Shown here: piece by piece, positions 1 through 64,000 of the stretch
Position numbering within the stretch: position 1 is the first letter of the stretch
Layout: the number at the start of each line of letters is the position of its first letter
Source of the DNA: Rubripirellula lacrimiformis
GTDB lineage: Bacteria; Planctomycetota; Planctomycetia; Pirellulales; Pirellulaceae
Length of the DNA stretch: 64,000 bases
Assembly: GCF_007741535.1 (NCBI RefSeq)
Contig: NZ_CP036525.1
Location: forward strand, 186,001 to 250,000
Reading direction: 5' to 3'
Notes under the pieces: model-generated
Told to the model about the DNA's origin: nothing
Seen by the model: only the letters and a program-made list of their open reading frames with translations
The model's database searches: none
Position numbers and translations under genes: made by a program

Positions 1-351
1 CAGGCAAGCGAGCACTGCCAAGTCAACCAAAAACGCGGATAGATGGAACGCTTTGACCGGAGCATTATCAATTGGCCAACGACTGTAGAGGGCGACCGGC
101 CCATAGCTGATCTTCGGGTTTGGCTTGCCGGGCCCGAGTGCAACGGGGTAGCACGAGCTGCGAACACAGAATTGCAGCGGCCAACCGTGCGTCCAGTTTA
201 TATTTGGGGCGTTTCCGAAGTAGTCACCGTGACTTCCGGGCATCGTAGCGTTCCAGCCAGTGTGGTAACCGTCCACACCAAGAAACGCAAACGCCGCGAT
301 GAGCGAAAGGCAGGCGTGCAACCTAAAGGTAAGTGGTTTTCGGCACTCCAT
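1..351 (-). CDS. Integron cassette 5 protein, partial (runs off left edge)
   Basis: An open frame starts at an ATG at 349-351 and stays open for all 117 codons to base 1, so the gene continues outside the window. The N-terminus begins MECRKPLTFRLHACLSLIAA, a short basic stretch followed by a hydrophobic segment, so it is probably exported or membrane-anchored. The rest is rich in Trp, Tyr, His and Pro and I do not recognise a family. The start lies 37 nt after the last base of the fourth attC (388) on the same strand, the position expected of the next cassette gene. The opposite-strand frame at 43-393 is treated as its shadow. Being a gene rests on the uninterrupted frame and the cassette geometry; function is unknown. 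Confidence 0.6.
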   Translation of the reverse strand, partial: MECRKPLTFRLHACLSLIAAFAFLGVDGYHTGWNATMPGSHGDYFGNAPNINWTHGWPLQFCVRSSCYPVALGPGKPNPKISYGPVALYSRWPIDNAPVKAFHLSAFLVDLAVLACL

Positions 352-387
352 TGCAAAGTCAGGTTTCAGGGCCAGAGGATTTCAGTC

Positions 388-474
388 GGATAACGGTGGC
401 CATCAGCGGGCACGGAAGGTGACTTGTCCATTGCCAAAAACCTCGCAAGCCGTGCTCCGTTGCATGGCTTGGTT
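388..474 (-). other. Integron attC site 4, larger part (interrupted by IS91)
   Basis: Read on the minus strand this is most of an attC, ending in the R' box GTTATCC (394-388). Its left-arm segment GCCAT-g-CAACGG-a-GCACGG pairs with GCCATCAGCGGGCACGG of the other arm, leaving an unpaired G and A exactly as in the three intact sites. The missing R'' box (GAATAAC) lies at 3143-3137, beyond the IS91 insertion. Joining the pieces at the shared AACC gives a site of about 91 bp, the same length as its neighbours. Confidence 0.8.
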
Positions 475-551
475 CAAGTAAGCCGCTATCGCGGCGGGAT
501 TTTGGTGAGGTGGAATTGATGAGGGAGTTGAGGTTTCGCTGAAGCATCCTG

Positions 552-596
552 GCAGGAGGAGCTGTTCGCTGTGAACAGCCCATCAACTCCTCCTGC
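552..596. repeat. Inverted repeat upstream of the IS91 recombinase gene
   Basis: GCAGGAGGAG (552-561) pairs with CTCCTCCTGC (587-596), and inside it GCTGTTC (561-567) pairs with GAACAGC (573-579). It ends 15 bases before the recombinase ATG, so it would lie in the mRNA leader or form a cruciform near the element's left end. It could be an attenuator, an operator or part of the transposon end; the sequence does not decide. Confidence 0.6.
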
Positions 597-611
597 TACA
601 GGAACACATCC

Positions 612-1589
612 ATGCCCAAGTCTAACCCCCAGACTCCTGCAAATCCACGCGGTCGTTACTTTCCTGCCGAACTTCGCCAGCGTCTTTCCGAGGACCTGCA
701 TCTTACCGGAAAGGCGAAACGCACTCACGATGGCTACATCCGTGCCGTCCGGCAACTGTCCGACTTTGCGAAGTGCAGTCCCGACAAGGTCACCGAAACG
801 CAACTCCGCCAGTTCTTTCTACACCTCAAGAATGATCGCGAGTTCGCCAATGGGTCGCTTCGGGTCGCACTCTCGGGCGTGAAGTTCTTCTTCACCTTCA
901 CCTGCAAACGCGACTGGGAGATCTTCGCGATGCTCAAGCTGCAGAACGCCAAAACGCTGCCAGTCGTACTGACCATCGAGCAGGTCCACCGCATCATGCA
1001 GATCACCAAGACTCAACGCCTGCTTGTCTTCTTTTGGACCGTTTACACCATGGGACTGCGGCTCAACGAAGCCTTGAGCTTGCAGGTTGGTGACATCGAT
1101 GCCGCTCGCGGGTTCGCTCACATCCATCGCGGGAAAGGAGCCAAAGATCGCTTACTGCCGCTGCCACCTTCAACGCTGAAGTTGTTGCGAAGCTATTGGT
1201 GCACGCACCAGCATCCGTCGTTGCTGTTCCCCGGCAATCGACGCGGGCACTCACTGGCCAAGCACGGGATCAGCACGGCCAAGAACCCGATGTCTGAAAA
1301 GACCGTTCAGGAAGCCATCGCCAAGATCACCGGAACGATGAACCTGGGCAAGAAAGTCACGCTGCACACGCTCCGGCATTGTTACGCGACGCACCTACTC
1401 GAAGCGGGCGTCGGATTGAAGGCCCTCCAGAAACTGATGGGGCACTCTTCGCTACAGTCCACCATGATCTACCTGCACTTGACCGACACCGCCGAGGCCA
1501 ACTCGCGCGAGGTCATTAACATGATGTTCGGCAAATCGCCCGGAGAAGACGACGGCAACGATGCCGGTGCGAAAGCTAAGTTGAAGTAG
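612..1589 (+). CDS. Tyrosine recombinase carried by the IS91-family element
   Basis: A 325-residue phage-integrase-family recombinase. The N-terminal part (about 20-110) is the SAM-like core-binding domain and the C-terminal part is the catalytic domain. All catalytic positions are visible: Arg150 in GLRLNEAL, a Lys in the KGAKDR hairpin (175/178), His252 and Arg255 in HTLRH, His278 in LMGHSS and the nucleophile Tyr287 in TMIYLH, so it looks intact. The ATG at 612 follows the palindrome at 552-596. Sixteen bases separate its stop from the transposase gene, so the two are probably co-transcribed. Recombinase-plus-transposase pairs are known in one branch of the IS91 family; the recombinase may resolve transposition intermediates, which is inference. 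Confidence 0.9.
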   Translation: MPKSNPQTPANPRGRYFPAELRQRLSEDLHLTGKAKRTHDGYIRAVRQLSDFAKCSPDKVTETQLRQFFLHLKNDREFANGSLRVALSGVKFFFTFTCKRDWEIFAMLKLQNAKTLPVVLTIEQVHRIMQITKTQRLLVFFWTVYTMGLRLNEALSLQVGDIDAARGFAHIHRGKGAKDRLLPLPPSTLKLLRSYWCTHQHPSLLFPGNRRGHSLAKHGISTAKNPMSEKTVQEAIAKITGTMNLGKKVTLHTLRHCYATHLLEAGVGLKALQKLMGHSSLQSTMIYLHLTDTAEANSREVINMMFGKSPGEDDGNDAGAKAKLK

Positions 1590-1605
1590 CCTCTGCATCA
1601 GCAAG

Positions 1606-2757
1606 ATGCCCAGCGTCAGCGATGCCTTACGGCAGTTCGCACCGGCTTACTTGAAACAGAATCCCGGCTCCGTCTCAGTCATCCAGCAGAAAGTTCTTGG
1701 CGTGATCACGCGTTGCCGTACCGGCGCGCTTGGTGGCGTTCACTATCAATGCGACGGATGCGGGCGAGAACACTGGGTCGGGCGTTCGTGTGGCAATCGG
1801 CACTGCCCGAACTGTGGTCACGAGAAAACGCAGCTGTGGATTGAAACGCAGTCCGCCAAGTTAATGCCAGTGCATCACTTCCTCGTCACTTTCACGGTCC
1901 CTCGTGAACTGGGCTTGGTGCTGCGCGCTCATCAGCAAGACGGATACCGCTGTCTATTCGATGCCAGTAGCCAGAGCATCCGCGACGTCGGCGCGGCGAC
2001 CAAGGCCCTGCGCGGTTGCGTGCTGGGGTTCTTCGGTGTGCTGCATACTTGGGGGCGTGACCCTGCCGTCTATCATCCGCACATTCACTATGTCGTTCCC
2101 GGCGGCGGAGTGAAGTTGGATGAGAGCGGCAATGCGGTCTCGTGGCAGAGCACACCGAAGAACTTCCTGTTCCATCATGCGACGTTGATACGAGTCTACA
2201 AGGCCAAGCTCGCCGACGAACTCCGGACGGCGGGCCTCTATGACTGTGTTCCCAAGCAAGCTTGGGACAAAAACTTCGTCGTCGACATCCAACCGGTCGG
2301 ACACGGCGTGCCGACGCTGAAGTACTTGGCACCGTACGTGCACCGCGTGGCGATCAACAACAGTCGCATCGTGTCGGTCGATGAAGCGGAAGTGATTTAT
2401 ACGATTCGCCGCAGCAAGCCGAAGCGAATGGAAACCAAGCGTGTCGCCGGCGAAACGTTCGTCGCGAGCTTCTTACAGCACGTTCTGCCACCGGGCTTCC
2501 ACAAGATCCGGCACTACGGCTGGATGAGCTCGAACAGCAAACTGGCCATCGAGGAGGTGAAGTGGTTGGTGTGGCTGTTCTTGGGCTGGACTTTCTGGCT
2601 GGGCAGCGGCCACGCACCGCAAGAGAAACCACTGACGGCGCCGCTTCGGTGTGCCGTCTGTGGCGGCCAGTTGCGGGTGGTGGAGGTGACCTACGAGTCG
2701 CTGCAATCGGCCCGGATCATCCCCGAACATTCGCTGACATATTTCGACAGTGGATAA
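1606..2757 (+). CDS. IS91-family HUH transposase
   Basis: A 383-residue transposase of the IS91/IS801 type, which moves by a rolling-circle-like mechanism. An N-terminal zinc-binding cluster has Cys49, Cys52, Cys62, Cys67 and Cys70. The metal-binding HUH motif is HPHIH (157-161) followed by a Gly-rich stretch. The catalytic tyrosine is probably Tyr240 or Tyr244 in LKYLAPYVHR. A further CxxC pair lies near the C-terminus. No frameshift is visible and the length fits the family, so the protein may be active. It follows the recombinase gene by 16 bp on the same strand. Confidence 0.93.
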   Translation: MPSVSDALRQFAPAYLKQNPGSVSVIQQKVLGVITRCRTGALGGVHYQCDGCGREHWVGRSCGNRHCPNCGHEKTQLWIETQSAKLMPVHHFLVTFTVPRELGLVLRAHQQDGYRCLFDASSQSIRDVGAATKALRGCVLGFFGVLHTWGRDPAVYHPHIHYVVPGGGVKLDESGNAVSWQSTPKNFLFHHATLIRVYKAKLADELRTAGLYDCVPKQAWDKNFVVDIQPVGHGVPTLKYLAPYVHRVAINNSRIVSVDEAEVIYTIRRSKPKRMETKRVAGETFVASFLQHVLPPGFHKIRHYGWMSSNSKLAIEEVKWLVWLFLGWTFWLGSGHAPQEKPLTAPLRCAVCGGQLRVVEVTYESLQSARIIPEHSLTYFDSG

Positions 2758-3027
2758 ATGAGAACTTCAAAGCAGCGTCATGAATCATTCGAAGCGTCAC
2801 CGGGAGGGCGGGGGCTGAAGGTGCGCGGCAACGTCAACAACGATCGAGAAAATCCAGCATCAACGACGCTCAGGAGCACTGAGCTGCGGTCAGTAACGTC
2901 AACAGCAGTGGGCGACGAACCAGAAACTGGCACAGCAATCTCGCAAGTGCCGACCTGGGCACTCGACGCGCAGACGCAACCGGAAGCAAAACCCAAGTAA
3001 CCACCGGCGCTAACCTCCGGGCTTCTT

Positions 3028-3139
3028 GAACAAACGACTTGAACATCGGCTCGCAAGCTCGCGATGTCAAATCCTTATTGGTTGAACAAACGACTTGAAC
3101 ATCGGCTCGCAAGCTCGCGATGTCAAATCCTTATTGGTT
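3028..3139. repeat. 56-bp tandem direct repeat at the IS91 right junction
   Basis: Two identical 56-base units, 3028-3083 and 3084-3139, lie head to tail. Each starts with GAACAAACGACTTGAAC, contains the hairpin-forming CATCGGCTCGCAAGCTCG followed by CGATG, and ends in TTATTGGTT. The second unit abuts the attC remainder. They may be duplicated transposon termini or remnants of one-ended transposition; the GAAC at each start matches the IS91-family target preference. Confidence 0.85.
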
Positions 3140-3143
3140 ATTC
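3137..3143 (-). other. R'' box of the interrupted attC 4
   Basis: On the minus strand these bases read GAATAAC, the R''-type box expected 17 bases downstream of the cassette 4 stop codon. They complete the attC whose remainder lies at 388-474. GAATAAC is also the sequence found, in the opposite sense, as the R' box of attC 3 (3647-3653 on the plus strand). Confidence 0.75.
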
Positions 3144-3159
3144 GCCGCTGTTACAACCA

Positions 3160-3639
3160 TCATCGTTTGTCCTCATACGGAACGAAAGGAGCGTGTGAAC
3201 TTATCGCTTGCCAAAGTTTACAGTATCGAATTGCAGCATCGAATCCCTCGTATGCCATGTATCCTGCGCCGTCGAATCGTACTGACGTAACCTCGCAATG
3301 AAGTCGTGCCGTCAATGCGGTGGTTGCGTTTCCACAGCAAGCTATTCCGATATCCGCTGGAGAGTAAAAGCTCTTGAGGTGGCGAAACCTAATCTCGGAC
3401 GCAATGTCGTAAAGCCGTTGTATATCTGATTCGGCTATGTGCTGGTGAAGAGTTACCGTTTGTTCGCCACGATACGGCGGTTGGCGAACGCGTATCGTCT
3501 GCGCCAAGATACCATCGCGACTAATCGTTAGTCGCCATGTCGATAGATCGCAGCTATGCGATGGCGTCAATATCGCCGCACCGAAGATATGCTCCTCGTC
3601 AAGCACGATGTCGCGTTCAACGTGTCGAGAGATTTCCAT
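3160..3639 (-). CDS. Integron cassette 4 protein, hypothetical
   Basis: A 159-residue soluble-looking protein starting MEISRHVERDIVLDEEH. The frame is open further upstream, but the ATG at 3639 lies 8 nt after the R' box of attC 3 (3647), and an earlier start would put codons inside the recombination site, so this start is chosen. There is no signal peptide or membrane segment, and I recognise no family. The mix of charged and aromatic residues fits a small globular protein. Its stop is 17 bases before the R'' box of attC 4. It would be expressed only by read-through from the integron promoter side, with no separate promoter visible. Confidence 0.65.
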   Translation of the reverse strand: MEISRHVERDIVLDEEHIFGAAILTPSHSCDLSTWRLTISRDGILAQTIRVRQPPYRGEQTVTLHQHIAESDIQRLYDIASEIRFRHLKSFYSPADIGIACCGNATTALTARLHCEVTSVRFDGAGYMAYEGFDAAIRYCKLWQAISSHAPFVPYEDKR

Positions 3640-3646
3640 TTGATTC

Positions 3647-3737
3647 GAATAACGGCAGTGGTCACCCGGCAAGCGCGGATGACTCTCCATTTGAAAACGC
3701 CCCGATTCGCGTGCTCGGGTGCACCACATTGTTGTCC
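3647..3737 (-). other. Integron attC site 3
   Basis: A 91-bp site. On the minus strand it starts with R'' GGACAAC (3737-3731) and ends with R' GTTATTC (3653-3647). The arms pair as GTGGT-g-CACCCG-a-GCACGCG against GTGGTCACCCGGCAAGCG, leaving an unpaired G and A in the left arm and one mismatch. The cassette 3 stop codon (3739-3741) is next to R'', as is usual for cassettes. Confidence 0.85.
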
Positions 3738-3738
3738 G

Positions 3739-4290
3739 CTACGTCGGGCAATGTGATTGGAACCTGCGAATCGCAAGTAAGGCCTCAGCCAAGGAAACGG
3801 ATGTCAGCCCGTAGGCAATCCAACATGCCATGAAGTGCGGGGCCCAAGTCATTGCAACGCCAAGTTGGTTTTCGATAATCGAGCCGATCAGGTCCCAGGA
3901 GCGGAACAGGCCTACGCCCGAAATGGCCCCAAGTGGAAGCGAAATGAACAGTGAGGGTCGACGATTTTTGCATCCGTTTGTTCGTACCCGACACCAAGCA
4001 AAGATCAGTACGAACTGAATGCAGGCGAGATAGGGCAAGCGTATGAAATTGTTCCATACCCAGTTGTGGTTGGCGTACGTAGCAATGGCGTCGCGAGTCC
4101 CGAGTTGTACAAATAGATCTGCGTGAACCGCCCCAATAAAACCCACAACGAACAATGTAGTTGCGCCGAATGTCTTAACGGTATTGCGGGCAAAAATCGA
4201 CGGAAGATGTTGAACCTCCGTTGGCGGAGTGTATGGGTTTGCAAAGCAGTAGTGGCCACAGAAAGCAGCCAAGGGAATGGTGGTCGGCAT
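3739..4290 (-). CDS. Integron cassette 3 membrane protein, hypothetical
   Basis: A 183-residue protein with about four hydrophobic segments (around residues 42-60, 85-105, 115-135 and 150-170), so it is very probably an inner-membrane protein. Residues 18-22 read NPYTP, followed by Pro-Thr-Glu. An NPY-x-PP tag is frequent at the start of small planctomycete membrane proteins, which suggests the cassette came from a planctomycete. The ATG lies 49 nt after the R' box of attC 2, and the TAG stop at 3741-3739 abuts the R'' box of attC 3. No family or function recognised. A competing frame on the same strand (4005-4307) has no cassette-like boundaries and is rejected. Confidence 0.7.
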   Translation of the reverse strand: MPTTIPLAAFCGHYCFANPYTPPTEVQHLPSIFARNTVKTFGATTLFVVGFIGAVHADLFVQLGTRDAIATYANHNWVWNNFIRLPYLACIQFVLIFAWCRVRTNGCKNRRPSLFISLPLGAISGVGLFRSWDLIGSIIENQLGVAMTWAPHFMACWIAYGLTSVSLAEALLAIRRFQSHCPT

Positions 4291-4338
4291 TTCGAGTAGG
4301 CAGTCACTTTTGCTAAGGGGGAGCGGTGATTTCAGTCG

Positions 4339-4431
4339 GGATAACGTTACGCGTAACCGGGAACGCGCGGAAAAGGTTTCAAACGACCAAATCGCTCAAC
4401 TCGCGTTCTCCGGTTCACGCGATGGTTACCC
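4339..4431 (-). other. Integron attC site 2
   Basis: A 93-bp site. On the minus strand R'' is GGGTAAC (4431-4425) and R' is GTTATCC (4345-4339). The stem segment CGCGT-g-AACCGG-a-GAACGCG matches CGCGTAACCGGGAACGCG of the other arm perfectly apart from the two unpaired bases G and A. Next to the boxes the spacers are 3 and 4 nt (cat/gtta). The TAA stop of cassette 2 is formed by R'' itself. Confidence 0.9.
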
Positions 4432-4920
4432 GCCATGGATTGTCCGGTGTTCACGCAGTCGCGACCAGCCATAAACTAGCGACCCAAGGATGATTGCGGG
4501 AAGCGTGAAGATGCCAATGTACCAAAGGATCCCAAGCCAAGCGAACGGTTGCCCGAGGATAGGTAGTAGCTTGAAGACGCAGAACAACATGAAAGAGGCT
4601 AGCAGCGTCAACAGAATATTCGACGTCAGGACACGAATGATAGAAGGGGCGTGTTGAATTGGACGGTACGCCAAGCCTGCAATCAGTTTTGAGTTGGCGA
4701 AAGCGATTGGAAACGCAAGGATGCAAACACAAACGAAGAAAAAGGGGATACCTAGCGGCTTTTCGATGGGGCGAACGTAGGTCATGGCCGCAATGAATGT
4801 TACGAACCAACTGGGAACGGCGAAAAGTGTTGCAAGCAAACAGTTTCGTTCGGCGGTCGATCTACGCGATGGATGTAGATGACGAGAGTTGTCGGCAGTT
4901 GTCGGTTCGTATGGATTCAA
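4426..4920 (-). CDS. Integron cassette 2 membrane protein, hypothetical (MNPYEP start)
   Basis: A 164-residue protein with four hydrophobic segments (roughly 28-48, 58-80, 95-118 and 125-150), predicted to be an integral inner-membrane protein with a short cytosolic N-terminus. It opens MNPYEPTTADN, the NPY tag seen in many planctomycete membrane proteins and in cassette 3. The ATG at 4920 is 13 nt from the R' box of attC 1, and the TAA stop lies within the R'' box of attC 2. No function is recognised. As a cassette gene it lacks a visible promoter of its own. Confidence 0.75.
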   Translation of the reverse strand: MNPYEPTTADNSRHLHPSRRSTAERNCLLATLFAVPSWFVTFIAAMTYVRPIEKPLGIPFFFVCVCILAFPIAFANSKLIAGLAYRPIQHAPSIIRVLTSNILLTLLASFMLFCVFKLLPILGQPFAWLGILWYIGIFTLPAIILGSLVYGWSRLREHRTIHGG

Positions 4921-4932
4921 CGCAGCTTAGTC

Positions 4933-5533
<601 letters not shown>

Positions 5534-5560
5534 CGTCGACGAAAGAGAGTGCAGTCAGTC

Positions 5561-5660
5561 GGGTAACGATTAATTATCCCCGCCTCACACGGGGTCTAAA
5601 CATTTTACAGACTGGGTCAGGCGAGGATAAAGGGTTTTATGCCCGGCTGACCCGTGCATA
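5561..5660 (-). other. Putative attI region of the integron
   Basis: GTTACCC on the minus strand (5567-5561), followed by GACTGA, matches the R'-type ends of the attC sites, and it is the last such box before the divergent integrase gene, so it marks the attI/first-cassette junction. Upstream, GGGTCAG (5614-5620) and CTGACCC (5647-5653) form an inverted repeat that could be an accessory integrase-binding region. The outer limit at 5660 is a guess. Confidence 0.6.
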
Positions 5661-5807
5661 ATACGCTTAGCCCGAGCGAGGGGGAAGAGAGAACCGAATC
5701 TCGATTGAACTTTTCTGATTCAAAGCACTTTTTGCTTGCCTTTCCCCTCCGCGGGGGATAGAACACACGTTCACTGATGGGAGGTGCCTTTCGCTGAGGA
5801 TGTTCCA
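5568..5807. promoter_or_regulatory. Divergent leader between cassette array and integrase
   Basis: These 240 bases hold no gene and lie between the array (minus strand) and the integrase gene (plus strand), where integrons usually carry the cassette promoter Pc and the integrase promoter. I see no strong -35/-10 pair and no CTGT-N8-ACAG LexA box. The last bases carry GAGGA about 7 nt before the integrase ATG at 5808, a good ribosome-binding site. Confidence 0.45.
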
Positions 5808-7013
5808 ATGTCTGTTGAGCTGTTTCGTCAACGATTGAGCCGTGCCCAGCTGCATCCCAATGATTTGGCATGGATGCCGCAATGGTTCGATGAATACGCA
5901 AGACTACAGCAAGATGACGGCGAGCCTCTGAAGGTTGAGACGTCCCGGGTGCTCGCGTTCCTCCGTTCTCTCCGCGATCGGGGCGTGCCAGCCTGGCAGC
6001 GATTGCAGGCGGCCCGAGCGGTCGAGTGGTACCAAGCGCTCGTCTTACGCAATGACGAGGTGGATTTCGTTCATTTCAAACAGAAGCTTGGTGAGCTCGC
6101 TGAAGTTGAAAAGCGCGCCGGGGTGGCAGTCGAGAATGGAGGCGGTATGCCTGGCGAAGGCTTGCCAGGACTGATCGATCCGAATGAACCCGCAGCTGTA
6201 CGCAAAATGCGAGCGCGAATGCGGGTGCTCCATCACCCAAAGTCCACCGAACAGGCCTACGTCGGATGGCTCGTTCGTTTCATTCGCCACTTGGACGACG
6301 AAAATGTGGACAAATATGGCGAGCCCGAAATTGGGCAATTCCTAACCGAGCTAGCAGTCGTCGGTGAAGTTACTGCGGGGACGCAAAACCAAGCTCTGGC
6401 AGCATTGCTCTTCTTTTTTGGGAAGGTCGTCGGCCGCGATCTAAAGTTTGTCGAACGCGTCCGGGCAAAATCGAGCCGATACCTGCCGGTCGTGTTAAGC
6501 CGACCCGAGATTGCAGAACTGGCGCCCCACATACGTGGCATGAACGCAACGATGTTTCGGCTGATCTACGGCAGCGGACTGCGTCATCGCGAATGCCGTT
6601 GCCTGCGTATCAAGGATGTCTGTTTCGACACCGGTCATATTGTTGTTCGCGACGGCAAAGGTCAGCATGACCGGATCACCGTCCTGCCAGGTGCAGCCGT
6701 GGATTCGCTGCGAAGTTGCATTGACCTGGCCAGGTCGCTTCATCGCGATGATTTACAGGACGGACACGGCCGAGTCTATTTGCCGTTCGCACTCAAGCGA
6801 AAGTATCCCAATGCGGATCGTGAACTCGGCTGGCAATATGTTTTTCCATCGCGACAGTTGTCCAAAGATCCGCGAACCGGCCTGCTGCGCCGTCACCACG
6901 TGCACGCTGGCACTTTTGCAGATGCGATGAAGCGTGGCTTGTCGCGGACGTCGATCGTGAAGCCGGCGACACCGCATTCTCTGCGTCACAGTTTCGCGAC
7001 ACACTTGCTTGAA
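5808..7013 (+). pseudogene. intI: Integron integrase, truncated by IS1380
   Basis: The frame encodes 402 recognisable integron-integrase residues before the IS. They include Arg259 in GSGLRHREC, Lys284 in DGKGQHDR, the integron-specific insertion KRKYPNADRELGWQYVFPS (330-348) that binds the bulged bases of attC, and His390/Arg393 in HSLRH. Sequence stops after FATHLLE, where the IS inverted repeat begins, so the last catalytic His and the Tyr nucleophile (GHSD...MIYTH in relatives) are lost; the frame runs on to 7049 in IS sequence. Residues 1-130 are an N-terminal extension beyond the usual integrase length. The ATG at 5808 with GAGGA upstream is preferred over the GTG at 5784. It diverges from the array, as expected. 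The protein should be inactive. Confidence 0.92.
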
Positions 7014-8751
7014 CCCGCATTATTCACCAAACGTCTGAATGCGGCCTGATTTGTTGACGAGGCGGCTTGGAGCAGCGGCGTGATTGATTTTGGAGTTGGT
7101 TCTGTCGGTGAGCGCGCAACGGCCCCCTCCCCAAAGCCGTGTTTCGTGTCGATGGGTGCCTTTAGTGACGAAGCACTTCTTGCAAATGTGCGTGCTCCGG
7201 CGGTGGCGTGAAGCCATGGGCAGGACTCGCTTTCGGTGCTACGACTTGCCAGCCTTCGATACGGCCGATCAGACGGGACCACAACGGCTCGGCCGACTGA
7301 GAGATTCGCAGAACTAATCGGCGCGAGTGCTTGACCATTCGGCCGCCAACCTTCAGCATGAAATCGACGAACCGCTGCATGTCCCAGCAACCCCCCACCG
7401 CATCTTCGAGTTCATTGCGGCAGATCGTATTGAGATTGAAGGCCAGCAACGCAAGCAACATCGTCGCTTCGTTTTCCTTGAATCCCTGCGACGACAAGTG
7501 AACACCGATCGCTTCGTTGAACTCGCCAAGCCGGTCTTCAAACGTGCCTCGCTTGCGGTAGTGTGCCAGCAGTTCATCGGCACCGCGAGCATCCTCCGAC
7601 CAGTTCGTCACCAAGAAGAACCAACGCGGCATCAAGTTCAACTGACCTGTCTTGGAATCGGGCTGATCAACCACAACGAGGATCAGACGTTGGGCGTGCG
7701 TCCAAGAGTCGACCTGGTAGGGGCCAAGCTCAACGGTGTACTCGTAGCCGCCCTCCGGTGGTCGCCCCGGCGAACGAGCGATGTGTTGGGCAGCCAGCGT
7801 GTCGAGCTTCTTGTTCGTCTTCAGCCGTCCGACAAAACGCCTGTTTTTCGAGCTCAGTTCATCCATCACGCTGGGAATCGTGTAGCCCGCATCGAGTCGA
7901 TAATCAACGTGCTGTGCGATCGCGTGCGCGCGGGCATCGGTCTTGTCGACAAAGCGTCTCATGCCATTGGCGGTGTGAACTTGGCCTTGCCGAAGCGTCG
8001 CATGAATGAAGCCGTTGCCCAGTCGGTTGCCTTGTCGCGTGCTGTCGTAGTCGCCGTGGACGCTCAGCGATGCAACCAATGGATGGTAAACCGACTTTTT
8101 GTAGTAGCCGTTGTAGCTGGCTCCATGCTGTTTGCCATGTACTTCGATGGGGAAACTGTCAATGTCGATGGTGGCATGTTTGACGCGGCGACCTCCCGAG
8201 GCGAACACATGACGCTCGACACTTTGAGCAGTCCGTTTCGGACAGCTTCTAAGTTGCACTGCTGTCGAGCCAGGATGCTGATCAAGCGGGATTGAGTGGG
8301 TTGGCTTGCCAGTCGCTCGTCGGCGACCTTGTCGCCGGTGCGGTTCCAGACGGACACGCGAAAGGCAGGGGCATGAGCGAGTCGGTCGACGTCGTCTTGA
8401 GCGGAGCACCCAACGGCCATCGCAAAGGTCCGTTCGCGAATCAGCTCGTCGATGCGATAGCGAATGCGGTCGGGGCGTCTGGGATCACGGATGTCCTTAG
8501 CGATTGAATCGAACAGGCCGAGCCGATGTTCAGCTTCGCGAAGCAAGAGAACGCCGGCGTTGGCGGTGATTCGATGATCGGTCGCTTGAACCTTGACGGA
8601 GCGATTGAATTGCGGCTCAAAAAGATTACCTTGGTGTTCACCCATCGCGTGATTCCTTGCTGTGTTTAAGTTGGTTGTGGTTAACCGTTAAACGTAGCGT
8701 TTCACGCGATGGCTTTTCAATTCACGAAGTTCCCGGTGAATAATGCGGGTT
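7012..8751 (-). mobile_element. IS1380-family insertion sequence inside intI
   Basis: The element is bounded by inverted repeats AACCCGCATTATTCACC (7012-7028) and its complement GGTGAATAATGCGGGTT (8735-8751). It encloses one transposase region on the minus strand. The span of about 1.74 kb fits the family. No clear target duplication is seen, and the rest of the integrase gene does not resume on the right side, so a deletion probably accompanied or followed the insertion. Confidence 0.85.
7162..8645 (-). pseudogene. IS1380-family DDE transposase, frameshifted
   Basis: The N-terminal part starts at 8645 and reads as an IS1380 transposase through the RPDRIRYRIDELIRER and DERLASQPTQSR regions. 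The rest continues in another minus-strand frame down to 7162, with the DDE-type segments ATIDIDSF, RLDAGY and YRKRGTFEDRLGEFNEA. The frame change falls between about 8245 and 8225 and needs a single-base indel. Programmed frameshifting is not usual in IS1380, and I see no slippery run there, so I call it a pseudogene. A sequencing error is the alternative explanation. Confidence 0.85.
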
Positions 8752-9073
8752 GACTTGTTATCACCGGTTGGACCTTCGGTAGGCCGGGTGGCGACCAAGG
8801 TTATTATCACCGGTTGGTGCCGATGGGCTTCACGGCCGGAACCTTATTATCACCGGTCCAGACGGGGGATGCAATCGCGAAACGACAGCATTCGATGAGT
8901 CGGTCGTTTCCGTGCCTTCTCCGCATTCTCTGCTGGCTACACGGTTGCACGACCGCCACCGGATAGTGTGCGATTGCGCACACGCCCGTGACTTGGTTCC
9001 GGTGCCGCGGACAGACCATTGCTGAGGGGGGAGTGATCGCGACCTGCGGTCACTTCGATCGAATCTACGCGAG
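8752..9073. repeat. Gene-free stretch with three TTATCACCGGT repeats
   Basis: No gene is supported here. TTATCACCGGTTGG occurs at 8758-8771 and 8804-8817, and the shorter TTATCACCGGT at 8847-8857, spaced 46 and 43 bases. The copies lie between the IS right end and the second integrase relic, in its upstream region. They could be protein-binding direct repeats or simple duplications. Confidence 0.6.
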
Positions 9074-9776
9074 ATGGGAGTGTCGCCAGTGGATATGTTC
9101 TCCAAGCCAACTCAGGCCGAGCAAGACCTGAAATGGGCGAAGATCTGGTTCAAGCAGTTTGCCGGATTTCATCAGCGCCACAAACAGGCCGATTGGGACT
9201 TTTCGCCCGATCACGTGATTGACTCGAACGAACCCGATGCCATCGGGCAGTTTCGCCGTACGCTTCGCAAGGACGGGATGCGAATGCAGACCGAGCGGTC
9301 TTACGTCGGCAAAGTGAAAGCGTTCATGGCCGATCGTGGACTGACGTGCTTGGCCGACTTTCAATCGATCGGCCCGTCTGACGTGGAAGCTCACTTGACG
9401 GACTTGGCCGTCGATGGCAATGTCGCCGCGTCGACTCAGAACACCGCTTTTCACGGGGCACCATTTGCACTGCGAAACGTTCCCGCGACATTTGAAAGTC
9501 GCGGTCGATGCGGCGGGCATCCACAAGCATGTCACCAGTCACACTTTTCGACATTGCTTCGCAACCCATTTGCTGTGGTCCGGCACGGACATTCGCGTGG
9601 TTCAAGAACTGCTCGGGCACAGCGACGTGAAAACCACGATGATCTATACGCACGTCATGAACCGGCCGGGGGTCGTGGTTGTTAGTCCGCTGGATCGTTT
9701 GAAAGAAGCCGGCCAGCAGCGCGGCTTGAATAACGGTGGGGCGAAGGCTGGTGAGGCTGCGTTGGGAAGTTTGTAG
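9074..9776 (+). pseudogene. intI: Second integron integrase, internally deleted
   Basis: The first frame (from 9074) encodes an integron-integrase N-terminal domain with SYVGKVKAFM and [10 protein letters not shown]. At about 9440-9460 the homology jumps to the C-terminal end in another frame: [12 protein letters not shown], then [17 protein letters not shown] with the catalytic His and Tyr, ending in the usual SPLD tail. The middle, including the first catalytic Arg, the Lys and the integron-specific insertion, is missing, and the junction is out of frame. It has the same orientation as the first integrase and is not simply that gene's lost C-terminus, because it has its own N-terminus. Confidence 0.88.
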
Positions 9777-9963
9777 TACCGCCTTTAGGCGGAATTGGGT
9801 GTGGGTGGTTAGGTTGTGCGGCCAGGGGATTCCGGCTGAAGCCGGTACTACGAACGGTGGGGAAGGGACAGGCGGCGGTGGCTTTGTTGGTTGCACTGGC
9901 TTCCGCGCGCGTCCGGCTTAGCCGCAGAGCGGGCCCGCGGTTTGCGATGACTGATGCAGTCAT

Positions 9964-10010
9964 GATCTTCTCTGGCGGTCGGCCTGCAGGCCGACCGCCC
10001 GCAGAAGATC
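9964..10010. repeat. 47-nt hairpin, copy 1 (26-bp perfect palindrome core)
   Basis: GATCTTCT (9964-9971) pairs with AGAAGATC (10003-10010) and encloses a perfect 26-bp palindrome at 9974-9999 whose halves are GGCGGTCGGCCTG and CAGGCCGACCGCC. The same structure with a different tip is found at 10286-10332. Confidence 0.85.
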
Positions 10011-10285
10011 ATTGGGGGTGGCCAAATGCCGGTGGCCGAGGCCACCGGCATGATGCTTTCGCCTCTGCGAGGCTGTTGTAAGCTGGACGTCCTGGTCCGG
10101 CGGAATTGGGTGTGGGTGTGGGTGTTGAGGTTGGGGTGGTAGGAGATTCCGGCTGAAGCCGGTACTACGAACGGTGGGGAAGGGGACGGGCAGGTGGCGT
10201 TGGCTTTGTTGGTTGCGCTGGCTTCCGCGCGCGTCCGGCTTAGCCGCAGAGCGGGCCCGCGGTTTGCGATGACTGATGCAATCAT

Positions 10286-10332
10286 GATCTTCTCTGGCGG
10301 GCCGCGTGCGGGCGGCCCGCCCGCAGAAGATC
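10286..10332. repeat. 47-nt hairpin, copy 2 (different tip, same pairing)
   Basis: The outer arms GATCTTCT and AGAAGATC match copy 1, and the total length is also 47 nt. The inner arms are GGCGGGCCGC (10296-10305) and GCGGCCCGCC (10312-10321) with the loop GTGCGG. Both sides of the tip differ from copy 1 yet remain complementary. Confidence 0.85.
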
Positions 10333-10596
10333 ATTGGGGGTGGCCAAATCCGGTGGCCGAGGCCACCGGCATGATGCTTTCGCCTCTGCGAGGCTGTTGT
10401 AAGCTAGACGTCCTGGTCCGGCGGAATTGGGTGTGGTGTTGAGGTTGGGGTGGTAGGAGATTCCGGCTGAAGCCGGTACTACGAACGGTGGGGCGAGCGG
10501 TGGGAAACGCCGTTGCTTGAACCGCTGGTGCGGCTTCGTGCGGAGACCTTTCCAGTCGGGAATTCTGGCGAGTCTCACTACCCAAGGGTTCGGGAT

Positions 10597-12738
10597 TCAA
10601 TCGAAGGGGATGGGATTTGCGACGGCATCCGGCATGTCTGTGGTCAGGAACGTAGGGTTCGTCTGGCAGTCGTCGCGGTAGGTATGGATGCCCAAGTCGT
10701 CCAACAGTGATCCGGTGCTGGCGTTGATTTCGACCAACGACATCGCATAGCGAGACTGGTCGGAGGCCAACTGCGTTTCGGCTCGCAAGAGTTCCTCTTG
10801 CGCGTCGAGTAAAAATTCGATCTGAATCTGATCGGCTTCGAAGAGTGCTTCGGACGACTTCAGCCGGGTTCGTGATGCTTCGGCCTGGGCGACTGAGGAT
10901 TCCATCGCGGCGTAGGACGATTCGACCGCGGCGTAGGCGTCGCTGACCTGGTGGCGAACACTGCGTTGTTGCTCGGTCAGAATCGATCGCTGGCGACGAA
11001 TTTGCATGGATGCATTGCGGACGGCGGCATGAGCTTGGCGGCGACCGGCGGTGACACCCATCTCGACACCGAATTCGAATTCTTGGTGGTCGCCCGAAAA
11101 GAAATCTTTGTACGCGCTGGCGAATCGTCCACCGTTGCCGGTCAGGTCATCCCCGAACCCTCGTAGGCGATAGCGACCGATCAGATCCAATTGTGGCAAC
11201 AGGAAATTCTTGGCCGCGATCAATTGCATTTCCTGCTTTTGAACTCGCAACGATTGAGCCATCAATTCGGTGCGGTGGGTCATCGCACGGGTGACCAGTG
11301 CGTCATAGTCAAAGGTGATCGGTGCACTGACCGTGGGATCGATCGGACGCAGCAATTCGTCGTCGACAATCGGCAGCCCGATCAACATCCGCAGTCGGCG
11401 TTCGATCACGTACAGGCCGTCCTGGGATCCATCGCCGCCCAAGGCAACCTGTGCCTGACGACGGTAGCTGTAGTATTTGGCCCTGGCCTGAGCTTCTTTA
11501 TTGGCCTCGCCGCCGCCGACCTTGGCTCGCGATTTCGCCAATACACTTTGCCACGTTCGGTAGGCCAGCTGTTCGGCTTCTAGGACGCTTTCGTAGTTGC
11601 GGTACTGTCGTTTCAGATCCCAATAGACCGCATACAGGTTTTCTGCAAACTGCCGCAGTTCGATGTCGAATTCAGCATCGGTGACTCGATTGTTCAGGCG
11701 AGCGATCAGGATGCCATTGGAAAAGTTGAAACCGGGCCGCGCGTTCGGGCCGGCGATCAAATTGAATGTTCGGCCGGCGCCTTGCAACAGCGGTTGGCGA
11801 ACACCGGCTTCGTATTCGGTTTCCCAGTAGTTGCGGAAAATATTGCCGGCGCGGTTGTTGTTGTCGTAGCCGTGCGTGGTATTGAAATCGAACGTTCCGC
11901 CGCTGGTCCAACGTTTCTGGATGCCGGTCGTTAGGGTGGACGCATCCTGAGTCAGTTCCTGGACGTCGCCGCCCAGGGTGCTGTTGTTGAATACACGATC
12001 GTTGTTCTGTGAATTCAGACGTGCGGACAGCCGAGTATCGAATTCTGCTAGTGCGGCAGAGGGGCCGAAGAACGGGTCCGTTGCAGCGATGGCCGAGTCA
12101 TACACCGTCGTGACGGCGGCCGGGTTGTCCAACACGCGAATGCCAAGCGGCCGCAGCACAGGGCTGTTGTTCAGCGCCAGCGTTAGCATCTCTTGTTCGG
12201 TCAGGTCGACGAATCGATCGGGGGCCGATGACGCGGTGCGGGGGCGGAGCGATGGCAGTGTGCCAGGATCGACAGCCATTGGTTCACCGAACTGTTCCAG
12301 CATCGCCGGGGCGTATTGCGTTGCGGCGGCAGCGTCCGGTTCGGGGAGTTCCGGCGGGATCTCGATCATTCCGGAATCGATCGAACCGGGGGCATCGAAC
12401 CATCGTGTCGTGCTGTTCGGCGATTCCTGGGCCGATGGCGCGGCCGACAACATGGCATCGTGATTCGGTTGCCGCGTCGTGGACACCAATTGAAAGATCG
12501 TTTTGAATTTGCCTGCCAGCGGGTTTCGGGCGGCTTCGTCGTTTGCCGTGGCGACGGTATCCGGCGGCGTTGCTTGCGTGGCGGCCCGGTGGTTGGCGCA
12601 TCCGCCGATGGCGATCGCAGCGCCGACCACCAAGCCCATTTGGGCAAGCGAAATCGACGGCCAGTGGCGACGATCGGTCGGTGGCGGCATCATGGGCGGC
12701 AACAACGGGATTTTCCCAGAGCGGGTAAACTTGGGCAA
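10597..12738 (-). CDS. TolC-family outer-membrane efflux lipoprotein
   Basis: A 713-residue protein resembling outer-membrane factors of tripartite export systems. The N-terminus has a basic stretch (RRH at 23-25), a hydrophobic run and the lipobox IGGC with Cys47, so it is probably a lipoprotein. The Met at residue 17 (12690) is an alternative start. The C-terminal two thirds are rich in long amphipathic helices typical of TolC barrels-plus-tunnel, with repeated Ala/Gln/Glu-rich heptads. A Pro/Ala-rich linker of about 100 residues follows the lipid-anchor site, which is longer than usual. It stands alone on the minus strand; the HlyD-ATPase-permease operon about 7 kb away on the plus strand could be its partner, which is inference. 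Confidence 0.8.
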   Translation of the reverse strand: MPKFTRSGKIPLLPPMMPPPTDRRHWPSISLAQMGLVVGAAIAIGGCANHRAATQATPPDTVATANDEAARNPLAGKFKTIFQLVSTTRQPNHDAMLSAAPSAQESPNSTTRWFDAPGSIDSGMIEIPPELPEPDAAAATQYAPAMLEQFGEPMAVDPGTLPSLRPRTASSAPDRFVDLTEQEMLTLALNNSPVLRPLGIRVLDNPAAVTTVYDSAIAATDPFFGPSAALAEFDTRLSARLNSQNNDRVFNNSTLGGDVQELTQDASTLTTGIQKRWTSGGTFDFNTTHGYDNNNRAGNIFRNYWETEYEAGVRQPLLQGAGRTFNLIAGPNARPGFNFSNGILIARLNNRVTDAEFDIELRQFAENLYAVYWDLKRQYRNYESVLEAEQLAYRTWQSVLAKSRAKVGGGEANKEAQARAKYYSYRRQAQVALGGDGSQDGLYVIERRLRMLIGLPIVDDELLRPIDPTVSAPITFDYDALVTRAMTHRTELMAQSLRVQKQEMQLIAAKNFLLPQLDLIGRYRLRGFGDDLTGNGGRFASAYKDFFSGDHQEFEFGVEMGVTAGRRQAHAAVRNASMQIRRQRSILTEQQRSVRHQVSDAYAAVESSYAAMESSVAQAEASRTRLKSSEALFEADQIQIEFLLDAQEELLRAETQLASDQSRYAMSLVEINASTGSLLDDLGIHTYRDDCQTNPTFLTTDMPDAVANPIPFD

Positions 12739-13103
12739 CAGGGGCGACGCTTCGGTGCGGTACCGATTCTTCGCTAGGATCGTGCGAGCAAAAGGTGTTC
12801 GTGCCGGAAAAAGGTGTCCGACCCCTTATTGCCGGGAACCGGCCCTGCGGGTGCTTTGCACAAAAGGGGGCGGACACCTTTTTCCGCTTAGTCCATAGGG
12901 AATATCGGTCGCCGGGACCACCGTGCGTCACCGTCCGGCGGCGGCGCGTTTCACGTCGTGCAATCGGAACCAGTCGCACCCTGAAAACGTCCGAAAAGTC
13001 AACTCGTCTGTCGCGATCGCTGCGATCGGCATAGAACCAAGGCGAATCAGTTCCGCACTTACTGGCTTGACGCATACTTCCCTTTTTCCCCACTCCACTT
13101 GTG
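12739..13103. other. Divergent intergenic region
   Basis: About 365 bases between the TolC-like gene (minus) and the permease (plus). The only clear structure is the inverted repeat at 12805-12886. Promoters for both genes should lie here, but no convincing -35/-10 pair stands out. Confidence 0.5.
12805..12886. repeat. REP-like inverted repeat (CGGAAAAAGGTGTCCG)
   Basis: CGGAAAAAGGTGTCCG (12805-12820) and its exact complement CGGACACCTTTTTCCG (12871-12886) flank a 50-base centre that includes ACCCCTTATTGCC and AAAAGGGGG. An AAAAGGTGTTCG variant lies just before it (12790-12801). AAAGGTGTCC/GGACACCTTT sequences are widespread dispersed repeats in many bacteria, so this is probably a mobile REP/MITE-like element; that identification is from memory of the motif. 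Confidence 0.7.
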
Positions 13104-16100
13104 ATGGTACGGCCTGCGATGAAAACCAACGGCAACGAAACAGGCGATCGGGGGACCACCGCAGATGCGGTGTCGGGCGGCCGATTGGGCGGCTTATCGA
13201 TCGGCCGAATGATCATGGCGGAGACTCGGTTTTCGTGGCGGATTTCGATTTCCGTCGCTTTGGGCGTGGCGACCGCGACGGCAGTGATCGTCGGTGCGTT
13301 GCTGGTCGGCGATTCGATGCGGGGCAGTTTGCGAGGGCTGACGATCGAGCGTCTGGGGCGAACCGAAGCGATGATCGCACCCGGAACGTTCTTTCAGGCC
13401 GATGGCATCGTTGCCGATGGTGTCGGCAGTGTGCCGATGATTTTCTTTCCCACCGGCACGATTGAAACGGTCCGCGGGTCAGACGGACAATTGCGCCGTG
13501 CGGGCAACGTTCAGATCATTGCGATCGATGCCGGTTTTTGGGATTTGGATGCGACCGGCGTGCGTCCCCAGCAGATGCCCGATGACGACGGTGTTGTGCT
13601 GAACGCATCGGCGGCGGCCGAACTTGGGGTCGTGATCGGCGACAACATCACGCTGCGTTTGCCAAGTCAGCAAGCGGTGCCGGCCGACAGTCCCTTGGGG
13701 CGGCGGGACATTCGCAGCGAAGGCATTCCTCGACTGCGTGTTCTGGACATCATTCCCGATCGCGGACTGGGGCAATTTTCGGTGTCGCCTAGCCAAGCGG
13801 CACCTCAGAATGTCTACGTCGCTCGTTCGCTGGTCGGACAAACGCTTGATCGCCAGGGGCAAGCCAACCTGTTGCTGCTGGATTCTGTCGTCAGTGATGA
13901 CGATTTGAAGTTGGACCTCGATGATCTAGGACTCTCGCTTCGCCGGATCACCCGCCGCTTTGATGGATCGGAACAGGATGGTCCCGAGACGTCCAATCCA
14001 AACGACGTGATTCTGGACTACCTGTCGTTGACCAGCGATCAGTTGCTATTGCCGGCGGACGTCGTCGAACGTGTGGCCGCGGCACTGCCAGAGGGCCAGG
14101 TGAACCCGGTCATGACTTATTTGGCCAACGCGATCGAACGCGTCGACGATTCGGGCGAAGTGTTGGCGTCGGTCCCCTACAGCACGATTACCGCAATCGA
14201 TCGCATGATGGATGCGGATGTCGCACCGTCCGATGTTGGCTCCGGTGCAACGGATCGCATTCCACTGGACTATTCGATTCCCGGTGGTGACGCCAAACCG
14301 GGGCAATCCGATTCTGATGTTGTGCCCTTGGTGATCAACAACTGGACAGCCGATCGACTGACCGCTTCGGTGGGGACTCGATTGCGCGTGTCTTACTTTG
14401 AACCGGAAGTTCAGGACGGAAAAGAGATCGAACGCAGTTTCGACGCCGTGGTAACGCAGATCGTACCGATCACCGAACCGGATCGCCCGTATCGGCGCAG
14501 GCGCGAAGCGGTGTTCAATGATCGGCCGACGATCTTTAACGATCCGGACCTGACGCCCACGGTGCCGGGGGTAACGGATCAGGATTCGATCAGCGATTGG
14601 GACCTGCCATTTCGTCTGGATCGAGAAATCACCGGGGAAGACGATGAATACTGGAACAACCATCGTTTGACTCCCAAGGCGTTCATGCCGTTGGAACAAG
14701 GGCGTCGTTTGTTCGGCAGCCGGTTTGGCGACACGACGGGATTGCAAATTGCCGTGACCAGAGGCGCGGTCGCGGATGATTCGGTGACGACCGAGGTCGA
14801 ATCCACCATCCTGCGCAGTCTGCAACCGGTGCTCGATGATTTGGGTTGGCATGTTCGCCCGATTCGTTCACAGCAGTTGGCGGCATCGAAGGGCACCACG
14901 CCGTTTGATGGCTTGTTCCTAGCACTGAGTTTCTTTGTGATCCTATCGGCGGTGATGTTGATTGCGATGCTGTTTCGATTGGGATTGGTCAGCCGGATGA
15001 AACAGTTTGGAACCCTGATGGCCGTTGGCTGGACGCCGCGACGGGTGTCCCGATGGATGCTTGGCGAAGGGTTGTTGTTGGCCACCGGCGGGGTTCTGCT
15101 TGGCGTGGTTGGCGGCGTGGCGTACGCGATCATTGTCTTGTGGGCGCTGCGATCCTGGTGGGTCGGCGCGGTCACCGTGCCGTTCTTGACGTTCCACTGG
15201 TCGATATTCAGCCTGGTCGTGGGGGCGATGATCGGGTGGATGGTGGCAGCAGTGACTTTGTTGGTCACCAGTCGGTGGATTTTGAAGTTGGACGCACAGA
15301 CCTTGTTGTCTGGACGCGACCAGGATGATGGTGTGAGCCGTCGCAGCACACGCAGTCGGCTGCCGATCATGGCGGGGGTGATGGTCGTCGCGGCGATCGG
15401 CGTGGCGGTGATGGGAGCCCGATCCGGCGGTCAAGCAGCATCCGGCGGATTCATCGGTGGCGGCATGCTGCTGTTGATGGCCAGCTTGATCACCATCTAT
15501 GACAGGCTCCGCAAGCCGAGGCAGTTGGGGGATCCAAGCCAGGGGGCCGACTATACGTTCACGCAGATGATCGCCCGCAGCGCGTCGCGGCATCCCCTGC
15601 GCAGCACGATGACGATCGGTTTGATGGCGACGGCGGCGTTCTTGATCATCGCGATTGCGGCATTCCGGTTGCAGCCCACCGACAAGGGCACCGGTGGGTT
15701 CAGCTTGGTCACGCAATCTGCCCAGCCGCTGTACCGTGATTTGTCCGATCCGAAAGTGCAGTCCGAACTGCTGGGGCCAGATGCCAAATCGATCGCCGAC
15801 GTGCCGTTGGTGGGGATGCGAATGCGGTTGGGGCAGGACGCCAGTTGCAACAATCTGTATCAGGCAACTCAGCCGACCGTGTTGGGTGTGCCGGACCAAA
15901 TGAATGAACTGTTTTCGGATGCTGGCCCATCGACCATGGTGGCCGATTCGCTGGCCGGGTTCGATTGGATTGGCACCGATCTGCCGGCGGATTCCGTCGA
16001 TTCCCCATGGTCGTTGTTGCAGAGCGCAGCGACGGGTTCCGAAACCGATCCGATTCCGTTGATCATCGATCAGAACACCGCGATGTGGAGTTTGCAGATG

Positions 16101-16772
16101 ACCGGCGGCGTCGGCGAAGTGCGGTCGTTCGAATACCAGACTGGCAACCCGATTTTCTTTCGTGTCGTCGGCTTGTTGTCCAATTCGATGTTGCAAGGCC
16201 GGCTGATGATCGGTGAAGCGAACTTCAAAACAGCGTTCCCCGACATCAGTGGCTATCGGTTCTTCTTGATCGATGCACGGGCCGACCGTGCGTCCGACGT
16301 CGCTTCGATGCTTGAAAATCGGCTCGGGGATATTGGCATGGACGTGTCGCGCAGTGACGATGTTTTGGCCGGTATGTTGGCGGTACAAAATACGTACCTG
16401 CGGACCTTCCAGAGTCTGGGGGCCCTGGGTCTGCTACTGGGCACGATCGGTTTGGCGGTTGCCCAACTGCGGAGTGTGTTGGAACGCCGAATGGAGTTGG
16501 CCGTGATGCGAGCGATCGGATTCACTCAGCAGCGGTTGGCGACTTTGGTGATGGGCGAGACCGCGTTTCTGTTGCTGGTCGGAATCGGGTGCGGGGCACT
16601 GTGCGCACTGATTTCCGTGCTGCCGTATTCGTGGATCTCGGGGTTGCGGCCGCCGATCGTGGAACCGTTGATCGTGGTCTTGGGCATCATCGCGTTTGGA
16701 ATGTTGGCAGGGTTGATCGCGGTCCGCAGGGTCAGCCGGATGCCGTTGCTCGAGTCGCTACGATCCGAATAG
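13104..16772 (+). CDS. Very large FtsX-type ABC transporter permease
   Basis: About 1222 residues. An N-terminal membrane segment (around 45-70) is followed by a long extracytoplasmic region of roughly 500 residues and a first FtsX-like block with three or four membrane helices (about 600-730). Another helix pair and large loop come next, and a C-terminal FtsX block ends with RVSRMPLLESLRSE, a typical ending for MacB/LolC-type permeases. It therefore resembles two FtsX permeases fused in one chain, the plan of the LolCE/MacB superfamily. GTG 13101, ATG 13104 and ATG 13119 are all possible starts. It lies 17 bp upstream of the lipoate ligase-like gene. No ATPase gene is adjacent; the nearest is at 21288. 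Confidence 0.8.
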   Translation: MVRPAMKTNGNETGDRGTTADAVSGGRLGGLSIGRMIMAETRFSWRISISVALGVATATAVIVGALLVGDSMRGSLRGLTIERLGRTEAMIAPGTFFQADGIVADGVGSVPMIFFPTGTIETVRGSDGQLRRAGNVQIIAIDAGFWDLDATGVRPQQMPDDDGVVLNASAAAELGVVIGDNITLRLPSQQAVPADSPLGRRDIRSEGIPRLRVLDIIPDRGLGQFSVSPSQAAPQNVYVARSLVGQTLDRQGQANLLLLDSVVSDDDLKLDLDDLGLSLRRITRRFDGSEQDGPETSNPNDVILDYLSLTSDQLLLPADVVERVAAALPEGQVNPVMTYLANAIERVDDSGEVLASVPYSTITAIDRMMDADVAPSDVGSGATDRIPLDYSIPGGDAKPGQSDSDVVPLVINNWTADRLTASVGTRLRVSYFEPEVQDGKEIERSFDAVVTQIVPITEPDRPYRRRREAVFNDRPTIFNDPDLTPTVPGVTDQDSISDWDLPFRLDREITGEDDEYWNNHRLTPKAFMPLEQGRRLFGSRFGDTTGLQIAVTRGAVADDSVTTEVESTILRSLQPVLDDLGWHVRPIRSQQLAASKGTTPFDGLFLALSFFVILSAVMLIAMLFRLGLVSRMKQFGTLMAVGWTPRRVSRWMLGEGLLLATGGVLLGVVGGVAYAIIVLWALRSWWVGAVTVPFLTFHWSIFSLVVGAMIGWMVAAVTLLVTSRWILKLDAQTLLSGRDQDDGVSRRSTRSRLPIMAGVMVVAAIGVAVMGARSGGQAASGGFIGGGMLLLMASLITIYDRLRKPRQLGDPSQGADYTFTQMIARSASRHPLRSTMTIGLMATAAFLIIAIAAFRLQPTDKGTGGFSLVTQSAQPLYRDLSDPKVQSELLGPDAKSIADVPLVGMRMRLGQDASCNNLYQATQPTVLGVPDQMNELFSDAGPSTMVADSLAGFDWIGTDLPADSVDSPWSLLQSAATGSETDPIPLIIDQNTAMWSLQMTGGVGEVRSFEYQTGNPIFFRVVGLLSNSMLQGRLMIGEANFKTAFPDISGYRFFLIDARADRASDVASMLENRLGDIGMDVSRSDDVLAGMLAVQNTYLRTFQSLGALGLLLGTIGLAVAQLRSVLERRMELAVMRAIGFTQQRLATLVMGETAFLLLVGIGCGALCALISVLPYSWISGLRPPIVEPLIVVLGIIAFGMLAGLIAVRRVSRMPLLESLRSE

Positions 16773-16789
16773 GCAAGGAGAATTGAGCC

Positions 16790-17674
16790 ATGCGACGAGT
16801 GAAGGAATTCCACAGCCCGGTGCATCCCGCGTCGGTCAATTCGGCCAGCATCGATCGGGCCGCCATCGATCCGATGGGGGATGCGTCCCGGGTCGGTGGA
16901 TTGGACGCGTCGGCCCCCGCATCGTTGGCAATCGACGAAGCGATGCTGTTGTGGGCGGACGAAGTGACCGCGCCCGACCATGTCAGCGCCGACCATGCCA
17001 GCGCCGACCATGCCAGTGATTCCACGGCGTCGGACTTGGCGGATACCGAGTTGATCCGGATTTGGCAGTTCGATCGTCCGACGGTGGTGCTTGGGCGGTC
17101 GTCCAAAGTGAATGACGAAGTGGATCAGGAATTTTGCGATCGACAGGGGATTCCGATTTTGCGCCGTTGCAGTGGCGGGGCTGCGATCGTTGCCGGTCCA
17201 GGTTGCCTGATGTACAGCGTCGTCTTGAGTTTTCATGAAAATCCGGAACTGCAAAAGATTGACGCGGCGCACGATCATGTGATGGCGCAGGTTTTGCGTG
17301 CTACGCAAAAGCAATTGCCTGACGCGACGTTGCAGGGCATCTGCGATCTGACTTGGAACAATCGGAAATGTTCCGGAAACAGTCTTCGCATTGCTCGACG
17401 CCACCTGCTGTACCACGGAACCGTTTTGCATGACTTCGATTTGCAACTATTGTCGCGATGTCTTGTTCATGCACCGCGCCAACCCGATTATCGTCAAGGT
17501 CGCGATCATGGTTCGTTTGTGACCAACGTTCCCGTCGATCCTGATCGATTCGCGACCGACCTGGTCCATCAATTCGAAGTCGACGATTCGGTCGATGTGA
17601 CGTTGTGGTCGGATCGGGTCGAACGTCTGCGACAGCAGCGGTATGACCTGTCAGCGTGGCATTTGCGACATTGA
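16790..17674 (+). CDS. Lipoate-protein ligase A family protein
   Basis: A 294-residue member of the biotin/lipoate A/B ligase family, which attaches lipoate or octanoate to a lysine of E2 and GcvH proteins, or moves it between them. The family core is visible: RRCSGGAAIVAGPGCLMYS (about 124-142), then NNRKCSGNSLRIARRHLLYHG with the conserved Lys. The ATG at 16790 has AAGGAG ten bases upstream. An insert near residues 60-80 contains repeated ADHAS units (DNA 16976-17017), probably a surface loop. It follows the permease gene by 17 bp and precedes the pyrophosphorylase gene on the same strand. Whether it is a ligase or a transferase cannot be told from sequence. Confidence 0.85.
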   Translation: MRRVKEFHSPVHPASVNSASIDRAAIDPMGDASRVGGLDASAPASLAIDEAMLLWADEVTAPDHVSADHASADHASDSTASDLADTELIRIWQFDRPTVVLGRSSKVNDEVDQEFCDRQGIPILRRCSGGAAIVAGPGCLMYSVVLSFHENPELQKIDAAHDHVMAQVLRATQKQLPDATLQGICDLTWNNRKCSGNSLRIARRHLLYHGTVLHDFDLQLLSRCLVHAPRQPDYRQGRDHGSFVTNVPVDPDRFATDLVHQFEVDDSVDVTLWSDRVERLRQQRYDLSAWHLRH

Positions 17675-17750
17675 CCGTTCGTCGATTCGACCGCTCGGGC
17701 AGCATTCACTGACTTCTCCGTCCGTTTACTTATCAACTTCAAAATTTGTG

Positions 17751-19166
17751 ATGACTGAAAGCAAGGTATCTAAACAGGATCTGCATGCCATCCTGGCCCC
17801 GCATGACCAGCAGGACGTTCTTCGATTTTGGGACGACCTCGATTCGGCGGGGCGTGACCAGCTTGCCGCCCAGATCGCGGAGATCGATTTCGACGAATTG
17901 GACCAGTTGATCGCTGGCCAGGATGCCAAACGAGACTTTGCCGCGATGGCGGCTCGAGCGATGTCGCCGCCGTCGGTCAAGGCGGATGGTTCGGGGGCCG
18001 CATGGTCGGCTGCGGATGCGATCCAGCGAGGCGAGGCTGCCCTGGCAGCCGGTCAGGTCGGAGCCGTCTTGGTCGCCGGCGGCCAGGGGACTCGGTTGGG
18101 ATTCGACCAGCCCAAGGGCATGTTCCCGATCGGCCCCGTATCCAATCGGACCCTGTTCCAGTTCTTTGCGGATCGTTTGATCGCGATTGGACAGAAATAC
18201 GATGTCGAGGTGCCTTGGTACGTGATGACCAGCGATGCGACGGACGCCGAGACCCGGCAGTATTTCGAAGACAACGACTTCCTGGGGCTGAAGCCGGAAC
18301 AGGTCCGGATTTTCAAACAGGGGACGATGCCAGCGGTGGATGCGGCGTCGGGCAAACTGTTGATGGCGTCCAAAGATTCGTTGGCGCTTAGCCCCGATGG
18401 GCACGGCGGTACGGTCCGGGCGCTGCAGAGAAACGGGTGCTTGGACGATGCCGATCGGCGGGGAGTCCGGTATCTGGCATACATCCAGGTCGACAATCCG
18501 TTGGCCAATCTGTGCGATCCCGCCTTGATCGGGCACCACATTTTGGCCTCCAGCGAGATGACCACGCAGGTCGTCCGCAAGCGTTATCCGATGGAAAAAG
18601 TCGGCAACGTGGCGTTGGTGGATGGCCGCGTGGAGATTATCGAATACAGCGATTTGCCCGAGTCGGCGGCGAACGCAACCACCGACGATGGTCAGTTGCA
18701 GTTGTGGGCCGGGAACATCGGCGTCCACGTGATCAACGTCGATTTCCTGAACAGGATGAGCCAGTCGTCCGGGGCGCTGCCGTTCCACCGGGCGTCGAAA
18801 AAGGTCGCTCACGTCGATCAAGCGGGCAATTCGGTTGATCCGGATGTGCCGAATGCAACCAAGTTTGAACGTTTTATTTTCGATCTGTTGCCAGCAGCCG
18901 AGAATGCTTTTGTGGTCGAATCGTTGCCCAGCGAAGCATTTGCGCCTGTTAAGAACGCCGAAGGGGCGACGTCGGACACCGCATCACTGGCCAAAACCGC
19001 TGTGTCGGACCTGCATCGGGGTTGGATCGAGTCGGCGGGCGGCAGGGTGGATCCGGACGTTCTGGTAGAGATCAATCCTCGATACGCCCTTTCGCCAGGG
19101 GAACTAGCCAAAAAGATCCCGGCGAATTTCGAGATCCGTTCCGATCATTATTTGACATTTGAGTAG
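17751..19166 (+). CDS. UDPGP-family UDP-sugar pyrophosphorylase (UDP-GlcNAc type)
   Basis: A 471-residue nucleotidyltransferase of the UDPGP family, closest in motif to eukaryotic-type UDP-N-acetylglucosamine pyrophosphorylase, which makes UDP-GlcNAc from UTP and the sugar 1-phosphate. The nucleotide-binding loop is LVAGGQGTRLGF (about 101-112), followed by PKGMFPIG. Further family segments are SPDGHGG, YIQVDNPLANLCDP and the acidic GNIGVHVI stretch. The ATG at 17751 (MTESKV) is chosen because earlier in-frame Met codons overlap the preceding gene and add non-homologous sequence. Substrate preference (GlcNAc, GalNAc or Glc) is not certain. Confidence 0.85.
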   Translation: MTESKVSKQDLHAILAPHDQQDVLRFWDDLDSAGRDQLAAQIAEIDFDELDQLIAGQDAKRDFAAMAARAMSPPSVKADGSGAAWSAADAIQRGEAALAAGQVGAVLVAGGQGTRLGFDQPKGMFPIGPVSNRTLFQFFADRLIAIGQKYDVEVPWYVMTSDATDAETRQYFEDNDFLGLKPEQVRIFKQGTMPAVDAASGKLLMASKDSLALSPDGHGGTVRALQRNGCLDDADRRGVRYLAYIQVDNPLANLCDPALIGHHILASSEMTTQVVRKRYPMEKVGNVALVDGRVEIIEYSDLPESAANATTDDGQLQLWAGNIGVHVINVDFLNRMSQSSGALPFHRASKKVAHVDQAGNSVDPDVPNATKFERFIFDLLPAAENAFVVESLPSEAFAPVKNAEGATSDTASLAKTAVSDLHRGWIESAGGRVDPDVLVEINPRYALSPGELAKKIPANFEIRSDHYLTFE

Positions 19167-19416
19167 ACTAGAGGGTGCAAAACAGGCACTCGGCCTCATT
19201 TCTGGGGCAGCGATTTCTGTTCACAGCGAAACTTTGCCCTGTGCAGCGGTGTTTCATCAGTTGAATCACGCCTAGCGGCGCGAGGTTTTCGCCAAGCACC
19301 TATCATGCGGACTGCTGACCTCCATCGGCTGTCCTAGCCATGCGGTCCATCGAGACATGGCCGCACGCGTCCCGCGAAACTTCCCGCCTCCGTCTCTCCT
19401 TCCCCACCGAAAATCT

Positions 19417-21291
19417 ATGTTTTTCCGACTCACCCGATCTTCCGGGATCGATCGCCGCGGTGGCATCATGGGCGGCCTTCTGGTCTGCCTGATTCTGGTC
19501 GGCGTCATCGGTGCCGTTGGCTACCGCTTCTTCTATGACAGCGCAGCAAACTCGGTCACCAAAGACTTGATCACGGCCAGTGTGTCGCGAGGCCCGTTTG
19601 ATCACATCGTGCTGGAACAGGGCGAAATTGAAAGTAGCAGCAATACCGAGGTGATTTGCGAAGTCAAATCGCGCGGGTCTGCTGGGACCGCCATCCTGTG
19701 GGTGATCGACGAGGGAACGCGAGTCAAGAAGGGTGACAAGCTGGTCGAACTGGATTCGTCCGAATTGGAAGTGCGGCTGAAAGAGCAGCGGATCCAGGTC
19801 ATCACCGAAGAGGCGCGTGTGACGACCGCACAGGCTCAGCTGGAACAAGCCAAGATCTCCAAAGAAGAATACCTTGAGGGCGTTTTCAAGACGGACGAAA
19901 AGGCGTTGCTGAGCGAGGAAGCTGTTGCCAACCAGAACCTGTTGAAGGCTCGTTTGGCGATTGAAAGCAGTCGTCGATTGGTCGCCAAAGGGTTGGTCAA
20001 AGAACTGCAACTGCAGGCGGACCAGTTCGCCATGATCAACGCGAACAACCAATTGAGTTCGACGCAGGGCCGATTGCAGGTGCTGCGGAACCTGACCAAA
20101 CAAAAGATGTTGGTGCAGTTCAATAGCGAAATCGAAGCCGCTGCGGCCGCACTGTCGGCCGCCAATAGCGAGCTGATGGAAGAACAGAACGAACTGGACG
20201 ACATCGAACTGCAGATCGAAAAGTGCGTCATGTACGCTCCGTCGGAAGGCGTTGTCGTGCACGCCAACCGATTCAGCAGCCGTGGTGGCAATGCCGAGTT
20301 CGTCGTCGAAGCCGGTTCGACCGTTCGCGAACGTCAAGCCATCATTCGTCTGCCCGACCCGACTCAGATGCAGGTCAAATGCAATATCAACGAGTCGCGA
20401 ATCACTTTGGTCCGTGCTGGCATGCCGGCCAAAATTGCACTCGACGCGATCGCGGGAATGAAACTGCAGGGCGTCGTCAAAAAGGTCAATCGATATGCCG
20501 AACCCAACGGGTTCTTCGGTTCGTCGATCAAAGAGTATGCGACGATCATCGAGATTCTTAATCCACCGGAAAACATCCGCACCGGGATGACATCCGAAGT
20601 TCAGATCTTCGTTGAACAACTTGAAAATGCTTTGCAGATCCCCATCCAAGGTTTGTACGACCACGGTGGCGAACTTTTCACCCTGGTCCAACGCGGGCCG
20701 AACTCCTTCGAAACCGTGGCGGTAACGATCGGTGCGACCAACGACACCATGGCCAGCATCGCGTCGGGGTTAGAGGAAGGCGACAAAGTCGTGTTGAACC
20801 TTCGCGAGCACCTATCGCTGATGGATCTGCCCGAAATTGCGGATGAAGACAACAGCGAGATGCGAGAACTGGGTGCCAACAACAAGCACACCGGTGGCGC
20901 AGCCGTCCCAGCCGAAGCTGGTGAGGGTGGCCCCCGCGGACCCGGCGAAGGTCGTCCCCGAGGCCCCGGTGGGGATCGCGGACCAGGTGGCGAACGCGGG
21001 CCTCGCGATGGTGCAGGTGGCCGTGGACCCGGTGGCGGTGGACCAGGCGGTGGTGGACCAGGCGGTGGCGGCGGTGCACCGGACCCCAACCAGATGGTTT
21101 CCCGCAGCATGCAAAGCAATGACACCGATGGTGACGGATCGTTGTCTGCCGACGAGATCAGCAAGATTGACGAACGATTTCGCAGCAACATCTCAGCGGC
21201 TGACGAGGACGGCGACGGTTCGGTCACTCGCGCCGAATTGCTGAAGTCGATGAAAGCTCGATTCAGCGGTGGCGGGGGTCGTCCCGAATGA
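19417..21291 (+). CDS. HlyD-type periplasmic adaptor with C-terminal EF-hands
   Basis: A 624-residue membrane fusion protein for a tripartite or MacAB-like exporter. An N-terminal membrane anchor (about 14-36) leads to a lipoyl/barrel-sandwich half and a long coiled-coil hairpin (about 110-265), then the second lipoyl half and beta-barrel (about 265-440). Unusually, it continues with a Gly/Pro/Arg-rich linker (about 500-560) and two EF-hand loops, DTDGDGSLSADE (569-580) and DEDGDGSVTRAE (596-607), with all calcium-ligand positions filled. The ATG at 19417 (MFFRLTRSS) gives a proper anchor; the frame is open from 19357. Its stop overlaps the ATPase start by ATGA, so the two are translationally coupled. 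Confidence 0.9.
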   Translation: MFFRLTRSSGIDRRGGIMGGLLVCLILVGVIGAVGYRFFYDSAANSVTKDLITASVSRGPFDHIVLEQGEIESSSNTEVICEVKSRGSAGTAILWVIDEGTRVKKGDKLVELDSSELEVRLKEQRIQVITEEARVTTAQAQLEQAKISKEEYLEGVFKTDEKALLSEEAVANQNLLKARLAIESSRRLVAKGLVKELQLQADQFAMINANNQLSSTQGRLQVLRNLTKQKMLVQFNSEIEAAAAALSAANSELMEEQNELDDIELQIEKCVMYAPSEGVVVHANRFSSRGGNAEFVVEAGSTVRERQAIIRLPDPTQMQVKCNINESRITLVRAGMPAKIALDAIAGMKLQGVVKKVNRYAEPNGFFGSSIKEYATIIEILNPPENIRTGMTSEVQIFVEQLENALQIPIQGLYDHGGELFTLVQRGPNSFETVAVTIGATNDTMASIASGLEEGDKVVLNLREHLSLMDLPEIADEDNSEMRELGANNKHTGGAAVPAEAGEGGPRGPGEGRPRGPGGDRGPGGERGPRDGAGGRGPGGGGPGGGGPGGGGGAPDPNQMVSRSMQSNDTDGDGSLSADEISKIDERFRSNISAADEDGDGSVTRAELLKSMKARFSGGGGRPE

Positions 21292-22103
21292 GCGTGACAG
21301 ACGCGTATGGTACGACCGAATCACAGAATTCGCCCAAGCCGACCGGCCCCAGGCGATTGGCCACGTCGATTCGCGACCTGACCAAAGAATATGTGCTGAA
21401 GAGCGAAACGGTGCGCGCGTTGCGTGGTGTTTCATTTGATGTCCCCGAGGGCGACTACGTTGCCATCATGGGGCCGTCGGGCAGCGGGAAAAGTACGCTG
21501 CTGAACATGTTGGGATGCTTGGACAAACCAACCGCCGGCAGCCTGTGCCTAGGCGATGACGACATTTCCAAAATGACCGATGACCAGTTGGCCGACATTC
21601 GTAGCCAACGCATCGGGTTTGTGTTCCAGTCGTACAACTTGATCCAGCAGCTAAGCGTCGTCGAAAACATCCAGGTGCCCCTTTATTACCAGGGCAAACT
21701 GGGTCCCAAAGAACGCCAACGTGCGATCGAATTGGCGACCAGAGTCGGATTGGGCGATCGATTGGATCACCGCCCCAACCAGCTTTCCGGGGGCCAGCAA
21801 CAGCGGGTCGCGATCGCCCGAAGTTTGGTCAACGATCCGTTCTTTGTGCTGGCCGACGAACCGACCGGGAACTTGGATTCGATCACGACGGACGAAATTT
21901 TGGCGATCTTCGACCAACTGAACGAAGAAGGCCGGACGATCATTTTGGTAACGCACGAAGATGACGTTGCCCTGCGTGCCAAACGCATCGTACGGCTCAA
22001 GGATGGGATGTTGCATACCGACGAACCGGTCGCGGAATCGGATCGTGAAGCGATGCGTGAACGACACGCCCGCGCGGTCGCTGAACTGCGGGCTCGCGAA
22101 TAA
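21288..22103 (+). CDS. MacB/LolD-type ABC transporter ATP-binding protein
   Basis: A 271-residue ATPase that would power the permease encoded next. Walker A is GPSGSGKST, the Q-loop lies in FVFQSYNLIQQ, the signature is LSGGQQQRVAIARSL, Walker B with the catalytic Glu is VLADEPTGNLD and the switch His is in LVTHEDD. These features place it in the MacB/LolD/FtsE group. A C-terminal tail of about 25 residues rich in Arg and Glu follows the usual domain end. It overlaps the adaptor gene by 4 bp and is followed by the permease after 70 bp. Confidence 0.93.
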   Translation: MSVTDAYGTTESQNSPKPTGPRRLATSIRDLTKEYVLKSETVRALRGVSFDVPEGDYVAIMGPSGSGKSTLLNMLGCLDKPTAGSLCLGDDDISKMTDDQLADIRSQRIGFVFQSYNLIQQLSVVENIQVPLYYQGKLGPKERQRAIELATRVGLGDRLDHRPNQLSGGQQQRVAIARSLVNDPFFVLADEPTGNLDSITTDEILAIFDQLNEEGRTIILVTHEDDVALRAKRIVRLKDGMLHTDEPVAESDREAMRERHARAVAELRARE

Positions 22104-22173
22104 CTGCGGCCCCCCCCCTCGTCTTCAATTCCTGACCATGATGGGCTTTGCCCGGCGGAGATAGATCTAAATC

Positions 22174-23505
22174 ATGCTGTGGCTTCGAACCTGGCAACTT
22201 GGCATCAAGAGCCTTGCACTGCACCCGCTGCGAACCGGGCTGACGATGCTTGGCATCATGATCGGCGTGTGGGCCGTGATTGTATTGACGGCCGTTAGCC
22301 AAGGAGCCAGCGACCAAGTTCAAAAGCAAATTGAATCGCTCGGTTCGACCACCATCATCGTCCGCAGCCAAAAGCCGCCGGAAGATAAGTTGGCCGGCAT
22401 GGCGGCGACCCAGTACGGATTGCTGCGCAGCGATTTGGATCGGATTTTGGCCAGTGTGCCGACCATCGATACCGCGATTCCAATCCGCGAAATCCGGCGC
22501 CAATTCACCTACCGCGATCAGGTCGTCGATGGCCGATTGGTCGGGTGTACCCCAGCGTATGCCGAAGTCAACCATCTAAAGATTCGAGCCGGCGGTGGAC
22601 GCTTTCTGTCCGACGCTGACGAAATGAAAGCGGACACGGTCTGCGTCGTTTCGGCGGGTGTCGCCGATCGCTTGTTCCCGTTCGAAGAACCGCTGGGCAA
22701 ACGGGTCACCGTCCCCGAACATACCGACAAGTACAAAATCGTCGGAGTGCTAGAGCACCGCAATCCATCGGCGGCGATCGGCGGATCGTTGGATTCGCAA
22801 GACTTTTCGTCGGATATCTATATCCCGATGCAGACGCTGCGGAAACGTATCGGTGACACGATCGTGACCCGTCGCAGTGGTCAGTTTCAGATGGAAATCA
22901 TGGAACTGAATCAGATCACGTTGCAGGCTAAAAATCAGGACTTGGTTCGTACATCGGCGGCAATGATCGAAGGATTGTTGGCAACCAATCACAGCGCCTT
23001 GAACGACGTTTCGGTCGTGGTGCCGCTAGAATTGTTGGAACAGGCTCGAAACATGAAGATCATGTTCTTGGGCATCGGTATCCTGATCGCCTGCATTTCG
23101 TTGGTCGTCGGCGGCATCGGGATCATGAACATCATGTTGGCCAGCGTCACCGAGCGAACACGCGAAATTGGTATTCGTCGTGCGTTGGGTGCCAAGCAAC
23201 ACGACATCACGCGTCAGTTTCTAGTGGAAACGATCGTGCTTAGCTTTGCCGGTGCCATGCTGGGAATCGTGATTGGATTGCTGAGTTTGCCGATGTATCG
23301 GGCTGCGATTTGGGGTGTCAAACAGGGCATGCCTGACAAGTTCGCGGCGTTGCCCGCAGCGATCCGCGAAGCCGAGCCATCGATCGTGTACTGGACCATT
23401 CCGTTGGCGGTTGCCATCGCGGTTGGCGTCGGTTTGGTCAGTGGTCTTTATCCCGCGATTCGCGCGGCGAAGATGAACCCGATCGAAGCGTTGCGGCACG
23501 AATAG
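22174..23505 (+). CDS. MacB-type ABC transporter permease
   Basis: A 443-residue permease: an N-terminal membrane helix (about 18-42), a periplasmic MacB_PCD-like domain (about 45-280) and a C-terminal FtsX domain with three helices (about 285-435) ending in the typical IRAAKMNPIEALRHE. In MacAB-type systems this subunit works mechanically with the adaptor and TolC rather than forming a channel for substrate through the membrane. A GGAG lies upstream of the ATG. It is the last gene of the adaptor-ATPase-permease operon, and the next gene is convergent. Confidence 0.92.
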   Translation: MLWLRTWQLGIKSLALHPLRTGLTMLGIMIGVWAVIVLTAVSQGASDQVQKQIESLGSTTIIVRSQKPPEDKLAGMAATQYGLLRSDLDRILASVPTIDTAIPIREIRRQFTYRDQVVDGRLVGCTPAYAEVNHLKIRAGGGRFLSDADEMKADTVCVVSAGVADRLFPFEEPLGKRVTVPEHTDKYKIVGVLEHRNPSAAIGGSLDSQDFSSDIYIPMQTLRKRIGDTIVTRRSGQFQMEIMELNQITLQAKNQDLVRTSAAMIEGLLATNHSALNDVSVVVPLELLEQARNMKIMFLGIGILIACISLVVGGIGIMNIMLASVTERTREIGIRRALGAKQHDITRQFLVETIVLSFAGAMLGIVIGLLSLPMYRAAIWGVKQGMPDKFAALPAAIREAEPSIVYWTIPLAVAIAVGVGLVSGLYPAIRAAKMNPIEALRHE

Positions 23506-23545
23506 GCACAGGCCGCGTTGGCAGCCCCTGTGGATCGCTTGACGT

Positions 23546-26455
23546 CTATCGCTTGACGTTGACGGTGTAGTTGACCACTCGTTTGCCATCCTGTTCGATG
23601 GCGCGAAGCAGCATTTGTTTGCCCAACAGATCCTTAGCGTCTCGCCAATAGACGTCACGCTGAGTGGTCTCGCCGGGTTGGATGGTGATGAATTGACGTT
23701 GGTACTGACGGCCCGGTGGCGGAAACAGCAAACAGTCGTACGACTGGACCCGAGGCGATCGGTTCGTCATTTCGATTTGGACGCGAAGGTCATTTCCGCC
23801 CAACAACCGAGTGGTGACTTTCAGCTCTAGGCCTTCCGGTCCAATGTCCATGGTTCGGTGAACCGTGATCAGTTTCGGCGGGATGGTTTCCAGTTCGAAT
23901 TGAACGGGAACTTGGAACGTTCCGATCTTGGCGGTGTTCCCCAGCACGATTTCGAACGATTCAGAACCGGATCGTCCGGCGGCCGCTTCCCATTGCCGTA
24001 GCGGCGATGACACCGTCCAGTTGTCCGGTGTCCGGATTCGCATCGTACCCAGCATGCTGTCGCGAGTTGGGTTGGCGTATTGAACGCTAAGCGTTTGGAT
24101 CTGGCCTAGCAGGCTGTCTAGTTTTTCGGGGTTCAATGACACCGACATGCGGAAACCCAGCAGCGATGGGTCGGCGCCGATGATAAAGGTGGGCACGGGG
24201 CCGATCGACACATGTTGGCTCGGTTGCACCGGGTCAGGGTGCGTTGGCAGGTCGGTCACCCGGCCCCACACGTCGACTTGTTGGACGTTTTCGCCCAGAT
24301 AGATTTTTTCCTCGGTCGGTTTGGGCGCCCACAGCATCAACACCGCTCGATCGCGGCCGACAAAGACCGAATTGTTGGCTCCGCTTCGCAGTTGCAATGA
24401 TCCGGCGTTGCGGAGGTTACCGATCAGCCGGGACGTGGTTCGCCATGGAAGCAACATTTCGTCGGGCCGGCCGCTGGGCCGCAACAGTCCCTGGTCGGGA
24501 TCGTGCGGATTGCTGACAAAGCAGGCTTGCACGCGGTGGCTACGAACCGTTGCCATCCGCAGCACCAGGTCACGGATTCGGGTATCGCGGTCGTATTGGC
24601 GTTTGCTGATCGGATCCAACAACAACCACGTGTCGGGACCGCCGCCGCGGTGTCGTTCTTCGGCCAGTTCCAGGAACGCGTCCAGTTCGTTGGTGGCAAG
24701 CGGCGGATCGATGCTGCGACAGATGGCTTGCCAGGACGTTTCGTTGGCGTCCAGTTCCTCTTCGAGCCATGGCCACGAAATCGCGATATCGATCGGTTGG
24801 CCAAAACCTTGCAGTCCGGTCGAGATCAGGCTGATCGCTTCGCGCAGTCGTGGTCGGCCTAGGAAACTGTGGTCACGATCGGAACCTAGTTGCCATTTGC
24901 GGACCTTCAGCGTTAGCCGATTCATGATCGGTTCAAGCAGCGGCTGCCAGATTTCGGCATCTCGGAACAGTTGGGCCGCGACGATGTCACGTCGGCCGCG
25001 AAGATCGAATCGGGGCAGCTGTGTGTCGGGAGGGATATCCAGCATGCCAACGGTTTGGATGCCAGCATCTTGTAGTTTGGACAGCAGGCTGGCGGTTTCG
25101 TCCGCCCGCACCACATCGGCCGAATCGATCCAACAGGGGTACTTCACCCAAGCGACACCGAGGTTTGACAACCAAGGCGTCAGGCTGCGTGGGGGAACCG
25201 GTCCGGCGCCGTCTGGAAGCGTCCAGCCGAACGGTCCATGGGGCGGCCCGGGAACCAATGGACCAATGACCACCAAGGACACGTCGGTGGCAAGCGATGT
25301 CGACCGTTTGCCCACGATCGAAGCGGCCACCCGATAGTATCCCGGTTCCAACAGCGGCAGCGTCCAGGTGACTTCGGAATCGGATCCGGCGTCGGGGCCA
25401 ACTGGGACCGTCATCGCGGATTCAGGAGCAAGTTTATGCTGCAGGTGGTCGACCGAAAGCACCTTTTCAGCAAGCGTGTGATCGTCGTGATCCAACAACA
25501 CGAACTGGATTTGTGACGCCCCCGCGGGAAGACCCATGATCTTGGCAGTGGTCAGAACCGGTTGGCCGACTGAGTACACGCCGCGGCTCTCGTCGGTGGT
25601 GACCTGCAGCTGCGGGTACTGTTCGATCATCAGATTGTCGAAACCGACCGTACCACGAATGTCCTCTAGCCCATCATCGCTGCGTTGGACCAAGACGCGT
25701 ACCAACATCTTTCGCGACCCCATCGGCGGACGCACTAAACGCACGCGGGTGGTTGTCCAGTTCGTCGTGCCACCAAACTTTTCCGTCGAATAGGCGCCTA
25801 GTTCTTGGCCCTGATCGTCTAGGAAGACCAGTTCGGCACGGGCCGTGTCATGACGAAGTCCCTGGGTCATGATGTCGGCAGAAAAACGATACTGAAAACG
25901 ACGATTGGCATCGATCGTCTGCGATTGCGCCTGCAGCTGGCCACCGTCCAGTTCGATCTTCAGATATCGATTCACCGTCGCGTCGGACAGGGATGGCGGC
26001 AGGGGCGGAATCCCCGAAATCAGCGGTCGAAGGTCACGCCACAGTCGAACCATTTCGGTGTCGATCTGAAGCATGCGTTTTTCGAATTCTGCGTCACGAG
26101 CAGCGATCGAATAGCGAACGTACTTGGGGTAGCCCACGCCAACGGCGCGTTTCCATCCGTCCGGTTGGTTGTCAAAATTAACATCGTCGTCGCGGCCGAA
26201 GTTCCAGACATGCCGTTCCAGTTCCGGTACCGTCGATGCCGTGGGGGATTCTTCGGTGGTGTCCAGAATCTCCGATGGGCCAGCATCGGCAGTGACAACC
26301 GCGATCATCACCATGGCGATCGCCTGCAGCGCCCGGTTCAGAGCGAACCGCTGCGGTGCCCACGCGGAGACCCCGTTGCCGGTTTCCGTTTCGGCCCCCA
26401 TCCCAGCCACGGGCGCACGCTGCACCCGACAAAACCGACATCGAAGTCCGGCCAT
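23546..26455 (-). CDS. Large secreted protein with glycoside hydrolase-like architecture
   Basis: About 969 residues from the start chosen here. The frame is open to 26632, but that would overlap the divergent gene at 26576, so an internal Met at 26455 or 26401 is likelier. A hydrophobic export signal (ALQAIAMVMIAVVTADA) precedes a jelly-roll-like domain, an Ig-like domain, a region with TIM-barrel character and C-terminal beta domains ending in YTVNVKR. This resembles secreted carbohydrate-active enzymes, but I cannot see a catalytic acid pair that names a family. The 1208-residue protein at 31160 has a broadly similar plan. Function is unproven. Confidence 0.65.
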   Translation of the reverse strand: MAGLRCRFCRVQRAPVAGMGAETETGNGVSAWAPQRFALNRALQAIAMVMIAVVTADAGPSEILDTTEESPTASTVPELERHVWNFGRDDDVNFDNQPDGWKRAVGVGYPKYVRYSIAARDAEFEKRMLQIDTEMVRLWRDLRPLISGIPPLPPSLSDATVNRYLKIELDGGQLQAQSQTIDANRRFQYRFSADIMTQGLRHDTARAELVFLDDQGQELGAYSTEKFGGTTNWTTTRVRLVRPPMGSRKMLVRVLVQRSDDGLEDIRGTVGFDNLMIEQYPQLQVTTDESRGVYSVGQPVLTTAKIMGLPAGASQIQFVLLDHDDHTLAEKVLSVDHLQHKLAPESAMTVPVGPDAGSDSEVTWTLPLLEPGYYRVAASIVGKRSTSLATDVSLVVIGPLVPGPPHGPFGWTLPDGAGPVPPRSLTPWLSNLGVAWVKYPCWIDSADVVRADETASLLSKLQDAGIQTVGMLDIPPDTQLPRFDLRGRRDIVAAQLFRDAEIWQPLLEPIMNRLTLKVRKWQLGSDRDHSFLGRPRLREAISLISTGLQGFGQPIDIAISWPWLEEELDANETSWQAICRSIDPPLATNELDAFLELAEERHRGGGPDTWLLLDPISKRQYDRDTRIRDLVLRMATVRSHRVQACFVSNPHDPDQGLLRPSGRPDEMLLPWRTTSRLIGNLRNAGSLQLRSGANNSVFVGRDRAVLMLWAPKPTEEKIYLGENVQQVDVWGRVTDLPTHPDPVQPSQHVSIGPVPTFIIGADPSLLGFRMSVSLNPEKLDSLLGQIQTLSVQYANPTRDSMLGTMRIRTPDNWTVSSPLRQWEAAAGRSGSESFEIVLGNTAKIGTFQVPVQFELETIPPKLITVHRTMDIGPEGLELKVTTRLLGGNDLRVQIEMTNRSPRVQSYDCLLFPPPGRQYQRQFITIQPGETTQRDVYWRDAKDLLGKQMLLRAIEQDGKRVVNYTVNVKR

Positions 26456-26575
26456 GTAGGCGATTGGCGAAGCGACACGTAAGATGCCGCCGGTGGTAAG
26501 ACCGGATATGGACGTGGCATCACCAATTTTGGCGAGGAAAGTAAACAGAAACATCGGACGATACGGGGTGACAAC
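26456..26575. promoter_or_regulatory. Short divergent promoter region
   Basis: About 120 bases separate the starts of the divergent genes at 26455 (minus) and 26576 (plus). Both promoters must lie here if the chosen starts are right. No strong consensus boxes are apparent. Confidence 0.35.
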
Positions 26576-27352
26576 TTGGCCGAACTGAACCTGGCAATTC
26601 GAATTGATTCTTTGAAGCGCCCGCTGCGTCAATCGCTGCAGTGGGCATCTCAGTTGGGGGTCCGCAGCGTCGAATTAGACGCGCGCAGCGGGATCCACCC
26701 TTCTCAATTGTCGGACACTGGGCTCCGTCAATTGCGGAAAATGCTGGATGACCTCAACTTGAAGGTCGCATCCCTGCGTTTTCCCACGCGCCGGGGCTTT
26801 GATCATCTGGAAAATTTGGACCAACGAGTCGACGCAACCAAGTCGGCGATGTTGCTAGCATATAAGTTGGGAGCTCCCGTTCTGATCAATGCGATCGGTC
26901 AGGTGCCCGATTCGGCGGACGATCCACGCTATGTGACGATGTCCGAAGTGCTGGACGACCTTGGCCGGCATGGGGCTCGTGTCGGAGCCTTCTTTGCTGC
27001 CGAAACCGGTACCGAATCGGGGCAGGCTTTGGCCACGATTTTGGACACTTCCGAAGACGGTTTTGTGGGCGTTGCGTTGAACCCAGGCCAACTGATCGTC
27101 AACCGGTTTTCGGTTCCCGACGCGGTGAAGGCTCTGCGAGACCGGATCCAGGTGGTGTGTGCTGTCGATGGAGTGATCGATCTGGCAGCCGGTCGAGGCA
27201 TCTCGGTGCCACTGGGGCAGGGCATCGCCGACTACCCGAATCTGATTGGGATGTTGGAAGAAAACCGTTACCGCGGCCGCTATATCGTCGGCCGCGGCGA
27301 TTCGACGATGGACGAATTGCAGCAAGGTGTCGAATACCTGACCAACCTGTAG
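26576..27352 (+). CDS. Sugar phosphate isomerase/epimerase-like TIM-barrel protein (TTG start)
   Basis: A 258-residue protein of the xylose isomerase-like TIM-barrel superfamily, which isomerises or epimerises small sugars. The first strand LAIRIDSL and helix SLQWASQLGVRSVELDA begin directly after the TTG at 26576; no ATG lies upstream in frame and the first internal ATG would remove this strand, so a TTG start is preferred. Later segments include GAFFAAETGT and FVGVALNPGQLIVN. Usual metal ligands are only partly recognisable, so activity is uncertain. Confidence 0.7.
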   Translation: MAELNLAIRIDSLKRPLRQSLQWASQLGVRSVELDARSGIHPSQLSDTGLRQLRKMLDDLNLKVASLRFPTRRGFDHLENLDQRVDATKSAMLLAYKLGAPVLINAIGQVPDSADDPRYVTMSEVLDDLGRHGARVGAFFAAETGTESGQALATILDTSEDGFVGVALNPGQLIVNRFSVPDAVKALRDRIQVVCAVDGVIDLAAGRGISVPLGQGIADYPNLIGMLEENRYRGRYIVGRGDSTMDELQQGVEYLTNL

Positions 27353-27448
27353 ACAACTCCACTTTTCAGGCCGCCCAAACGCTACCGATAGGATGCAAGC
27401 GCTTTGCCGTGGGCCATGGCCCACGATGCCAGCGAGTATCATGTCCAG

Positions 27449-27742
27449 ATGGATGAATCGGCACGACGTCGCAATCAACCTACCCACGGAGCACCGGAAG
27501 TCATGTTTGGAATCTTAGCATTGGTGGCACTGGCCGTCGGAGCGATCGGGTGGCTCTGGATCACCGTCACGGCCTTCAGTGACGGTGACATGTTGTGGGG
27601 AATTGGCTGTCTGGTGCTTTCCCCGTTGTGCCTTGTCTACGGTTTCTTGAACCTGGACGAACTGAAGGTTCCTTTGGCGATGGTGGTCGGCGGTGGAGTC
27701 AGCCAGGTTGCGATCGGAATCTTAGGGGCGGTGTTGAGCTAG
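27449..27742 (+). CDS. Small membrane protein, hypothetical
   Basis: A 97-residue protein with a short charged N-terminus (MDESARRRNQ) and three hydrophobic segments (about 20-40, 45-65 and 73-95), hence an integral membrane protein. I recognise no family. The frame is open from 27404; the Met at 27449 is preferred because it places a clean cytosolic N-terminus before the first helix, and 27503 is a further option. It lies 96 bp after the TIM-barrel gene on the same strand and is followed by the alginate lyase gene after 60 bp. Confidence 0.6.
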   Translation: MDESARRRNQPTHGAPEVMFGILALVALAVGAIGWLWITVTAFSDGDMLWGIGCLVLSPLCLVYGFLNLDELKVPLAMVVGGGVSQVAIGILGAVLS

Positions 27743-27802
27743 TTTGTGATTCGCGACGCCGCTTGTTGTGCCGATGGACAACTTTTACCGAGGACCAAAC
27801 CG

Positions 27803-28513
27803 ATGCGACATTGGATTCTTCTTTGCTTGCTGGTCACGTCCAGCACCGCGATCGCCGATGAACTGCCCGCGAAGGTGCTGGACTTGTCGGATTGGATGCT
27901 GACGCTTCCCGAAGACACGGATCGTCCCGGCAAGCCGGACGAAATCAAACAGACGGAACTGGAGACGTTTTCCGATCCTCGCTACTTCTTTGCAGCCCCG
28001 ACCGGCGGAGTTGTTTTTCGTGCTCATTGCGGCGGCGCGACGACCAAAGGTTCTAGTTTTCCTCGCTGCGAACTACGCGAGATGGCCGATGCAAAGAATC
28101 GAGCCGGATGGGACACCGGTGGGGAAACTGTTCACACGATGACGATGAAAGTGGCCATCGCCAAGACACCGCCTGTGAAGCAGCATGTCGTTTGCGCGCA
28201 GATTCACGACGCGGACGATGACTTGATGATGATTCGCTTAGAAGGCACCAAGTTGTTTATCGAACGAAACGACGTCGGTGATGTGATGCTGGATCGCAAG
28301 TACAAGTTGGGGAGTCCGATTGAATTGAAAATTCAAGCCGCCGACGGGCACGTCAAAGTCTGGCATGACGGTGACCTGAAAATGGATTGGAAAGTGTCTC
28401 GCAAAGGCTGTTACTTCAAAGCCGGCTGTTACACCCAATCGAATACCCAGCGCGGTGACGACGCGGACTCGTATGCCGAAGTCGTGATCTATGATCTGAA
28501 CGTTCGCGGTTGA
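27803..28513 (+). CDS. Secreted PL7-family alginate lyase
   Basis: A 236-residue protein with a signal peptide (MRHWILLCLLVTSSTAIA, cleavage probably before DELP). The mature part is a polysaccharide lyase family 7 jelly-roll that cleaves alginate by beta-elimination. The three PL7 signatures are present in order: RCELREM (usually R-S/T-ELREM), QIH, and YFKAGCYTQ (usually YFKAGVYNQ), carrying the catalytic Gln, His and Tyr and the substrate-binding Arg and Lys. The ATG at 27803 has a GAGGA upstream; an earlier in-frame Met (27746) would spoil the signal peptide. Cys at two motif positions could form a disulphide. It fits a marine bacterium feeding on algal polysaccharide. Confidence 0.88.
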   Translation: MRHWILLCLLVTSSTAIADELPAKVLDLSDWMLTLPEDTDRPGKPDEIKQTELETFSDPRYFFAAPTGGVVFRAHCGGATTKGSSFPRCELREMADAKNRAGWDTGGETVHTMTMKVAIAKTPPVKQHVVCAQIHDADDDLMMIRLEGTKLFIERNDVGDVMLDRKYKLGSPIELKIQAADGHVKVWHDGDLKMDWKVSRKGCYFKAGCYTQSNTQRGDDADSYAEVVIYDLNVRG

Positions 28514-28524
28514 TCGTCGTTGGG

Positions 28525-29805
28525 CTAGGCCCTTTGCTGACTCCACAGTTCCAGCATTTTGATCACGTGCTGTGCGGCTTCGACCATTTCGTCCAAGCAG
28601 GCGAATTCGGTGACCGCATGAATGTTGTGCTGGCCGCTGGACAGGTTTGGTGTGGGCAACCCTTTTTCGGTCAACTGGCTGCCGTCGGTTCCACCGCGGA
28701 TGATCATGCGAGTCGGTTGACGACCAAGTTGTTCAAAGGCGGCTTCGGCTAGCGAGACCGATTCGGGAAGATCGTCCAAACCTTCGCGTAGGTTTCGGTA
28801 CTGTTGGCGTATCGACACGTGGGCTTCGATGCCGGGTGTATCGGCGGCAACTTGGTTCGCGGTGGTTTCGATCAATCGGGCATAGTCGGCAAGGTCTTCG
28901 CTTTCGAAGGATCGCAGAATCAGATCAACGCTTGCTTCGCCGACACCGCCATGGATGGTGTGCGGGTGGATGAATCCTTCGCGATCCTCGGTCGTTTCGG
29001 GCGTGCAGGTGGTGCGGGGCAGGGCGGATACAAAGTCGGCGGCCGCACGCAGGGCATTGACCATGCGGCCCTTGCCGATCGACGGGTGGATGTTGTGTCC
29101 GACGAAGCGAACGGTGGCACCATCGGCCGAAAACGTTTCAACATCAATCACGCCCGCACCACCACCGTCCAGCGTGTAGGCGACGGTGGCATCGAGTTTG
29201 CGGAGGTCGATCTTGTCCGTACCCCGTCCGATCTCTTCGTCACAGGTGAACAGGATTCGCACCGGCCCGTGCACCAGGTGCGGGTTTTCGATCAGTGTCT
29301 GTGCGACTTCCATGATGATCGCAATCCCCGCTTTGTCGTCACCGCCAAGCAGGGTTCGCCCGTCGGTGGTGATCAGGGTCTTCCCGACCAAATCGGAAAG
29401 CGATTCGGACTTTGCGACCGAAATCAGGCCGCCGGAGGGCAGGGGAATGTCGCCGCCGGCATAGGCATCGATGACCTGTGGGTTGACGTCCTTGCCGGGG
29501 GCTTCCGGTGACGTGTCCATGTGGGCCACCATCGCCACGGTGGGGCTGGGGCTGCCGGCGGACACGCTCCCATCGGTCGCAGGAACCGTTCCCCAGACCA
29601 GTGCGTTTTCATCCAGTTCGGCGTCCAGGATGCTGATCGCAGCCAGTTCGTCTCGCAACATTTGCCCCAGTTCGCGTTGCCCAGGCGAACTAGGGTACAG
29701 GTTCGACGAGGGATCGGCCGTCGTTTCGACTCGCACATACCGAAGGAAACGGTCCAAAAGACGTGAACGATCGATCATGACAGTCGAGGGGGTTACCGGT
29801 TGCAT
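28525..29805 (-). CDS. pepT: Peptidase T (tripeptide aminopeptidase)
   Basis: A 426-residue M20B metallopeptidase that removes the N-terminal residue from tripeptides in the cytosol. Zinc-ligand and catalytic segments are in order: HMDTS, LLGGDDKAGIA, CDEEIGRG with the general-base Glu, TLDGGG, and a C-terminal GGTDGSQL followed by a His in SGQHNIHAV. The frame is open from 29856; Met at 29805 or 29778 (MIDRSRLLDRFLRY) fits the family N-terminus better. The alginate lyase gene converges on it with 11 bp between the stops. Confidence 0.92.
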   Translation of the reverse strand: MQPVTPSTVMIDRSRLLDRFLRYVRVETTADPSSNLYPSSPGQRELGQMLRDELAAISILDAELDENALVWGTVPATDGSVSAGSPSPTVAMVAHMDTSPEAPGKDVNPQVIDAYAGGDIPLPSGGLISVAKSESLSDLVGKTLITTDGRTLLGGDDKAGIAIIMEVAQTLIENPHLVHGPVRILFTCDEEIGRGTDKIDLRKLDATVAYTLDGGGAGVIDVETFSADGATVRFVGHNIHPSIGKGRMVNALRAAADFVSALPRTTCTPETTEDREGFIHPHTIHGGVGEASVDLILRSFESEDLADYARLIETTANQVAADTPGIEAHVSIRQQYRNLREGLDDLPESVSLAEAAFEQLGRQPTRMIIRGGTDGSQLTEKGLPTPNLSSGQHNIHAVTEFACLDEMVEAAQHVIKMLELWSQQRA

Positions 29806-29960
29806 GGGATTCTTTTGGGGCACAGCGTTCGAACGATGGCGAGACACCCTGTACATTGTTTCATAGAACGTTGGTCGCAGGCACCCGAGGATTCGTCGGC
29901 TTTGTTCTGTCTGTCACCCGGAACGTTCTTTCGCCCCGTGAATACGGAAATCTACCCTCG

Positions 29961-30926
29961 ATGGTCGCCCAAGTTTCTTATCTGATCTTTGACGTCGAAA
30001 GCGTTGCCGACGGGGAATTGGTTTCTCGGATCCGGTATCCCGGCATGGACTATTCGCCACAGGATGCGATCGCGACCTACCAGGACGAATTGATGGAAAC
30101 CAGGGGAACGACTTTCATTCCCCATACCTTCCAGTTGCCGGTGGCCGTGGTCGTTGCCAAGGTTTCGGCTGATTTTCGACTGGTCGATGTGGTTTCGCTG
30201 GATGAACCCGAGTTTCGTCCGCACGTGATCACGCAAAGCTTTTGGCGTGGTTGGGACGCGTACAAGTATCCGACTTGGGTGACGTTCAATGGGCGTTCGT
30301 TCGACGTCCCGCTGATGGAATTGGCTGCGTACCGGTTTGGCATTTCACTTCCGAAATGGTTCCGCGGCGACGGCTACAAAGCACCGCGAAATCGATACAA
30401 CACCGCGGCCCACCTCGATTTGCAGGACGTGCTGACCAACTTCGGTGCCGCCCGCTGCAACGGAGGGTTGAACCTCGTTTCACAGATGTTGGGGAAACCA
30501 GGCAAAATGGATCTGACCGGTGACCAGGTTCAACAGCAGCACAACGAGGGCAACAAGAAGGCCATCAGTGACTACTGTCGCTGTGATGTCCTGGATACCT
30601 ATTTCGTGTTCCTGCGAACGCGGGTGCTGACTGGAAACATCACTCTGGATCAAGAGATTCAGTTGGTGGCGGAAGCGAAGCAGTGGATCGAAGAAAGGGC
30701 CCCAGACTGCGAGGCTTACCGAGACTACCTCGGCCATTGGCGTGAATGGGCCAACCCCTGGGCGATCGAGGTGGACCCCAAGGCGGACACCGATGATGTA
30801 CCAGAATCGGCCACCGATGCCGCCGCCGATGCCCCTGTCCAAGCGGTTTCTAGCGTCGATTCGGAGTCTCCGGGCACACCGTCGGTGGACGCCGCAGCCG
30901 ATCCAAAAACCGATGAATCCCCCTGA
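29961..30926 (+). CDS. Predicted PolB-like 3'-5' exonuclease
   Basis: A 321-residue protein with the RNase H-fold exonuclease motifs of the family related to the DNA polymerase B proofreading domain. Exo I is LIFDVES (D9/E11 region), Exo II is TFNGRSFDVPL, and Exo III is YCRCDVLDTYFV, so all acidic metal ligands are there. After about residue 265 the tail is low-complexity, rich in Ala, Asp, Pro and Ser. The start at 29961 (MVAQVSYLIFD) is preferred because it is 5 residues before the first strand; the frame is open from 29856. Its DNA-repair or RNA-processing role is not established for this family. Confidence 0.82.
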   Translation: MVAQVSYLIFDVESVADGELVSRIRYPGMDYSPQDAIATYQDELMETRGTTFIPHTFQLPVAVVVAKVSADFRLVDVVSLDEPEFRPHVITQSFWRGWDAYKYPTWVTFNGRSFDVPLMELAAYRFGISLPKWFRGDGYKAPRNRYNTAAHLDLQDVLTNFGAARCNGGLNLVSQMLGKPGKMDLTGDQVQQQHNEGNKKAISDYCRCDVLDTYFVFLRTRVLTGNITLDQEIQLVAEAKQWIEERAPDCEAYRDYLGHWREWANPWAIEVDPKADTDDVPESATDAAADAPVQAVSSVDSESPGTPSVDAAADPKTDESP

Positions 30927-31159
30927 AAATGCGGTTACCCGCTCCCCCCGACGTCGACCTTTTGCCCGTTTCCTCTTTACGTCGCCGTGGTTGGATCAGT
31001 ACGGTGGATCGATGTTAAGGATTGCGCCGTTGGGACCGCTGCTGATCAGGCAGCCACAAGCGCAGAAAATTTTGCCTCCGCTTCGGAATTGATGGCTCGA
31101 CCATGCCGGCTGGACAAGGAAGTCTTCGCCAATCGTCGCTTACATTGCATCGCTTGTCG

Positions 31160-34100
31160 ATGAAATGCTGGGCGTGGATCGTCATGTTTTCGGTGACATG
31201 GGGGGCGATCGGGTGCACGAATTTGTGCGCTGCCGACGATCTTTCCCCCCCATCGTTTTCGTCCGATGAACAGACGACCGATCTGCGATTGCGTTGGGAG
31301 TGGGCGTCGCCCAATCCAGTTCGCTGGAATCTACAAGCATCGATCGTGGAGTCCCGCGATGGAGTTCCGGAAGCTCGAATTCTAGATGTCGAAAACCACT
31401 GCGACGAATCACATGCGGTCGCTGCGTTTTCTCATGCCGGCAACGGATTAGCTGCCGTCAACCAATTGGGTTTTCAAACTCGGCTGCCGATGCGGGATGG
31501 ATCGGTCGTGTTTCGATTGCGATGTTCTTCCGATGCGGTGCTGCGAATTCGAAGGTTTGCGAACCGATCAGGCGGCGGGGACGACGAGGTCGTCGAGGTG
31601 CCCGTCCAACAGTTGCTGAGCGGGGACCCGGTCGAATCCAAACAAGCCAGTGCGAACCAACAAACTTGGTCGCTGCGCCGGGTCACCAGTGACACACTGC
31701 GGATCCACACCGGACGCGATCTACCGATCATTCAGCCGGGCACATCGATCGGCATGTCGGTTCGTGTCAACGCGTGCACCGCGCACCGGTTACAGACTCT
31801 GTCGCTGCGATACGGAATTTTCCATGTCGGACGCGGGGAAACGGTGGTCAGCGGAGACCGCAAGGTCGAAGTCGATGGGCAAGGAAACTCGCCATCGATC
31901 GATCTGTCCGATCTGGCACCCGGTGACGAAGGCGTGTACGAAGTCCGCTGCGAAATCTCGGATGATCAAGACAACCTATGGTCTCGACTGCGTCGTCGTG
32001 AACCGCCCATTGCTGCGGTCAGTGAGACGATCGTGGTGATGAACGATCACGTTCCCGAACGTTCCAAAGAACACCGTCCGTGGGAATCGCTGGCAACGAT
32101 TCGACCGTCCGATTCATCTTGGTCCGTCGACCAATGGCTACCCAAACAGGCGACGCGTTTGATTCCGGGGGTCATTGGCGTTTCCAATGATCTGGCCCAG
32201 GCTGAATCGGCTGGTGAAACGGTGTCCGTGCTGGATCCACAGCACGTCTACCGGGCCACTTTGCCAGTACGAGATCAGCATCAACCGCACCGCATCACGC
32301 TGCGGTATCCTGCCGACTTGGCCAGTCCGCTGCAGGTCGATGTTGCTGCGGGTGACAATCGTGCCGGAATGCCCGTGTCATTTGTGTTGACCAAGGACGA
32401 CCGGACGGTTGTTCTATCGCGTGATCCAAACGAAACCAAACAGGGCGCCGAAGCAACCAACTGGGCGACACATTCCTTCGTCTATTACCCCAGCGGAAAT
32501 GACCAGATCTGGATCACCAATCCAAGCCAGGATGCAAAAGTTCGTTTCGAGTCGATCCGCATCGAAGCGGGACCGCATCGTTTGTCGGCATCGACGCCCG
32601 ATATCCCTCACCAACGTGATGTTGCACTGGCTCTGGGGAACCTAGCCTGGGTAGACGACTGGTCGGCGGATCTGACCCGCCGTGAAGTGATCCATAACAT
32701 CAGTCGTCGCACGGCGATGATGTACCGCACCTGGACCGCGTCCCAGCGATTGGCCGACTATGCGCTCGTAAATGGCATGAACTCGGTCGTGGTACCATCG
32801 ACCGATGGGAAGGTGTCCTGGTTCGATGGTGGGAAACACTTTGATCGCTGTTTTGCAGATGGAGACGACCGTGGTCGGTTGCGAATTCTAATGCGGATGA
32901 TCGCGCGGTACGACTTGGGTGTCATCGTCCGAATCGATCCCGCGATGGCGATGTCACCGATCGAATCCAAGGTTCGGCTTCATCCCGATCAAGACGATCA
33001 ATGGTTGTCGGGCCAATCGAAATCAGCCGGACTTGCGGACCCTGGATACCGATGGGATCACCCCGGTGTGGAGTCGCAGGTCGCATCGATGGTGGCTGAT
33101 CTGAATCAAATTTGCCAATCGGAGCCGGCCTTTCGCAATCTGTTGGTGCGGTTGCCCCAGCCCACCGATTCGATCGTTGCAGCGATCGCCGAGCAATTGC
33201 CGGCGACCAGTCGTTTGCTGGTGCAAGTCGGGACTGGGACGGAAAGTGAGGTGCTGTCGGTAGCCGGCGGTTCGGATGATTCGGTCGTTACCCCGGTTCA
33301 TTCGCTTGTTCGCCGCGGTCGCCAACCTTTGGCTTCTCAATCGACCTTCCAAAGTCGGTTGATGTCCGTCCGGCAATCACGCCCGGTTGCGCAACTAGCG
33401 GTCGAGATCGGGCAAGCGGATTCGGGCGGCAAACCGGTATTCTGGAACCATCAAATCGACACGGATGCCGTTCGTGTGTTGGACCAGCTGGATCCTTCGA
33501 TCTTGCTGGTTCGATTGCCTCGATCGACCGCAACACTGGCGCCCCGGTTGGCGGACGTGTTGCGTGGGATCGCTTCGACACCGGTTGGTGACGCAAACCA
33601 GGACGATGTTTCAGGGTCGGCGTCCGAGACGATACGCGTCAACGTGGCGCATCACGAAGGGCAAACCTTTCTAACTCTGCTGAGTCTTGCGCCTTGGGAA
33701 AGTGAAGTTGAATTTCAGTCCCGTGATCAGCATCCATGGAACGTCAGCCACGGCGATGTCGAATTGGTGCGGGCGCCCGTTTCGGTTGAAAACACAGCTG
33801 GTTCCGATCGTTCCGCCGCGATGGGGCAATCGCAGCGATGGCGAGTGACCATTCCGGCAGGCGAGTTTGCGGTGCTGCGAAGTGATCATCCCGCGGCCGG
33901 GCTGGTCGACTGGACAGCGACCGCCAGCGGTGGTGCCGAGACATCGGGCCGAATCAAACAACAGGTGACGTCCGTCGTTGAACGGATCGGGATGTTAAGC
34001 AGTCCCGAGAGTTACCGTGGACTCAACAATGGTGGTTTTGAACATTCCGGAGGCATGGGGTTGGTTGGTTGGCTGCACGCACAGCACCCACCCAACTGTG

Positions 34101-34729
34101 TCCAAATCGAAACAGGCGACTGCATCGAAGGACAGCAATCGGTATTGCTGACGACCGACGCCGCGGTATCCACGCGAACCTGGTTGGTCAGCGAAATGGT
34201 CGATCCACCGGCCAGCGGGCGTTTGGCCGTGTCGATTGCCTGTCGCGGGGAATTGAAAGGCCAAGATGCAAGCCATCGTTTGCGAGTGTCGATCGAAGCG
34301 ACGCGAGATGGATCTCCGATTCGTCAGAGTGCCGAATTCGATGTACCCTGCAATGGGAAGTGGCAGCCGCGCAGCATGGTTCTGGAAGCCGATGGGATCG
34401 ATCCTGACCGCACCGAATCGTTGCGATTGACGATCGATAGTTTGTCGGGCGGCCGAATTTGGATTGACGATATTCGACTGCACGATCGATTCCCAACGTC
34501 GAAGGAAAGAGCCGAGTTGCAGAGCCAGGCTTTCTTGGCTGTTCAAGGGCTGCAGCGAGGAAACTTGACTCCTTCGGCACGATTGCTTCAGAATCATTGG
34601 GCTCGATATCTATTGGCCAAACCGACACCAATCGAAAAACCGGTTGTTGAAACGGTTTCGAACGAAGAAGAAACACCGGGCGTTGCCGAGCGAGTTCGCA
34701 GCTGGTTACCGCGACGATTGAGATTCTAG
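31160..34729 (+). CDS. Very large secreted protein, hypothetical (TIM-barrel-like plus lectin-like end)
   Basis: A 1189-residue exported protein. The signal peptide starts MKCWAWIVMFSVTWGAIGC, with a possible lipobox Cys and alternative cleavage after LCAA. The first 470 residues are beta-rich. The middle (about 500-800) has alternating helices and strands like a TIM barrel, with GMNSVVVPSTDGKVSWFDGG and ARYDLGVIVRIDPAMA. Residues about 970-1130 (NGGFEHSGG...IWIDDIRLHD) look like a carbohydrate-binding jelly-roll. No catalytic motif is identified. The chosen ATG is at 31160; the frame is open from 31103. The stop is 29 bases before the next gene. Confidence 0.65.
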   Translation: MKCWAWIVMFSVTWGAIGCTNLCAADDLSPPSFSSDEQTTDLRLRWEWASPNPVRWNLQASIVESRDGVPEARILDVENHCDESHAVAAFSHAGNGLAAVNQLGFQTRLPMRDGSVVFRLRCSSDAVLRIRRFANRSGGGDDEVVEVPVQQLLSGDPVESKQASANQQTWSLRRVTSDTLRIHTGRDLPIIQPGTSIGMSVRVNACTAHRLQTLSLRYGIFHVGRGETVVSGDRKVEVDGQGNSPSIDLSDLAPGDEGVYEVRCEISDDQDNLWSRLRRREPPIAAVSETIVVMNDHVPERSKEHRPWESLATIRPSDSSWSVDQWLPKQATRLIPGVIGVSNDLAQAESAGETVSVLDPQHVYRATLPVRDQHQPHRITLRYPADLASPLQVDVAAGDNRAGMPVSFVLTKDDRTVVLSRDPNETKQGAEATNWATHSFVYYPSGNDQIWITNPSQDAKVRFESIRIEAGPHRLSASTPDIPHQRDVALALGNLAWVDDWSADLTRREVIHNISRRTAMMYRTWTASQRLADYALVNGMNSVVVPSTDGKVSWFDGGKHFDRCFADGDDRGRLRILMRMIARYDLGVIVRIDPAMAMSPIESKVRLHPDQDDQWLSGQSKSAGLADPGYRWDHPGVESQVASMVADLNQICQSEPAFRNLLVRLPQPTDSIVAAIAEQLPATSRLLVQVGTGTESEVLSVAGGSDDSVVTPVHSLVRRGRQPLASQSTFQSRLMSVRQSRPVAQLAVEIGQADSGGKPVFWNHQIDTDAVRVLDQLDPSILLVRLPRSTATLAPRLADVLRGIASTPVGDANQDDVSGSASETIRVNVAHHEGQTFLTLLSLAPWESEVEFQSRDQHPWNVSHGDVELVRAPVSVENTAGSDRSAAMGQSQRWRVTIPAGEFAVLRSDHPAAGLVDWTATASGGAETSGRIKQQVTSVVERIGMLSSPESYRGLNNGGFEHSGGMGLVGWLHAQHPPNCVQIETGDCIEGQQSVLLTTDAAVSTRTWLVSEMVDPPASGRLAVSIACRGELKGQDASHRLRVSIEATRDGSPIRQSAEFDVPCNGKWQPRSMVLEADGIDPDRTESLRLTIDSLSGGRIWIDDIRLHDRFPTSKERAELQSQAFLAVQGLQRGNLTPSARLLQNHWARYLLAKPTPIEKPVVETVSNEEETPGVAERVRSWLPRRLRF

Positions 34730-34758
34730 ATTTTCAGCTACATAGGTGATGTGGGGTC

Positions 34759-35565
34759 ATGATGCGAAGTTGGGTCAAACGAATTGCTTTGGTGGCGTTG
34801 GGGATCGGTCTGTTGGCAGGTGGAGCGGCTTGGTGGGCGCTTCAGCAGACTCAGTTCGTTCCCGAGTTCTACACGCGTGCCGCGTCCAACCGGGCATCGA
34901 CAACGGTCGAAGCCAGTCGTCGGTTGCAAGCCGAGGTGGAACAGCTGCAAAGCAATGTTGCCAAGATCGGTTCATGGCGTGCCGCGTTCAGTGACGAACA
35001 GATCAACGCCTGGCTGATCGAAGAACTGCCCAACAAGTTCCCGCGGTTGGCAGCACTGGGCGCGAGTGAACCGCGGATCGTGATCGAAGACGAACGTGTT
35101 TTAGCAGCCGTCCGCTATCGGCACGGCGGAATCGACACGGTCGTGTCTTGCGAATTCCGCGTCGAACTGACCGAAGAACCCAACATGTTGGCGTTCCGAG
35201 TACAGAACCTAAGAGCCGGGTCGCTGCCATTGCCGCTGAGCAAGTTTCAGCGTGGCATTTCCAAGGAAGCAGCACGTGGTGACATCGACATTCACTGGGA
35301 CATGACCGAAACCGGACCGATCGCGCTGGTCACCGTTCCCAGCGAAGATCCTAGATATTCACTGAGCCCAGTGGTTGTCGAATCGTTGATGACGTACGAC
35401 GGCGCTCTGCTGTTGTCAGGACATACGGGTGAGTGGGCGCATCACGAATTTCAGCCGAAGGGGCCTGTGCACCAGTTCGTTTCTTATCGACCGGGCACCC
35501 AGCGGAACGACCAATCGCCACGAATTTCGTCAGAGCGATCCGAGCCGCCATCCACGATCCGCTGA
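34759..35565 (+). CDS. Membrane-anchored extracytoplasmic protein, hypothetical
   Basis: A 268-residue protein with a basic start (MMRSWVKR), one hydrophobic segment (9-28) and a soluble region. Residues about 75-90 (FSDEQINAWLIEELPNKFP) followed by beta-strand-rich sequence are reminiscent of DUF2140/YpmS-like anchored proteins; this is a weak resemblance. The last 25 residues are polar and may be disordered. Its final 82 bases overlap the convergent gene that ends at 35484, so the C-terminus may really be shorter or the overlap may be genuine. It follows the large secreted protein by 29 bp and may be co-transcribed with it. Confidence 0.65.
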   Translation: MMRSWVKRIALVALGIGLLAGGAAWWALQQTQFVPEFYTRAASNRASTTVEASRRLQAEVEQLQSNVAKIGSWRAAFSDEQINAWLIEELPNKFPRLAALGASEPRIVIEDERVLAAVRYRHGGIDTVVSCEFRVELTEEPNMLAFRVQNLRAGSLPLPLSKFQRGISKEAARGDIDIHWDMTETGPIALVTVPSEDPRYSLSPVVVESLMTYDGALLLSGHTGEWAHHEFQPKGPVHQFVSYRPGTQRNDQSPRISSERSEPPSTIR

Positions 35566-35936
35566 AAGGTCACCTGGGCCGACCGTTGCACCAATTCGGT
35601 GCCCGGCGCCGTCGCTATCAGTAGCCGTGCGGCGAATCGATTCGCGCCGGGATCGGTCTCTGCAATGTCCGTCCATGTTCCGGTGATGACCTGCGATACG
35701 TCGCCTCGGTCATTGCGAATCGGCCCTTGGTAGTCGAGGTACTGCAGCCGGTGGTCCGCAATCCTTTGGCAGTTCGATTGCACATCTTTCGATAAATCGA
35801 AACCGGGCGAAGTCGCCCAGGTCCGCAGCACATCCCCGTGTTGAAACATCCAATCCCAATGGTCATGTTCGGTCCGTTGCAGTTCGGTTCCGACACGATG
35901 AAGCAGCACGACGAATCGAAGGGCAGTCATGGTCAT
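35484..35936 (-). CDS. Small protein resembling the LigD 3'-phosphoesterase domain
   Basis: A 150-residue soluble protein. The order RFVVLLHR, then HDHWDWMFQHGDVLRTWA, then ADHRLQYLDYQGPI and a later GDVSQVITGTW matches the layout of the 3'-phosphoesterase domain of bacterial DNA ligase D, where a His and Asp/His pair bind metal and the domain trims 3' ends during end joining. Here it stands alone without ligase or polymerase domains. The match is by motif order only, and some LigD catalytic residues cannot be placed. It converges on and overlaps the gene at 34759-35565 by 82 bp. Confidence 0.55.
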   Translation of the reverse strand: MTMTALRFVVLLHRVGTELQRTEHDHWDWMFQHGDVLRTWATSPGFDLSKDVQSNCQRIADHRLQYLDYQGPIRNDRGDVSQVITGTWTDIAETDPGANRFAARLLIATAPGTELVQRSAQVTFQRIVDGGSDRSDEIRGDWSFRWVPGR

Positions 35937-35969
35937 GGATGAAATTCAACTCGTCACGAAACTGTTCCG

Positions 35970-36429
35970 GTAGCGGAAGTCGTCAAGACTTTCGGTCGAT
36001 CACGTTGGGGGCCGAAACTCTTGACGAGTTCCGCTACGCTGTTTGGGGGGGCACGGCTGTTCCGGTAGCGGAAGTCGCCGAGACTTTCGGTCGATCACGT
36101 TGGGGGCCGAAACTCTTGACGAGTTCCGCTACGTTGTTTGGGGGCACGGCTGTTCCGGTAGCGGAAGTCGTCAAGACTTTCGGTCGATCACGTTGGGGGC
36201 CGAAACTCTTGACGAGTTCCGCTACGTTGTTTGGGGGCACGGTCGTTCCGGTAGCGGAAGTCGTCAAGACTTTCGGTCGATCACGTTGGGGGCCGAAACT
36301 CTTGACGAGTTCCGCTACGTTGTTTGGGAGGTCACGGTCGTTCCGGTAGCGGAAGTCGTCAAGACTTTCGGTCGATCACGTTGGGGGCCGAAACTCTTGA
36401 CGAGTTCCGCTACGTTGTTTGGGGGGGCA
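35970..36429. repeat. Five tandem 93-95 bp hairpin repeats
   Basis: GTAGCGGAAGTCG starts units at 35970, 36065 (variant GTCGCCGAG), 36158, 36251 and 36346. In each unit GTAGCGGAAGTCGTCAAGAC plus TTTCGG pairs with the later CCGAAAC plus TCTTGACGAGTTCCGCTAC over 26 positions with two mismatches (one G-G, one C-C), the loop being about 16 bases. Units are near-identical, including the linker GTTGTTTGGGGG. Similar-looking peptides in three frames (35939-36507) are translations of the repeat and not genes. Confidence 0.93.
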
Positions 36430-36437
36430 CGACCGAA

Positions 36438-39071
36438 TCAGGGAACAATTGATTCGTATCGCGACTGGGTTTGCGGATCTAGGTTTGGCATGGTCAATCT
36501 GATGTAGTCGGCCCGCCGTTTGGCTTCGTCGATCTGTTTCAAATTTACCAGAGTCGCGATGGCGGCAATCTTGGCTTGATGCCACCTGTCGGTTCCGCGA
36601 CCTACTCGACCCGCGATCTGATCATAGTAGACCACCGCAGCTTGTTTGGCCTGGTCCTGTTTTCCCGCGGCCAACAGATCCGCAGCGGTCACGATTCGCT
36701 GGATCGATTTGGGATCGGACGCAATGTATCGTTCCAGGATCGCAATCGCTTTGTCGGTTTGATCCGTCCAGATCATCCGTTCGGCTTGGTCCGTCAGGGG
36801 CTCGGACGAGTCTGTCCATCGCCCGATCCACTCGGTGATCGCGCGACGCATCTCGGGTGACTGACGACCATCCGCCATCAACCGATGTCGCAGACAGGCA
36901 ATCGTTTGCGGGGATGTTTTGCTGGTGTCGATCGTATCCGGCCCGGTCTGCGATGACGGTACGACGCCGGTGCGTCGCAGATTGAACGCTGCGGACAAGA
37001 ACGGGCCCGATCCATCGGGCAGCGTGAACTGGGCCAATCGGTTCCGGTCGGCCATGGTGACGATGGCGGAAGCGTAGATGTGGACCGCAGCGCCGGATGT
37101 CCGCAACGGATCCAGTGCGTTGATCAGCCGCGTTTGGAAGGATGCTTCGTCATCCCGGGGGCAATTCAAGTACGCGGATTCCCACGCGGCGATCCCGGTG
37201 GCCAGCTGTTCCGCGGAAAGTTGGTCCGATGGCATGACAGCGGCTTCGGCGGCACCGATCAGGTTTCCATTTGCGGTGCGAATCTTGATCAGCCAATCTC
37301 GTACGGGCGTGGAAGTCGCGTCGTCCGGCCAATGGCGAAGGTGGTCTGATAACTGTGTGGTCAAAACATTCGTTGTGGCCTGCTGATCGCCCGTCGCCGG
37401 CAACTTGGCAATCAAGAGACAAGACTGCAGATGAATCTGGGCGGCATTGGCGCCGCCGGGATGATCATTGGCCGTACGCGACATGATCTGTGCGGCGCGG
37501 GCCGGCTGTCCGGTCGAATTCCAGGCCGCCGCGGCTTCGATCGCATACGTGAGCGCCCGGTCGGCATCTCGCTCCGACGTCGATGCGGCCGTCAGCAGTT
37601 CAGCGGCTCGGGTGGCGTCGCCACGGCGTAGCCAATCACGGCCTTGGGCGGCGATCAACGCCGCGTCCATCGCGCGAGTGCTAGGGTCGGATCGCATCCG
37701 GTCCAGGGCGATCGCCTCGGCGCGGCGAGTGGCGTAGTTACCGTTGCGATCACCAATCGCTTCGATCCAATCGGTCACCGCCGCCATCGCCGAATCACCG
37801 GATTCCGACAGCAGGAATTCTAGGCGTGCTAGATCCATCTCGACGGATATCGGGGCCGCACTGGGGTCGCTGCCATAGAACTTTTTCAGCGTTTCGTGGG
37901 CCTGTTCACGATCGTCAGTGGCGATGTGAATGCGGACCGACAATGCCAGGACAACCGGATCCACCGGGGCAGGCAACGAACGAACCAGGGATTGATACTG
38001 TTGCCATGCACGTTCGGGTTGGCCCGCACGCAGGATCGATTCGATGCTTAGCCGTTGAATCTCTCGCCGGGCTTGGCAGTTCGGGGGCAGCTTGGTCAGA
38101 GCCAGATCGGCGACCTGCAGAGCCTTGGCGGCTGCCGCGATGACTTCGGGGTTCGGCGACCCGGTCGTGCCCCGATCAAAGCACTCGGTTTGCAACAGCG
38201 ACAGCGAAACCGTTTCGACGATGGTTTGTTGTTCTAGACGGGTCAGGTCTGCGATCATCGCTTCTTGGGCGATTCCACGTTCGGACTGAAGCAGAGTTCG
38301 CTGTTCGACAATCTGGCTGGTCAGTTCCAACGTTGCCTCGGTTGCCCGCAGGACGATGGCGGTTAGATCCGTGGCGGACGTGCTGATCGGGGTGGCGTCG
38401 GTTTCGCTCGGGCTGGCTGTTTCAGGACTCGATCCCGGTGCGGTACTGGTGTTTGCACCGGAGGGTGCGACGGCGAAACGCAGGACAGCATGTCGGGCCG
38501 CCGATTGGCGGACAGCGATCATCTGTGCCTTCAAAAATAGCCGCCGGGGATGGTCCGGGTAGGACTGCAATAGGTCGCTGACCGGAGCCGCCACTTGGGC
38601 TTGATCGCTGGCATCAAAGCTGCGTTGGGTCATCTGTTTGGCGGTCAAAATTCGCGACAACCAGATGGCTGACTTGGCCGCCTGATCGCTTCGTGAATCT
38701 TGGTTGGACGCGTCCAACGTTTCCGCTAGCGACTGGGCATCGTCGAATCGTCCTCGCCGAATCAGGACGTCCACAAGGTCTTCCGTCGCATCGTCGGTAA
38801 CTCGCCCGACGGGGGTTGAGCCGCCGTCGGCCGCCCAAAGATCGGTTGCCGGTTGCATCCCGATGATGCTTAGCGCAGCGATCACCAAGGTCAGCCGCCA
38901 TGTGCTAACGACCGTTCGTGACCCATGGCATAACACGGCAAGACCGGACGCTACCACGTGACGGCTGATGAAACCAAATGTTTGCACTGCCGAGTCGATG
39001 GCACCGGGGATGAACGCCCGGATGACGAACCGCGTGGATCGATGGTGGCGGTGATCTCGACTTGGGATCAT
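36438..39071 (-). CDS. Large exported helical-repeat (TPR-like) protein, hypothetical
   Basis: An 877-residue protein whose N-terminal 80 residues include a hydrophobic stretch (LTLVIAALSIIGM), followed by probable cleavage after LWAADG. The rest is almost entirely helical with repeated Ala/Leu/Gln/Arg patterns, as in TPR or Sel1-type solenoids; no catalytic motif is seen. Its ATG (39071) overlaps the stop of the second ExbD gene by ATGA, so translation is coupled, which also supports this upstream start. The genetic link to two ExbD proteins suggests a periplasmic partner of a proton-driven motor complex; that is inference. Confidence 0.72.
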   Translation of the reverse strand: MIPSRDHRHHRSTRFVIRAFIPGAIDSAVQTFGFISRHVVASGLAVLCHGSRTVVSTWRLTLVIAALSIIGMQPATDLWAADGGSTPVGRVTDDATEDLVDVLIRRGRFDDAQSLAETLDASNQDSRSDQAAKSAIWLSRILTAKQMTQRSFDASDQAQVAAPVSDLLQSYPDHPRRLFLKAQMIAVRQSAARHAVLRFAVAPSGANTSTAPGSSPETASPSETDATPISTSATDLTAIVLRATEATLELTSQIVEQRTLLQSERGIAQEAMIADLTRLEQQTIVETVSLSLLQTECFDRGTTGSPNPEVIAAAAKALQVADLALTKLPPNCQARREIQRLSIESILRAGQPERAWQQYQSLVRSLPAPVDPVVLALSVRIHIATDDREQAHETLKKFYGSDPSAAPISVEMDLARLEFLLSESGDSAMAAVTDWIEAIGDRNGNYATRRAEAIALDRMRSDPSTRAMDAALIAAQGRDWLRRGDATRAAELLTAASTSERDADRALTYAIEAAAAWNSTGQPARAAQIMSRTANDHPGGANAAQIHLQSCLLIAKLPATGDQQATTNVLTTQLSDHLRHWPDDATSTPVRDWLIKIRTANGNLIGAAEAAVMPSDQLSAEQLATGIAAWESAYLNCPRDDEASFQTRLINALDPLRTSGAAVHIYASAIVTMADRNRLAQFTLPDGSGPFLSAAFNLRRTGVVPSSQTGPDTIDTSKTSPQTIACLRHRLMADGRQSPEMRRAITEWIGRWTDSSEPLTDQAERMIWTDQTDKAIAILERYIASDPKSIQRIVTAADLLAAGKQDQAKQAAVVYYDQIAGRVGRGTDRWHQAKIAAIATLVNLKQIDEAKRRADYIRLTMPNLDPQTQSRYESIVP

Positions 39072-39514
39072 GATTCGGGATCCGCCGCAAACAAGACTCG
39101 GTCGGCGCCCGCATCCCGTGCGGCGTCGTACACGCGAACAGCGTCGTTCATGGTAACGTCATCGTCTGGATCGATGATGATCGGTGGTTGGACTCCGATC
39201 GAAATGATTTTCGTCAGCTGCGCCCCAAGGTCGGCAACCGTGTCGATGGATGCTTCGTTGAAACGGATCAACAGCTGGCCCTCCCGCGTCGAAAGTCGGA
39301 CGATCAGTTCGTCGAAGGCTTCGGCCGGGGCCGCTTGGGATTGGACGCTGGTGCCACCGGAGGGTGTTTCGGCGATCGCGCTGGGCAAATCAAACTCTGG
39401 CAACTCGAAACTGCTGGTCCAGACAAAGAAAACCAATAGCAGAAAGACGACGTCAATCATCGGCGTCATCTTCAGCTCCATCGTCTCGCGATTACCGGTT
39501 TGAGGGACTTTCAC
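39068..39514 (-). CDS. ExbD/TolR-family protein, second copy
   Basis: A 148-residue biopolymer-transport protein with the canonical start MELKMTPMIDVVFLLLVFF: a single membrane helix whose Asp (in MIDVVF) is the proton-carrying residue of TonB/Tol/Mot-type motors. The remaining 110 residues form the periplasmic domain. It overlaps the first ExbD gene by 4 bp upstream and the large helical protein by 4 bp downstream. The partner ExbB/TolQ is not in this window. Confidence 0.9.
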   Translation of the reverse strand: MKVPQTGNRETMELKMTPMIDVVFLLLVFFVWTSSFELPEFDLPSAIAETPSGGTSVQSQAAPAEAFDELIVRLSTREGQLLIRFNEASIDTVADLGAQLTKIISIGVQPPIIIDPDDDVTMNDAVRVYDAARDAGADRVLFAADPES

Positions 39515-39942
39515 GGGTTCACGCCCTCGCGTACCGCGATCGCGGCATCGGTCACGCCGGCAAGGGCCGCTTCCCGCAGCAATGGTTCAACGTACTGATA
39601 TTGGACGCGGCCTTCGCAGCGGATCCGGATCGCCGCGTCGCTGCCGGTGCGTTGGACCAGATCTGCAAAGATCGGTTTCAGTCCGGAAACGGGGATGACA
39701 TTCCCGCCGACCAGAATCCTGGCGCTCGAATCGACACTGATCGTCAGTGGCATTTTCTCGGGATCCATCGGATCAAAGCTGGATGCGACTGGCAATTCCA
39801 GCGGCAAGTGATTCTCCTGCCGCGCAAGGTGGCTGGAGACAAGAAAGAAGATGATCAGCAGAAAGACGACATCGATCATCGGCGTCATATTGGCGCCGAC
39901 CGGTGTACGACGACTGGTGCCGTGGGATTGGGGAACTCGCAT
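39511..39942 (-). CDS. ExbD/TolR-family protein, first copy
   Basis: A 143-residue ExbD-like protein: cytosolic basic start, then ANMTPMIDVVFLLIIFFLV with the functional Asp in the membrane helix, and a periplasmic domain ending GVTDAAIAVREG. It is the first gene of a tightly overlapping three-gene minus-strand operon. Two different ExbD proteins next to each other are often found in planctomycetes and related bacteria, where they may act as a heterodimer. The ATG at 39942 has no strong ribosome-binding site. Confidence 0.9.
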   Translation of the reverse strand: MRVPQSHGTSRRTPVGANMTPMIDVVFLLIIFFLVSSHLARQENHLPLELPVASSFDPMDPEKMPLTISVDSSARILVGGNVIPVSGLKPIFADLVQRTGSDAAIRIRCEGRVQYQYVEPLLREAALAGVTDAAIAVREGVNP

Positions 39943-40070
39943 CGCTTCATTTTACCTCAGGTGGCGCCATGGTAGCTTATGCAACAGGGTTTATCCGATT
40001 CCCCTGGCGATTCCGCTTTGCTTTCTGCGGCGGTCTCTGCTGAACTGAACCAACGCTCGCGAAATTGATC

Positions 40071-40649
40071 ATGGCTGATAGCGTCACGTTTTTGAAAAAC
40101 TTCTTGCGACACCCGACACAGGTTGGCGCGATCGCCCCCAGCAGTGCTGGTTTGGTCGAAGCGATGGTCCAGTGGTTTGACTGGGATACCGCTCGCAGCA
40201 TCGTCGAATTTGGGCCCGGTACCGGTGTGTTCACCGAAGCGATCTTGGAACGGAAGCATGCCGATGCGAAATTTTTCGCCATTGAACGGTCACCCGAACT
40301 GGCCAATCGAACTCGCAGTCGCTGCCCGGATGCCGTGGTCTACGAGGACAGCGTGACCAATGTGGTCGATCTTTGCCGGCAGGAATCGATCGGGAAAGTG
40401 GACGCGATCATCTGTGGATTGCCTTGGGCATCGTTTTCCGATTCGCTGCAAACGGAGATCTTCGATGCGATGTTGGACGTGCTAGCGCCCGGGGGGCAGT
40501 TCGCCACGTTCGCCTATTGGCAGGGAGTCGTGCTGCCAGCCGGAATGCGTTTTTCCCGGCGGCTAAAAAACACCTTTCCGCAGGTCCAGCGAAGTCACAC
40601 GGTGTGGAAAAACCTGCCGCCGGCGTTCGTGTACCGATGTGTCCGATAG
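40071..40649 (+). CDS. Class I SAM-dependent methyltransferase, PmtA-like
   Basis: A 192-residue methyltransferase. The SAM-binding motif I is IVEFGPGTGVFTEAIL (about 45-60), the acidic residue after the second strand is in FFAIERSPEL, and the post-I and motif IV segment is VDAIICGLPWASF. The LPWASF and the N-terminal FLKNFLRHPTQVGAIAPSS resemble phospholipid N-methyltransferases (PmtA) and rRNA adenine dimethylase-like enzymes. The ATG at 40071 is preferred over the TTG at 40065. It diverges from the ExbD operon. Confidence 0.78.
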   Translation: MADSVTFLKNFLRHPTQVGAIAPSSAGLVEAMVQWFDWDTARSIVEFGPGTGVFTEAILERKHADAKFFAIERSPELANRTRSRCPDAVVYEDSVTNVVDLCRQESIGKVDAIICGLPWASFSDSLQTEIFDAMLDVLAPGGQFATFAYWQGVVLPAGMRFSRRLKNTFPQVQRSHTVWKNLPPAFVYRCVR

Positions 40650-40746
40650 CGATTCGTGGACCAGTGGCTCACGCCACCGGCAACGATCTGTCGCCCTCTC
40701 TAGGCTAAGGACTGCCCAACTTTTTGATCGCTCGTTGCTAACTCAA

Positions 40747-41007
40747 TCAACCACCGGTGATCTGCCTGTAGCTCCACATGCAGATGGCCGCGGCGCCGGC
40801 GATCAACAGGAACGTATAGATCGTGATCACGATCGACCAGGATATGCGTTCGGTCGAACTGAAATTCTTGTTCATCCACAGCAGCGGGATGCCCAGAAAT
40901 CCGGTGACGGCGAACAGGACCGCAATCACCGCCCACTTGTTGTCCAAAAACTTGGCTGGTTCTTCGACTAGTCTGGCTTCGATCGGTTCTTCCGTATCGT
41001 GTTGCAT
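40747..41007 (-). CDS. Small two-helix membrane protein, hypothetical
   Basis: An 86-residue protein with two hydrophobic segments (about 27-45 and 57-78) separated by a short polar loop; the N-terminal 25 residues are acidic. The ATG at 41007 shares its A with the stop codon of the upstream kinase-like gene (TGATG), so it is translationally coupled to it and probably works with it. I recognise no family. The GTG at 41010 is an alternative start. Confidence 0.75.
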   Translation of the reverse strand: MQHDTEEPIEARLVEEPAKFLDNKWAVIAVLFAVTGFLGIPLLWMNKNFSSTERISWSIVITIYTFLLIAGAAAICMWSYRQITGG

Positions 41008-42638
41008 CACTCGGTTCCCGAAGGGTTGGCATTGCCTGACAATCGTGACTGCGCCTTTTCGACCAGCGGCGCGACATTGTCGTTGTTGTCATAGAGTTCG
41101 ACGATGCTGTACCAGATTTTGCGAGCGGCCACGACCTTGCCGCTGGCGAACAGTTCGTCGGCTTCGGACAGTTTGCTATCGATCATTCGCGACGCTTCAT
41201 CAGCATTGACGCCTTCGATTTCGATGCGTGCGATGCGTCGCCGGGCCAGATTGACGAACGGTCGATATTGGGGATCATCGCCCAGCAGCGTCTGCATCGA
41301 TCGATATTGGTCCAATGCGGTCGCCGCGTCACCGAATCGTTCGTATTGGCTGGCTTCGGCGTACAGCCGTTCGCCTTCGTTTTGCAGGGGCAGGTTGCGT
41401 TTCAGTTTGACTTCCAAGGCATGTTCCGCCTGGTACATGTCGACGCGGTCAATCTGTTCTTTGGCCCAATTAGCGTGCACACCCTCGGGATACTTTTCCA
41501 GCATCGGTACCAGGTAGGCCTGTTTGGCTTGGTTCATCGCGCTGCGAGATTGCTGGGTCAGCAGGTCGTCCGCCTTCTGTCGCATCTGGTCTTCGTTCAG
41601 GGGCCACAGCAGATAGGCGAACAGTCCCGCGACGATGAACAGCCCGGCGATCAAAACCAGCGGCCGGTCATGCCAGGGCGTCCCGTCGGGAACCTTGTCA
41701 TCATCCAAGTCGATCGCTTCACGGCCTAGCAGTTCGCGGGCCACGTCGCGGTCACGTTGGTCGGTGACCGCCAATGGACTGAATCCCGACGATGCATGTT
41801 CCGCGACCCCGGACCGGGACATCGACCGCCGTCGGACTTCACCGAGCGCTAAAATCACGGCGCCGGCATTGGGGGGGCGTGATCCGGGTTGCTTCTGCAG
41901 CAATTGCATCACCAACTTGTCTAGCCAGACCGGGCATTCCATCACGAGCGACGCGGGCGACGGCGGCATCTGGTCGATGACCGACTGGGTCACCGTTTCG
42001 ATCGTGTCGCCGGCGGCTGGCGGACGGCCGGTCAGGGCCAGGTACAAGGTCGCACCAAGGGCATACAGGTCGGTCGCAGGGGAAACCGCATTTGGGTCGG
42101 TGGCTAGTTCGGGAGCCCGCAGCGCAAGCTCAGCGGCTTTCGGTGGTCGATTGGTGCGGAAGGGCGACGAATTTCGTTCGATCCGGATGTCGATCAACAC
42201 GGGGCTGAGACCGGCGAACATGATTTTGTCCGGTTCTAGCCGACCATAGACGATGTCTTTGGTGTGCAAGTATTCGAGCGCCGATGCCAGCGGTTCGGCC
42301 ATGTCCAGCACGGATTCCCACGACAAACGGCCGCGGCGTTCCAGCTGCGCCGCAAGCGTCTCGCCCTCGAGCAGTTCGTAGGCGAGATAGGCGTCGGTTT
42401 CCTCGAATCCGCCGCCAAAACACTTGGCAAGCGCGGGGTGCTGTAGCTTTTTCAGCCGTTGCCATTCGGATGCAAAGATGGCCCTCGCTTCGGGGGTGCC
42501 GCCGAACGGCGCCGAAAAGACTTTGACCGCGACCGCCTTTTTCAATTGCACGTGGACGGCCCGCCACACACAGCTTTGCGACGGGTGATCGCCGAGCTTC
42601 GATTCGATCGCCAGTGGTCCGAGTCGGCTGCGGGGCAT
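41007..42638 (-). CDS. Membrane-bound Hanks-type pseudokinase
   Basis: A 543-residue protein: a kinase-like domain (about 5-275), one membrane helix (about 322-343) and a helical C-terminal region with repeats, presumably extracytoplasmic. The kinase fold is clear from AVAVKVF (Lys39), the helix-C Glu58, RAPELA (the APE motif) and SPATDLYALG (Asp190). However, the catalytic loop HRDLKPxN is replaced by YGRLEPDK (131-138), losing the catalytic Asp, the Lys and the Asn; DFG is replaced by DIR (150-152), and the Gly-loop is degenerate. It should therefore not phosphorylate by the normal mechanism and may act as a binding or scaffold protein. The small membrane protein at 40747 is coupled downstream. 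Confidence 0.85.
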   Translation of the reverse strand: MPRSRLGPLAIESKLGDHPSQSCVWRAVHVQLKKAVAVKVFSAPFGGTPEARAIFASEWQRLKKLQHPALAKCFGGGFEETDAYLAYELLEGETLAAQLERRGRLSWESVLDMAEPLASALEYLHTKDIVYGRLEPDKIMFAGLSPVLIDIRIERNSSPFRTNRPPKAAELALRAPELATDPNAVSPATDLYALGATLYLALTGRPPAAGDTIETVTQSVIDQMPPSPASLVMECPVWLDKLVMQLLQKQPGSRPPNAGAVILALGEVRRRSMSRSGVAEHASSGFSPLAVTDQRDRDVARELLGREAIDLDDDKVPDGTPWHDRPLVLIAGLFIVAGLFAYLLWPLNEDQMRQKADDLLTQQSRSAMNQAKQAYLVPMLEKYPEGVHANWAKEQIDRVDMYQAEHALEVKLKRNLPLQNEGERLYAEASQYERFGDAATALDQYRSMQTLLGDDPQYRPFVNLARRRIARIEIEGVNADEASRMIDSKLSEADELFASGKVVAARKIWYSIVELYDNNDNVAPLVEKAQSRLSGNANPSGTE

Positions 42639-42751
42639 AAATGAAGTCAGATTCGATCAAGAGGAAAACGGAGAGGCCGAGTATATCTCAGAGGCGTATT
42701 TCCTTCATGTCGACCGCCAAATTTCGTTGCGCCGATGGGGCCACTGTGCGG

Positions 42752-43294
42752 TCAGTCACCCCCTTCGGCGGCATCCAGTTGGTCCGACAAATGTGCCAGA
42801 AAGATCGCTTTGTCCGATTCGTAGCGGTGCAGGTCGCCCTCGCAGTCCCGCCAACTGGCGACCTTGGTTTCTTCCCATCGAATGGCGGTTTCGGGGTGGC
42901 TGCGGAAAAAATCACGCAGCCGGATGGCACGACGAAGCAGTTCCGACCCTTCCTGAACCAACATCACACGATGGGTCGGGTCGGGTTGCCCCGCCGGGGG
43001 GCTGCGAGGTTTGCACAGAGTGATCGCTTCGGCTGCCCAATTTGCTGAATCTTCGCATCGAAAGTTCAAACCTTCGATCAGCATCCTGGCCGGGGCCAAC
43101 CCGTCCCGGTCGCGGACCGTGGCGATCACGTCGATCGTCGGACGTGCGATCAAACCCGAGATCGCGGTGCTGCCGACGTGCTGGACACCGGTGACCCAAC
43201 CTTCGCAGCTGAACAGGATACTGCTGCGAGTTTGTTCGAACTCTTGTTTCCAACGAGGGTCATAGTGCATCAGCCGGACAGTTTCGTCATGCAT
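42752..43294 (-). CDS. GrpB/UPF0157-family protein
   Basis: A 180-residue protein of the GrpB (UPF0157) family, a nucleotidyltransferase-fold group with poorly known roles. Family features are the start VRLMHYDPRWKQEFEQ, the GVQHVGSTAISGLIARPTIDV segment (GS motif followed by the Asp) and a C-terminal FLRSH-like region with Arg-rich helices. The Met at 43294 begins just before this conserved block; the frame is open from 43423 but that extension is not conserved-looking. It lies on the minus strand after the terminator at 43382-43420. Confidence 0.85.
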   Translation of the reverse strand: MHDETVRLMHYDPRWKQEFEQTRSSILFSCEGWVTGVQHVGSTAISGLIARPTIDVIATVRDRDGLAPARMLIEGLNFRCEDSANWAAEAITLCKPRSPPAGQPDPTHRVMLVQEGSELLRRAIRLRDFFRSHPETAIRWEETKVASWRDCEGDLHRYESDKAIFLAHLSDQLDAAEGGD

Positions 43295-43381
43295 GGCGGC
43301 CACACAGAAAGTTGAAATGAATGATGGATCGGCGACGATCGGGACGCTGGTTGTAGCCGGTGACCGGTTTCGATGGTCCAC

Positions 43382-43420
43382 AAAAAAACCGAGTCCCACC
43401 TGACAAGGCCGGACTCGGTT
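43382..43420 (-). terminator. Rho-independent terminator after the SHD1 gene
   Basis: On the minus strand AACCGAGTCC (43420-43411) pairs with GGACTCGGTT (43396-43387) around a 14-base loop and runs into TTTTTTT (43388-43382). It lies 70 bases downstream of the SHD1 gene's stop and in the leader of the GrpB-like gene. Confidence 0.85.
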
Positions 43421-43489
43421 CATTGTTTCGCAATCGTCAAGCGAGATCTAGTTGCTGACATTCAGCATGGCGATCGGCCAAACGCTGGT

Positions 43490-45148
43490 CTACTTGCTGC
43501 TGGTCAGCATGGCGATCCGCGAGGCGCTGATCTTGGCCTGCAGAGCCGAAACATAGGCGGCATCGGCATCACACAAACGGCTGTGTGGCACGGTGCAGGT
43601 GCGACCGTTGGACTTCAACAAACGAATGTTGTCGTCGTTGATCTCGATCAGCTTTCCGTCCACATGGAAACTGCCGGTGTTGTCGATCCAGGTGCGGACA
43701 CGAGTGTCTGTCAAAGGATCGATCGAACGGTCGATCGCCGATACGACTTGGGTCGCTGACTCGGCAGGAACCGGTAGCTCTTGGACCGAGTTCGTGTTCA
43801 CCGAACCGTTGGCACCGAACAGGTCCTCGATGGACATCTCAGGAGCCGCTTCGGTGGAGCTTGAATTTTCCGATTCGCCGAATAGGTCGTCCAGCATGCT
43901 GTCGCTGGATTCTTGGGCGGGAGCCGCTTGGCTGCTGCCGAAGATATCGTCGACGTTGGTTTCCTTGGCTGGTGCATCACCGGCCGGTTGGTCGCCAAAC
44001 AGATCGTCGATGGTGGGAGCTTCCGCAGGAGCCGCGTCGCTGCCCGATGGGTCGCCGAACAGGTCATCCATCGGTGCATCGGCAGGAGCCGCATCGCCGG
44101 CTGGGTCGCCAAACAAGTCATCGACGGGTGCTTCGGCCGGAGCTTCGGTGGCTGGCGATCCAAACAGATCGTCCATGGGCGCTTCGGCAGGAGCTTCCGA
44201 TGATGGGTCGCCGAACAAGTCGTCCATCGGTGCATCGGCAGGGGCCGCATCGCCGGCTGGGTCACCAAACAGGTCGTCAGCGGCAGGTGCTTCGGCAGGC
44301 TGATCCAAGGGGGCGCCGAATGGGTCCGCAGCTGGCTGGTCGGCCGGAGCCGCGTCGGTGGCTGGGGCGCCAAACAGATCGTCGGCGGCGGGTGCTTCGG
44401 TAGGTTGATCCAAGGGGGCGCCGAACGGATCCGCAGCAGGCTGGTCAGCCGGAGCCGGGTCGGTTTCGGGGGCGCCAAACAGATCGTCAGCTGGCATCGC
44501 AGCATCTTCGGCCGGCATCGGAGGTGCCTGCTCGGCAGGAGCTGGTTCCGTAACGGCTGGCTCGGCAGGCATCGGTTCGGTCACGGCAGGTGCCGGTTCC
44601 GCTGTTTCCGGTTCCGCTGCGGCCGGTTCGGCGACTGCTGGTTCCGATGCGACCGGGTCTGGGGTCGGAGCCGGTTCGCGATCGGCGCTGGGGGCAGCGT
44701 CCGAAGGCGAATCGATCGGTGCCGATTCATGCGAAGTCGAATCGCCAGCGTCGTGCGTGTGCTCGCTTGGCATCGCGTCGATGATCACGCCTTCGTGATA
44801 CACATCACCATGGATCATCGGTGATTCGATGATCGATCCGTCGATGATGACTTCGCCCATGGGGATGCCCATGTCGATTGACGAGGTTGCACCGCCACAG
44901 CACGAATCCGATTGCATCCCAGTCGCTTGGACGGGTGCTTCACAGCAGGCGGTCGGCGGTGGGCAACACGGAACCACCACAGGCGGGCACGCAGGAACAG
45001 TCGGGCAGGCTGGTTGGCAAGGCTTGGCCGCATGCTTGCACTTCAAGTGGCTTCGCAACCAACCGGCCGAAACAGGGCTGGCGCCGAGCATGACGGTCAG
45101 AACGCCGACGAGAGACCATTGAAAGGTTTGTCGAATCGTACGATTCAT
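43490..45148 (-). CDS. Exported SHD1-domain protein with DDLFG repeats
   Basis: A 552-residue protein. A signal peptide (SLVGVLTVMLGASPVSAG) is followed by a Cys/Pro-rich region with about 14 Cys in residues 35-85. A long acidic, Ala/Pro-rich linker comes next and contains nine exact DDLFG copies, one DDIFG, one EDLFG and two ADPFGAP motifs. The C-terminus (about 480-530) is an SHD1 domain: RTWIDNTGSFHVDGKLIEIN and IRLLKSNGRTCTVPHSRL. SHD1 is best known from yeast Sla1, where it binds NPF-x-D peptides, and is common in planctomycete exported proteins. The repeated DLF/DPF tags may be ligands or a self-association device; that is inference. A terminator follows at 43382-43420. Confidence 0.88.
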   Translation of the reverse strand: MNRTIRQTFQWSLVGVLTVMLGASPVSAGWLRSHLKCKHAAKPCQPACPTVPACPPVVVPCCPPPTACCEAPVQATGMQSDSCCGGATSSIDMGIPMGEVIIDGSIIESPMIHGDVYHEGVIIDAMPSEHTHDAGDSTSHESAPIDSPSDAAPSADREPAPTPDPVASEPAVAEPAAAEPETAEPAPAVTEPMPAEPAVTEPAPAEQAPPMPAEDAAMPADDLFGAPETDPAPADQPAADPFGAPLDQPTEAPAADDLFGAPATDAAPADQPAADPFGAPLDQPAEAPAADDLFGDPAGDAAPADAPMDDLFGDPSSEAPAEAPMDDLFGSPATEAPAEAPVDDLFGDPAGDAAPADAPMDDLFGDPSGSDAAPAEAPTIDDLFGDQPAGDAPAKETNVDDIFGSSQAAPAQESSDSMLDDLFGESENSSSTEAAPEMSIEDLFGANGSVNTNSVQELPVPAESATQVVSAIDRSIDPLTDTRVRTWIDNTGSFHVDGKLIEINDDNIRLLKSNGRTCTVPHSRLCDADAAYVSALQAKISASRIAMLTSSK

Positions 45149-45504
45149 AGCTAATTTTTGGCTCCTCTGCAGTCTTGCTGCAGATTACTGGTCGGCGCTT
45201 CGAGGGATCGGCTCGAAGCACCCTGATCGAGTAGGGGAATTTCCGTGGGTTTGGTGCTTTACGCAGCCCTCATGCTAGTTGCACGAAAATCGGGCGGCAA
45301 GAAGCGAGGGCTGGCTAATATACGATGGTTGGGTTGTTGGGTTTCGATTTTGCCGATCGTAGCGACCGAATTCGGGTGCCGCCCAAGCGAGGAATCCGTC
45401 AAACTCGCCGTTTCGAGCCCGAACCAGACGGACTCGATTGTGATCAATGACCTGGACACCTTCACCACCGCGGCGGGGGGGTGGATAGGTTCTCCAACGG
45501 ACCA
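45149..45504. other. Divergent intergenic region
   Basis: About 355 bases between the SHD1 gene (minus) and the histidine kinase (plus). GCTTCGAG and CTCGAAGC form a hairpin near 45198-45221 in the SHD1 gene's leader. A plus-strand frame (45245-45511) encodes a hydrophobic start with a lipobox-like ATEFGC, but it overlaps the kinase and is short, so it is not called. Confidence 0.5.
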
Positions 45505-47331
45505 ATGCTGATGATTCGCCTGATCCAAGGCCTGTTTTCGTCGATGAGCTTAGAACGGAAGTGCCTTCTGTTCTTCGGTTCAGCGCTGATGGTTTTGATG
45601 TTTGGGGCGTTCTTGGTCGTAGAGATGTTGGGCCAGAAATTGGTCAAGAACACCACCCGAACGCGCGCGCGAGATTTTTACGCCAACGAGGTCCTGCGGC
45701 TTCACAACGACGCGATCTGGTCGGCCGACCTGGCCAGCGATCTGGTCCGTTCCAAACGAGAAGTGCTGACGGGACTGCGCGGGATCCTGTTCGACGAAGA
45801 GTACGAGAAGCTGGAATCGAACATCGATTTCGAAATCATGGCGCTCAAGGACCCGGTCCAGTACGTGAATCTACCGGCGATCGCCTTGCCGCACAGCGAA
45901 GAAGAAATTGCACGCTTGGATGATCTGGAAGCCAAATTTCGCAACCGGCTGGCCCAGCGCATCGCCGTCGATCGACCCGATGTGTCGACGCCTTTGGATC
46001 TTGCCGAAGACAAGCCGATGAACCAAATCGGGTCCAGCCTGATCTCGATGACCGAGCCGGTCTTTGACGAAGTCGGTCCGGTCGACGGTCGGTTCGTCTA
46101 CTACACACCGATCTTCTTCACGCATGATTGCATGTCGTGCCATTCGTTGCCGGGAACGTTTTCGTTGGACAACGACGAAGATCCGGTCAAATTGGCCCAA
46201 CAGTATCCGTTCCGCGTGATGAAGGTCACGATGCCTTATGAACTGACAAACCAGTTGACGACGATGATCCGCGCGATCGTCGTTTCATTGTGCATGTTGA
46301 TCATCGCCGTGACTTTATTTGTGTTGCACGCGATCGTACGTCACTTGGTGCTGTACCCGATGTATCACCTTCGCGACGTCAGTGATGCGATTACCCACGG
46401 GGATACCAACCAGCGTGCGGTGATCGAAACCGAAGACGAATTCCGCGAACTGGCAGACGCGTTCAACCGGATGCTTCGTCACTTGACCGAGACTCAAGAT
46501 CAAATCCAAGAGGTCAACAAAGAACTGGATGCTCGAGTCGATCAGTTGGCTCAGTTGAACCTGCAGCTGTACGAGGCCAACCGCTTGAAGAGCGACTTCT
46601 TGGCCAACATGAGTCATGAACTTCGCACGCCACTGAACAGCATCATTGGGTTTTCCGAAGTGCTGCAGGGCATCGATTCGTTGAACGACAAACAGCGACG
46701 GTATGCGTCGAATATCCAAAAGAGCGGTCGACTGCTGTTGGAAATGATCAACGACATCCTGGACCTGGCCAAGGTCGAGGCAGGCAAGATGGAAGTCAAA
46801 CGCAGCGACTTCGATCTGGCCCGCTTGGTGTCGGCCCAATGCGACATGATCCATTCGCTAAGCGAAGACAAAAACATATCGCTGTCGGTGCAGGTGCCCG
46901 GGGGATTGCCGCAGGCACACCAAGATCCCAACAAATTGGGGCAGATCATCAACAACCTGTTGTCCAACGCGATCAAGTTCACGCCCGAAGGCGGCATGAT
47001 CACGGTGTCGGTCACCAACCTGGATCGCGGCCGATTCCGTTTGGAAGTCACGGACACCGGCGTGGGCATCGCCGAAGAAGACCAGCCGATCATCTTCGAA
47101 AAGTTCCGCCAGAGCCGAAAGGTGCTCGACGGCGAAGGGCTCACACGCGAGTATTCCGGCACCGGCTTGGGGCTTTCGATCGTCAAAGAACTTGCCAAAC
47201 TGCTTGGCGGCGAAGTCGACTTTCAAAGCGAACTTGGCCGCGGCAGTTCGTTCTGGGTCACGTTGCCATGGCAACTAAGTGACCTGCGAACGATCGAGAT
47301 TTCGACGCCAGCGGAAACCGTATCGGCTTGA
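45505..47331 (+). CDS. Sensor histidine kinase with periplasmic c-type haem motif (DUF3365-like)
   Basis: A 608-residue membrane kinase. TM1 is at about 20-42, a periplasmic domain at 45-250 and TM2 at about 253-277, followed by a HAMP domain, HisKA with the phospho-accepting His371 in MSHELRTPL, and an HATPase_c domain (N-box NNLLSNAIKFTPEGG, G1 DTGVGI, G2 GTGLGLSI). The periplasmic domain contains HDCMSCHSLPG (Cys209, Cys212, His213), a CxxCH covalent-haem motif, as in DUF3365/Tll0287-type sensors. It would sense redox, oxygen or a gaseous ligand. ATG 45505 or 45511 is likelier than GTG 45481. No response regulator is adjacent. Confidence 0.88.
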   Translation: MLMIRLIQGLFSSMSLERKCLLFFGSALMVLMFGAFLVVEMLGQKLVKNTTRTRARDFYANEVLRLHNDAIWSADLASDLVRSKREVLTGLRGILFDEEYEKLESNIDFEIMALKDPVQYVNLPAIALPHSEEEIARLDDLEAKFRNRLAQRIAVDRPDVSTPLDLAEDKPMNQIGSSLISMTEPVFDEVGPVDGRFVYYTPIFFTHDCMSCHSLPGTFSLDNDEDPVKLAQQYPFRVMKVTMPYELTNQLTTMIRAIVVSLCMLIIAVTLFVLHAIVRHLVLYPMYHLRDVSDAITHGDTNQRAVIETEDEFRELADAFNRMLRHLTETQDQIQEVNKELDARVDQLAQLNLQLYEANRLKSDFLANMSHELRTPLNSIIGFSEVLQGIDSLNDKQRRYASNIQKSGRLLLEMINDILDLAKVEAGKMEVKRSDFDLARLVSAQCDMIHSLSEDKNISLSVQVPGGLPQAHQDPNKLGQIINNLLSNAIKFTPEGGMITVSVTNLDRGRFRLEVTDTGVGIAEEDQPIIFEKFRQSRKVLDGEGLTREYSGTGLGLSIVKELAKLLGGEVDFQSELGRGSSFWVTLPWQLSDLRTIEISTPAETVSA

Positions 47332-47353
47332 CGTCTCGTCACTCGTCCGCTGT

Positions 47354-47427
47354 CGTTTAGCCGCGTGCCCAGCGGGCCGCGCGTTTGTTCGGATGCTCGC
47401 GCGGGGCGATGCCCACGCGGCTAAACG
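47354..47427. repeat. Inverted repeat CGTTTAGCCGCGTG
   Basis: CGTTTAGCCGCGTG (47354-47367) and its exact complement CACGCGGCTAAACG (47414-47427) flank a GC-rich 46-base centre, which itself carries GGGCCGCGCG and CGCGCGGGGCGATGCCC. It lies between two convergent genes. It may be a dispersed REP-like element that also ends transcription; there is no T-run. Confidence 0.75.
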
Positions 47428-47481
47428 ATCGGTCCGCAGATGCGGCTGGAACACAACGCATGGTAGATCGTCCGCTGTCGG

Positions 47482-48621
47482 CTAGACGTTCTTCCAGAGG
47501 CCTTCTTTGGCACTCGATAGCACTGCATCGCAGACCTGTTGAGTCTCCAACGCGTCGCGGAAGTTTGGATGCGCCGTTTCGCCCTTGTCCAACGCAGCGA
47601 TGAAATCGGCGACTTGGTGCACGAAGGTGTGCTCGTATCCGATTTGCAAACCGGGGACCCACCATTTGTCCATGTAGGGTTGATCGCCCGAGTGGTCCGA
47701 AACATGGACCGAACGCCAACCACGAAGCCTGCCTTCGTCGTTGTTGTCGAAGATTTCCAAACGGTGTAGGTCGTGCAGGTCCCAACGCAGCGAAGCGTCG
47801 TGCCCATTGATTTCCAACGTGAAGAGCGCTTTGTGGCCACGGGCATAACGCGTCGATTCGAACAGTCCCAGCGAACCGTTTTGGAAGTGACACATGAACG
47901 AACAGGCATCGTCAATGCTGACGGGTTCAACCTTGCCGGTTTCGCTGTGCATCCGTTCTTTGACGAACGTTTCGGTCATGGCGGTCACGTCTTTGATCGA
48001 CCCGTTCAACCACAGAGCTGCATCGATACAGTGGGCCAGCAAATCGCCCGTGACTCCGGATCCGGCCGCCGCAGCATCCAGACGCCATAGCGCCGCGCCA
48101 CCCTGAGGCAGGTCTTCGCTGATCGTCCAGTCTTGCAAGAAATTGGATCGGTAGTGGTAGATCTTGCCCAGCCGTCCTTCGTCGATCAATTGCTTCGCCA
48201 TCGTGATGGCGGGTACGCGGCGATAGTTGTACCAGACCATGTTGGGAACGCCGGCCTTCTCGACCGCCTCGCACATCCGCTCGCCCTGTTCAGGGTTCAG
48301 CGCCAGCGGCTTTTCGCACAGGATCATCTTGCCCGCTTCGGCTGCCGCGATCGCGATCTCGGCGTGCGAATTGTTGGGCGTGCAGATGTCGATCACGTCG
48401 ATGTCTTTGCGTGCGATCAACGCCTTCCAGTCGGTTTCGATCGACTCGTACTGCCATTGGTCGGCAAAGGCTTGGACCTTTTCGGCGTTGCGTCCGCAGA
48501 CGGCTTTCAGCACCGGGCGTTGCTGAAGTTCAGGGAAAAAGTCGTTGGCGCGTTTGTAGCCGTTGCTGTGCGTACGGCCCATGAAGCCGTAGCCAATCAA
48601 TCCGATATTCAGAGGTTTCAT
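47482..48621 (-). CDS. Gfo/Idh/MocA-family oxidoreductase
   Basis: A 379-residue NAD(P)-dependent dehydrogenase acting on sugars or cyclitols. The Rossmann motif is [15 protein letters not shown] (6-20); [23 protein letters not shown] and the signature CEKPLAL with its catalytic Lys follow. The C-terminal half is the substrate domain of the family, with NYRRVPAI and [13 protein letters not shown] carrying the usual His and Asp. Substrate not predictable. It is transcribed away from the TIM-barrel gene at 48722 on the same strand with a 100-bp gap, so the two may be co-transcribed. Confidence 0.92.
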
Positions 48622-48721
48622 AGTGTCTTGCAGAAATCAAATGGAAGTAGACGAGAGGCATCGCGAACCGAATCGATCGCGATGCACGAAAATGGGATAG
48701 GTCGTTGAAATCGAGAGCTTC

Positions 48722-49777
48722 CTACTCGTTCCAGCCGTGGGCGTCCTGGACCGACAACATGGCTGCCAGGATGCTGTTCCATGTGTCGGGTTTCGTCATC
48801 ACTTCGTTGGGGAACATGCAGCCGTCCCAACAAATGTGACGACAGGTCTTCAACACATCGCCATGTTCGTCACGCAGCCAATGACCGGCATCGGTAGCGA
48901 TGTCCAGCTTGCCGTTGGGATCGTTGGGCAAACAGTGTCGTCCGGTCTTGTCGTGCGACCCGGTACCGTGAACGGTTGCGTCGTTTTGGGCGACGTGGAA
49001 ATCGATCGTCCAAGGACGCAGCGCGTGGGTCAGTTCCTTCAGCGCGGCGGCTTTCTTTTCCTTGTCGTTCCAATCGAAGTCCTGTGGCAGGATGGCGTCT
49101 TCGGGAGCGTTGTAGCCAAGCAGGTACAACAACGTGTGCGCCATGTCGGCCTGGAACCCGAATCGTTCCGGATGACCGACTCGTTCCAACAGGTCGACCA
49201 TCTTGCGCCAACTTTGCATCCCGCCCCAGCAGATTTCGCCTTCGGCGGCCAAGCGTTCGTCGTACTCTTCGGCGATGTCGCAGGCGGCCTTCAACGTGTC
49301 GGCAATCTTGGATTGATTGGCATCGGGATCTTTGACCCATTCTTCGACCGAAGTGGCCGTGTCCAGCCGCACCACGCCGTAGGGGCGGACGCCCAGTTCA
49401 CGCAGTTTTTTGGCGATCGTGCAGCCCTTACGCACCTGTGTCAGGAACGCTTCGACCTGATCGGAATCGCCTGCCGCTGGTCCGCCGCCGGTTGGTTCCC
49501 AAACCGGGGCCACCACGCTGCCGATGACCAGTCCGCGACTGCGAACCCGGTCGGCCAATGATTCCAGTTCTTTGTCGGTCGCGTCGATCGACACGTGCGG
49601 ATCGAACAGGAAGATGTCGACGCCATCGAACTTGCGTCCATCGACTTCTGCAGCCGCCGTCATATCCAGCATGTCGTCCAACGGGATGCAGGGATCGTCG
49701 CCCTCGCCGCCTTTACCGACGACGCCTGGCCAAGCCGCGTTGTGAAGTTTCGGGAATTGGTTGGGATGGTTGGTCAT
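48722..49777 (-). CDS. Xylose isomerase-like TIM-barrel protein
   Basis: A 351-residue protein of the sugar phosphate isomerase/epimerase superfamily. Strand-end residues typical of the metal site are present: FQADMAHTLLY (Asp and His), EGEICWGGMQSW (Glu) and a late DFHVAQNDATVHG. The middle contains a conserved TGRHCLPNDPNGKLDIATDAGHWL segment. This layout is common in planctomycete proteins encoded beside Gfo/Idh/MocA dehydrogenases. The Met at 49777 is used; 49786 is an alternative. It is followed by the dehydrogenase after 100 bp. Confidence 0.82.
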   Translation of the reverse strand: MTNHPNQFPKLHNAAWPGVVGKGGEGDDPCIPLDDMLDMTAAAEVDGRKFDGVDIFLFDPHVSIDATDKELESLADRVRSRGLVIGSVVAPVWEPTGGGPAAGDSDQVEAFLTQVRKGCTIAKKLRELGVRPYGVVRLDTATSVEEWVKDPDANQSKIADTLKAACDIAEEYDERLAAEGEICWGGMQSWRKMVDLLERVGHPERFGFQADMAHTLLYLLGYNAPEDAILPQDFDWNDKEKKAAALKELTHALRPWTIDFHVAQNDATVHGTGSHDKTGRHCLPNDPNGKLDIATDAGHWLRDEHGDVLKTCRHICWDGCMFPNEVMTKPDTWNSILAAMLSVQDAHGWNE

Positions 49778-49906
49778 AGGAATCATGTTGGGTTTCGAGG
49801 ACGTTCGCCGCCGAAAAACACAAGGCTTTTCGGCGGCGCTGGGCTGCTGGGTAACAACGAGGGTGAAGCAGCACTCGGAGGGCTGCGAATCCTTCGACGA
49901 CGAGGA

Positions 49907-51157
49907 TCAGTTTCCTGCTTTGGGAAGTTTGGCGTGTGAATCGGGGCCAAAGTAACGCAATCCGACCAGTGGCTCTGAACCCAAGTTTTCAATCTCGACG
50001 CCCGCGGTAGCCGCGGTGTGCGAGATGAATACTTCGTCGGTCGTGTTTTCGCCAAAGTGAATCATCGCGGGCGTTTGAAGATCCAGTTTGCCGATCCGGC
50101 CGCGACCCTGGACGGTGATCCAACTGCTGGCTCCGCCATCCTTCAAGGTGCACTTTGCCCCGGGCTGGATGGTCAGTTCTTTGGCGCTAAACAGTTGGCG
50201 TCCTTCGACCGTGCCGTACACGATCCAAAGATCCTCGTACCCGTCGCCACTGCGTTCTTCATCACGCACCGGTTCGAGGTAGTTGCTGTTTTTGAAGTGC
50301 GTGTCGACGTTCTTGTCCCAGTCCAATTGCCCAACGATAAAGTCCAGGTCTTGGTGCTTGTCCTCGGGCATATCCTTGACCAATAGCGACCAAGGCACGT
50401 AGCGACCTTCGACGATCGATTGATACATACCGAACACGTCGCTGCCCCATTGGGGTTCATACGTGCACAGCGATCCGGGGGCGTGCAGAACGCCGGGTGG
50501 GATCAACCATCCGGTGCCCCGTTTCAGTCGGTAGGCGCGGCTGAGGTCCAGGATGCCGTTGTCGCCTGCGTTCCAGTTTTCTAGGCAACGGCGTACGTCT
50601 TCCGGTTGGGTGCCGGGTTCCAAGCCCATGAACGTGTAGGCAAAGTTATTGTCGACGTTGTTCAGTTGTGGTGGGAAGTAATAACTTTCCGGCTTGCCCT
50701 CTTGGCCAACCAAAGCGGCGTCTTCGAAACTTTGGTGCATGTGGTGGGGAATCGGGCCCATGTTGTCGAAGAACTTCGAATACACCGGCCAACGTTCGTA
50801 TTTGTCGTAGATGCTTTTGCCAACCAGGTCGGCACCACGTTCGGCCACGGCATCACGCAGCAAGAATTTCTTTCCGTCGTGCAAACAGAAACTCAGCCCT
50901 TCGTGCCAAACACGGCCTTCGTTGGCCGCTTCGGTCGTGCTGCCGAACCAGCGTTCGTCGATCCCGCCCCGGTCGGCGCCAAATCGGTAATAGTCACCAG
51001 GGTGCAACTTGATTCGTCGGCCGGGGTGCAGGAACGACCGGGGCACCCAAGTGGGGGTCAGCCGCAGCAGACCGTCACCATCATTCATGGCTGCGTCCAA
51101 GAGGGCGGAAACGCTATCGCCCTGGATCAGGCCTTCATCAAGTTTGACGTTGCTCAT
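49907..51157 (-). CDS. Bicupin protein, mannose-6-phosphate isomerase-like
   Basis: A 416-residue protein with two cupin halves. The first has PIPHHMHQSFED, a His-rich metal-binding cupin motif, and later GWLIPPGVLHAPGSLCTYEPQ, a typical second half. The C-terminal half (KELTIQPGAKCTLKDGG...ISHTAATAGVEIENLG) is a degenerate second cupin. The plan recalls class I mannose-6-phosphate isomerase-like and sugar-isomerising bicupins, but no exact function can be named. The Met at 51157 (MSNVKLDEGL) is preferred; the frame is open from 51238. It sits in the sugar-metabolism neighbourhood, upstream of the TIM-barrel gene. Confidence 0.75.
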   Translation of the reverse strand: MSNVKLDEGLIQGDSVSALLDAAMNDGDGLLRLTPTWVPRSFLHPGRRIKLHPGDYYRFGADRGGIDERWFGSTTEAANEGRVWHEGLSFCLHDGKKFLLRDAVAERGADLVGKSIYDKYERWPVYSKFFDNMGPIPHHMHQSFEDAALVGQEGKPESYYFPPQLNNVDNNFAYTFMGLEPGTQPEDVRRCLENWNAGDNGILDLSRAYRLKRGTGWLIPPGVLHAPGSLCTYEPQWGSDVFGMYQSIVEGRYVPWSLLVKDMPEDKHQDLDFIVGQLDWDKNVDTHFKNSNYLEPVRDEERSGDGYEDLWIVYGTVEGRQLFSAKELTIQPGAKCTLKDGGASSWITVQGRGRIGKLDLQTPAMIHFGENTTDEVFISHTAATAGVEIENLGSEPLVGLRYFGPDSHAKLPKAGN

Positions 51158-51337
51158 TGCTGGATTGACTTTATTGAAAGGTTTGACTGAAGATGAAAGT
51201 TGTTTTCTTTGCCGTTCGGTAGCGTCAGGCGGTGGCAAATGTTTTATTACCTGTCCCTGGCTGGGGCAAGAATGCTCGATTGTCGCAGCGAGTCTGATCT
51301 AGATGTCCGTCGATTTCCAACTTGGTTGACCTGATTT

Positions 51338-52516
51338 ATGCCCACGCAAACCGTTTCAGCCCGCAGCCACCGCGATCCCGCCCAATCGATTCATTGGTTT
51401 CCCGATTCGCCGCTATCGATGAAAATCGAAACTCGGTTGGGAAATATCGAAACCCGCTACGGGCGATTCGTAGGCGGGCCGGCGGATCAGGTCGAAGTCA
51501 TCGAAATCGACACCGGCAAGGTCCGTGCCATGATTCTACCGACTCGGGGCATGTCCATTTGGCGTCTAAACGCCGGGGACGTCGCGTTCGGATGGAATTC
51601 GCCCGTCGCTGGGCCTGTGCACCCCGACCAGGTGCCGATCTTTGACCCCAGCGGCATCGGGTGGCTGGAGGGATTTGACGAATTGGTCGTTCGCTGTGGC
51701 CTGGAAAGCAATGGGGCCCCCCAACACGATGCACAGGGGACTTTGGTGTACCCGCTGCACGGCCGGATCGCCAATTTGCCCGCCACATCCTTGTCGATCG
51801 AATTCGACGAGGCATCCGGGCGGATCGAAGTGATTGGCGAAATGTTGGAATCGCGTTTGTTCATCAAGCGGCTGCGGCTGCGAAGTCGGATTCGGTTTCA
51901 TGCCGGCAGTGCGGATATCGAACTGCTCGACGACGTGACAAACGACCTGTCGACGCCGACCAAGATGCAGTTGCTGTACCACATCAACGTCGGTTCGCCG
52001 GTCCTTGGTGACGGAGCCACACTGGAGGCCCCGATCGAAACGCTTGCACCAAAGGACTCTCTATCGGCAAGCGAAATGGATCAGTGGAATCAATTTGGCC
52101 CACCTCAGCAGGGTTACAGCGAAAGAGTGTATTTTGCCAAGCTGCGCAGCAATGAAAGCCGCATGACCTCGGCAATGCTCCGTGCCGCGGACGGGGAATC
52201 CGGACTGGGCGTGACCTTCAACACCAAAGGGTTGTCGCGATTCATCTTGTGGAAAAATACCGCTGCCCAAAGCGATGGGTACGTCACCGGGATGGAACCG
52301 GCCACCAACTTTCCCAACACACGCGAGTTCGAAGAATCGCATGGTCGCGTCGTTGAAATCGCCGGCGGTGAAACCGAATCGTTCCGCGTCACGCTGCACC
52401 CGTTGGTCGATGCGGAATCGGTCCGCGAGATGTCTGCCAAAATCGACACGCTACGCGGGCACGATCCACCCGAAATCAACGACATGCCAAAACCAGGTTG
52501 GTCGCCGGGCGCGTGA
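51338..52516 (+). CDS. DUF4432/aldose 1-epimerase-like protein
   Basis: A 392-residue protein of the galactose mutarotase-like fold, DUF4432 branch. Typical segments are MILPTRGMSIW, GWLEGFDELVVRCGLESNG, YPLHGRIANLPA with the family His, and YHINVGSPVLG, then GMEPATNFPNTREFE. Most of the protein is beta-sandwich. The role is presumed to be anomer or epimer conversion of a sugar. The Met at 51419 is an alternative start. It is divergent from the bicupin gene and shares a 180-bp promoter region with it. Confidence 0.85.
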   Translation: MPTQTVSARSHRDPAQSIHWFPDSPLSMKIETRLGNIETRYGRFVGGPADQVEVIEIDTGKVRAMILPTRGMSIWRLNAGDVAFGWNSPVAGPVHPDQVPIFDPSGIGWLEGFDELVVRCGLESNGAPQHDAQGTLVYPLHGRIANLPATSLSIEFDEASGRIEVIGEMLESRLFIKRLRLRSRIRFHAGSADIELLDDVTNDLSTPTKMQLLYHINVGSPVLGDGATLEAPIETLAPKDSLSASEMDQWNQFGPPQQGYSERVYFAKLRSNESRMTSAMLRAADGESGLGVTFNTKGLSRFILWKNTAAQSDGYVTGMEPATNFPNTREFEESHGRVVEIAGGETESFRVTLHPLVDAESVREMSAKIDTLRGHDPPEINDMPKPGWSPGA

Positions 52517-52669
52517 TACCGACCGTAGTGGTTGACCCGAATAGCGGGGGATTTTCATCCGCTTGGTCGCGGCCGGACGCTTGAATCGGGCTGGCGGTTC
52601 ACATCCAAAATCTTGGCGGCTTCGGCGCCGGCCAGGCTCTGGTTTTCATGCCTGCAAAAGCACTCGCCG

Positions 52670-53254
52670 TTATTTGACCGACATGCCGTCGATCTGGAAA
52701 ATCGCCAAGTGGGTTGCCCCTTTGGGACCCACACCGGTCGGGTACTTGTAGGTTTCCGTGTCGATCTTGAACTTGCCTTCGACGGTGACCGGGCGGGTGA
52801 CGAAGTCCGTGGTCCGGCCCGGCATCATCTGAACCATCACGCAGTCGAACAGGGCCGCACCCGGGCCAAAACAACATTCTTGGTTGTCTCGCACCAGCAC
52901 AAATTGGTTGATGCCTTTTTCTTTGAACAGCGTCGCGGGCAAGATGTAGCCACGCAGCTTCACTTTCTTGCCGTCCAGGCTCTTCACGTCCGGGCTAAGC
53001 ATCCGGGGGGCAAAGGCCGCGTCCTTTTCGATGTCGAACTTCAAATCATCAAAATTGATCTCGCCCTTGGCCTTCGACGCGGCACTGCTGGACTGATCGA
53101 TGACTTTGACGCCGTTCCCGCCGCCGGTTTCGTCCTGCTGAGCCACGGCTAGCGACGAACATCCCAGCACGGCGATCGCGACTATCGCGACGCGGGGGAC
53201 TTCGAAACAGCGGACCGCTAGACGGCCAATCGTTGGCAGGCAGATCACAGGCAT
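52670..53254 (-). CDS. DUF3299-family exported protein
   Basis: A 194-residue protein with a signal peptide (about 14-33, RVAIVAIAVLGCSSLAVA) and a mature part matching DUF3299: GKKVKLRGYILPA, FVLVRDNQECCFGPGA and TVEGKFKIDTETY. The Cys-Cys-Phe-Gly motif is the family hallmark. Function is not known; members are exported in many planctomycetes and proteobacteria, and some sit near permease or lipoprotein genes. The start at 53254 (MPVICLPTIG) is chosen because it places the signal peptide correctly; the frame is open from 53332. Confidence 0.85.
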   Translation of the reverse strand: MPVICLPTIGRLAVRCFEVPRVAIVAIAVLGCSSLAVAQQDETGGGNGVKVIDQSSSAASKAKGEINFDDLKFDIEKDAAFAPRMLSPDVKSLDGKKVKLRGYILPATLFKEKGINQFVLVRDNQECCFGPGAALFDCVMVQMMPGRTTDFVTRPVTVEGKFKIDTETYKYPTGVGPKGATHLAIFQIDGMSVK

Positions 53255-53447
53255 GGTGGGCTCTCCGAAGAAAGATAGGGCAGGGCGTTCGTCTCGATTA
53301 TACCCAGGCCCAGCCGACAGCCGACACATCAATTGACCCGCCAGCGCTCAATCGCCCGTGATGACACCCAAATCCGCTGATTTCGTGCCGTCGCCGTGAC
53401 CGTTGCCGATCACGGCGATTCAGGTTTTGCCCCTTGCCGGTGCTGGA

Positions 53448-54263
53448 CTAGCTTTGTGTCCAATACTTGAACGCACGCATGGTCTGGCGGGCTGCTTCGT
53501 GCGGGTCGGGGTAGGGGAACGCTTCGGCGCACAGATATCCGTCGTATCCGATCTGGCGTAAGGCTGTGATGATTGGCCCGTATTGCATGTGCCCCAGTCC
53601 AACCGGACGGCGGTTGCTGTCGACAAAGTGGATGTGACCGACCCATTTTCCACCGGCGATCAATGCGTCGGCGATGCTGGTTTCTTCGATATTCATGTGG
53701 AACAGGTCGCACAGCAATCGAACATTGTCGGTCGAAAGCGATTCCAACATCGATACACCATCAGCGACGGTACAACACTGACGCGTTTCGTATCGGTTCA
53801 GCGGTTCGTAGATCAGCGGTACGTTGTACTGGGCTGCATGCGATCCGCCGTCTTCCAACGCTTCGCACAAATAGCCTCGTGCGGTATCTGCGTCGCCGGT
53901 ATGACCGCTGGGGCCTTGCATGGACCCGATGATCGCTGCGGCACCAAATTGACCGGCACAGTCGATGATCGTTCGCACAAACTTACGAGCTTCTTCACGA
54001 CGACCAGCATCGGGGTCGGCCAATTGCAATTTGTGTTTGACCCAACCGGCACCGGTTCCCAAGGCCGCCAATTTCAAGCCAGCCTTGTCCAGCATCTTTC
54101 CCAAGGCGTCCGCGTCGATGACTTCGACACCGGGCGCGAAGATTTCGACGGCGTCGTAACCCAGTTCGGCCGCAAAGTCGATGGACTTTTCAAGACCGTC
54201 CCAAAGGACAAACGGGCCACCGCGAGCTTCTTCGACAAGACTGATGGTGATGCAGGATTTCAT
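53448..54263 (-). CDS. Hydroxypyruvate isomerase-like TIM-barrel protein
   Basis: A 271-residue protein of the sugar phosphate isomerase/epimerase superfamily, closest in feel to hydroxypyruvate isomerase and tagatose/ulose 3-epimerases. Metal-site residues expected from the fold are visible: VPLIYEPLNRYETR (Glu), LCDLFHMNIEE (Asp and His), GHIHFVDSNRR (His) and a C-terminal YLCAEAFPYPDP (Glu). The likely active site is therefore complete. It lies in the same minus-strand run as the aldo/keto reductase, 113 bp downstream of it. Confidence 0.85.
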   Translation of the reverse strand: MKSCITISLVEEARGGPFVLWDGLEKSIDFAAELGYDAVEIFAPGVEVIDADALGKMLDKAGLKLAALGTGAGWVKHKLQLADPDAGRREEARKFVRTIIDCAGQFGAAAIIGSMQGPSGHTGDADTARGYLCEALEDGGSHAAQYNVPLIYEPLNRYETRQCCTVADGVSMLESLSTDNVRLLCDLFHMNIEETSIADALIAGGKWVGHIHFVDSNRRPVGLGHMQYGPIITALRQIGYDGYLCAEAFPYPDPHEAARQTMRAFKYWTQS

Positions 54264-54376
54264 GTTGCTTCTTTACCGGTAAGCCGTCCAACGCAACTGC
54301 GCAGCACGGCGGGAAGATCAAAGGATGTTAGTGGTCCGACGCGTCGATCTCTTCCTGCGCAGGCCACGGTTGACGT

Positions 54377-55312
54377 TTACGCGTCATTGTTTTCGGGGCG
54401 GCCTTCGACGTAGACCCAGTTGTGAATCGGCTTCAAGATTTCCTTGACTTCGGCCACCAACTTCTCGTCCATCGGTTCGGCTAACCAATCGCACCACTGC
54501 GACACTCGATCAGGGTTCGCCGATCCTGTCACGCAGCTGGCAAAGGACGGATTGGCGCAGGAATACTGCAGTGCCAGTTTGGCGATGTCGGTTCCCGCGG
54601 CTTTGCAGTGGGCGGCTGCTTGGGCGGCAACTTCGCGGACTTCCGGCGTTGCTTTGTGCCACTCTGGAAGCGGTGCGCTGGTCAACAGACGAGCCGAGAA
54701 TGGGGCGGCATTGATCAGGCCTACGTTCTTGGCTTTGCAGGGTTCGACCAACGACAACGCCATGTCGTTCTGAAGCGTGTAATGGTTGTAGGTCAGCACG
54801 ACGTCGATGTCGGTGCGCTCGATCATCTCGGTGAAGATCTTCATCGGATAGCCGCTGACGCCGATGTAACGGACCTTTCCCTTGGCAACCTGTTCACGCA
54901 GTGCCGGCAGCGTTTCATCGACAATTTGGTTCAGGTCGACAAATTCGATGTCGTGACAGAACACCATGTCGATGTGATCGATCCGCATCCGTTCCAAGGA
55001 CATGTCGATGCTTTCGGCCACGCGGCGCGCCGAAAAGTCAAAGTGGGCTGGGGCGAATCGGCCCAGCTTGGTGCTCAGCACGTAGGAATCTCGCGGGATC
55101 TCGGGCAGCACCCGCCCCAACATCAACTCGCTCATCCCCCGACCGTAATAGGCCGCGGTGTCGATGTAGTTCATGCCGCGATCCAACGCTACATGAACGG
55201 CCTTCAAGGCGTCGCCGAGATCGATCTGTCGAAACTCGGCACCGATCGACGAGGCTCCGAATCCCAAGACGGGCAATTCTAGATCTGTGCCGGCAAGTGG
55301 ACGTTTTTCCAT
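54377..55312 (-). CDS. Aldo/keto reductase, L-galactose/L-fucose dehydrogenase-like
   Basis: A 311-residue NAD(P)-dependent aldo/keto reductase. The catalytic residues are in order: Asp in YIDTAAYYG with Tyr, Lys in VLSTKLGR, His in IDMVFCHDIE (His/Asp region), and the C-terminal cofactor-binding segment SCVTGSANPDRVS. The subgroup of L-galactose dehydrogenase and D-threo-aldose/L-fucose 1-dehydrogenase has this layout, suggesting an aldose-lactone-forming step. The Met at 55312 starts right before RPLAGTDLELPVLGFG; the frame is open from 55360. It is followed by the TIM-barrel gene. Confidence 0.87.
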   Translation of the reverse strand: MEKRPLAGTDLELPVLGFGASSIGAEFRQIDLGDALKAVHVALDRGMNYIDTAAYYGRGMSELMLGRVLPEIPRDSYVLSTKLGRFAPAHFDFSARRVAESIDMSLERMRIDHIDMVFCHDIEFVDLNQIVDETLPALREQVAKGKVRYIGVSGYPMKIFTEMIERTDIDVVLTYNHYTLQNDMALSLVEPCKAKNVGLINAAPFSARLLTSAPLPEWHKATPEVREVAAQAAAHCKAAGTDIAKLALQYSCANPSFASCVTGSANPDRVSQWCDWLAEPMDEKLVAEVKEILKPIHNWVYVEGRPENNDA

Positions 55313-55507
55313 GGTTTCTGATCTGATCGAAAAGAGGCGAGTTCTGGCAATGGCGATCACGGAAGTGTGAAGGTCAGCTTAGCAAATGCCAGGTCGGTTG
55401 TCGGGGGATCTACATCCCCGCGGATTTCACAGGCAGATCCACAGGTCAGACCACAGACTCTCTATCGCTAGTTACCGACCCGGCCGGGATGGTTACCGAC
55501 GGTCCAC

Positions 55508-55542
55508 AAAAAAAGCCAAGCTGGAACAGGTTCCAGCTTGGC
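55508..55542 (-). terminator. Rho-independent terminator after the sigma factor gene
   Basis: On the minus strand GCCAAGCTGGAAC (55542-55530) pairs with GTTCCAGCTTGGC (55527-55515), a 13-bp perfect stem with a short loop, followed by TTTTTTT (55514-55508). It starts 44 bases after the sigma gene's stop. Confidence 0.93.
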
Positions 55543-55585
55543 GTGATGTCGGATCCGAAGATGGCCGCAGGGTCGGCCCTTGGCC

Positions 55586-57259
55586 CTAGGCGCCCAATTC
55601 GATATCGATTTTCGCTTCGTCGGCTGCTTCACGCAGCTTCGTCAACGCACGGGCTTCCAATTGGCGGATGCGTTCCTTGGTAACGCCCATTTCTGCGCCG
55701 ACTTCTTTTAGCGTCAACGGTTCGCTGCCGCGGCCCAGTCCGAAGCGAGCGGTGATGATCTTCTGTTCGCGTTCGTCGAGTCGGTTCAGGATCTTCGACA
55801 GTTCGCGTTGCCGCGTCTTCTGAACGGTTTCTTCGGCATAGGGATCCACCCGTTCGTCCTGACGCGACACGAACAATTCTTCGGTCGTCGTGCGGAATCG
55901 ATCGCGATGCTTGAATTCGCTTGGAATGGTGCGAGCGAAGTTTTTCATGATCGCCCATGACGCATAGGTGCTGAACTTGTTGCCCCGCGAGTAATCAAAT
56001 TTCTCGACGGCTCGGATCAACGACATGTTGCCGTCCGACACCAACCCAAAGAAATCATCCGTGCTGGCCACGTGCCGCTTGGCAATCGAAACCACCAAAC
56101 GCAAGTTGCTTTGCACAATCTTGTTCTTCACCAACACTGCGGCTTCGTACAGATCGTTGATCTCGTCCATGATCGCCGTCTTGTTGCTGTCAGCCGAATC
56201 CAGGCTATCACGCAACCGACTGGCTTTGTGCTTGTAATAGTTCATCTGGCGGAACAAGTGGTATTCCTGTTCGCGTGTCAGCAGTGCGACGTCGTACAAG
56301 GCTGCCAGATAACTGGGCAAACCAGTAGGAACGCGAACCTTCCGCGGTGCCGTCGCTGGCTCGGGCAGCGGACCAAGGTATTCGGCTTCACGCGATGCAT
56401 CGTCAAAGTCTTCGTTGAAGATGTAATCGAGTGGCAGTTCGGCGATCTGATCCAACCGCATGTCCAGCAAAATTCGTTGGATGCTGGTGCGGGCACGGTT
56501 GAAACGTTTGCACAAGTGTGGCACCGAAGCACCATGGGTATACAGCTTGAAAATCGCTCGCTTGTCGTCTTCGGTTAGTACGCCGCGGTGATTCGGGAAA
56601 ATCGCCAACGACTGGTGATCGGCGTCAAAGTTCTTCAGGGTGTAACGGATCGTTTCGGGGCTGCGGCCCATTTGGGAGGCCAACTGTCGGGTCACTTCGG
56701 ACAAACTTGCGCCGCCTTCGACCATCTGTCGAGCACGCTCGATCATCTCGCTTTTTTCGTCCTCGGACAGCTGGCTGAAACGCTCGCCACGACGAATCTT
56801 GTCCCGGTTGCTGGCGACAAATCGTTCCACACTGCTGTGCAGAAAACCGACTCGCTTGCGTCCACCGAACAACAATCGACGGCTGACCAAACCAGCGTCA
56901 CGCCAACGGCTGATCGTCTTGGTGGAAACACGAAACATCTTGCTCAGTTCATCCACGGTATGAACTGGTTCAGCGACCTCGCCCACTTCGACGTCGGCGG
57001 AATCACTGAGGTCTTCGATCAACAAGCGAAGATCGTGCTTCAGGTCGGCTTCGGCAACGCTGTGGCGGCTCGCCTTTTCGGGGCGATAATTGGTGATCCG
57101 GAAACAGAGATAATCAAATGCGTATGAACGATCGGCTTCGATCTCGCCGTATAGTTTTTCAGTAAGCGAGGCCTGTTCCAACTTCTTTGCCTTCGGGGCA
57201 AAGCGAGTCAGTTGGTCTCGAAGTTCCTTGATCTTTGCGTCGCGATAGTCTTCGTGCAT
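55586..57259 (-). CDS. Sigma-70 family factor with an HTH-rich N-terminal half
   Basis: A 557-residue sigma factor (numbers below count the upstream Met at 57265 as 1). The C-terminal half has region 1.2 (about 318-350), region 2 (NLRLVVSIAKRHV to FSTYASWAIMKNFARTIP, 387-448) and region 4 (LDEREQKIITARFGLG, then LTLKEVGAEMGVTKERIRQL, 496-536); region 3 is short. The N-terminal half has no region 1.1 but three helix-turn-helix-like segments: VDELSKMFRVSTKTISRW (MerR/excisionase-like, 104-121), SEVTRQLASQMGRSPETIRY and a third at about 246-266. GGGAG lies 8 nt from the ATG at 57259, so that start is preferred. It probably acts as an RpoD-like but specialised factor. Confidence 0.9.
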   Translation of the reverse strand: MHEDYRDAKIKELRDQLTRFAPKAKKLEQASLTEKLYGEIEADRSYAFDYLCFRITNYRPEKASRHSVAEADLKHDLRLLIEDLSDSADVEVGEVAEPVHTVDELSKMFRVSTKTISRWRDAGLVSRRLLFGGRKRVGFLHSSVERFVASNRDKIRRGERFSQLSEDEKSEMIERARQMVEGGASLSEVTRQLASQMGRSPETIRYTLKNFDADHQSLAIFPNHRGVLTEDDKRAIFKLYTHGASVPHLCKRFNRARTSIQRILLDMRLDQIAELPLDYIFNEDFDDASREAEYLGPLPEPATAPRKVRVPTGLPSYLAALYDVALLTREQEYHLFRQMNYYKHKASRLRDSLDSADSNKTAIMDEINDLYEAAVLVKNKIVQSNLRLVVSIAKRHVASTDDFFGLVSDGNMSLIRAVEKFDYSRGNKFSTYASWAIMKNFARTIPSEFKHRDRFRTTTEELFVSRQDERVDPYAEETVQKTRQRELSKILNRLDEREQKIITARFGLGRGSEPLTLKEVGAEMGVTKERIRQLEARALTKLREAADEAKIDIELGA

Positions 57260-57265
57260 CGCCAT

Positions 57266-58174
57266 CTCTCCCAGTGCTGGTTTGCGGTCGATTCCGTTTC
57301 CCTGCGACCCCGGCGGATCGCTCGACTGCTTGCCAAATGTTTGCCCGGGTATCGCTCAATCCGTAAAGCGATTTGTTTCAGGGGTGTGATAAACGAATCG
57401 GATATTGGCGTGACACGTCTGGTCACCCCCGTTACCAGAGCCTGGTAACCACCGATTTTGCCTTCTCACGCATGAGCGACTCCTTGTCGCCCACTCCATT
57501 GTCCACTACGCGTCAATCATTCCGCGTAGTTATTAACCAAGACCCGCCAGAAATCCACAAAGTTCACGGAAATTGTCGGTGTAAATCGTCGCATCGGTGT
57601 CATCGTCGATGACTTTGATGCCAGATTTACGCTCATCCGAATCCGTGAAAACCTCCCAGATGCCCAACTGACCAGCGGAGGGTAGAGGGAATTCCGCGCC
57701 AAACCCAGAAAAATCTCGGTTTTTTTGCTGCGGTAGAACCGTAAGTCTCGTCCGCCAAACAGTTTAAGTGTCGTTTTCCTGTTTGGGGGTGCCCGGCTGG
57801 CTTGCTGGAATTGACGGCACCGCTTGTAACATTTTCGCGCGATTGAAAATTTAGACTGGTCCAATCCGGCGCTCACCGGCCCATCCAAGACGAATGGGCC
57901 GAAGAATAGGGGGAATGGGTAGGATGGTTTGCGTCCGGCCACCCGGATCGCTGCGTGCCAGCGGGAGACTCGGAGTGGTTAACCTGGGGCTTCATCGAAA
58001 ATCGGCTTTCAGGGCTGCCCCCACCGGAATTCCTGTCGGGGGCGCTGGTCCGCTTGCGTGTCCATGGATTTCAACGTCCCGGTCGCCTGGATCAGTACGA
58101 ACCTGGACCCACACGCCCCCGAGTCGAATTGCGATGAATCGCTCGTTGATAGAACACCGCTTGGAAGTCTGACA
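57266..58174. other. Gene-poor divergent region between sigma factor and sulfatase
   Basis: About 900 bases. Frames here (57517-57942 minus, 57894-58172 plus) lack homology, good starts or codon bias and are not called. TACCAGAG and CTCTGGTA-like bases near 57432-57448 (CCAGAGCCTGG) form a short hairpin. No tRNA or known small RNA is recognised. The sigma factor and sulfatase promoters should lie here. Confidence 0.5.
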
Positions 58175-59749
58175 ATGCATCCGAAGTTGACGATGAAATC
58201 TGATCCAACACCAGCCGCAATCCACCAGGGCGTCGGGTCCCGTCTGGCAACCACGCCGGACGCCATCGGGGCGACGTGGATTCCAACCCGGTCGTCTTTG
58301 TGGTCGATGGGGATAACCCTGGTCGTCGGGCTGATGGTATTGGGTGGCGATCGGACCGCTGGCTTTGCCGCAGAGAAACCCAACGTGGTTGTTTTTCTGG
58401 TGGACGACCTGGGGTACATGGACATCGGCGCCAACAACGCTGACTGTTTTTACGAAACGCCCAACATTGATTCGTTGGCTGATTCGGCGATGCGTTTCAC
58501 AGACGGCTATGCGGCCAACCCGGTCTGTTCGCCGACTCGCTATAGCTTGATGACCGGAAAGTATCCCAGCCGCGTCGACGCAACCAATTTCTTCTCCGGT
58601 GCACGTAGTGGTCGTTTTCGGCCGGCACCCCTGAACGATCAAATGCCGTTGGACGAAATCACGATCGCCCAGGCGATGCGTTCCGGCGGCTACGCGACCT
58701 TCTTTGCCGGCAAGTGGCATCTGGGCAGCAGTGAAGAATACTATCCCCAGCATCGTGGTTTTGATGTCAACATTGGCGGATACCATCGTGGCGGTCCCTA
58801 CACTGGTAAGAGGTATTTTGCACCGTTCGAAAACCCGCAGATAGAAGTTGAGAGTCCAGCCGGCGACCATCTTCCCGATCGGTTAGCACGCGAAACCGCG
58901 AAGTTCATCGCTGATCACAAGGACCAGCCCTTTTTTGCTTACCTGTCGTTCTACTCGGTACACACTCCGCTGATGGGGCGTCCGGATCTGGTCGGAAAGT
59001 ACAAGGCCAAGGCCGCTGCGATCAACGGGATCGAATTTGCGGACGAAGAACAAGTGCTGGGGGATCAGCCCCGGAAAGTTCGAATCCTTCAGAAACATGC
59101 GGTCTATGCGGCGATGGTCGAAGCCATGGACGAAGCGGTCGGAAAGGTGTTGAAGCAATTGGATGATTCCGGTGTGGCTGACAACACGATCGTCATCTTC
59201 ACCTCGGACAACGGTGGTCTTTCGACCAGCGAAGGATCGCCCACCAGCAACCTGCCGTTTCGCGGTGGCAAAGGTTGGGTCTACGAAGGAGGGATCCGCG
59301 AACCTTGGATCGTCCGCTATCCGGGAATCACCAAGGCCGGTTCGATCAGCAGCGAACCGATCTGTTCGATCGACCTGTTTCCGACCGTCGCTGCCGCCGC
59401 AGGCGTTGCCCCGGATCATGAAATCGATGGAGTCAATTTGTTGCCCGCTTTGAAAGGCGAGCCGTTGGAACCACGACCGTTGTTCTGGCACTACCCGCAT
59501 TACAGCAACCAAGGTGGAATCCCGGGCGGTGCCATTCGGGAGGGCGACTACAAGTTGGTCGAACGATACGAAGACGGCCGAGTCCATCTTTACAATCTGA
59601 ACAGGGATGCGGGTGAACAAACCGACCTCGCCAAGCAGCAACCGCAGCGAGTCGATCAGATGCGCCAGCGTCTGCACGCGTGGTACAAAACCGTCGACGC
59701 CAAATTTCTGCAACCCAAAGACGGCGGCCCCGATCCTTGGCGACCATAG
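58175..59749 (+). CDS. Type I sulfatase (formylglycine-dependent)
   Basis: A 524-residue sulfatase removing sulfate esters from a carbohydrate. The signal region is about 40-65 (LWSMGITLVVGLMVLGG). The metal-site Asp pair is VFLVDDLGYMDIG; the formylglycine motif is CSPTR, in NPVCSPTRYSLMTGKYPSR, which a maturation enzyme converts at the Cys. The GKWHLG and SDNGG segments complete the site. The Met at 58175 has GGAAG nearby; the frame is open from 58058. The C-terminus is the first unit of a 17-bp tandem repeat. Sulfatases are abundant in marine planctomycetes. Confidence 0.92.
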   Translation: MHPKLTMKSDPTPAAIHQGVGSRLATTPDAIGATWIPTRSSLWSMGITLVVGLMVLGGDRTAGFAAEKPNVVVFLVDDLGYMDIGANNADCFYETPNIDSLADSAMRFTDGYAANPVCSPTRYSLMTGKYPSRVDATNFFSGARSGRFRPAPLNDQMPLDEITIAQAMRSGGYATFFAGKWHLGSSEEYYPQHRGFDVNIGGYHRGGPYTGKRYFAPFENPQIEVESPAGDHLPDRLARETAKFIADHKDQPFFAYLSFYSVHTPLMGRPDLVGKYKAKAAAINGIEFADEEQVLGDQPRKVRILQKHAVYAAMVEAMDEAVGKVLKQLDDSGVADNTIVIFTSDNGGLSTSEGSPTSNLPFRGGKGWVYEGGIREPWIVRYPGITKAGSISSEPICSIDLFPTVAAAAGVAPDHEIDGVNLLPALKGEPLEPRPLFWHYPHYSNQGGIPGGAIREGDYKLVERYEDGRVHLYNLNRDAGEQTDLAKQQPQRVDQMRQRLHAWYKTVDAKFLQPKDGGPDPWRP

Positions 59750-59795
59750 TTGCTTGGCGACCATAGTTGCTTGGCGACCATAGTTGCTTGGTGAC
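59736..59795. repeat. 17-bp tandem repeat at the sulfatase stop codon
   Basis: CTTGGCGACCATAGTTG occurs at 59736-59752, 59753-59769 and 59770-59786, and CTTGGTGAC begins a fourth, partial copy. The sulfatase stop TAG (59747-59749) lies in the first unit. Confidence 0.85.
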
Positions 59796-60403
59796 CCGAG
59801 TTCTCAGTTGACCATCGCCCTTCACGCCCCCAATCCATCGCCACCGTTCGCTGCCCGGCGATGCATCCAAAACTGCAACAGTACCAATGATCCGCTAGCC
59901 GTGACGCCTCGGACAAGTCTGCCAAATGCTGCGGCAAACAGGTTGGCGAGGTCATGTCCCGAACTGTTTGCACCATTTGTTTTGTTTTCGCTCAAGTTGA
60001 TCTCAAGGCAAAAGGTTATCCGGGGTAGCCCCAAAACGAGGGCGTCGATCAGGGATTGCCGAAACGACGGGCCCCAGAGTGAAGCTCATTCAGGCTTCAT
60101 CCCTGCCACTCCCTTTTTCGATCGCTACAACCGTTAGAACCCGGCAACCAGACGCCATTTCGATCATCACGACGATTCCGCCTAACACACTCGCGTGCCG
60201 AATCATCTTCGCCGCCGCGACGATCTTCTGGTTCGGTCCGATTCCTTGGGGCGAAGTGCTCTTAGCAAGCGGTGGGCGTGGGATTTTAAAGTCGCCGGAA
60301 GTTGACGGATCGATGCACTGAATGATCGTTGGACCAGTCCGGAGAGACGGTTGAGATACAGGTTCCCCGAATATTCGATTCAACCGATTTGGGAGAAAGG
60401 TCG
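59796..60403. other. Gene-free stretch
   Basis: About 600 bases between the sulfatase and the Tat-exported protein. Open frames are short and without a recognisable product. No clear palindrome, RNA or repeat is seen beyond the tandem repeat at its left end. Confidence 0.5.
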
Positions 60404-61981
60404 ATGGAACCTATACCGTCGTTTCATGACTCTCACTTCGCCCGGTCGCCGATGTCCGTCCAATCGAATCGAATCTCGACAGATCGCCGTCGTTTTCTTC
60501 TTGCTGCCTCGGCCTTGGCCGCTTCGACCATGGGAGCTGGGCCGCTTGGCTTGGAATCCGCTTGTGCGGCCGGTGATGCCGGACGGACGGTCATGTTGCG
60601 GCCCACCGGCCGACACGATCTGTATCGGGTGCGCGTCGAACTGGAAGTCGAAGGCAACGTCAACGTGCCTAAAAATCCGTTGGTGTCACGCAAGAGTGAC
60701 ATGCAGTTGCCGATCACCAGCACGGCGACGATGGATTACGAAGAACGTGTGTTGGGCGAAGACCCATCGTTGGTGGGTGCGGGGCGGATTCGCGCAGCCC
60801 AACGCTACTATCACGTTGCCAAAAGTGAAAGAACTCTGAATCGAACACAGAAAGACAGCCAGCTGCGTGATTCGGTTCGCGAAACGGTGGTTCGCCGGGA
60901 TGTCATGCCCGAAGTGGTCTATGCGGTCGACGACTACTTTGACCGCGACGAACTGGAATTACTGCGGCTGCCAGCGTCCAGTCTGGGCATGGACGATCTA
61001 TTGCCAACCACCGCGGTCTCGACGGGGTCGAAGTATTCGCCATCGTCGGACGCCATGTTGTCGGTATTGGGTTTGTCGTCGGTGGACGCGACCGAAGTGG
61101 TCGGCGAAGTCGTCGAGATCACGCCCGATCAGGCCAAGATCCAGTTCACTGGCAATGTGCATGGTTCGGTCGAAGGTGTACCGACCATGATCCGCACCGT
61201 CGGCAAACTGACCTTCGATCGGAAATTGGGAGCCAGCACTTGGTTGGCGATGGCCGTCCACGAGACTCGGGAGATCGGCAAGGCCGAGCCTGGGTTCGAT
61301 GTATCGGCGACCATCAAAATGCTTCGCAAACCGCTGGACAAGCCGATCGCGCTGGCGGCCAAGGCGACCACTTCCGTCGCCAATGGCCCGATTCCCGAAG
61401 AACGTTTGTACGTGGATCTGAAGAGCAACGAATTGGGCCTGGGCGTCCTGATGGATCGCCGTTGGCGGATGATGACGGACGTTCCTGGGGCCGCGATGAT
61501 GCGGATGATCGAAGACGATCGCAGCATCGCCCAGTGCGATTTCCGGCCCTTGGCGTCGCTGCCCGCCGGAACGCAGTGGACCTTGGAAGCGTTTCAGGAA
61601 GACATTCGAAAGACGTTGGGCGAACAGTTGGCCGATCTGGTTTCCGCCGAAGAACGGGCCAGCGAGACGGGCCTGCGAGTATTGCGGGTGACCGCGACCG
61701 GAGCCGTCGAAGGGGTCCCGATCCAGTGGATGTTGATGCATTTGTCGGACGATTCGGGCCGCCGAGTGTTGGCGACGTTCACGATGGAGGCCAAAAATTC
61801 GGCGACGTTTGCCGGTTCGGATCACCAGTTGGGGGCCTCGCTTCGGCTGCTGGAACGGCGTTCACCGAAGCCCGAAGCGGTGACGAAAAGCACGGCGGCC
61901 GACCGACCTACGCGAATTGCCCGGGCAAATCAGCGCGATTCCAATCAGGTCGAAGTACAATCAGCGAGTGACTTGAAATAA
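60404..61981 (+). CDS. Tat-exported protein, hypothetical
   Basis: A 525-residue protein with a twin-arginine signal: TDRRRFLLAASALAASTMG, which directs folded export. The mature part is beta-rich with a repeated pattern of amphipathic strands, and the last 60 residues are Ser/Arg/Ala-rich. I recognise no family or catalytic motif. The Met at 60404 has GGGAGAAAGG upstream; the one at 60452 (MSVQSNR) is an alternative, and the frame is open from 60329. It precedes another exported unknown (62064) by 82 bp on the same strand and may share its transcript. Confidence 0.7.
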   Translation: MEPIPSFHDSHFARSPMSVQSNRISTDRRRFLLAASALAASTMGAGPLGLESACAAGDAGRTVMLRPTGRHDLYRVRVELEVEGNVNVPKNPLVSRKSDMQLPITSTATMDYEERVLGEDPSLVGAGRIRAAQRYYHVAKSERTLNRTQKDSQLRDSVRETVVRRDVMPEVVYAVDDYFDRDELELLRLPASSLGMDDLLPTTAVSTGSKYSPSSDAMLSVLGLSSVDATEVVGEVVEITPDQAKIQFTGNVHGSVEGVPTMIRTVGKLTFDRKLGASTWLAMAVHETREIGKAEPGFDVSATIKMLRKPLDKPIALAAKATTSVANGPIPEERLYVDLKSNELGLGVLMDRRWRMMTDVPGAAMMRMIEDDRSIAQCDFRPLASLPAGTQWTLEAFQEDIRKTLGEQLADLVSAEERASETGLRVLRVTATGAVEGVPIQWMLMHLSDDSGRRVLATFTMEAKNSATFAGSDHQLGASLRLLERRSPKPEAVTKSTAADRPTRIARANQRDSNQVEVQSASDLK

Positions 61982-62063
61982 ACACGGCTCGCCCGTTTCG
62001 GCTGGCGGTGGCTATTTGGCTTTCCCAACGGCCGTTTTCGGTAATTGAATTCGACGGTATCAA

Positions 62064-63065
62064 ATGATGTTTCTTGGACGATTCGCCCTATTCGTTGTGA
62101 TCTCAACGCTAGTGACGCATGGACTGACACCATTGGTGCTAGCCCAGGATGTTACGAAGAAAGATCCGTCGACGACCGAGGAAAGTCGCTTTGCGCCCGG
62201 CGTGTTGCGGGTCATTCCGCCGGCTCCGGAGCCCGAGGAGACGTTTGACGGGCCACAGACGCTGCAGTCCTTGCTGGACAGCCATCCCGAGATCCAGTTT
62301 GGCGGTGAATCGCACCCCAACAACGAACCGCACTTTGACCCGCGCAGCCGAACCTTGGTCGAAATGGCCAAGCAAGTCATCCTGCGTCGCGAGATCTATG
62401 CTTTCGAATTCGCTTTCAAGCCACTTCGCCAGATCTATCTGGATGTGCCTCGGCCGGACGGCCGGATGCAGCGAAAATTGGTCTGGTACATGGTTTATCG
62501 TGTCCGCTATCGAGGCGGCGATTTGCGGCCCGCTGCTGACACCGTGGGCGGTGTGCCGATCTACAAACGGGTCGAAGAGATTCACTATGATTCGCGGCGA
62601 TTCTTTCCCATGTTGACGCTGCGTGACCAGGTCAGTGGCAAGAAGTACGTTGACCAGATTCTGCCCACCGCCGTCGATAAGATCAAAATTCGCGAACAGA
62701 TCACCGCACCTTTGTACAACTCGGTCGAGATTTCGCGAGTGAAGGTTCCCTTCGTCGGCGACGATGCGGGCGACGGAATTTGGGGCGTCGCGACTTGGGA
62801 AGATGTCGATCCCAACCTGGACTTTGTGTCAGTCGAAGTCTTCGGTCTTACCAATGCGTTCCAGCAGGACGGCGAGGGTGCCGAGGCTCCTTATCGCCGC
62901 AAAGCCCTGCAATTGAACTTCTATCGTCCCGGGGACACGATGAACCAAATCGATGACAAGATCATCTTTGGTGTGCCAGCCTATGCGGACGAACAGCAAC
63001 AGAAGTACATCCTGGACCAGTACGGTTTGGACGAACGGTTGGATTATCGCTGGGTCTTCCGATAG
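62064..63065 (+). CDS. Exported protein, hypothetical
   Basis: A 333-residue protein with a clear signal peptide (MMFLGRFALFVVISTLVTHG, cleavage probably after VLAQ). The mature part has RREIYAFEFAFKPLRQIYL, GKKYVDQILPTAVDKIKIRE and a C-terminal QQKYILDQYGLDERLDYRWVFR, without a family I recognise. It is mostly beta-strand with charged loops. It lies directly after the Tat-exported protein and before obg, and is a typical planctomycete orphan. Confidence 0.72.
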   Translation: MMFLGRFALFVVISTLVTHGLTPLVLAQDVTKKDPSTTEESRFAPGVLRVIPPAPEPEETFDGPQTLQSLLDSHPEIQFGGESHPNNEPHFDPRSRTLVEMAKQVILRREIYAFEFAFKPLRQIYLDVPRPDGRMQRKLVWYMVYRVRYRGGDLRPAADTVGGVPIYKRVEEIHYDSRRFFPMLTLRDQVSGKKYVDQILPTAVDKIKIREQITAPLYNSVEISRVKVPFVGDDAGDGIWGVATWEDVDPNLDFVSVEVFGLTNAFQQDGEGAEAPYRRKALQLNFYRPGDTMNQIDDKIIFGVPAYADEQQQKYILDQYGLDERLDYRWVFR

Positions 63066-63340
63066 GTCGACCAGGCGGGAGACCACGCGGTTTGCAAGCT
63101 ATGTTTGACGCTGCCCATGGCATGGTCGCACCTGAAATCCTCGGGTTGCACACCCCAGGTGGCGGTCGGCAATCGCAGGTTCGTCGCTGGCATCAGGAAG
63201 GGACGGCTACGAATTCGCGTCCCGTGTGGCTATGATGAAATGATGAAATGGCAACGGTTGGCCTTCTAAGGTCGGCCGTTTTCCCTTTGCCAATCATGCA
63301 TTTCCCCCATCACCTGTCTTTCCATCAGGCCATCGCCAGT

Positions 63341-64000
63341 ATGTTCGTCGATCGAGTCCAAATTGAGTTCCAGGCGGGCAAAGGCGGCGACGGCTGTTCC
63401 AGCATGCGTCGCGAAAAGTACGTCCCTCGCGGCGGCCCCGATGGTGGGGATGGCGGCAATGGTGCCAGCATCATTTTAGAAGCCCGCTTGGGCGTCAACA
63501 GCCTCGCAGCACTGTCGAATCGTCAGTTCATCCGCGGCAAGAACGGGGGTCCCGGCCAAGGGTCGATGTGTTACGGACGGGGGGCCAAAGACGCGACCTA
63601 TTATGTTCCACCCGGAACCGCGGTGATCGATGCTGCCGGCGGGTTTGTGATCAAAGACCTGAAGGAACCCGGGGATTCGTTTGTCGTCGCTAGAGGCGGC
63701 AAGGGTGGACGCGGCAACGCACACTACAAAACAGCGACCGACCGAGCGCCGCGACAATGCGATGCCGGCGATGCGGGCGAAATTCGGAAAGTCATCTTAG
63801 AGCTTCGGTCGATTGCGGACGTCGGTTTGGTCGGCATGCCCAACGCAGGCAAAAGCACTTTGCTAAGCCGAGTCAGCAGTGCTCGCCCTGAAATTGCGGA
63901 CTATCCCTTCACGACCAAGCATCCCAATTTGGGGATCGTTGATGTGGGCGAACGATCGTTCGTGCTAGCCGACATTCCCGGATTGATTGAAGGGGCCAGC
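63341..64000 (+). CDS. obg: Obg GTPase, 3' part outside the window
   Basis: The frame from ATG 63341 is open for 220 codons to the window edge. The N-terminal Obg domain is glycine-rich ([20 protein letters not shown], then [15 protein letters not shown] and RGGKGGRGN). The G domain follows: G1 GMPNAGKST, switch [14 protein letters not shown]3 [11 protein letters not shown]. Obg (CgtA) is an essential ribosome-associated GTPase linked to 50S assembly and stress. The C-terminal part, including G4 and G5, is not in the window. It was found by reading the frame, as it has no stop here. Confidence 0.95.

Follow-up and report, generated by a model that had tools for sequence, protein, structure and literature searches.

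The window analysed here, a 64,000-nucleotide stretch of the Rubripirellula lacrimiformis genome (contig NZ_CP036525.1, positions 186,001–250,000), contains an IS91-family element lodged within an integron attC site, raising the question of whether such elements arrive there by accident or by preference. The initial annotation had joined 388–474 to 3140–3143 into a 91-bp attC, and this reconstruction stands: the joined sequence runs from GGATAAC to GTTATTC, its arms pair, leaving two bases unpaired, and its spacers are 3 and 4 nt long. Another 34 attCs of this genome (G000) served to build an attC covariance model (CM); one of them (L067:7783–7878) adjoins the left end of a second element family and not the window element. 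The interrupted site and its array comprise:

388–474, minus strand: interrupted attC, with R' (GGATAAC on the plus strand), L', loop, L'' with two unpaired bases, the spacer TTG and the GTT of R''
3140–3149, minus strand: rest of the R'' box of the interrupted attC (GTT-ATTCGCC)
3651–3733, minus strand: intact neighbouring attC (training sequence of the CM, which matches it in L003 at E 8.7e-18)
4343–4427, minus strand: intact neighbouring attC (CM match; also a training sequence)
4937–5019, minus strand: intact attC nearest intI (also a training sequence)
5784–7049, plus strand: integron integrase gene intI, C-terminally truncated (TIGR02249, 309 bits against a cut-off of 265, profile positions 2–274 of 315)

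The position of intI and the strands of the attCs indicate that the array runs leftwards on the minus strand. According to PMC2727003, an unpaired G marks the L'' arm of an attC; this base lies in the arm adjoining the element, which therefore sits at R'' and not at R', on the side that the initial annotation had proposed. The target has the R'', L'' (with extra G), L' and R' fold of an integron attC and resembles intact attCs. The interrupted site scores E 1.3e-14 with the CM (L003:1411–1507), and an uninterrupted paralogue elsewhere in the genome matches the joined flanks at 91% over 102 bp (L066:18985–19086; G000:C1 4328985–4329086), spanning the junction with 8 bases on the R'' side. The uninterrupted counterpart is thus itself an attC, a check that near-identical uninterrupted attCs in genome G040 (L070:8797, L073:4328) also bear out.

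Closer reading of the insertion resolves it into an element proper and a tandem right-end copy:

475–3083: IS91-family element proper, 2,609 bp, with a tyrosine-recombinase gene followed by an HUH/Y2 transposase gene
475–498, plus strand: left end, CAAGTAAGCCGC-TATC-GCGGCGGG, with a hairpin 3' of the GTT^CAAG junction
612–1589, plus strand: tyrosine recombinase of 325 aa, XerA/XerC/integron-integrase-like (PF00589 5e-34, PF13495 3.8e-20)
1606–2757, plus strand: IS91-family HUH transposase of 383 aa (HxH at H159/H161, Y240-x3-Y244)
3019–3083, plus strand: right end of the full element, GGGCTTCTTGAAC, a hairpin at 3044–3066, then TCAAATCCTTATTGGTT
3084–3139, plus strand: extra right-end copy of 56 bp starting GAAC, a miniature unit of one-ended type in tandem with the element

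The transposase matches PF04986 (2e-52), PF14319 and NF033538 transpos_IS91 (328 bits, cut-off 125); across 24 members H159, H161 and Y244 are invariant and Y240 nearly so. Foldseek returned no match to it at E 0.001 or better, with relaxase and Helitron folds within the first five, weaker matches. Profile searches of the window proteins ruled out a DEDD (IS110-type) transposase, as found in the IS1111-attC group. The IS91 family is defined by two dissimilar ends that each bear a subterminal hairpin, and the ends of this element have that form. Its left end starts with CAAG and that of the 56-bp unit with GAAC; miniature units share a constant right end and a GAAC start, and locus L114 holds a tandem of the same kind. 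The loci read also included L011, a right-end fragment standing alone, and L012, a match of 34 bp. No IS91-type target tetranucleotide (GAAC, CAAG or the like) lies beside the right end in this genome, where the flanks after GTT read ATTC, CGCC, ATCC and ATTT and GAAC occurs only at the tandem junction. Placement in the IS91 family therefore rests on the transposase profile, and the target rule is the point of departure. The right end, with its hairpin, spacer and terminal GTT^, is laid out like an attC junction.

The other copies in this genome repeat the pattern with precision. All four full copies of the window element (family 1) have identical left ends, and each interrupts a different attC at R'' (CM E 1.3e-14 to 5.1e-12), always with the attC antisense to the transposase. 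A far-related second IS91 family (family 2) has 9/9 located left ends at the R' box of an attC, always sense to the transposase; left ends were sought in L063–L068 and L245–L250 only, one of the nine attCs is the CM training sequence noted above, and none of the nine belongs to the fifth transposase match (L249). Its subtype 2b occurs twice (2,029 and 2,030 bp) in two different attCs with an IS91 transposase, and profile searches found no recognisable tyrosine recombinase in either copy.

Relatives elsewhere extend this preference, in samples that overlap (L230/L099, L236/L094, L218/L090) so that their counts cannot be added. In a census of genomes of the same phylum and order, the left-end site was an attC by a pairing test in 34/51 distinct flanks, against 16/937 GTT positions as a null; the extra bases fit the R'' arm better in all 34, and orientation is again fixed. 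The census covered 54 left-end places, of which 52 were read (G789:C82 and G800:C214 were left out), and includes the four copies of G000; flanks L192 and L214 are identical over their last 40 nt, and neither a transposase nor a recombinase frame follows L164 and L239, which are scored as misses and are perhaps not elements. The strict attC score passed over attCs with a decayed R' (L006, L218), both recovered by the CM or a relaxed score. Genome G040 has 9 of 13 family-1 copies at attC by CM, and no attC was found by CM at L021, L032, L036 and L037; these nine sites are not fully independent, because four (L018, L034, L039, L040) are near-identical attCs. Named contigs gave an attC at 34 of 54 sites: 18/19 in Planctomycetota (our own assignment, including L090, named only 'bacterium') and 16/35 in others, or 19/35 if three judged by eye are added. 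These derive from 80 loci, 23 of them without the left-end motif and two (L124, L125) with flanks under 90 nt; the 55 left gave 56 sites, 54 distinct. When 60 loci were scanned with the G000 CM, 22 of them yielded a total of 23 left-end junctions; E was at most 1.8e-4 for 18 and 0.02–0.14 for the other 5, and every match ends 7 nt beyond the element junction. At L151 the pairing finder gives the opposite orientation to a weak CM match. Similar left and right ends recur across phyla.

Sites that failed the attC test had no hairpin beyond random (median −5.2 kcal/mol at 34 sites from 31 loci, against −5.35 at 192 random GTT positions; L032, whose left junction lacks GTT, was left out), although L120, L138 and L155 among them are attC-like by eye. 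Since these sites show no extra hairpin, and only 16/35 sites outside Planctomycetota are attCs, the preference is either not absolute or blurred by later rearrangement. Matching of R' against the right flank gave no clear same-attC signal (1.79 versus 1.63 matches of 4, p 0.16, n = 34). A plasmid search returned 273 records (identities of 32–36% among the 40 listed), at least 174 of them in named alphaproteobacterial genera.

That IS91-type elements prefer attC, as had been suggested from the window alone, is thus borne out by the copies in this genome, the census, G040 and the named contigs, strongly in Planctomycetota and at about half of sites in other phyla. Because many related elements, from several bacterial phyla, occupy the same position in the hairpin, attC hairpins appear to be a preferred target of these elements. 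We consider it probable that this IS91-family (HUH/Y2) group uses integron attC in this way, its transposase taking a folded attC as it would its own end. On the transposase-sense strand the target presents an imperfect attC hairpin, a short spacer and GTT^, with the element joined directly after. A transposase acting on single strands would read its own end as a hairpin plus GTT, would accept the folded attC strand as an equivalent substrate, and would cleave at the GTT of the R box before joining the element there. Single-strandedness, recognition of the hairpin, catalysis by the HUH protein and the choice of cut strand are what we infer from these positions and ends.

The transposase might instead read a short double-stranded TTGGTT-like sequence, every R box carrying GTT, and ignore the hairpin. 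GTT does precede the left end throughout, which is true by construction in motif searches, and the right-end terminus resembles the host attC spacer plus GTT (TTGGTT at 2/4 G000 sites, TTGTT at 7/9 G040 attC sites). However, only ~2.3% of the GTTs in the four array stretches that we examined belong to R'' boxes (this figure used 44 attCs; counted again, 42 have E 1e-5 or less), so that four of four family-1 copies at this box are more than chance would place there, and attCs of different phyla are alike mainly in box and fold. We therefore regard sequence reading of this kind as unlikely.

The XerD/IntI-like tyrosine recombinase of the element could instead integrate a circular form at attC, the HUH protein merely making copies. 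The window enzyme is XerA/integron-integrase-like, albeit with every NCBIfam match under cut-off, and a recombinase match accompanies 75 of 80 loci found via the transposase. Its boxes would be the short inverted repeat at the ends, GTTCAAG(N)AAGCC / GGCTTCTTGAAC, and the left end and the inner box of the right end form inverted repeats around a hairpin, as in attC. Against this, a Rubripirellula copy (L015/L083) lacks most of the recombinase gene yet lies inside an attC, and three IS91 elements opened from the plasmid search, which encode a recombinase of this kind (L170–L172), have no attC by CM. The two attC positions of subtype 2b speak in the same direction and favour the HUH transposase as the actor, unless a recombinase from another copy acts in trans; it could, because the 2b ends are common to a recombinase-bearing subtype of the same genome. 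These observations weaken the case for the accessory recombinase as integrating enzyme, and we hold its role in integration to be quite improbable.

It is similarly improbable that the elements are gene cassettes, with a right end that is an attC and integration by IntI. Family 2 comes closest: it joins attC at the GTT of R', its right end carries an R''-like box complementary to the start of the element, and IntI integration would leave the same product. The interrupted attC plus left end also still scores 74.9 bits, inside the 58.0–89.0 of the other attCs of the locus, some of which are training sequences. Family 1, on the other hand, was rejected as an ordinary cassette, its junction lying at R'' whereas the integron integrase recombines at R' and not at R'' (according to PMC2727003). 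Folding of five right ends gave symmetric mismatches in three, without one-sided extra bases, and asymmetry in those of the window element and L113, and some members occupy non-attC places. Passive survival in long dispensable arrays, in which all four full copies of this genome do lie, with the attC position coincidental, has next to no probability given the exact position and fixed orientation in this genome and the census.

Beyond a preference of the HUH transposase for folded attC, a tighter association is conceivable but doubtful: the right end may be a functional attC mimic and the left end may restore R'', so that the attC stays usable and the element rides as, or creates, IntI-mobile cassettes, in at least two distant IS91 lineages. 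If true, this would amount to a standing partnership of rolling-circle transposon and integron, and could bear on the tie of ISCR1 to class 1 integrons.

Among known systems, these elements are most like the IS91 family (IS91, IS801, IS1294, ISCR) in their HUH/Y2 transposase, hairpin-bearing unlike ends and GAAC/CAAG left-end tetranucleotide. IS1294 also shares in the likeness through one-ended products. The miniature units with a constant right end resemble the one-ended products that IS801 forms (as described in PMC3189936). The described targets of IS801 are GAAC, GGAC, CAAG and CGAC, whereas the present elements target the R-box GTT next to an attC hairpin. Our literature search found no report of IS91-type elements with attC as target. 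ISShvi3 of Shewanella sp. Choline-02u is a single case, compared by description only; according to its authors no attC is interrupted by an IS, and in the portion of that account available no target preference is proposed. ISHahl1 of H. halochloris, from another HUH family (IS200/IS605), lies directly downstream of a gene cassette, its accessible description mentioning neither insertion inside attC nor a target preference. The IS1111-attC group (ISKpn4, ISPst6), reportedly the subject of Tetu and Holmes 2008 and of Post and Hall 2009, also targets attC, but with an unrelated enzyme, a DEDD transposase with a guiding seekRNA. One review names the IS4-like IS1999 alongside it (PMC3589745). Group IIC-attC introns occupy attC bottom strands, a stem-loop upstream of the insertion site (according to PMC7923331), and differ as retroelements with a ribozyme and reverse transcriptase. 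The elements described here would add a mechanistically unrelated class to these attC-targeting insertion sequences and introns, linking single-strand transposition with single-strand integron recombination. They make testable the idea that an HUH transposase recognizes its target by fold and not by sequence, and suggest how rolling-circle elements could enter, disrupt or assemble cassette arrays in several phyla.

An IS91-family element (family 1) lies in the window (G000:C1:186001–250000) inside an attC, near three intact attCs and a truncated integrase gene, in a genome (G000) that is a single contig of 8.54 Mb.

Element, attC array and integrase gene in the window
475–3083, plus strand: IS91-family element, 2,609 bp, with two ORFs
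612–1589, plus strand: tyrosine-recombinase ORF (PF00589, PF13495)
1606–2757, plus strand: IS91-family transposase ORF (PF04986, PF14319; NF033538 328 bits, cut-off 125)
3084–3139, plus strand: second copy of the right end of the element (its terminal 56 bp)
3651–3733, minus strand: intact attC, same strand as the interrupted attC
4343–4427, minus strand: intact attC, same strand as the interrupted attC
4937–5019, minus strand: intact attC, same strand as the interrupted attC
5784–7049, plus strand: truncated intI (TIGR02249 309 bits, cut-off 265)

The transposase has its HxH histidines (H159, H161) and Y244 invariant in an alignment of 24 members, with Y240 nearly so; the first five PDB matches of its AlphaFold model (pLDDT 84) are four relaxase chains and one Helitron transposase, none of which reaches E 0.001. 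Its closest named relatives come from Neorhodopirellula, Rubripirellula and the planctomycete TBK1r. When 388–474 is joined directly to the sequence starting at 3140, the minus strand reads R'' (GAATAAC), a CAA spacer and L'' (GCCAT-g-CAACGG-a-GCACGG), then the loop, L', a CACC spacer and R' (GTTATCC). An unpaired G is described as specific to the L'' of attC (PMC2727003); because this base sits in the arm adjoining the element, the element is assigned by sequence to the R'' box, in agreement with the minus-strand attCs and plus-strand intI. The fold of the joined flanks and an uninterrupted paralogue (G000:C1 4328985–4329086, 102 bp across the junction, 91% identity) bear out the initial annotation, which had the element interrupting an attC near R''. 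The intI gene lacks its C-terminal end, with opposite-strand DDE transposase frames some 110 bases on (7162–8645; PF13701 on 7162–8409). Isolated attC-like pairings occur outside the array at 17929, 35960 and 46249 (score 19–22; two such in the reversed-window control).

G000 holds four full family-1 copies, three of them differing from one another by 1–2 bases and the fourth differing from these by 39–40. Each copy has a different attC on its left, and on its right the flank opens with GTT followed by ATTCGCC, CGCCGCC, ATCCGC or ATTTGG. A covariance model (R1) trained on 34 other attCs of G000 detects all four junctions (E 1.3e-14, 1.2e-13, 6.9e-13 and 5.1e-12), the attC being antisense to the transposase in every case. 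The R'' GTT of attC accounts for about 42–44 of the 1,874 GTT triplets (2.3%) on both strands of stretches of four arrays. The site of one copy (L004) has an uninterrupted paralogue (L068:7884–7970, 87% over 87 bp, reaching 5 bp past the junction). Two internally deleted derivatives (L007/L009, G000:C1 1925549–1926347; L008/L010, G000:C1 4317431–4318227) fuse element positions 558–888 to 2137–2609; upstream of both the sequence is intI-like by eye, and the L008 right flank is without GTT. A solo right-end fragment of ~53 bp lies beside GGATAAC (L011, G000:C1 2247059–2247111).

A relative in another genus (genome G040, 48% amino-acid identity) is present in 13 copies, nine at an attC by covariance model; the model finds no attC at L021, L032 or L036, and L037 comes after another copy's right end. 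Of the nine attC sites, four (L018, L034, L039, L040) are near-identical hairpins, and near-identical uninterrupted attCs are present at L070:8797 and L073:4328. Sequences past the R' box differ among these four, with uninterrupted versions elsewhere in arrays.

Searching 392 genomes of the window's phylum and 396 of its order, taken as Planctomycetota and Pirellulales, for the left-end motif GTTCAAGNAAGCCGC..GCGGC gave 54 places, of which 52 were read, with 51 distinct flanks; the reversed pattern had no match among the matches listed for the same genomes. In an arm-pairing test (threshold 16 or more), 34 of 51 flanks pass, compared with 16 of 937 GTT positions taken at random; for each of these 34, the R'' arm is the better fit for the extra bases. 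Seventeen flanks fail: L006 and L218 (flank same as L090) are attC by model, L235, L237 and L207 are attC-like by eye, and two others, L164 and L239, are perhaps not elements. The best 80 of 131 loci from the transposase alignment yielded 54 distinct left-end sites on named contigs, 34 with attC by pairing or model: 18/19 in Planctomycetota and 16/35 in other phyla, which include Desulfobacterota, Rokubacteria, Accumulibacter and Verrucomicrobia. Three further sites are attC by eye (L120, L138, L155); outside Planctomycetota, 19/35 fail the attC test, or 16/35 once three are counted by eye, and a search for hairpins at failing sites showed none out of the ordinary. R1, run on 60 of the 80 loci, returned 104 matches, 103 of them opposite to the transposase strand; 23, in 22 loci, stop exactly 7 nt beyond the left-end junction, and those not at junctions are mostly other attCs of arrays. 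Two methods orient the L151 site oppositely. On the tree, attC and non-attC sites are interspersed (11 changes). These samples and G040 overlap. One copy in an attC has lost most of its tyrosine-recombinase gene (L015/L083), and the three plasmid relatives with a recombinase that were checked (two alphaproteobacterial, one Herpetosiphon) showed no attC.

Five more IS91-type transposase matches in G000 pointed to a second family, family 2, which a quick tree places on a long branch apart from family 1; examples are G000:C1 1930582–1932612 (L064:15582–17612) and L250. Left ends read GTT|GAACTTAATCGA and right ends a long hairpin, then ..AATTCGTT|. All nine left ends in the G000 stretches read (L250, three; L064, one; L065, two; L067, one; L068, two) are preceded by an attC, at the R' box and in transposase sense (E 7e-17 to 1e-6, with one L065 match partial and the L067 site in the training set). 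Two subtypes share these ends, their transposases 46% identical: one has a tyrosine recombinase and transposase (2.9 kb, plus a shorter copy), the other an IS91 transposase alone (two copies, about 2,030 bp; NF033538 286 bits). Since the latter also sits at attC, its sequence indicates that the recombinase is dispensable in cis for this position; it may be supplied in trans. Motif searching of other genomes (one of which, G014, belongs to the same genus) located four family-2 left ends, two at an attC (L252, E 3.3e-7; L253, E 2.4e-16) and two not (L254, L256); three further loci yielded no left end. Family 2 may alternatively be a cassette made by the integron integrase, which recombines at R' and would leave the same product as transposition.

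At attC junctions the transposase-sense strand runs from the attC hairpin through a short spacer to GTT, after which family 1 has CAAG and family 2 has GAAC. Family-1 left ends have a hairpin a short way inside, and right ends a hairpin terminating in ..GTT; the right end, laid out as CTTGAAC, hairpin, spacer and GTT, thereby resembles an attC strand. That of G000 terminates in TTGGTT, as do two of four target attCs (CTTGGTT), and that of G040 in ATTGTT, with TTGTT in seven of nine targets. Matching of R' to the right flank does not exceed permutation. On the favoured interpretation, the HUH transposase would handle a folded attC like its own end, accepting it as an equivalent, with the attC presumably in single-stranded form.

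The literature searched, which excludes most subscription papers and preprints, yielded no report of IS91-type attC targeting. Closest is the IS91-like ISShvi3 of one Shewanella, which adjoins an attC; the paper describing it reports no IS interrupting an attC (PMC9229058); an IS200/605 element has been described beside a cassette, and single-strand-dependent elements as clustering (PMC7923331). Targeting of attC is known for IS1111-type elements (PMC11187229; PMC3589745) and group IIC introns (PMC7923331; PMC8876359), with IS1999 also named (PMC3589745). A Desulfobacterium contig carries a window-like tandem miniature right-end unit starting from GAAC (L114:5347–5460). The extra 56-bp unit of the window itself resembles the one-ended products described for IS801, both starting at GAAC and retaining the right end (PMC3189936).
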